This document shows, piece by piece, positions 1-21,559 of a stretch of DNA of 21,559 nt (position 1 is the first letter of the stretch; each line of letters starts with the position of its first letter). The notes below the pieces were generated by a model. The model saw only the letters and a program-made list of their open reading frames with translations, was not told the origin of the DNA and searched no databases. Position numbers and translations under genes: made by a program. The stretch covers positions 1 through 21,559 of the IMG/VR virus record IMGVR_UViG_3300030116_003656, one strand, 5' to 3'. Source of the stretch: a virus.

Positions 1-357
1 TACAAACACATAAAGTTTGTTATACCTGATGAACCACATCTATCACTTAATGTATGTGGTACAAACATGTCCTTTACTCATGGACATCTTGCAGGATATA
101 GTGGCACAGTAGAAAACAAGCTGATGAATTGGTGGAAGAATCAAACATTTGGTGGCTTTCATGCAGGATCCAGTGACATTCTTGTGACAGGTCATTACCA
201 TCATCACCGTGAATTGCATGATGGACGCACCTGGATACAAGTACCTAGTTTAGATGAATCAACATGGTTTGAACAACAAGCAGGTAAGAAAACTAAGCAA
301 GGTGTAATGACTATGGTTGTAGATAAAAACGGTCACAACAATAAAGAGATAGTATAA
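1..357 (+). CDS. Metallophosphoesterase, C-terminal part (cut by window start)
   Basis: The reading frame is open from base 1 and stops with TAA at 355-357, so about 118 C-terminal residues are visible and the true start lies outside the window. Two histidine motifs typical of the calcineurin-like phosphoesterase fold are seen: FTHGH and, further on, TGHYHHHRE, which matches the final GHxH metal-binding motif of the family. After it comes WIQVPSLDESTWF, a C-terminal pattern I associate with phage metallophosphoesterases. The N-terminal metal ligands (DxH, GD, GNH) are upstream and cannot be checked. Such proteins hydrolyse phosphodiesters or phosphomonoesters with two metal ions; in phages they are often assigned to nucleic-acid processing, but the substrate here is unknown. 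A symmetric hairpin follows the stop after three bases, so this is the last gene of its transcript. The family call is fairly safe; the specific role is open. Confidence 0.75.
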   Translation, partial: YKHIKFVIPDEPHLSLNVCGTNMSFTHGHLAGYSGTVENKLMNWWKNQTFGGFHAGSSDILVTGHYHHHRELHDGRTWIQVPSLDESTWFEQQAGKKTKQGVMTMVVDKNGHNNKEIV

Positions 358-360
358 AGC

Positions 361-384
361 AAAGCGGACTCACAGGTCCGCTTT
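361..384 (+). terminator. Symmetric intrinsic terminator after the phosphoesterase gene
   Basis: A perfect 9-bp inverted repeat, AAAGCGGAC at 361-369 and GTCCGCTTT at 376-384, encloses the 6-base loop TCACAG. The arms end in A and T runs, so it could act in both directions, although the trailing T run on the + strand is short. It lies directly after a stop codon. The GCGGAC/GTCCGC core recurs in the terminator at 8025-8051. Confidence 0.75.
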
Positions 385-416
385 ACTTATTAATTGGGAA
401 GGAGTTGTCTTTCGTT

Positions 417-461
417 ATGACACGTAAGATAACTATCTCCACAGATTACTGCATGCTATAA
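417..461 (+). CDS. Possible 14-codon leader peptide
   Basis: ATG at 417 opens a 14-codon frame (MTRKITISTDYCML) ending in TAA at 459-461. A good Shine-Dalgarno sequence, GGAAGGAG at 397-404, lies upstream, but 12 bases separate it from the ATG, which is long. The same AAGGAG-TTGT leader stands in front of the first genes of two downstream operons (3631-3640 and 6426-6436), which suggests this stretch once led, or still leads, a translated frame. The stop codon overlaps a TATAAT element at 457-462. It may be a leader peptide, a remnant of a lost gene, or chance. Confidence 0.25.
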   Translation: MTRKITISTDYCML

Positions 462-462
462 T
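454..462 (+). promoter_or_regulatory. Extended -10 promoter (TGC-TATAAT)
   Basis: A perfect TATAAT at 457-462 is preceded by TGC at 454-456, giving an extended -10 element that can work without a -35 box. No convincing TTGACA lies 16-18 bases upstream. Initiation would be near 469, just before the two hairpins at 483-550, so it would drive a transcript of about 80 nt. Confidence 0.5.
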
Positions 463-468
463 AGTTGT

Positions 469-550
469 CAAGTCAATTCATTGGTCAGAGGTTTCCTCCT
501 TTACTCTGATCCTTGACACCAGGTCAGTTTACTTCGATCTGGTGTTTTTT
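469..550 (+). ncRNA. Candidate small RNA with anti-Shine-Dalgarno loop
   Basis: Between an extended -10 promoter (454-462) and a strong intrinsic terminator (516-550) lies no open frame with a ribosome site, but a second hairpin is present. GGTCAGAG at 483-490 pairs with CTCTGATCC at 504-512 with one bulged A. The loop between them contains CCTCCTTT (496-503), the same string found in the anti-Shine-Dalgarno tail of 16S rRNA, so it would be complementary to the GGAGG sites in front of many genes here. The predicted transcript is about 80 nt. It could be a trans-acting small RNA, or an attenuated leader for the operon starting at 606. The existence of the transcript is inferred from sequence alone. 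Confidence 0.4.
516..550 (+). terminator. Strong intrinsic terminator
   Basis: ACACCAGGTC at 516-525 pairs with GATCTGGTGT at 536-545 over 10 bp with one G-U pair, around a 10-base loop, followed by TTTTT at 546-550. It separates the leader region from the promoter at 560-588. Confidence 0.85.
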
Positions 551-559
551 GCAAAAATC

Positions 560-588
560 TTTACGATTCTATATATTTGTTCTATACT
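560..588 (+). promoter_or_regulatory. Promoter of the first early operon
   Basis: TTTACG at 560-565 and TATACT at 583-588 are separated by exactly 17 bases. The site lies between a strong terminator and the first gene of the operon. Initiation near 595 would give an mRNA that begins almost at the Shine-Dalgarno sequence GGGAGG (595-600). Confidence 0.55.
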
Positions 589-605
589 TATATTGGGAGG
601 TAGTA

Positions 606-842
606 ATGACTGCAATTAATACTACGTTTGACGATAACTTTATGTTGTCTGAATTAAAGCAATCAGTTGGTGAAACTGGTAAGGGATTTGTTGTTATATA
701 CAAAAGTAATCCTAAATATATAGACAGCATTAGTGAGTTAAGAGATTGGTTACATAAGAATGGTTTATATATACATTCTTTTGAAAACTACAACAATGTA
801 ATACATTACGTATTTGTACGCTCTGAACGTGGCGGCGATTAA
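606..842 (+). CDS. Hypothetical protein, first gene of early operon
   Basis: The start is ATG at 606 (MTAINTTFDDNF), set five bases after GGGAGG at 595-600. The frame is open upstream to about 513, but that part crosses the terminator and promoter and encodes hydrophobic nonsense, so the upstream start is rejected. The product has 78 residues, is mixed in charge, has no cysteines or membrane segment, and I do not recognise it. The predicted layout, with beta-rich ends (GFVVIYKSN, VIHYVFVRSE) around a helical middle, suggests a small alpha/beta fold. It is the promoter-proximal gene of an operon that includes recombination functions, and therefore likely expressed early. The function is unknown. 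Confidence 0.7.
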   Translation: MTAINTTFDDNFMLSELKQSVGETGKGFVVIYKSNPKYIDSISELRDWLHKNGLYIHSFENYNNVIHYVFVRSERGGD

Positions 843-845
843 ATT

Positions 846-1046
846 ATGAATCTATTTACAAGTCAAAAGGAGATGAAGAAGTGGGCGGTAGCTATGGCTA
901 ACGCATGCGGTGGACAAGAAGTGTCACAGACATCTATTAAACTAAACAAAACTAATCCAAAAAAAGTACAAGATTTAACGACAAAGTTTATAACTGATTA
1001 TAACGAAATGATGGAGACTGCTATGGCGATAGGAGAACAAGAATGA
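846..1046 (+). CDS. Hypothetical small helical protein
   Basis: This is a 66-residue, mostly helical, polar protein (MNLFTSQKEMKKWAV...). It starts with ATG at 846, four bases after the previous stop, with no strong ribosome site, so translation is probably coupled to the upstream gene. Its end overlaps the next start by four bases (ATGA at 1043-1046). I see no cysteine pair, membrane helix or known motif. Its compact position in the operon and normal composition support a real gene; the function is unknown. Confidence 0.65.
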   Translation: MNLFTSQKEMKKWAVAMANACGGQEVSQTSIKLNKTNPKKVQDLTTKFITDYNEMMETAMAIGEQE

Positions 1047-1288
1047 GCGCACCTGATCCTATGGACAGAGATGTGAAAGTAATGTTTACTGATCAAAGTA
1101 CACGTGATTATATAATTACTGCAAGTAATTTAAAAGAAGCAGAAGAAGTTTTTGATTTAATATTTAATCACATGGAACAAAGTGTAAATGATTTACTAAA
1201 ACAATATAGTGTTGGTAAAAAAACTAAAGTGTGGGTAGAATACCAATTAGATAGTCATAAGTATATGACGGAGGAGGATAACGACTGA
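1043..1288 (+). CDS. Hypothetical small protein
   Basis: This encodes 81 residues, starting with ATG at 1043 inside the previous stop (ATGA overlap), with AGGAG at 1031-1035 as ribosome site. Its own stop shares one base with the start of the annealing-protein gene at 1288 (TGATG). The protein looks alpha/beta: a beta strand (VKVMFTDQ), a helix rich in glutamate (NLKEAEEVFDLIFNHMEQ) and a strand (KVWVEYQLD). No family is recognised. Its tight coupling to the downstream annealing protein suggests a partner in the same process, but this is only positional. Confidence 0.65.
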   Translation: MSAPDPMDRDVKVMFTDQSTRDYIITASNLKEAEEVFDLIFNHMEQSVNDLLKQYSVGKKTKVWVEYQLDSHKYMTEEDND

Positions 1289-2046
1289 TGGCGTGGCAAG
1301 ATGAATACGATCAAGTAGAAGATAGACTAAAAAAGTTTTGGAAAGATAATCCTAACGGAAGAATTAGCACAAAAATTACACATGTAAGTGAGGATTTTCA
1401 GAACGCAATACATATATGCGAAGTATATAAAGATATTGCAGATGAATATCCTGTAGCAACAGGTATTGCACAAGACCAACATGGTCCAGTTGGTGCAAAC
1501 AAAACTTCCTGGATAGAAAATGGTGAGACATCAGCTATTGGTAGAGCATTAGCTAACTGGATTTATGCAGCAAAGAAAAGACCATCAGTAACTGAAATGC
1601 AGAAGGTGGAGAACTTGTCGGACAGTCAAGTTACCAAGAGTAAAGCTGAAACTGGCAACAGCAACAGCTACACTCCTCCACCGTCTGTACAAGAAAAAAT
1701 TAAAGACGCACCTAAGTTAGATGACAAAGATACGAAGGCAGCATTAGAAGAGATTGGTGTAGTAGTTCAAGAAAAAGTTGTGGTAACTAACGGCACAGTA
1801 GAACCTAGTTGTCTAAGTTGCAACAGTGAACTATGGGATAACAGATTAGATAAAGCTAGCGGTAAAATTAAAGATACATATCCTGATTGGAAGTGTAAGA
1901 ACAAAGAGTGCGACAATGGTAATCCACGTATATATTATATGGATTCATTTAACGCAGCTAAACAAGCACCAAAAGAATGGTTTATGCCTGCAATGCCAAA
2001 GGCAAAAGATATTGAAGAGATCAAAGAAAACGAAGCGCCGTTCTAA
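1288..2046 (+). CDS. Erf-like single-strand annealing protein candidate with zinc ribbon and SSB-like tip
   Basis: This 252-residue protein has three parts. Residues about 1-105 form an alpha/beta domain with GETSAIGRALANWIY (79-93), a motif shared with phage proteins annotated as Erf-like recombination or ssDNA-binding proteins. Residues about 106-170 are a polar linker. Residues 175-208 hold a zinc ribbon (C175, C178, C203, C208). The chain ends in IKENEAPF, an acidic stretch closing with Pro-Phe as in bacterial SSB tails (DDIPF), which recruit replication and repair partners. Erf-type proteins coat single-stranded DNA and anneal complementary strands, supporting recombination-dependent replication. 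The start is ATG at 1288 after GGAGGAGG at 1270-1277. The fold assignment rests on the motif, so a plain ssDNA-binding protein is an alternative. A nuclease gene lies 1 kb downstream. Confidence 0.6.
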   Translation: MAWQDEYDQVEDRLKKFWKDNPNGRISTKITHVSEDFQNAIHICEVYKDIADEYPVATGIAQDQHGPVGANKTSWIENGETSAIGRALANWIYAAKKRPSVTEMQKVENLSDSQVTKSKAETGNSNSYTPPPSVQEKIKDAPKLDDKDTKAALEEIGVVVQEKVVVTNGTVEPSCLSCNSELWDNRLDKASGKIKDTYPDWKCKNKECDNGNPRIYYMDSFNAAKQAPKEWFMPAMPKAKDIEEIKENEAPF

Positions 2047-2094
2047 AAAAGATACCAGTTATAGAGGTAATCCTAACTGGGCAGGAGATGATTG

Positions 2095-2223
2095 ATGATA
2101 CATTTAAAAATAATTGTAGATAGTGGTGGTACATTCCAAGACGTAGAAATAGTCAGTAAACCTACACACATAGATTTAAAGATAGAAGAAGTAATACAAG
2201 ATATGGGAGGAGAAGAAGAATGA
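2095..2223 (+). CDS. Hypothetical 42-residue acidic protein
   Basis: ATG at 2095 follows AGGAG at 2083-2087 with good spacing, and the frame runs to TGA at 2221-2223. The 42-residue product begins with a beta-like stretch (MIHLKIIVDSGG) and ends in an acidic helix with GGEEE. Its last codons contain the ribosome site GGGAGGAG of the next gene, and its stop overlaps that start (AATGA at 2219-2223). No family is recognised. Support comes from the ribosome site and exact coupling to its neighbour. Confidence 0.55.
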   Translation: MIHLKIIVDSGGTFQDVEIVSKPTHIDLKIEEVIQDMGGEEE

Positions 2224-2318
2224 AATGTATAGAGTGCGGTGAACCACCACAAACAACCTTAAATTATGATGGTAGATGTGTAGGTTGTATTGCATATATG
2301 ATTGAGGATTGCGTATGA
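2220..2318 (+). CDS. 32-residue zinc-ribbon microprotein
   Basis: ATG at 2220 to TGA at 2316-2318 encodes 32 residues with two CxxC knuckles: CIEC (3-6) and CVGC (20-23), enough for a minimal zinc ribbon. GGGAGGAG at 2205-2212 is a strong ribosome site. Both ends overlap neighbours by four bases (ATGA). It is the smallest member of a set of CxxC proteins spread through the early region. These proteins may bind host RNA polymerase, nucleic acid or other proteins, but no specific role can be read. Confidence 0.6.
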   Translation: MKCIECGEPPQTTLNYDGRCVGCIAYMIEDCV

Positions 2319-2572
2319 CAATGAGAGATGACATATTGCAGCTACTTGATGATGACAAGTGGCATTGTGCAACAGAACTTATAGAGTTTGGTTGGTCAGC
2401 ACGCAATAGAATATCAGAGATACGTGCAGATCATGGAGAAAAATATATCCTTAGTGTTAAATGTACTATGCACTCACACAAAGGTGGTGTAAGTATGTAC
2501 AAACTAAATGATGAAAAGAAAAAACAACAGTTATTAAATAGACTAGATCAACAAATTCAGCTACAGTTGTAG
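2315..2572 (+). CDS. Winged-helix-type DNA-binding protein candidate
   Basis: The start is taken as ATG at 2315, giving the ATGA overlap with the previous gene; a TTG at 2309 in frame is less likely. The 85-residue product begins MTMRDDILQLLDDDKWHCATEL and continues with FGWSARNRISEIR. This gives a helix, a short turn and a second helix in the register of a winged helix, as in small phage proteins where 'W' and 'R-I-S-E-I-R' mark the recognition helix. The segment SVKCTMHSHKGGVSMYKL could form the wing hairpin. The C-terminus is a basic, glutamine-rich helix. It probably binds DNA and may regulate early transcription or assist replication. Confidence 0.55.
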   Translation: MTMRDDILQLLDDDKWHCATELIEFGWSARNRISEIRADHGEKYILSVKCTMHSHKGGVSMYKLNDEKKKQQLLNRLDQQIQLQL

Positions 2573-2574
2573 TA

Positions 2575-3012
2575 ATGAAAGAAGTATTACAGAGCAAAGG
2601 CGCACGTAACGTCTGGGATATGATGGACGAATGTAATGGTTTTTTAGAAGCTATAACATATTGTTTAGAAGAAGATGAATCAAAGAAGATAGGTTTCTTT
2701 CCATACGATAGTGCTGCTGAATCTAATTTAGTAAAGTCAATACTTAAAATTGATCCTTCATTCCCAACAAAAGCAGGTCCACATTATGGTGGGGTTAGAG
2801 TCGGTATCGTAACCAACAAAGGAGTAGGCGAACTTGAAGTCGTGCATGATATGTATGATTACTTTAGTTATTCTTTTGTATCACGTGGATCACAAATAGA
2901 TTACGGACGATTACCACGTGGCGATATGATGGAGTATATTAAAGCTATTGCAAAAGTTCTTAATAGTTCTAAAGCATTGAAAGGCAGAAAATTATTTAAG
3001 AAAGAAGATTAA
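2575..3012 (+). CDS. Hypothetical protein, 145 residues
   Basis: ATG at 2575 starts right after the previous stop (TAGTAATG) without a clear ribosome site, and the stop at 3010-3012 overlaps the next start (TAATG). The protein has an acidic N-terminal helix region, a central beta-rich part (GGVRVGIVTNKGVGELEVVHD) and a basic C-terminus (ALKGRKLFKKED). I find no catalytic signature or known family. Its place between a winged-helix protein and a nuclease suggests nucleic-acid metabolism, but that is positional inference only. Confidence 0.6.
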   Translation: MKEVLQSKGARNVWDMMDECNGFLEAITYCLEEDESKKIGFFPYDSAAESNLVKSILKIDPSFPTKAGPHYGGVRVGIVTNKGVGELEVVHDMYDYFSYSFVSRGSQIDYGRLPRGDMMEYIKAIAKVLNSSKALKGRKLFKKED

Positions 3013-3389
3013 TGTCAAAGCAAAAACAACAGGGTACGAAGCTAGAGACATTTGTAGCAAAGATGTTAAATGGATCTAGGATTGCGGAAGGTGGTAAGAA
3101 CGATAAAGGTGACGTATTATTTAATTGGAATGGAGAAAAGTTTTATATAGAGTGTAAAGCTAGGCAGTCTCTTAACGTCACACGTGAGCTAGCTAAGTCA
3201 ATAAAGAAGTCAAAGTCGCAATTTACAGCACTGGTATGGAAGCGTTTAGTGAAAACAGACAAATCCAGGAGACAACCTGATGGTGTGCCTATTGTAGTTT
3301 GTTTGACATTGGATACTTTTGTAGAAATTGTAGAATCCAAAATAGGTAATGATTTTTTTGATGATCCATTTTGGAAACAATTGCCGTGA
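3012..3389 (+). CDS. PD-(D/E)xK nuclease, Holliday-junction-resolvase-like
   Basis: This is a 125-residue protein of typical size for a single-domain PD-(D/E)xK nuclease. The catalytic pattern is present in order: E12 in the first helix (KLETFVAKML), D34 in KGDVLF, and E47-x-K49 in YIECKAR. The last two carry the metal-binding acids and the catalytic lysine. Small enzymes with this arrangement include archaeal-type Holliday junction resolvases (Hjc/Hjr) and other phage endonucleases that trim or resolve branched DNA. The annealing protein upstream in the same operon would produce branched recombination intermediates for such an enzyme. The start is ATG at 3012 (TAATG overlap), and the end overlaps the next gene by GTGA. 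Whether it resolves junctions or cleaves other DNA cannot be told from sequence. Confidence 0.7.
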   Translation: MSKQKQQGTKLETFVAKMLNGSRIAEGGKNDKGDVLFNWNGEKFYIECKARQSLNVTRELAKSIKKSKSQFTALVWKRLVKTDKSRRQPDGVPIVVCLTLDTFVEIVESKIGNDFFDDPFWKQLP

Positions 3390-3604
3390 GTCGTACGCAG
3401 GATATAGACAAAGCTGCACGCACAACTGCACTAGCGCTGCAATCATTAATGGCTAAAGTTGAATATGATTTTAATAGACATCAACCATGTATTGTATGTA
3501 AAGAAAAATTTATGCACCACATTGACGGACTGCCTTGTGAATCAGATGACTCCAGGAAACAGATAATTAGAAACAACCGTTGGAATAAGAACTTGACTAT
3601 ATAA
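3386..3604 (+). CDS. Small zinc-knuckle protein, GTG start
   Basis: GTG at 3386 gives the common four-base overlap (GTGA) with the nuclease stop and is preferred to an in-frame TTG at 3371. The 72-residue product has an alpha-helical N-terminus (DIDKAARTTALALQSLMAKVE) and then a cysteine/histidine cluster: CIVC (31-34), paired histidines and a further cysteine (MHHIDGLPC). This could bind one zinc, reminiscent of HNH-like or treble-clef knuckles, but no full HNH active site is present. It is the last gene of the first early operon; a promoter begins within its final codons (3593-3598). Confidence 0.55.
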   Translation: MSRTQDIDKAARTTALALQSLMAKVEYDFNRHQPCIVCKEKFMHHIDGLPCESDDSRKQIIRNNRWNKNLTI

Positions 3605-3620
3605 CTCTTTTAAATTAAAT
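3593..3620 (+). promoter_or_regulatory. Promoter of the second early operon
   Basis: TTGACT at 3593-3598 and TTAAAT at 3615-3620 are separated by 16 bases; TAAATT at 3616 with a 17-base spacer is an equal reading. Initiation near 3627 leaves a short leader with the strong ribosome site AAAGGAG (3631-3637). The -35 box overlaps the end of the preceding gene. Confidence 0.5.
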
Positions 3621-3641
3621 TTAATAGTGGAAAGGAGTTGT

Positions 3642-4472
3642 ATGGATAAACTAAATATTCATGACGGCAAATTACAGGTTAGAGTTCCTATTACCTTAGC
3701 AGATTTAAAGCTGCTTAAAAATATGACAACGTTAGCAAGCAGCAAAAAGACATTTCATTCAACTAATAAATTGAATAAATTATTTTTTGTTGTGCAACAG
3801 AACGTATGGTATGCCTGGACAACAGACAGTTATGTTCTTGGTATAACAGAGTTCCTTCGTACAGATTCAGTTATGGCGCAGTATCAGAAAAATGATCCTC
3901 AACCATTACTAAAATACGTTGATAGAGTATATGCAAGTGTTGATGTTGAAGAGTTCAATACTGATGTAGCGGATATAAATAAACACTACAAGAAAGAACA
4001 ACTTGACGGACACATGTATCTTATGTTTGAAGGACACACACAGATATTGCAGCCACGTGTTATTACAGATGAGATAACTGGTGCAAAGTATCCTATGCCT
4101 GACGGCAAAGAGATTACTACTGACTGGGTAAGTATTGAGATAGACAACGCAGGAGTCTTCACAATGTTAAATAAAGTTGATGGTATTGCAGGTGCAAGAG
4201 ACATATTCAGAAACTTTTGGAGTGACGCACGTGGTTCTATTGGACCTGACAAGCGCAGACCAATTACTCATATACAATATTCTCCAACACATCTAAAGAA
4301 GGTTATGACATTTTTAACCTTTAATAAAGATGACCACTTTACATACATGTATAACTATGACGGCAATTTTCCTGCCGCAGTACTGTTCCAGAAAACATGT
4401 AGCGGCAGTGACAATGCAACTAACAAGCATGCCTGGATAATGCCGCAGCACAGTAAATTGGAGGAGGAATAA
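3642..4472 (+). CDS. Divergent DNA sliding-clamp-like protein candidate
   Basis: ATG at 3642 follows AAAGGAG at 3631-3637; an upstream in-frame start at 3627 would include the ribosome site and is rejected. The 276-residue protein shows patterns like those of bacterial beta clamps. A hydrophobic strand pair is followed by a conserved-type DxxxxG turn (FFVVQQNVWYAWTTDSYVLGI, split here as about residues 48-68). It contains a late segment DHFTYMYNYDGNFPAAVLFQ resembling the last-domain strands, and a terminal HAWIMPQHS that echoes the clamp ending 'Y-x-x-M-P-x-R'. A clamp would ring the DNA and tether the replicase. The length fits two clamp domains rather than the usual three of about 370 residues. 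No polymerase is in the window. The call is a pattern judgement and could be wrong. Confidence 0.4.
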   Translation: MDKLNIHDGKLQVRVPITLADLKLLKNMTTLASSKKTFHSTNKLNKLFFVVQQNVWYAWTTDSYVLGITEFLRTDSVMAQYQKNDPQPLLKYVDRVYASVDVEEFNTDVADINKHYKKEQLDGHMYLMFEGHTQILQPRVITDEITGAKYPMPDGKEITTDWVSIEIDNAGVFTMLNKVDGIAGARDIFRNFWSDARGSIGPDKRRPITHIQYSPTHLKKVMTFLTFNKDDHFTYMYNYDGNFPAAVLFQKTCSGSDNATNKHAWIMPQHSKLEEE

Positions 4473-4624
4473 TGAACATAGAAGATATTGAACAATTATT
4501 GACATTATCTAAAAAATCTTTAGTAAGAATTATTGCAAAAACTTATGACCAAGCTGAACCAAAAGGACATATGGGTTTAATTATATTAAACGAAATTAAT
4601 AATCCTATTAAGGAGGAGAAATAA
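4472..4624 (+). CDS. Hypothetical 50-residue protein
   Basis: ATG at 4472 overlaps the previous stop (TAATG) and follows a very strong ribosome site, GGAGGAGG at 4460-4467. The product begins with an acidic helix (MNIEDIEQLLTLSKKSLVRIIAKTY), continues with GHMGLIILNEI and ends in IKEEK, so it looks like a small three-helix protein. It lacks cysteines and membrane segments. Its stop (4622-4624) overlaps the next ATG by one base, and its last codons encode the next ribosome site. The function is unknown. Confidence 0.6.
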   Translation: MNIEDIEQLLTLSKKSLVRIIAKTYDQAEPKGHMGLIILNEINNPIKEEK

Positions 4625-4809
4625 TGTGGCGCTGTAAAAAATGTAATGGTACTCATATATTTAAACAAGGAATAGTTGAACAATATATCAATGAGGACCA
4701 CGAAAACGTACTGATATTCAATGAACCAAGTGACAAAGAATATTACTGTATTGGTTGTGGAGAATATGTTGAAATATATAAGGTGGAGGTTGAACAATGT
4801 CAGAAATAA
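4624..4809 (+). CDS. Zinc-ribbon small protein
   Basis: This 61-residue protein has two clear knuckles, CKKC (residues 4-7) and CIGC (42-45), separated by 34 residues that would form the beta hairpins of a zinc ribbon. It opens directly with MWRCKKCNGTH. AAGGAGGAG at 4611-4619 is its ribosome site. The end overlaps the next gene by 13 bases. It is the first of four similar CxxC proteins in this operon. It may bind nucleic acid or act as a protein adaptor; no specific family is recognised. Confidence 0.65.
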   Translation: MWRCKKCNGTHIFKQGIVEQYINEDHENVLIFNEPSDKEYYCIGCGEYVEIYKVEVEQCQK

Positions 4810-5048
4810 TAATTAAAATGGAAGACTTGTATTGTGACTTATGTGGTTGGACTGGACACCCAAAGCAAGCTAGATATACACATGACGATAATGGTGACGC
4901 AGTCTTAACATGTCCTAAAGATTGTCAGATATATGATTTTCATACTGAATTGCAAGTTATGAATACAGTTGATGTAGATGGCTATAAATTATTATGGTAT
5001 GACCACAAGCCAACTGCTGAATATGTAGAGAAGGAGTTAAGAGTATGA
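4797..5048 (+). CDS. Zinc-ribbon small protein
   Basis: ATG at 4797 lies inside the previous gene's end, with a good ribosome site GGTGGAGG at about 4783-4790. The 83-residue product has CDLCGW (13-18) and CPKDC (39-43), so the second knuckle has the wider CxxxC spacing, and a histidine between them. Two histidines follow in the C-terminal part. The composition is acidic. The arrangement suggests a zinc-stabilised beta fold. The gene joins the next by an ATGA overlap at 5045-5048. Confidence 0.65.
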   Translation: MSEIIIKMEDLYCDLCGWTGHPKQARYTHDDNGDAVLTCPKDCQIYDFHTELQVMNTVDVDGYKLLWYDHKPTAEYVEKELRV

Positions 5049-5347
5049 AAATATACGAAGTTAAAACAATCACTACTCATTTAGAAGTTGAGATAGAAGA
5101 TGACTGGGATTGCATTTGCGGATTCACAAGTACAATTACATTTAAATATCCAGAAAATTTATGGGATAGTATTGAATGTAATTTTTGTGACGAAAATTTA
5201 GTAATTGTTGAACCTATTTTGTTAGGAGAAAGTTATTCTAAATTGTTAGAAAAAAATAATTTGAAATTAGATGACAGTGGATATGGACTAGAACCAATTG
5301 ACGCATTTGTTGATATAGAACTAACAGAGACAGAGGAGATAAGATAA
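5045..5347 (+). CDS. Zinc-ribbon small acidic protein
   Basis: This 100-residue protein begins with a beta strand region (MKIYEVKTITTHLEVEIEDDW) and carries CICGF (23-27) and CNFC (45-48), a zinc ribbon with 18 residues between the knuckles. The C-terminal half is acidic and ends in ELTETEEIR. The ribosome site AAGGAG is at 5031-5036. Very acidic small phage proteins can mimic DNA or bind basic host proteins, but nothing here proves that. ATG at 5045 and the stop at 5345-5347 both overlap neighbours. Confidence 0.65.
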   Translation: MKIYEVKTITTHLEVEIEDDWDCICGFTSTITFKYPENLWDSIECNFCDENLVIVEPILLGESYSKLLEKNNLKLDDSGYGLEPIDAFVDIELTETEEIR

Positions 5348-5568
5348 TGGATATTGAAATATACCAATTAAGTTATGAAGACGGAGTATATTGTGTTGGT
5401 ACAAAAGCTGAAGTAATACACCGACACAATGTATGGGTTGAACAAAGTGGTAGGTTTGAATTAGATGAGATTGATGATAATTTAGCTACAACTATACAAG
5501 AATTAGCAGAACATTGGACAGTTGAAGTTATTTATACAGTCAAGCTAAAACTTATAGAGGATAAATAA
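5347..5568 (+). CDS. Hypothetical small acidic protein
   Basis: This encodes 73 residues, ATG at 5347 (TAATG overlap), with ribosome site GAGGAG at 5334-5339. Unlike its neighbours it lacks a CxxC pair and has only one cysteine. It appears to be alternating beta strands (IEIYQLSYEDGVYCVGTKAEVI) followed by a helix (ATTIQELAEHW) and a final strand (VEVIYTVKLKLIED). The strand pattern resembles the zinc-ribbon neighbours without the metal site, so it could be a diverged relative; that is a guess. Confidence 0.6.
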   Translation: MDIEIYQLSYEDGVYCVGTKAEVIHRHNVWVEQSGRFELDEIDDNLATTIQELAEHWTVEVIYTVKLKLIEDK

Positions 5569-5885
5569 TGTTAAAGCTAGGTGAATTAATTACTCCAGGA
5601 GATGACATGGACGGCGCAACTCTATGTGATTGGTGCAACATGCACTTTAAAGGAGACGGCGAGTTAGAACGTTGTAATGATTGTACAGAAATTACATTTG
5701 CAAGTGAAAAAAAATGCGGATTGTATAACATACATTACACATTTGACGCAGTCGGTATTGAACGTGCAGAATCATTTTTGCTTAAACATGTATTTAAAGT
5801 TAAAAGTGTAGATGAACTTAACCAATACCAAATAGACGTGTTTAGAACTATTGAATTGATGGAAGTATGTGATTGTAATGAGTGA
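5568..5885 (+). CDS. Zinc-ribbon small protein
   Basis: This 105-residue protein contains CDWC (20-23) and CNDC (36-39), spaced by 12 residues, an arrangement typical of compact zinc ribbons. Further cysteines (C50, and CDC near the end) could add a second site. The C-terminal half is helical (VDELNQYQIDVFRTIELME). The start is ATG at 5568 (TAATG), with GAGG at 5557-5560 as ribosome site. Its final codons contain the start of the next gene at 5878 (eight-base overlap). The function is unknown; it belongs to the CxxC cluster. Confidence 0.65.
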   Translation: MLKLGELITPGDDMDGATLCDWCNMHFKGDGELERCNDCTEITFASEKKCGLYNIHYTFDAVGIERAESFLLKHVFKVKSVDELNQYQIDVFRTIELMEVCDCNE

Positions 5886-6096
5886 AATGGCGTATCACTT
5901 TAACGTATTTAGTCATCTCATGTTTGCAATATCAGGTGTATTACTAGGATATTACTTTTGTAATGAATCCTGGAGAAGTAATCGTATGTGGGAGTGGAAG
6001 TCTATTACACAGGAATTAAGATTAAATGAACAAGAAATAGTAAGATTAAAAGATATTAATGATACATTAGTAGAACAGTTGAAGGAGTTAAAATGA
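5878..6096 (+). CDS. Small single-pass membrane protein with coiled coil
   Basis: ATG at 5878 is preferred to an in-frame GTG at 5869 because it gives a shorter, usual overlap. The 72-residue protein has a short N-terminus, a hydrophobic segment of about 16-17 residues (HLMFAISGVLLGYYF, 13-27) and then a charged heptad-rich helix (MWEWKSITQELRLNEQEIVRLKDINDTLVEQLKEL) that should form a coiled coil. The topology resembles inner-membrane spanin subunits (Rz-like) and other phage membrane anchors, but it is in an early operon, no partner lipoprotein is seen, and it lacks a long periplasmic domain. A role at the host membrane is likely; lysis is not supported. Confidence 0.6.
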   Translation: MSEMAYHFNVFSHLMFAISGVLLGYYFCNESWRSNRMWEWKSITQELRLNEQEIVRLKDINDTLVEQLKELK

Positions 6097-6314
6097 TATT
6101 GTTTGAATACAAAGGCGTAAGGATTACAGGACGAAGTCGTGAAGACGAAGTCGGACTGCTGCGTGGTCATTTGAAAAATCAAATAGATCTCCGCATTTAT
6201 AACGAGAGAGCAAAGGAGATATTATTTAGTTATATTCCTGAATCCGATTATGAACTAAACAAATCAATTCATAAAGAATTGGAAGAGATAGAAATAGATT
6301 GGGGGAGAGATTGA
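6093..6314 (+). CDS. Hypothetical small protein, last gene of second operon
   Basis: This encodes 73 residues; ATG at 6093 overlaps the previous stop (ATGA), with AAGGAG at 6081-6086. The N-terminus is beta-like (MILFEYKGVRITGRS); the rest is charged and helical, ending acidic (IEIDWGRD). No cysteine pair and no membrane segment are present. It is followed after about 30 bases by a strong terminator, so it closes the operon. The function is unknown. Confidence 0.6.
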   Translation: MILFEYKGVRITGRSREDEVGLLRGHLKNQIDLRIYNERAKEILFSYIPESDYELNKSIHKELEEIEIDWGRD

Positions 6315-6345
6315 GCAAAACATAAATAACTAAAGTAAAAGTTAG

Positions 6346-6384
6346 AAAGAGCTGCAGCGCCGCCTAGTTGCAGCTTTTTCTTTT
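6346..6384 (+). terminator. Intrinsic terminator of the second operon
   Basis: AAAGAGCTGCAGC at 6346-6358 pairs with GTTGCAGCTTTTT at 6367-6379 (13 pairs including two G-U pairs) around a loop of eight bases, followed by CTTTT. It lies between the end of one operon and the promoter at 6390-6417. Confidence 0.9.
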
Positions 6385-6389
6385 AGTTG

Positions 6390-6417
6390 TTGATTAGTTA
6401 ATCGGTCCAGGTAAAAT
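6390..6417 (+). promoter_or_regulatory. Promoter of the ArdA operon
   Basis: TTGATT at 6390-6395 and TAAAAT at 6412-6417 are separated by 16 bases. The site sits directly after a strong terminator and about 20 bases before the first gene, whose ribosome site AAGGAGG lies at 6426-6432. Confidence 0.55.
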
Positions 6418-6437
6418 GATTATTGAAGGAGGTTGTT

Positions 6438-6623
6438 ATGATATGGGAGTATCCCAAGACATTAGAAAAATCAACTACTAAAGATATACATGTTAGACAA
6501 GTACGTCACAACGGCATACTTATATTGACATGTCAGCACACAGGAAATGAAATGCGTTATATGGGTTATGGAATCCAGGAGGCAAAACGTTTATTTAAGA
6601 ATCATTTGAAGGGAATAGCATGA
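6438..6623 (+). CDS. Hypothetical small protein before ArdA
   Basis: ATG at 6438 follows AAGGAGG at 6426-6432; the in-frame TTG at 6423 would lie before that ribosome site and is rejected. The 61-residue basic product (MIWEYPKTLEKS...) shows two beta strands (HVRQVRHNGILILTCQ, NEMRYMGYG) followed by a helix (IQEAKRLFKNHLKG), a small beta-beta-alpha fold. No family is recognised. It overlaps ArdA by four bases (ATGA at 6620-6623), so the two are translated together and may act together against host defence. Confidence 0.6.
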   Translation: MIWEYPKTLEKSTTKDIHVRQVRHNGILILTCQHTGNEMRYMGYGIQEAKRLFKNHLKGIA

Positions 6624-7219
6624 CACAACAAACAGAGACTGAAAACTTTATAGAAATATGTCCTGGCTGCCTTGCTTGTTATAATCAAGGGCGCCTTACT
6701 TTCTATTGGTTTCAAATAAACAAAGATACAACGCTTAAACAGTTAGAGAGAGCGCTTGACGTGGAAGAGATACACAGAAAAGCAAAGACTCCATTCTTAT
6801 GTGGCGGCGAAGAGGTGAGCATACAAGATAATGACTTTGGCGGCGGTGAGTACATGACCGCAGCAGAATTATACGGCTATGTTCAACTGCTGCAACTGGT
6901 CCCTAATTTTGACTATGTGAGAGCATTCAAAAATATTTATCTTATGCAAGATGAATTTGACCTAAACCAAGAGCCAAGCGACATGTTCAAACAATTTGCT
7001 GATGACGTTCTTGTGTTTGATACTGTTTATCCTTACGACAACGACCTAGACGAATACCTAGACGAATTATTCGGAGAGTTCGTGGGCATAGACCAGAATC
7101 CGCAAGTTCCAGAGATTCTGTATTCTTTTATAGATTGGAGAGCTGCACGTGACTGGCTACTTAATGATTATGAAAAGACAGAAGTTAATAGTAAAATATA
7201 TTTATGGAGGAAAATATGA
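6620..7219 (+). CDS. ardA: ArdA-like antirestriction protein
   Basis: This 199-residue acidic protein matches the ArdA family in order. An N-terminal strand region has CLACYNQGRLTFYWFQ (residues 18-33; ArdA proteins have 'YNxGxLxGxW' here). A middle domain contains GGEEVSIQDNDFGGGEY and AAELYGYVQLLQ. A C-terminal acidic domain, with many Asp and Glu (DNDLDEYLDELFGEF), ends in SFIDWRAARDWLLNDY, corresponding to the family's terminal 'YIDWEAFARDL' element. ArdA dimers mimic bent B-form DNA with surface carboxylates and inhibit type I restriction-modification enzymes. The size is slightly above the usual 165-185 residues. It is the second gene behind its own promoter, which fits the need for expression soon after DNA entry. 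I am fairly confident of the family. Confidence 0.8.
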   Translation: MTQQTETENFIEICPGCLACYNQGRLTFYWFQINKDTTLKQLERALDVEEIHRKAKTPFLCGGEEVSIQDNDFGGGEYMTAAELYGYVQLLQLVPNFDYVRAFKNIYLMQDEFDLNQEPSDMFKQFADDVLVFDTVYPYDNDLDEYLDELFGEFVGIDQNPQVPEILYSFIDWRAARDWLLNDYEKTEVNSKIYLWRKI

Positions 7220-7455
7220 CTTATAAGATAATGAAGAAGGAGGATTTTCTTATGGGAAGAAACGAAGTATATAAGTTATTGCTGAATTTCGCTAAAGGAG
7301 TTAAAGCGGATACAACAATAGCGGAGCAGGTTATGGGAGTAGGCAGAGCTATTAAGATATTAGATACAAATATCCGAGCAGTAGCCAATGCTGAACAAAA
7401 AGCAAAGTATAATAAACTATGTGACAAAATAGAGAAGGAGTACATATGGAGATAG
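7216..7455 (+). CDS. Hypothetical helical protein with two possible starts
   Basis: ATG at 7216 overlaps the ArdA stop (ATGA) and follows GGAGG at 7206-7210, giving 79 residues. A second in-frame ATG at 7252 follows an even stronger AAGGAGG at 7237-7243 and would give 67 residues (MGRNEVYKLLLNFAKG...). Both may be used. The shared part is helical and basic (FAKGVKADTTIAEQVMGVGRAIKILDTNIRAVANAEQKAKYNKL) without cysteine pairs or membrane segments. The function is unknown. It sits between ArdA and a membrane protein and overlaps the latter by 10 bases. Confidence 0.6.
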   Translation: MTYKIMKKEDFLMGRNEVYKLLLNFAKGVKADTTIAEQVMGVGRAIKILDTNIRAVANAEQKAKYNKLCDKIEKEYIWR

Positions 7456-7787
7456 TAATAATATTATCCTTAGTTGCTGCTGCCTGGATTGTTTCAGGAA
7501 TTGCTGCTGATGGATACGCACTGCGCAAACATATCAAAGAATATGGAACGTTTGGAATTGATAACGGTATGGATTTTTTATTGTATAAGCACATAAGAAA
7601 GGTACTAGATTATTGCTACGACACAGAACGAGACCATTACATAGAAAACTATGGAGAAGAATCAAATAATTATTTATGGCTTGATAGTGACTTAGACTTA
7701 CACGTTGAGCAGGAAGACATAAATCATATATTTGTTAGTCTCCATTACTTACATAAGCGATTAGTTCCAGGTGATAGCAATGCCTGA
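7446..7787 (+). CDS. Small protein with N-terminal membrane helix
   Basis: This 113-residue protein starts with ATG at 7446 after AAGGAG at 7435-7440. Residues 3-26 (starting IVIILSLVAAAWIVSGIAA) form one strong hydrophobic helix directly at the N-terminus, either a membrane anchor or an uncleaved signal. There is no clear cleavage site or lipobox. The remaining about 85 residues are acidic and aromatic (DYCYDTERDHYIENYGEE). With few charged residues before the helix the orientation is not obvious. It may modify the host envelope early in infection; no family is recognised. Confidence 0.6.
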   Translation: MEIVIILSLVAAAWIVSGIAADGYALRKHIKEYGTFGIDNGMDFLLYKHIRKVLDYCYDTERDHYIENYGEESNNYLWLDSDLDLHVEQEDINHIFVSLHYLHKRLVPGDSNA

Positions 7788-7995
7788 AATAAAAAAGCCT
7801 GACCTAATCAAAAGCAAAGGGAATTGTATGACCTGCGGAGAATTATTTTTTTATGATGTTCCGCACAACGTTTGGGACATTGAGACACACTGCAGCCAAA
7901 CCTGTTGGGATTATTATTTCTTAGGAGAGAAATCAGTAGGTGGCGTTAGCTACGAAGATGTAGAGCCAGAAATCCTGGAGACTCGCAGCCCTTAG
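7780..7995 (+). CDS. Zinc-finger small protein, last gene before the non-coding region
   Basis: ATG at 7780 (MPEIKKPDL) overlaps the previous stop by eight bases and follows AGGTGA; an in-frame GTG at 7771 is less likely. The 71-residue protein has CMTC (19-22) and HCSQTCWDYYF (41-51), a pattern of treble-clef or FCS-like zinc fingers (CxxC ... CxxxC, the latter starting a helix). It resembles the zinc finger at the N-terminus of the terminase gene downstream (YCSDRC). The C-terminus is acidic. The stop at 7993-7995 is followed by a terminator at 8025. Confidence 0.6.
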   Translation: MPEIKKPDLIKSKGNCMTCGELFFYDVPHNVWDIETHCSQTCWDYYFLGEKSVGGVSYEDVEPEILETRSP

Positions 7996-8024
7996 CGATA
8001 CGTACTAATAACCAGGAGAGAGAG

Positions 8025-8051
8025 TGCGGACTTTGGTCCGCATTTTCTTTT
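8025..8051 (+). terminator. Intrinsic terminator of the ArdA operon
   Basis: TGCGGAC at 8025-8031 and GTCCGCA at 8036-8042 form a 7-bp stem with a 4-base loop (TTTG), followed by TTTTCTTTT (8043-8051). The stem core GCGGAC/GTCCGC is the same as in the terminator at 361-384. Confidence 0.9.
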
Positions 8052-8067
8052 GTATCACGTATAACTC

Positions 8068-8118
8068 TGGAGATCATGATTGCATTCTCCTGGTGATCAT
8101 GTTCATGTGGAGATCATG
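8068..8118 (+). repeat. Three TGGWGATCATG direct repeats
   Basis: TGGAGATCATG occurs at 8068-8078 and 8108-8118, and TGGTGATCATG at 8091-8101. Each copy holds the palindrome TGATCA or its neighbour AGATCA with a GATC core. The starts are 23 and 17 bases apart. The cluster could bind a phage or host protein (iterons or operators). Confidence 0.6.
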
Positions 8119-8166
8119 TTTATGGACCAGTGCCGCCAATTCTTTTAAGCTGCGCCTGGTGTTTTG

Positions 8167-8188
8167 GCTTGCGAACGCATACGCAAGC
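8167..8188. repeat. Perfect 7-bp inverted repeat
   Basis: GCTTGCG at 8167-8173 and CGCAAGC at 8182-8188 flank the 8-base loop AACGCATA. No T run follows, so it is not a terminator on either strand. It may be an RNA hairpin or a protein-binding palindrome. Confidence 0.45.
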
Positions 8189-8245
8189 AGTACAGAACGA
8201 ACCGACTACAAACCGCAGCACCGTGCAGCACAACCCACACACATA

Positions 8246-8274
8246 TTGACACCGCAATGTATAACCCCCATAGT
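8246..8274 (+). promoter_or_regulatory. Promoter candidate towards the late genes
   Basis: A perfect TTGACA at 8246-8251 is followed after 17 bases by CATAGT (8269-8274), which matches four of six -10 positions. Transcription would start near 8281 and run antisense to the tRNA-like RNA and on towards the terminase gene. Confidence 0.35.
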
Positions 8275-8331
8275 TTAATCTGGCGGCGGAGAAAATATAT
8301 ATGAATACGTCAATGTTTACCTGGCAATTTG

Positions 8332-8408
8332 TGGAGGTGGTAGGAATCGAACCTACGTTGGTTAGATGAGTAGTTGGATAAGCATATAACCCTTACCAGA
8401 TCACCCCC
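8332..8408 (-). tRNA. tRNA-like RNA without D stem, alanine identity, tmRNA-like
   Basis: Read on the - strand, the 77-nt element begins GGGGGTG (8408-8402) and ends CACCTCC plus A (8338-8332). The seven acceptor pairs are complete, with G3-U70 as the only wobble and A as discriminator, which are the alanyl-tRNA synthetase identity signals. The T arm is perfect: GTAGG, loop TTCGATT, CCTAC (8356-8340). A normal D arm is missing (only 10 nt, ATCTGGTAAG). Instead of an anticodon arm there is a longer helix, GGTTATATG with CATCTAACC, around a 14-nt loop. This layout is that of the tRNA-like domain of tmRNA, and the 5' end resembles E. coli tmRNA (GGGGCTGATTCTGG). CCA is not encoded. A TATACT box on the same strand (8421-8416) ends eight bases before the 5' end. 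No tag reading frame is present. It could also be a degraded tRNA. Confidence 0.5.
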
Positions 8409-8415
8409 TGTCTAC

Positions 8416-8421
8416 AGTATA
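8416..8421 (-). promoter_or_regulatory. -10 box for the tRNA-like RNA
   Basis: On the - strand TATACT (8421 to 8416) lies seven bases before the first G of the tRNA-like RNA at 8408, the right distance for initiation at or next to the mature 5' end. The -35 region is weak (TTTAGA with a 15-base spacer, or TGTTTA with 17). Confidence 0.4.
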
Positions 8422-8478
8422 CTATATATAGTGTAGTCTAAACATACTATATGTAGTAGCACTACATATTGTACTATA
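8420..8478. repeat. AT-rich palindrome and TACTATA repeat cluster
   Basis: TACTATA occurs three times (8420-8426, 8445-8451, 8472-8478). ACTATATATAGT at 8421-8432 is a 12-base palindrome. A longer hairpin pairs 8445-8457 with 8461-8473 (12 pairs, one T-T mismatch, loop AGC). The cluster lies just upstream of the - strand RNA and would be easily melted; it may be an operator array or part of an origin. Confidence 0.5.
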
Positions 8479-8699
8479 AATGCCGAGTATGAGTAGTGGA
8501 CGGTACGATCCCTGTGTCACTCCCAACCCAAACCAGTTTATTAAGTGTAGTAACAGTAAATGCGCTCTCTCTCTAATAAATAAAATGTGAGGAATGTGGC
8601 TCAACCCACGACTAAGGCGGTCCTGCTATGCCAACCCTGTTAACGGCTCTTGATCTTGTAGTGTTTGTATAGGCAGGAACACCACAATGCTTATCCCAG

Positions 8700-8718
8700 T
8701 ATGCTACACTATAGCATA
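8700..8718. promoter_or_regulatory. Hairpin directly before the terminase start
   Basis: TATGCTA at 8700-8706 and TAGCATA at 8712-8718 form a 7-bp stem with a 5-base loop, ending five bases before the terminase ATG at 8724. Only a weak ribosome site (AGAG) is available there. It may be an operator for late transcription or an RNA structure that limits terminase translation. Confidence 0.4.
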
Positions 8719-8723
8719 GAGAT

Positions 8724-10631
8724 ATGTCAAATAATGAAAAAATCACCATCTGCGTAGCAGACAACTGTTTAGTCCCTTTACCAGAAGGTCGTAAAAAATA
8801 CTGTAGTGATAGATGTTCTAAAAGAACAAGACAACGTGCATGGCGTGCAAGTAAACCAACTAAGAATTACCACGTAGACAAAGCAGTAGATGAGAATGTA
8901 CAGAAGCGTAGAGGAGACTACTACGCCATTATGAAGAAAAAAAATTTTTTTAACGACATTTTAGAAGGTAAGAAAACAAAGAAGGAAGTAGCAAACATAC
9001 TAAGCTGTAGTCCATCTACAGTATCACGTGCAGTAGCAGCATATCTTGAAGATGTAGAAAAAGAAGCAGCATTAGAACGGCGTGGGGATCCCTTCGAGCT
9101 GCAAGCTGACGTAGATTCTTTTGTAGAGTTTCGTGATCAATACTTCTTAACAGAACAAGGTAAAAATTATGAGACACCAGACTTTCAAAAGAAGTGGATT
9201 AGTGCTATCTTAGATAGTATAAAGCACGGTAAAAGACTTATGATCTTGTCACCACCTAGACATGGTAAGACAGATTTGTTAACACACTTTTGCGTATACA
9301 TGATTTGTAAAAATCCAAACATACGTATTATGTGGTGCGGTGGTAACGAAGATATTGCACGTAACTCTGTAGGTGCGGTGCTAGATCACTTGGAGAATAA
9401 TGAAGGACTCATACAAGATTACGGAGATTGGGACGGATTTAGACCTTCTAATAGAGGCGGAAAGAGTTGGTCGTCCAGTCAATTTACTGTTGCAACTCGA
9501 ACAGTCTCTGGTATTAAGTCGCCAACTCTTGTTGCAATTGGAAAAGGAGGTAAGATCCTTTCCAGAGACGCAGACCTTATTATCGCAGACGATATCGAAG
9601 ATCATGGAAGCACTGTGCAACCAAGTGCTAGAGAAAACACCAGGAACTGGTGGACAACAACATTACAGTCACGTAAAGAAGAACACACAGGTATGGTCGT
9701 CATTGGATCAAGACAGCACCCAGACGATCTTTACCATCATCTCTTAGAAAACAAAGCATGGGAAACTATTGTAGACCGTGCGCATGACTTAGAAGTACCA
9801 CTAGAAGATGAAACTATAGACCATACAAAACACATGTTATGGTCAACTAAACGTACACATAAATGGTTAATGGAACAATTAGCAGCAGCAGAAACAACAG
9901 GTGGTAGAAATATATTTGAGATGGTCTATCTAAACAAAGCTATACCAGAAGGTATGGAGTTATTTACAGCAGAGATGATTGATAAGTGTTTAGATAAATC
10001 AAGGAAGCTAGGAGACATACCACCACACACAAGTCTTATTGCAGGACTAGATCCTGCTAGTACAGGATACCAGGCAGCAGTGCTTTGGGCATATAACGTA
10101 AAAACACAACAAGTATGGCTAGTAGATATGAAAAATGATCAAGGCGGTGGTATACAAAAAGCACATAACCTAATGAAAGAATGGTATGACAAGTATTGGC
10201 TAAGTCATTGGATAATAGAAGAAAACGGATTCCAACGTGCTATTGGTCAAGATAGAGATATAAAGTTATGGGCAGCTAATCATGGTGTACGTATAGAAGG
10301 ACACCAGACATACAAAAACAAATGGGATCCTACGTTTGGTGTTACAAGCATGGTAGGCATGTATGAACAAGAAAAGATAAACATACCGTATGCAGACGCT
10401 AAGACACAAAGACTTGTCAATATATTTAGACAACAATTAATTTATTTTTCACAAGCAGGTGCAAGTAATTCACGTAACGTAAAAACTAAAACTGACTTAG
10501 TTATGGCTAGTTGGTTTCCTATGAAACGTATACGTACCAATGTAAAAATGATGTTAGCTGAAGCAGAAAGCGACTATACTCCTTCCTATAGCTATTATAA
10601 GCAAAGCGAATACAACGAGGTTTTTTGGTAA
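8724..10631 (+). CDS. terL: Terminase large subunit with N-terminal zinc finger and HTH extension
   Basis: This 635-residue protein is the packaging motor. The ATPase domain shows Walker A SPPRHGKT (176-183), Walker B LIIADD (285-290) and a coupling motif VVIGSR (325-330). The RNase-H-like nuclease domain shows AGLDPAST (D443), IIEENGFQ (E499/E500) and KTDLVMASW (D591). The first about 130 residues are not part of a normal terminase: a four-cysteine zinc finger (C10, C15, C27, C31; KKYCSDRCSKR) is followed by a basic stretch and a helix-turn-helix (KTKKEVANILSCSPSTVSRAV, about 84-104). This front end may replace a separate small terminase subunit, none of which is seen. It uses ATP to pump DNA into the prohead through the portal and cuts the concatemer. 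The stop shares one base with the portal start (TAATG). Confidence 0.95.
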   Translation: MSNNEKITICVADNCLVPLPEGRKKYCSDRCSKRTRQRAWRASKPTKNYHVDKAVDENVQKRRGDYYAIMKKKNFFNDILEGKKTKKEVANILSCSPSTVSRAVAAYLEDVEKEAALERRGDPFELQADVDSFVEFRDQYFLTEQGKNYETPDFQKKWISAILDSIKHGKRLMILSPPRHGKTDLLTHFCVYMICKNPNIRIMWCGGNEDIARNSVGAVLDHLENNEGLIQDYGDWDGFRPSNRGGKSWSSSQFTVATRTVSGIKSPTLVAIGKGGKILSRDADLIIADDIEDHGSTVQPSARENTRNWWTTTLQSRKEEHTGMVVIGSRQHPDDLYHHLLENKAWETIVDRAHDLEVPLEDETIDHTKHMLWSTKRTHKWLMEQLAAAETTGGRNIFEMVYLNKAIPEGMELFTAEMIDKCLDKSRKLGDIPPHTSLIAGLDPASTGYQAAVLWAYNVKTQQVWLVDMKNDQGGGIQKAHNLMKEWYDKYWLSHWIIEENGFQRAIGQDRDIKLWAANHGVRIEGHQTYKNKWDPTFGVTSMVGMYEQEKINIPYADAKTQRLVNIFRQQLIYFSQAGASNSRNVKTKTDLVMASWFPMKRIRTNVKMMLAEAESDYTPSYSYYKQSEYNEVFW

Positions 10632-12376
10632 TGGTGTATACCCCAGACGAATTATTAATTAAGACGGACGACTTAAAAGGCATGCACGAGCATAGTGGTC
10701 ACTATGAGTATCGTGATAGAGTCCGTTCTATTATGAATGGTGGTAGCAATGGTATTGCAGCATTACTTGGTGAGAGTGCAAAAAACTACGATATAGATTT
10801 ACCAATACCTAATCTTATAAATTCTGGATTAGAACACCTAGCACAAAAATTAGGACGTATGCCAGACATAAAGGTAGACGCTTATGCAGATAGTGAACGT
10901 GCAAAAAACAAAGCAGAGAAATTAGAACGTATTGTATCTAACTTAGACGGTTATTCTAAAATGGATATGCAGTTACCACAAGCTGCTAGATGGCTACCTG
11001 GTTATGGTTTTTGTGTATGGATTATTAGACAGAAAATGTCACCAGATGGAATTATGTATCCACATGCAGAACTACGTGATCCTTACGATTGTTATCCAGG
11101 ATATTACGGACCAGACCAGGATCCAAAAGAATTAGCACTTATACGTTTAGTACCTAACGCAGTAATTAAAAGCATGTACCCACAAGCACAAGTTATGGTT
11201 GACGAATCTAGTCAGTTTCCATCAGGTTATAGTAAATTTAAATACCATGATGGTTTCCAACGTGGTTGGGATAATCATTTAGCTGACGGTACAGAACTTG
11301 TTGAATACTATGACGAAGAAGGTACATACGTATTTTTACCAGATACAAAACAAATATTAGATTTTACACCTAATCCATTAAAGTCAGGACCACGCTTTGT
11401 TATATCTAAACGATTTAGTTTTGATAGATTAAGCGGTCAATACGATCACGTATTAGGACTTATGGCAGCTATGGCAAAGATAAACGTATTGTCAATTATT
11501 GCTATGGAAGATAGTGTATTTACAGAAACAAACATTATTGGTGAGTTAGAAAGTGGGAACTACAAGCGTGGTAGATTTGCAGTCAATTACTTAACACCTG
11601 GTTCACAAGTAGCTAAACCACCAAATAATGTACCCTATCAGTTGTTTCAACAGATAGACAGAATAGAACGACAACTACGTGTTGGTTCTAGTTATCCAGT
11701 AAGTGATGACGCAATATCTCCTAACTCTTTTGTTACAGGTAGGGGATTACAAGAGTTACTATCGTCTGTTGATCTAAACGTAAAAGAATATCAGTTATCA
11801 CTAAAAAACGCAATGGAAGAACTAGATTACAAACGTTTAGAAATGGACGAAGTGCTTAATGGTAATAAGAAAAAACCATTAGCAGGTTACCTAAAAGGTA
11901 CAGCTTATGCAGAACAATATACACCGTCAGCAGACATACAAGGTATGTACAATACAAGACGTGTGTATGGAGTTATGGCAGGTTTTGATGAACCAACTAA
12001 GATTGTTTCTGGATTACAGTTATTACAAGCAGGCATTATTGACAAAGAGACATTGCAAGAAAACATGGACGGTCTTGACAATATACAAAAAATTAATGAC
12101 AGAATACTAAAAGACGAAGCAGAACGTACTTTGTTTGAGACATTAAAAGTACAAGCAAGTCAAGGTGATCCTAAAGCAACTATGGCGTTAGTACAGATTT
12201 ACAAAAATCCAAATAGCATGCAAAGCATACTAGATAAGTTTTATACAGCAGAACAACCTGAAGTACCAGAAGGTGAAGCTGCATTACTAGAACAAATGAT
12301 GGGCGGCGGTCAAGTACCACAAGGTCCTGCACCAGACATACGATCATTACTTCTTGGAGGTGTGCAAGGTGGCTAG
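10631..12376 (+). CDS. Portal protein
   Basis: ATG at 10631 overlaps the terminase stop (TAATG), with GAGG at 10617-10620 upstream; an in-frame TTG at 10625 is less likely. The 581-residue length, the position directly after the terminase and the sequence character fit a portal protein. The N-terminal half is alpha/beta with KNYDIDLPIPNLINSGLEHLAQKLGR and a wing-like DPYDCYPGYYGPDQD segment. Later come a stem-type helix pair around QLFQQIDRIERQLRVG and the typical SVDLNVKEYQLSLKNAMEEL helix, and a Gly/Gln/Pro-rich C-terminus (MMGGGQVPQGPAPDIR). The portal is a dodecameric ring at one capsid vertex through which DNA enters and leaves. No fused head-maturation domain is apparent. Confidence 0.85.
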   Translation: MVYTPDELLIKTDDLKGMHEHSGHYEYRDRVRSIMNGGSNGIAALLGESAKNYDIDLPIPNLINSGLEHLAQKLGRMPDIKVDAYADSERAKNKAEKLERIVSNLDGYSKMDMQLPQAARWLPGYGFCVWIIRQKMSPDGIMYPHAELRDPYDCYPGYYGPDQDPKELALIRLVPNAVIKSMYPQAQVMVDESSQFPSGYSKFKYHDGFQRGWDNHLADGTELVEYYDEEGTYVFLPDTKQILDFTPNPLKSGPRFVISKRFSFDRLSGQYDHVLGLMAAMAKINVLSIIAMEDSVFTETNIIGELESGNYKRGRFAVNYLTPGSQVAKPPNNVPYQLFQQIDRIERQLRVGSSYPVSDDAISPNSFVTGRGLQELLSSVDLNVKEYQLSLKNAMEELDYKRLEMDEVLNGNKKKPLAGYLKGTAYAEQYTPSADIQGMYNTRRVYGVMAGFDEPTKIVSGLQLLQAGIIDKETLQENMDGLDNIQKINDRILKDEAERTLFETLKVQASQGDPKATMALVQIYKNPNSMQSILDKFYTAEQPEVPEGEAALLEQMMGGGQVPQGPAPDIRSLLLGGVQGG

Positions 12377-12605
12377 TCCATTTAACGAACGTGAATTATT
12401 AAATTATAAATTTAGTGACATTGTCAACAACTGTTTAATAGATGTATGGCAAAGAACAGAAGAAGCAATAGCTGATCACGAAGATGAGTTATATATTGAA
12501 GAACCAGAATTATCACCTATGCCACAAGGCATGATTGTTCAATATATACCTAATGGACTTATAATATTTTTTGGACAACAGGGAGACATAGATGGCGAAT
12601 GGTAG
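12369..12605 (+). CDS. Hypothetical small acidic late protein, GTG start
   Basis: GTG at 12369 follows GGAGG at 12356-12360 with eight-base spacing and overlaps the portal stop, so it is preferred to upstream TTG or GTG codons. The 78-residue product is acidic (EEAIADHEDELYIEEPELS) with a beta-rich C-terminal part (GMIVQYIPNGLIIFFGQQG). No family is recognised. Its position between portal and a basic, glutamine-rich protein suggests an assembly or head-associated role. It overlaps the next gene by 14 bases. Confidence 0.6.
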   Translation: MASPFNERELLNYKFSDIVNNCLIDVWQRTEEAIADHEDELYIEEPELSPMPQGMIVQYIPNGLIIFFGQQGDIDGEW

Positions 12606-13050
12606 TAGTAGAGAACGTGGCAGAAGAGGTGGAGTAAAGAGACCTGCTGCTGTTAGCGGTCCTGGACGACTTGCAAGAAGAACAGATGGTGCAGCACCTA
12701 GCATAGAAGATGTTAGAGGTATGATTACAGAATCTGCAGGTGAAGAACAAGCACTTGTAGAACAAGTAAGGCAAGGCAATGTAGAACAACCACAAACTAC
12801 ATTTGCAGCACAACCACAACAAGCACCACAACAATTAGGTGGAGTAGAACCTGGATTAGCAGATGTATTTGCACCAGGACAAGATGACCTAAATGCTTAC
12901 ACACGTCCACCAATGGAAGATCAATTCTTAGAACCTGATGATGTTATGTTAATACGTGCAATGGCAGAAGTTAATCCTACTGCAGAACTTTTAGGTTTAC
13001 TAAAGTTTGCTTCTGATAGGCAGATAGGTAGATCGCAGCGTGTTCTCTAA
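12592..13050 (+). CDS. Hypothetical 152-residue late protein with basic N-terminus
   Basis: ATG at 12592 follows GGGAG at 12581-12585. The protein has a basic, low-complexity N-terminus (SSRERGRRGGVKRPAAVSG, then RLARRTD), an acidic helical part (EQALVEQVRQGNVEQ), a Gln/Pro-rich linker (QPQQAPQQLGG) and a helical C-terminus (DDVMLIRAMAEVNPTAELLGLLKFA). Such a disordered, charge-segregated layout fits a head-associated or scaffold-like protein, or an adaptor binding DNA by its basic end. This is inference from composition and position. The stop shares one base with the following giant gene. Confidence 0.6.
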   Translation: MANGSSRERGRRGGVKRPAAVSGPGRLARRTDGAAPSIEDVRGMITESAGEEQALVEQVRQGNVEQPQTTFAAQPQQAPQQLGGVEPGLADVFAPGQDDLNAYTRPPMEDQFLEPDDVMLIRAMAEVNPTAELLGLLKFASDRQIGRSQRVL

Positions 13051-16000
13051 TGGCAGAATTTCATAGAGATAATCCTGCACAAGAGCAAGAGTTTTATCAA
13101 GAAATAATTAAAAGACAAGCAACGTATAAACGTGCTAAACAATCTATAAGTAAAGAGGACGCAGTGCGTGCTTCTGCAATATCACAGGCGTATCCTAACT
13201 TTTCTCCTGATGTAATTACAGCATTAACAACATTACAAGTAAAACCTGAAGCAACAGTCTTAAACGATATATCTAAGATGATTGCACAATCTAACAGTCA
13301 AACAATATTAGATAAAGTATTTGAACCATTGCAAGCAGGTGTACGTCTAGGATTTTTAGGATTAGAAGATTTATATAGAACTACAGTAGATAGACCTATT
13401 AACTCTTTTATTGCTGCTACGTTTGGTGATAAAGCAGAAACACTTACATTTAGTGAAGCATATAGACAGTCAGGTAAATCTACTGTTAAACAACTTATTG
13501 GTGAATTAAACAAAGGTAAGAAAGTTAATTTAGGTGAAGGATTTTTACCACAATCAGAAGTATTTGATCCTGCTAATCCACAGTCAAAGTTTTATGACGA
13601 ATACCAGTACATGATACGTAGTGGTTTTGATGAAGGCAGAGCGCAATCAATTATACAAAATTATCTTGGTACACCAATAACATCTATAGATAGACAAATG
13701 CAAGAAGGTAATGAAAACTTTACAATTACAAGTCAATACGGAACTGCACCAATATCTCTTGGTAGAGCATTAGCATTGCAAGTTGTAGAACCTAACACTA
13801 GAACATTTAATGTTGTGTCAGGTGTATTAGACGCAGGTAAAGCATTATTTTTAGATCCTGCAAATTATTTGTCATTAGGATTAAAAGCATTTACTAAATC
13901 AAAAAAAGCATTAAAGATACCAGATTATTTAGCAAAAGAATTAGAAAAAATAGAACCAGATAAATTAACAAAAGCACAAAAAGAATACATTGGTGCAGTA
14001 AATAAAGGTTGGGGACTGCCTTTTATATCTGGTAGGTCTGTATCTAATTATTTATCTAAAGATCCTGGTGGTAAAAAACTTATAAACTATTTTGCAGAAT
14101 TAGATAGTCCTAATAAATTTATAGAGTTAACAGGTATTACAGATAGAGAAGCTATTGCAGCGTTTATGGATATATCACAAGACTTTACAAAGTCTGCAGC
14201 AGAAAAACAATCTGCTATGAAAAATTTACTAACAGAATTTTTAGAAGATCCTTTTGGTCCATTCGGTACAGGTCAAGCACCAACAGTAGGTGCAATAGGT
14301 AGATTTTTAGGTGGTAGAGCAGAAAATTTACTAGGTGGCGTACCAGAAGGTACAGGCAAATTATTTGGTGCTAAAAAAGTAATTAAAACAAAACTTATGG
14401 ATAGTCCTAATAGATCAGCAAGAATATTGTCTACATACGCAGGTGAGTTTCCATATAGATATGTTGACAGCAACCAGTTAGATGACGCAGTATCTAACAT
14501 AAAAGGTTGGTTAGATCAAACGACTGTTGATCCTATAGCAAAAGATCAAATTATAAACAGAGCTGTAAGACTAGAAGATGGCGATCAAACAGGATTATTT
14601 AACGTTGTAAAAGATATGGTTACATTTGCTACAGATGATTTAGTAGAGAACTATGGTGTAAACAAAGAGGACGCATTTACATTTAGCAGAATTTTTGAAG
14701 ATTACTTACCAGAACTACGTGCATATTTTATAGACGCAGTTACAGGTAACAATGTTGCTAATCCTGGTGCAAAGATAAGTCAAACAATTATTGACAACAA
14801 AGCATTTGTTAATCCTGATCCACACCTGTTAACAGAGTTTATAAATAGAACTATACCTTTACCAGATCCAGGACAACTATCCAGAGCTATGAACTCTATG
14901 TCATTAATTAGAGCTAAAGCGTCAGAAGCAGGAATAGATATGTTTAGTAAATTACCTGCAAATATACGTGCAGGCACAATGTCTAAAATTATAGATAGTT
15001 ACTATTCAGACTTTTGGAAACCGTTTGTATTGTTACGTGGTGCTTGGTTATTACGTGTTGTTGGTGAAGAGCAGCTACGTATGTATACACGTGGTTATGA
15101 CAATATATTTTCAAGACCATTATCTGTATTGTCATTAGGATTACTTAAAAAACCTAATAAGACAGAAGCAGCAAGATGGACAAGCAAAGATGTTAAGTTT
15201 GCAGATTTATTAGGTAATCCATTAGATGAAGCGTTAGAGTGGCAACAAGCTAGTTCACGTAGGTATGGATCAAATAACTTTGACTATTTGTTTGGTGGTG
15301 CATACAAAGCAGGTAGAAGGCGTAAAAAACCTGGTGTACACCCTATGGACGTTGTTACAAAAGAGGACGCATTGCGTAATAGAGAGACACAACCAAGACT
15401 TATACAAAAATATTTTGATGACGGTATTGTACGTGAGATAGCACATTTGCATTATGACAGATTATTTAACTTCTTATTTAGAGGTGCAATGACTAAAAAA
15501 CAAAGAGACGCAAGATTAAAAGAGTTTGTAGAAGGTGATAGCTTACGTGTTAAAGAAATTATAGAAGCATATAGTCAAGGCGGTCCTACATACAGAGCAA
15601 GAATGAATACTGCAGGTGGTAGATATGCCTATGCAGAATCTATTACAGCACGTGTTAATCAGTTAGCAGGTGGATCATTTTCACAAGAACTTGATGTACT
15701 AGATGATTTGTCAAGAAGAATAAACGTAGATGATATAGATTTTGGTAAAACACCATTTCCATTGTCAGTAGAAAAAACAGCTAATAACAATATATTAGAA
15801 ATGTTGTTACGTAACAGATTAAACAGATTAGATGGTAAACAATTTGTTGATGAAACATTAGATGATTTTTTTGACAGCATAAAAAATGGAGATCAAACAA
15901 TATACAGAAATGTTAAAAAGAAATTATTAAGTGATGAGTACATAGATAGCTTACCTAACGTTGTTGCTGTTGGTAAAACAGATTATATAGATAATGTTGG

Positions 16001-18434
16001 TAAATTAGAGTTTTATACAAACAAAGCATTTGACGCATTGATGGGACAGAGAACTGACAATGCTTCACGTTCACCTGTATTTAGACAAGCATATTGGAGA
16101 ACAATATTTGATATGCTTCCGTATATGTCAGGCAAGATGAGACAAGTTATGCTTGAAGGCGGTACATACACAATAGACGGTAAAGAGTTTAAAGTTGCAG
16201 GTGCATTAAATGCAAACCTACCTGGAGAAAACATGATAGCTACTTTTAAAGCTGATCTTGGTTTACCTGCAGAAAAACTACGTAAAGCAGATACAGAAAT
16301 AAACATTGATATGTTTCAACGTAAGATAAAAGAACTTAACGATAGAGATACAGAATTAGGTTTAGGTTTTGAAGATATAGACGAAGAGTTTGAGAATTTA
16401 TCTAACGCACTAAATAAAAAGAAAAAAAGATTACAAGACAAGATGACAGATAAGCAAGAAGAGCTTATGCAACTAGAACTAGACATTACAGGAACTTATG
16501 GATCAGGAGTTACATACGAAGATGATATTGTACCTGCAAATATAAAACAACGTGTTGATGATTTACAAGAAGATATATTTGATCTTGAATCAGAGATAGA
16601 TGATGTACAAGATGTATTTAACAATAACATGAAAGAAAAAGCAGAGTTACTAGGATTTACAGATAAATCTGGTGACGTTGATTTAATTGATAGAATAGCA
16701 AAAGCACGTGCATTAACAGAAGTGCAAGAGCTGTTGTATGATTTAACTAAACGTAAAAAAATTGCATATAACTTACGTGGTATATTTCCATTCGGCGAAG
16801 CATATATAGAGATTATGACTACATGGGCTAAGTTACTAAAAGATAATCCAGAAATATTACGTAGAGGTCAAGTTACTGTTAACGCATTACGTAGAGATAA
16901 TGTCTTTAGTCCTGTACAAGGAGAAGGATTTTTAGGAGAAGATGAAGTTACTGGAGAAGAAGTATTTTATTATCCTATGATTGATGACTTAGTATCTGAC
17001 GCATTGTTTGGCGAAGATAGACAAGTTGGTGTTAGATTGCCTGGTTATGCAGGATCACTTAACTTAGCACTAGAAGTAGTACCAGGCATTGGTCCTGCAG
17101 TTGCTATACCTGCTAGCTTTTTTATAAATGCAAGTCCTAACTTTGATGAAGTTAAAAAGATTATGTTTCCTTATGGTTTACCAGATGTTAGATCTGCTAG
17201 TGACTTAATTGCTGCAGCAGGTGTACCTGCATGGTTAAGAAATACAGTACAAGGTTTATACGCATATAACGAAGATGTAGGTCAAAACGAACTAACACGT
17301 ATTGCTTCTAACACAACTATTGATGTTTACAGAATATTAAAAGCAAATGGTAGTGATGACAGTACAACAGAACGTCAAGAAGAACTTATGAAAGAAGCTA
17401 GAAGTATTGCTAAAAATCTAGCATTTATAAAAGCAGCTTCACAGTTTGTTGGTCCAGTAGGACTAAATCCACGTTTTGACGTAGGTAATGACAAGAATGG
17501 TGGTCATGTTTATTCTATGCAAATACTTGCAGATAGATATAGAGAGTTATTAGAGACACCGCCTAAAGATCCAGAGTCAGGTCAATTCTTATATCCACCT
17601 GGAGATAACTACTATGCAACTAAATATTTTATAGATGAGTTTGGTTTTAATCCACTAGACATAGCTACTCCTAAAACAGTAGTTGTGGAACCAAGACCTG
17701 TAGATGAGCGTGGTGTACAGTTCCAACAAGACAATCCAGAGTTATTTGAGCAATACTCTATAACTGCACAGTATGCAATACCACAAGGCGGCGGTGGTCC
17801 ATTTGATTATGAAGCATACGTTAGAACAATTGCTAGTGAGCAGAGAGAACCATTAAAACCAGAAGAATGGTTGCAAAAACGTAATCAAAGATTAGGACAG
17901 TTTTTTATGGAAGAAAAGCGTGTATCTACATTACAGACATACGATATTACAGATCCATATCAAAACCTAATTAGAGAACGTGAAATGGCATTTTTTAGAG
18001 ATATTGCACGTAGTAAGTTTCCTGGTTTTGATTCTACAATACCTGGACTACCACAAACAGCTACATTAGAAATGCAATATCAAGAACTACAAGATTGGGA
18101 AAAGAATAGAAAACTAGCTACTTCACCTGTAGGTAAAGACCTACGTGTAGTATTTAGCATGATTAATACACTAGAGCAACGTGCGTTAAATAGTGGTTTA
18201 TCTAAGAATGGTTGGAGAACATCTAGGTCAATGCTAAAAGAACGTCAACAATTACGTGACACTATAGGTATGTTGATAAATAAAAATCCAGATTTTCAAT
18301 TAGTAGCTGAAAGAGTGCTGCTTCCATTATTCCAGGAACGTACAGATTTCTTAGAGGATTTGCAATACGATTATGATACACTTAAAGAATACGGTGTATA
18401 CTTACCACAGCTAACTGATACAGAGGATATTTGA
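13050..18434 (+). CDS. Giant 1794-residue virion-type protein, function unknown
   Basis: This is the largest gene of the window, one-quarter of its length, with ATG at 13050 (TAATG overlap). Visible parts include a helical N-terminus with hydrophobic stretches and FLDPANYLSLGLKA (268-281). Then come FWKPFVLLRGAWLLRVVGEEQLRM (split here as residues 655-665 and 666-678) and RSPVFRQAYW (about 1015). A long charged coiled coil spans about 1090-1200, and LRGIFPFGEAYIEIMTTWAKLL about 1240-1265. A Gly/Ala-rich hydrophobic segment (LALEVVPGIGPAVAIPASFF) lies about 1335-1360. The C-terminus has several helical, glutamine-rich repeats of no fixed period. I see no catalytic motif. Large proteins beside the portal in phages are often internal or ejected proteins or multi-domain 'polyvalent' proteins; the membrane-prone segments fit ejection. 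This is a hypothesis, not an identification. Confidence 0.8.
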   Translation: MAEFHRDNPAQEQEFYQEIIKRQATYKRAKQSISKEDAVRASAISQAYPNFSPDVITALTTLQVKPEATVLNDISKMIAQSNSQTILDKVFEPLQAGVRLGFLGLEDLYRTTVDRPINSFIAATFGDKAETLTFSEAYRQSGKSTVKQLIGELNKGKKVNLGEGFLPQSEVFDPANPQSKFYDEYQYMIRSGFDEGRAQSIIQNYLGTPITSIDRQMQEGNENFTITSQYGTAPISLGRALALQVVEPNTRTFNVVSGVLDAGKALFLDPANYLSLGLKAFTKSKKALKIPDYLAKELEKIEPDKLTKAQKEYIGAVNKGWGLPFISGRSVSNYLSKDPGGKKLINYFAELDSPNKFIELTGITDREAIAAFMDISQDFTKSAAEKQSAMKNLLTEFLEDPFGPFGTGQAPTVGAIGRFLGGRAENLLGGVPEGTGKLFGAKKVIKTKLMDSPNRSARILSTYAGEFPYRYVDSNQLDDAVSNIKGWLDQTTVDPIAKDQIINRAVRLEDGDQTGLFNVVKDMVTFATDDLVENYGVNKEDAFTFSRIFEDYLPELRAYFIDAVTGNNVANPGAKISQTIIDNKAFVNPDPHLLTEFINRTIPLPDPGQLSRAMNSMSLIRAKASEAGIDMFSKLPANIRAGTMSKIIDSYYSDFWKPFVLLRGAWLLRVVGEEQLRMYTRGYDNIFSRPLSVLSLGLLKKPNKTEAARWTSKDVKFADLLGNPLDEALEWQQASSRRYGSNNFDYLFGGAYKAGRRRKKPGVHPMDVVTKEDALRNRETQPRLIQKYFDDGIVREIAHLHYDRLFNFLFRGAMTKKQRDARLKEFVEGDSLRVKEIIEAYSQGGPTYRARMNTAGGRYAYAESITARVNQLAGGSFSQELDVLDDLSRRINVDDIDFGKTPFPLSVEKTANNNILEMLLRNRLNRLDGKQFVDETLDDFFDSIKNGDQTIYRNVKKKLLSDEYIDSLPNVVAVGKTDYIDNVGKLEFYTNKAFDALMGQRTDNASRSPVFRQAYWRTIFDMLPYMSGKMRQVMLEGGTYTIDGKEFKVAGALNANLPGENMIATFKADLGLPAEKLRKADTEINIDMFQRKIKELNDRDTELGLGFEDIDEEFENLSNALNKKKKRLQDKMTDKQEELMQLELDITGTYGSGVTYEDDIVPANIKQRVDDLQEDIFDLESEIDDVQDVFNNNMKEKAELLGFTDKSGDVDLIDRIAKARALTEVQELLYDLTKRKKIAYNLRGIFPFGEAYIEIMTTWAKLLKDNPEILRRGQVTVNALRRDNVFSPVQGEGFLGEDEVTGEEVFYYPMIDDLVSDALFGEDRQVGVRLPGYAGSLNLALEVVPGIGPAVAIPASFFINASPNFDEVKKIMFPYGLPDVRSASDLIAAAGVPAWLRNTVQGLYAYNEDVGQNELTRIASNTTIDVYRILKANGSDDSTTERQEELMKEARSIAKNLAFIKAASQFVGPVGLNPRFDVGNDKNGGHVYSMQILADRYRELLETPPKDPESGQFLYPPGDNYYATKYFIDEFGFNPLDIATPKTVVVEPRPVDERGVQFQQDNPELFEQYSITAQYAIPQGGGGPFDYEAYVRTIASEQREPLKPEEWLQKRNQRLGQFFMEEKRVSTLQTYDITDPYQNLIREREMAFFRDIARSKFPGFDSTIPGLPQTATLEMQYQELQDWEKNRKLATSPVGKDLRVVFSMINTLEQRALNSGLSKNGWRTSRSMLKERQQLRDTIGMLINKNPDFQLVAERVLLPLFQERTDFLEDLQYDYDTLKEYGVYLPQLTDTEDI

Positions 18435-20218
18435 TGACAAAAGAGATGAAACAATCTTTGGTGGATAGCATAATACAACAAAATGGTTATGGTCCTGAAG
18501 AGCAAATAACTAAAAATTTATTGTCTTTAGTAAATGAATCTAATGATCAATTATTTATAGCTAAGTTATACAACGAAATAGCTTTATACAATAAAATCCA
18601 GGCAAAGATGTCAGACAACTATGTAGGTTTTTCTTCTGCTTTTCCTGTACAATCACAAGGCGTACCTGCAAGTAAACGTGGACAAGCTGCAGTTAATCCT
18701 GCATTAACAAACATAAACATTGCAATGGAAAACACAAATCCTGAATGGAGAACAGATGTAGCTATTGTTAAAGATTTTTATAGAGGATTAGATGTTGCTA
18801 CTGGTATAAAAGGACCAGAAGGTTCTGACAATGCAAAAGCATATTACGATTATTTAAATACAAAACTAAATCAGTTAGTAGAGGAGACAGGATTACTAGG
18901 AGTTGTTATACGTCCACCACGTGGTGAAGGCGGTACAATTTACATGTCAGAAGATTTAGATGAGTGGTTTAGAAATAACACACCTATGGATATGACAGAA
19001 GGTTTTTATCCTGCAGAAGGTAAATCATACAGAAAATATCCAGGATTTGCCAAACCTACAATTATAACAAAACCAGTTATGACATTTAATGAAGAATCTG
19101 GATACTGGGAACATACAGGTGAATATCTTAAAGGTGCAGAATCATTTAACAGTGATGGTAAATTTAACACAGGTTTAGATACTGGTGATACATTCCAGGT
19201 AGCTGTTGGTACAAAAAAACCAGACGGTACATCTGTAGGTGAAGTACAAACACTTAGTTATGATGAGTACAAATTTTTAGAACAAGAAATAGCAGAAGAT
19301 CCAAGTAGTCAAATTATTAATGTATCTGGTGACAAAGCACAAGTGCAAGCACAGTTAGATCAATGGGTTGATTACAATACATCTGTTGCAGCAGCGCCAG
19401 AGTATTCTATATTTGGTGGTATAACACCTGACTATGCAATCTACAAACAACCAGATCTTGCTAACGCATTTAAAGATGGTGATCCTACTGCAGCACAAAT
19501 GAAAGACGCAATGTTACCTGAACAAGTATATGCAGGTAGTATTCCAGAAGAACAGTTTTATGGTGGTTTTGATCATATTTCTGGTCAAGGTCCAGGACTT
19601 AACAACTCACAAAAAATATCTTGGATTTCATTAGCACCACAAGAAATTAAAGCAATACAAACAGATCTTATGCAAGCAGGTTATTTAGATCCTGAATCAT
19701 ATTTTTTAGAGCAGGGTGCATGGCAAGATAAAACAGCAACAGCTATGGCTACAGCTATGACTGACGCTAACTTAAATATGACAGATGTGTATTCACAATT
19801 AACTGCAGAAAAAGAACGTTACTTTACTAAACCACCGTTGTTGCCTAAAGTATATCAACAACCATCTCCAGAGTTTGTTAAATCACAAGTTGACGCAGCA
19901 CTTAAATCTGCAGGTGTCACACGTAAACTTACAGACGCAGAACTTGTAGCGTTTTCTGATTACTACATACAAGCAGATAAAGATTACGAAACTGCAAATG
20001 CAGAGTATCAAAAGAATTTAGATTTAGCTAATAGATTATTTCCTGGTGCGCCATCAGAAATTATGATACCTTCTACACCAGGCGAAGAATTAGCAGCATT
20101 TGCTGAACAAGCATTTGAACCACAAGAAGCAGCACAACAGAGAGGTATACAAGAACGTAACGATCTAAGTTATTTGTTTAGTTCTATAGATCAATTTGAC
20201 CGTATGATTGGAGGATAA
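18434..20218 (+). CDS. Large virion-type protein with peptidoglycan-binding-like segment
   Basis: ATG at 18434 overlaps the previous stop (TGATG). The 594-residue protein is acidic and mostly soluble. A helical N-terminus (residues 1-60) is followed by a long middle part with beta character. Around residues 398-447 the sequence APQEIKAIQTDLMQAGYLDP, followed by GAWQDKTATAMATAM, fits the three-helix peptidoglycan-binding fold (Q-x-x-L-x-x-A-G-Y ... G-x-W-x-x-x-T-x-x-A). The C-terminal part (after about 480) is helical and Ala/Glu-rich. No lysozyme or amidase motif is seen. In a virion protein such a segment could touch the cell wall at entry, or act as a structural repeat. It shares its operon and junction style with the giant gene upstream, so the two products probably act in the same particle. 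Confidence 0.75.
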   Translation: MTKEMKQSLVDSIIQQNGYGPEEQITKNLLSLVNESNDQLFIAKLYNEIALYNKIQAKMSDNYVGFSSAFPVQSQGVPASKRGQAAVNPALTNINIAMENTNPEWRTDVAIVKDFYRGLDVATGIKGPEGSDNAKAYYDYLNTKLNQLVEETGLLGVVIRPPRGEGGTIYMSEDLDEWFRNNTPMDMTEGFYPAEGKSYRKYPGFAKPTIITKPVMTFNEESGYWEHTGEYLKGAESFNSDGKFNTGLDTGDTFQVAVGTKKPDGTSVGEVQTLSYDEYKFLEQEIAEDPSSQIINVSGDKAQVQAQLDQWVDYNTSVAAAPEYSIFGGITPDYAIYKQPDLANAFKDGDPTAAQMKDAMLPEQVYAGSIPEEQFYGGFDHISGQGPGLNNSQKISWISLAPQEIKAIQTDLMQAGYLDPESYFLEQGAWQDKTATAMATAMTDANLNMTDVYSQLTAEKERYFTKPPLLPKVYQQPSPEFVKSQVDAALKSAGVTRKLTDAELVAFSDYYIQADKDYETANAEYQKNLDLANRLFPGAPSEIMIPSTPGEELAAFAEQAFEPQEAAQQRGIQERNDLSYLFSSIDQFDRMIGG

Positions 20219-21559
20219 TGGATCCTGATGATTTAGTTCCAGACGATCCAAGCGAATTGTTTAAAGATCCTGCTTCAGAAAATATGACAGGTGCTATGGA
20301 AAGTTTATCTGCTGCATTGCCAGAAGATTTATCAGATGTTGATTTATCTGACGAGGATAAAGCAATGATAGAAAATTTTAGAAAAAATAAAAAAGAATTT
20401 GAAGCTATAACAAATCCAGTAAGTAGTTTAGAAGATGATGTAGCAGAAGTAAACAATGACTTTGTATACAAGAAGTTTGCAGAAAAACAAAACACTGCAG
20501 ACAATGTTATATTTAAAGAATTAGAAGACGGCACAGTAGAACTACTCGTAATTAAACGTAAACGTGGACCACATAGATCTTTGTTTGCTTTACCTGGTGG
20601 AATAGTAGAAGGTGAGATACCTGTAGAAATTTTAGTAAAAGGTGTAGTAGATCCTGGCGGTTCTATAAATTTTCAACCGCATGAATTATTTATGGCTTTT
20701 AATGAAGATAAAGTATTAGCTAATCCTGCTTTGAAAAGAGCAAATGAAATATTTGGAGTAGAAGCATTAAGAGAAGCAATAGAAGAAGTAAATCTTAGAA
20801 AACGTTTTATAAAAAATAGTTTTTATTTACCAGTTAAATTTAATCGTTTAGATTGGGACGCACGTGCAGCACAAGGTGTAAACGTAGGTGGTATGGGAAT
20901 AATTATTAAAGACGTTATAGAAGCTGATGTAGTAGACGGTAGACCAGTAAGTAATGTAATAGAATCATGGGTACCTAAAGCAGCAGATGACGCTTTATCT
21001 TATGAGTGGATAAAACTAGATGATGTTATAAGTGGCGAAAAACAATTAGCTTTTGGTCATGTAGAGTTTGTTAAAGACGCATTGTACACATCACTTAAAA
21101 AAGAATTATTTGAAAAATCTAATCAGGCACAAATAACTAAAGGTATAGCTATATATGATTATGAAGATATAACACAGTTAGATAACCGTATATACGAAAC
21201 ATCAAAAAGAAATGTAGAAATAATAAAAGCTAGCAATAAAGTACGTACAAAAATGGGAGAACCACTTATACCTATAGAAGGTAATAATTTAGTTGACCGT
21301 AAAAATCAAGCAATGATCGACAGCATTAGAGGACTAAGGTCTTATACAAGTAATAGTCCTGACGCAATTAAATTTACAGCACAAATGCAAATGAGTCCTG
21401 ATTTTATATTTATAGATTTATTTAATGAGTTGTCAGAAGATTCACTGTATATGTTAGACAATTTAGAATTATCAGATTTACAAATTAATACATACGAAGG
21501 AGATGATAGAACTACAAAATTAGCAAACATAAAAAGTAAAAATAAAGTAAAAACAGAAA
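20218..21559 (+). CDS. Nudix-domain protein with split Nudix box (cut by window end)
   Basis: ATG at 20218 overlaps the previous stop (TAATG) after GGAGG at 20210-20214, and the frame stays open to the window end (447 residues visible). An acidic helical N-terminus (1-75) precedes a Nudix domain at about 79-292. The box is recognisable as PGGIVEGE (126-133; Gx5E) and REAIEEVNL (185-193; REx2EE), the metal-binding helix. Instead of the usual seven residues, 51 separate the two halves, and the usual Gly after EE is Asn. The tail of the domain (YEWIKLDDV, then FGHVEFVKDAL) is normal for the family. Nudix enzymes cleave nucleoside diphosphates linked to another group, such as ADP-ribose, NAD(H), NTPs or RNA caps. 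The part after residue 300 is unrecognised. A Nudix domain inside a large late-operon protein is unusual. Confidence 0.75.
   Translation, partial: MDPDDLVPDDPSELFKDPASENMTGAMESLSAALPEDLSDVDLSDEDKAMIENFRKNKKEFEAITNPVSSLEDDVAEVNNDFVYKKFAEKQNTADNVIFKELEDGTVELLVIKRKRGPHRSLFALPGGIVEGEIPVEILVKGVVDPGGSINFQPHELFMAFNEDKVLANPALKRANEIFGVEALREAIEEVNLRKRFIKNSFYLPVKFNRLDWDARAAQGVNVGGMGIIIKDVIEADVVDGRPVSNVIESWVPKAADDALSYEWIKLDDVISGEKQLAFGHVEFVKDALYTSLKKELFEKSNQAQITKGIAIYDYEDITQLDNRIYETSKRNVEIIKASNKVRTKMGEPLIPIEGNNLVDRKNQAMIDSIRGLRSYTSNSPDAIKFTAQMQMSPDFIFIDLFNELSEDSLYMLDNLELSDLQINTYEGDDRTTKLANIKSKNKVKTE

Follow-up and report, generated by a model that had tools for sequence, protein, structure and literature searches.

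The most probable explanation of the intergenic element described here, with a probability of roughly two in three, is that it is a phage gene for a trans-acting small RNA (sRNA) of about 80 nucleotides (nt), whose hairpin loop pairs with Shine-Dalgarno (SD) sites. The DNA analysed (the window, meaning the whole stretch of 21,559 nucleotides) is a 21.6-kb phage fragment with a GC content of 36%, and the relatives that carry the sRNA form a family of marine bacterial viruses. In this family the loop is conserved, the structure is kept through covariation of its stems, and the unit is autonomous within the genome.

The unit begins with an extended -10 promoter element, TGC-TATAAT, at positions 454-462 of the + strand, exactly as claimed in the first-pass annotation of this DNA. 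Promoters of the extended -10 class work without a -35 element; a simple promoter scan did not list the one at 454-462, because a good -35 sequence is absent. The predicted sRNA would start at 469, 7 nt past the -10 element, and end at 550 on the + strand. Its first structure is an anti-SD hairpin (483-511, + strand), with an 8-bp covarying stem (GGTCAGAG at 483-490 and CTCTGATC at 504-511) and a 13-nt loop, GUUUCCUCCUUUA (DNA GTTTCCTCCTTTA, 491-503), which together with the closing bases G490 and C504 makes up 15 invariant bases. The loop contains CCTCCTTT, which occurs only once in the window; the hairpin with this anti-SD string had been recognized before, and only its location, given as 496-503, needs to be shifted one base to the left, to 495-502. 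An intrinsic terminator follows at 516-550 (+ strand), again as annotated, with a 10-bp stem (ACACCAGGTC at 516-525 and GATCTGGTGT at 536-545) and six T residues (545-550). The sRNA thus consists of one hairpin plus terminator, with one CCTCC site, and in agreement with the earlier statement that no ribosome site or useful frame lies between promoter and terminator, no SD sequence plus frame was found inside it. A search for tRNA and tmRNA genes returned none.

The region 468-560 folds at -26.8 kcal/mol (z -3.7, with no shuffle equally good), leaving the 13-nt loop open. Among 36 distinct predicted RNAs, the loop is fully open in the minimum free energy structure of 25 and not fully open in 11. 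Folded alone, the 32-nt hairpin is unexceptional (z -1.0), and CCTCCTTT appears in 83 of 20,000 mononucleotide shuffles of 358-605 (0.4%), so that the sequence of the window by itself proves little. Pairing of the RNA 5' end with the linker (TGTCAAG/CTTGACA) to form a basal stem was considered and rejected, being no better at -6.2 kcal/mol than swapped linkers at -5.9 kcal/mol.

The relatives were fetched through neighbouring proteins only (the exonuclease and the downstream 78-aa protein), and so the loop itself did not select the loci. The 13-nt core is present without mismatch in all 72 exonuclease-fetched loci with enough downstream sequence (one further locus, which ends 127 nt past the gene, was left out). 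Likewise, the 15-mer GGTTTCCTCCTTTAC is exact in 79 of 79 loci fetched by the downstream protein, whose versions are 40-100% identical to the query; the two sets overlap, and many contigs are common to both. Column identity drops from 1.00 in the invariant block to about 0.5-0.7 directly outside it. All 47 distinct units have a TGNTA-type -10 element, at a distance of 27-38 nt on the 5' side of the invariant loop string. The comparison of loop and stem in relatives had been proposed as a check at first pass, and its outcome, a loop that never varies (79/79; 72/72) on a stem found in at least 16 versions among the 79 loci, with compensatory and G-U changes, supports the original suggestion of a phage sRNA of about 80 nt with an anti-SD loop.

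Covariation was tested with 19 units picked for diversity (18 distinct). In the 8-bp stem, 91% of cells are paired. Double-change cells number 40, compared with 14 in shuffles (none of 500 shuffles was as high), and six of the eight pairs show double changes. The covariation score is 0.775, and sliding the partner strand lowers it to at most 0.19. All of G-C, A-U, C-G, U-A and G-U occur as pair types, and pair 6-32 alone is found as GU in 7 units, AU in 6 and GC in 5; these wobble and mixed pairs argue for a constraint at the RNA level. Both the hairpin and the terminator are recovered by RNAalifold, with double changes in 13 of 16 predicted pairs. The terminator stem also covaries, and in other clades it has been swapped for unrelated sequences.

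In the proposed mechanism, the extended -10 promoter would produce an sRNA of about 80 nt that ends at the intrinsic terminator, and the first hairpin would hold open the 13-nt loop, a copy of the anti-SD 3' end of 16S rRNA with flanking bases. The loop could then pair with ribosome-binding sites (RBSs) of the type UAAAGGAGG-AAAC-AUG and exclude the 30S subunit. The core of the 16S tail, CCUCCUUU, lies within the loop, whose complement, UAAAGGAGGAAAC, resembles a strong ribosome site with an A-rich spacer. The GGAGG sites of the phage tend to have A at the following positions, as the loop complement does. Silencing of mRNAs at the RBS is the presumed action because open loops of this kind are the active part of NfeR1 and B11/6C (see below).

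Strong SD sites had been noted earlier before 1288, 2220 and 4472. The string GGAGGAGG is indeed found before 1288 and 4472, and the one before the ATG at 2220 is GGGAGGAG. Of the non-self sites on the sense strand of the window, the RBS at 1288 (GGAGGAGGATAACGAC), which belongs to a 252-aa gene (phrog_11717, 1288-2046), pairs most strongly with the loop (-21.2 kcal/mol at 20 C). This RBS is a strong partner in relatives near the window and a weak one in other clades, and no phage RBS is a strong partner family-wide. Since the strongest phage pairing is lost in part of the family, a host RNA is probably the target that matters most; more generally, a loop that stays constant while phage sites change suggests that selection acts through host mRNAs, or through both host and phage mRNAs whose sites come close to the consensus. 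The GGAGG-rich early phage genes might be secondary targets. RBSs of early genes pair more strongly than those of late genes in one genome (G002; p 0.016), a difference that is not significant in the window and in a further genome (G004), and GGAGG or AGGAG sites precede 11 of 20 early genes compared with 9 of 34 late genes in one genome.

Canonical anti-SD pairing takes only 5-8 nt, and the 13-15 invariant nt of the loop therefore may indicate that a more specific partner is bound. A minority possibility that deserves to be taken seriously is that the loop pairs over its full length with a single, strongly conserved host RNA, and that the likeness to 16S rRNA simply follows from the site in that target. 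The excess of invariant positions over those needed for SD pairing fits such a partner, as does the lack of any phage site that serves as a universal partner. However, no such host site is known, and the loop complement resembles a consensus RBS with A-rich flanks, which a general blocker of RBSs would need as well. It is conceivable, if doubtful, that the loop acts more globally, as a mimic of the 16S tail that reprograms translation in the whole cell. Such an sRNA would be timed and would cover consensus sites, so that ribosomes would shift from host and early messages to late phage messages with weaker sites.

The early-gene block begins with the gene for the 78-aa protein (606-842, + strand), which lies 3' of the intergenic sRNA unit and adjoins it in every locus found. 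This constant adjacency, along with the absolute invariance of the entire loop, is what might be expected if the loop were a protein decoy, directed, for example, at a protein that normally touches the 3' tail of 16S rRNA (a ribosomal protein or an initiation factor), or at the 78-aa protein itself. We regard a decoy as improbable. The 78-aa protein matches no recognized RNA-binding family (no match in Pfam, PHROG or NCBIfam), and its AF2 model, helix-strand-strand-helix-strand-strand and of medium confidence (pLDDT 73), matched no fold in the PDB at E <= 0.001. In addition, the anti-SD loops of known relatives, which are single-stranded, act through base pairing.

The sRNA is encoded where the lysis/exonuclease block gives way to the early block. 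On the upstream side, the exonuclease gene (phrog_284) ends ahead of a terminator-like hairpin (361-384, + strand), which sets the sRNA unit apart from the upstream operon; a hairpin of variable sequence is found at this site in the relatives listed. The interval from this terminator to the sRNA promoter contains a companion element at 396-433 of the + strand, made up of GGGAAGGAG and, after it, a hairpin (GTTGTCTT/AAGATAAC). It precedes the sRNA unit in the relatives listed, inverted units included, with GGAAGGAG in most of them, AAGGAG or GGAGG in a few, and a hairpin of changing sequence. In the genomes checked, other promoters are not preceded by copies of the companion element. In two relatives (L204/L224) it reads GGAGGTGAGCC-ATG-TAA, a start codon followed at once by a stop. 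The position at a block boundary and the hairpin shape would suit a DNA-level element, either a replication signal or a single-stranded DNA hairpin, but there is very little chance that this accounts for the unit. Stem pairing is maintained via G-U, and every unit has an extended -10 upstream and an in-register terminator downstream, the stem of the latter covarying.

The first-pass annotation had also offered the alternative of a leader role with attenuation of the downstream operon, which would amount to control in cis by a 5' leader. The next gene, which has a GGGAGG site, does begin 55 nt downstream of the unit, and a terminator is located there. Nevertheless, both in L032/L033 and in L113/L126 the same two genes enclose the complete unit, companion element too, on the opposite strand. 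Of the 79 protein-fetched loci, 75 carry the unit in the orientation of the genes and 4, from two clades, carry it against them, which refutes a leader for the inverted clades. The unit has its own terminator, a separate and conserved promoter-like sequence for the downstream gene (TTTACG-17-TATACT, 560-588, + strand) follows that terminator, and the distance to the gene varies. A leader is accordingly hardly credible for the family as a whole. Given the inversions between the same genes and the separate promoter-like sequence downstream, the unit is, as judged from its sequence context, a free-standing transcription unit and a gene of its own rather than a leader or attenuator.

The coding reading of the same stretch (TTG GTC AGA GGT TTC CTC CTT TAC...) was rejected because the TTG is missing in several relatives and all codon positions are constant in the loop. 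The reading of the minus strand, in which a GGAGG loop would serve as bait for CsrA, was likewise set aside, the promoter and the terminator T run being on the + strand of the unit. Finally, a chance likeness with no function, compatible with the 0.4% of shuffled regions in which CCTCCTTT arises, is already refuted by the family-wide conservation and covariation.

The neighbourhood of the sRNA has undergone mosaic exchange. A second lineage (L069, L080, L112, L115 and L139) has another version of the exonuclease, only 34% identical, and a downstream protein that is 56% identical, and the sRNA and early block stay. Compared with L068, the lysis and exonuclease genes of these phages have been mosaically replaced, with the sRNA and early block still in place. 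When 80 loci were fetched with an alignment led by the second exonuclease version, the sRNA was found in 5, all of the second lineage; the other 75 have a different neighbourhood and no sRNA next door. The sRNA is lacking in related phages with a different next-door region whose exonuclease shares 80-85% identity with the lineage B version. Among 12 whole records, all five tested from sRNA-bearing lineages have one copy each, and the other seven gave no convincing match. At the far end of the window, a 1794-aa structural-region protein (13050-18434) has counterparts of similar size in the corresponding position of related phages, and a weak match to NUDIX hydrolase (phrog_1198) falls within a long structural-region protein (20218-21558).

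Among named phages, exonuclease homologues come almost entirely from actinobacteriophages (809 records; Mycobacterium, Propionibacterium, Streptomyces and Gordonia), and 29 of 39 terminase matches are to Streptomyces phages. Phages of 'Ca. Actinomarinales' have been reported with 33-37% GC (PMC7771536). The host is thus probably a low-GC marine actinobacterium, perhaps of the 'Ca. Actinomarinales'.

Outside the family, a scan of GTDB genomes with the exonuclease and the sRNA found no relative. The pattern TATAAT-N18-48-GGTTTCCTCCTTTAC has 4 matches in 84,980 prokaryote species genomes, about the number expected by chance, and a matching hairpin is present in none of the four. The same 13-nt loop is found in unrelated large phages (L442 at 7613-7641, L429 and L419; contigs of 158-190 kb), where CTGAGCAG-GTTTCCTCCTTTA-CTGCTCAG-TTTTT forms a terminator-like hairpin with an 8-bp stem and a T run. 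In a GC-rich phage (L111) it also caps an 11-bp hairpin, which is on the minus strand at about 1558-1593 and immediately precedes the start of a gene. With a measured background of 2.2e-4 hairpins of at least 8 bp per position, about 0.013 same-loop hairpins would be expected among the 61 contexts that lack an extended -10, and two were seen. That the same loop caps hairpins in two unrelated phages is suggestive of a recurring module.

Little is known about the small RNAs of lytic phages, and most of the known examples are single cases. Here a whole family of marine-phage sRNAs has a 15-nt invariant core and strong covariation, which makes it findable by computer, nameable and testable. If the sRNA does block ribosome sites, these phages would be turning the logic of bacterial anti-SD sRNAs against their hosts, and the invariant loop would provide a ready seed for target searches.

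The closest parallels are bacterial. NfeR1 has an ultraconserved anti-SD motif in unpaired regions of hairpins with differing stems, and silences mRNAs at the RBS (PMC10746234). The phage sRNA resembles NfeR1 and the alpha-r14 group (cuckoo RNAs, CcsR; alphaproteobacteria) in being a stand-alone sRNA whose anti-SD motif is unpaired while the stems diverge. However, NfeR1 is a 123-nt bacterial RNA from a different phylum, without sequence match, and carries the motif CCUCCUCCC in three hairpins, whereas the phage sRNA of about 80 nt has a single GUUUCCUCCUUUA loop; the alpha-r14/cuckoo motif CCUCCUCCC is absent from the predicted sRNA, as is the plan of several motif hairpins. The B11/6C RNAs of mycobacteria and other actinobacteria use pyrimidine-rich loops to pair with G-rich RBSs (PMC10470900), and the phage sRNA shares with them the pyrimidine-rich loop and, probably, an actinobacterial setting. 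B11/6C has two loops with C runs, in contrast to one loop without CCCC in the phage sRNA, and an Rfam scan of the window did not report 6C. At gathering and relaxed thresholds, Rfam gave no family above threshold; NsiR1 and Ocean-VII were far below the cut-off, the NsiR1 (RF02399) score of 18.9 bits, against a gathering threshold of 39, coming mainly from the terminator part. Cyanobacterial Yfr1 (54-69 nt) has a terminator hairpin and a perfectly conserved, unpaired undecamer containing CUCCU (PMC2190773). The Yfr1 motif, ACUCCUCACAC, is located between two hairpins rather than in a loop, is encoded in a cyanobacterial chromosome, and is absent from the phage sRNA.

Among phage RNAs, a review of phage sRNAs describes the phage-encoded c4 RNA of P1/P7, which pairs with RBS regions, and shows no anti-SD-loop family in its passages on ribosome sites and loops (PMC12197685). 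The c4 RNA is dedicated to one phage target, the ant mRNA, whereas the sRNA analysed here is an independent unit with a generic anti-SD loop. Mycobacteriophages L5, D29 and StarStuff make abundant non-coding RNAs of unknown function during lytic growth (PMC5712189); the best described of these is about 500 nt long, lies at a genome end and lacks a canonical terminator, and no anti-SD hairpin is described. The phage unit has the traits of the anti-SD sRNA class, namely promoter and terminator sequence elements in all units, free orientation and a conserved single-stranded seed. To our knowledge, no phage sRNA family of this design has been known. The sRNA probably functions like an anti-SD sRNA, in the way of NfeR1/alpha-r14 and mycobacterial B11/6C; because the defining motifs of alpha-r14/cuckoo, 6C and Yfr1 are absent, it belongs to none of these three families.
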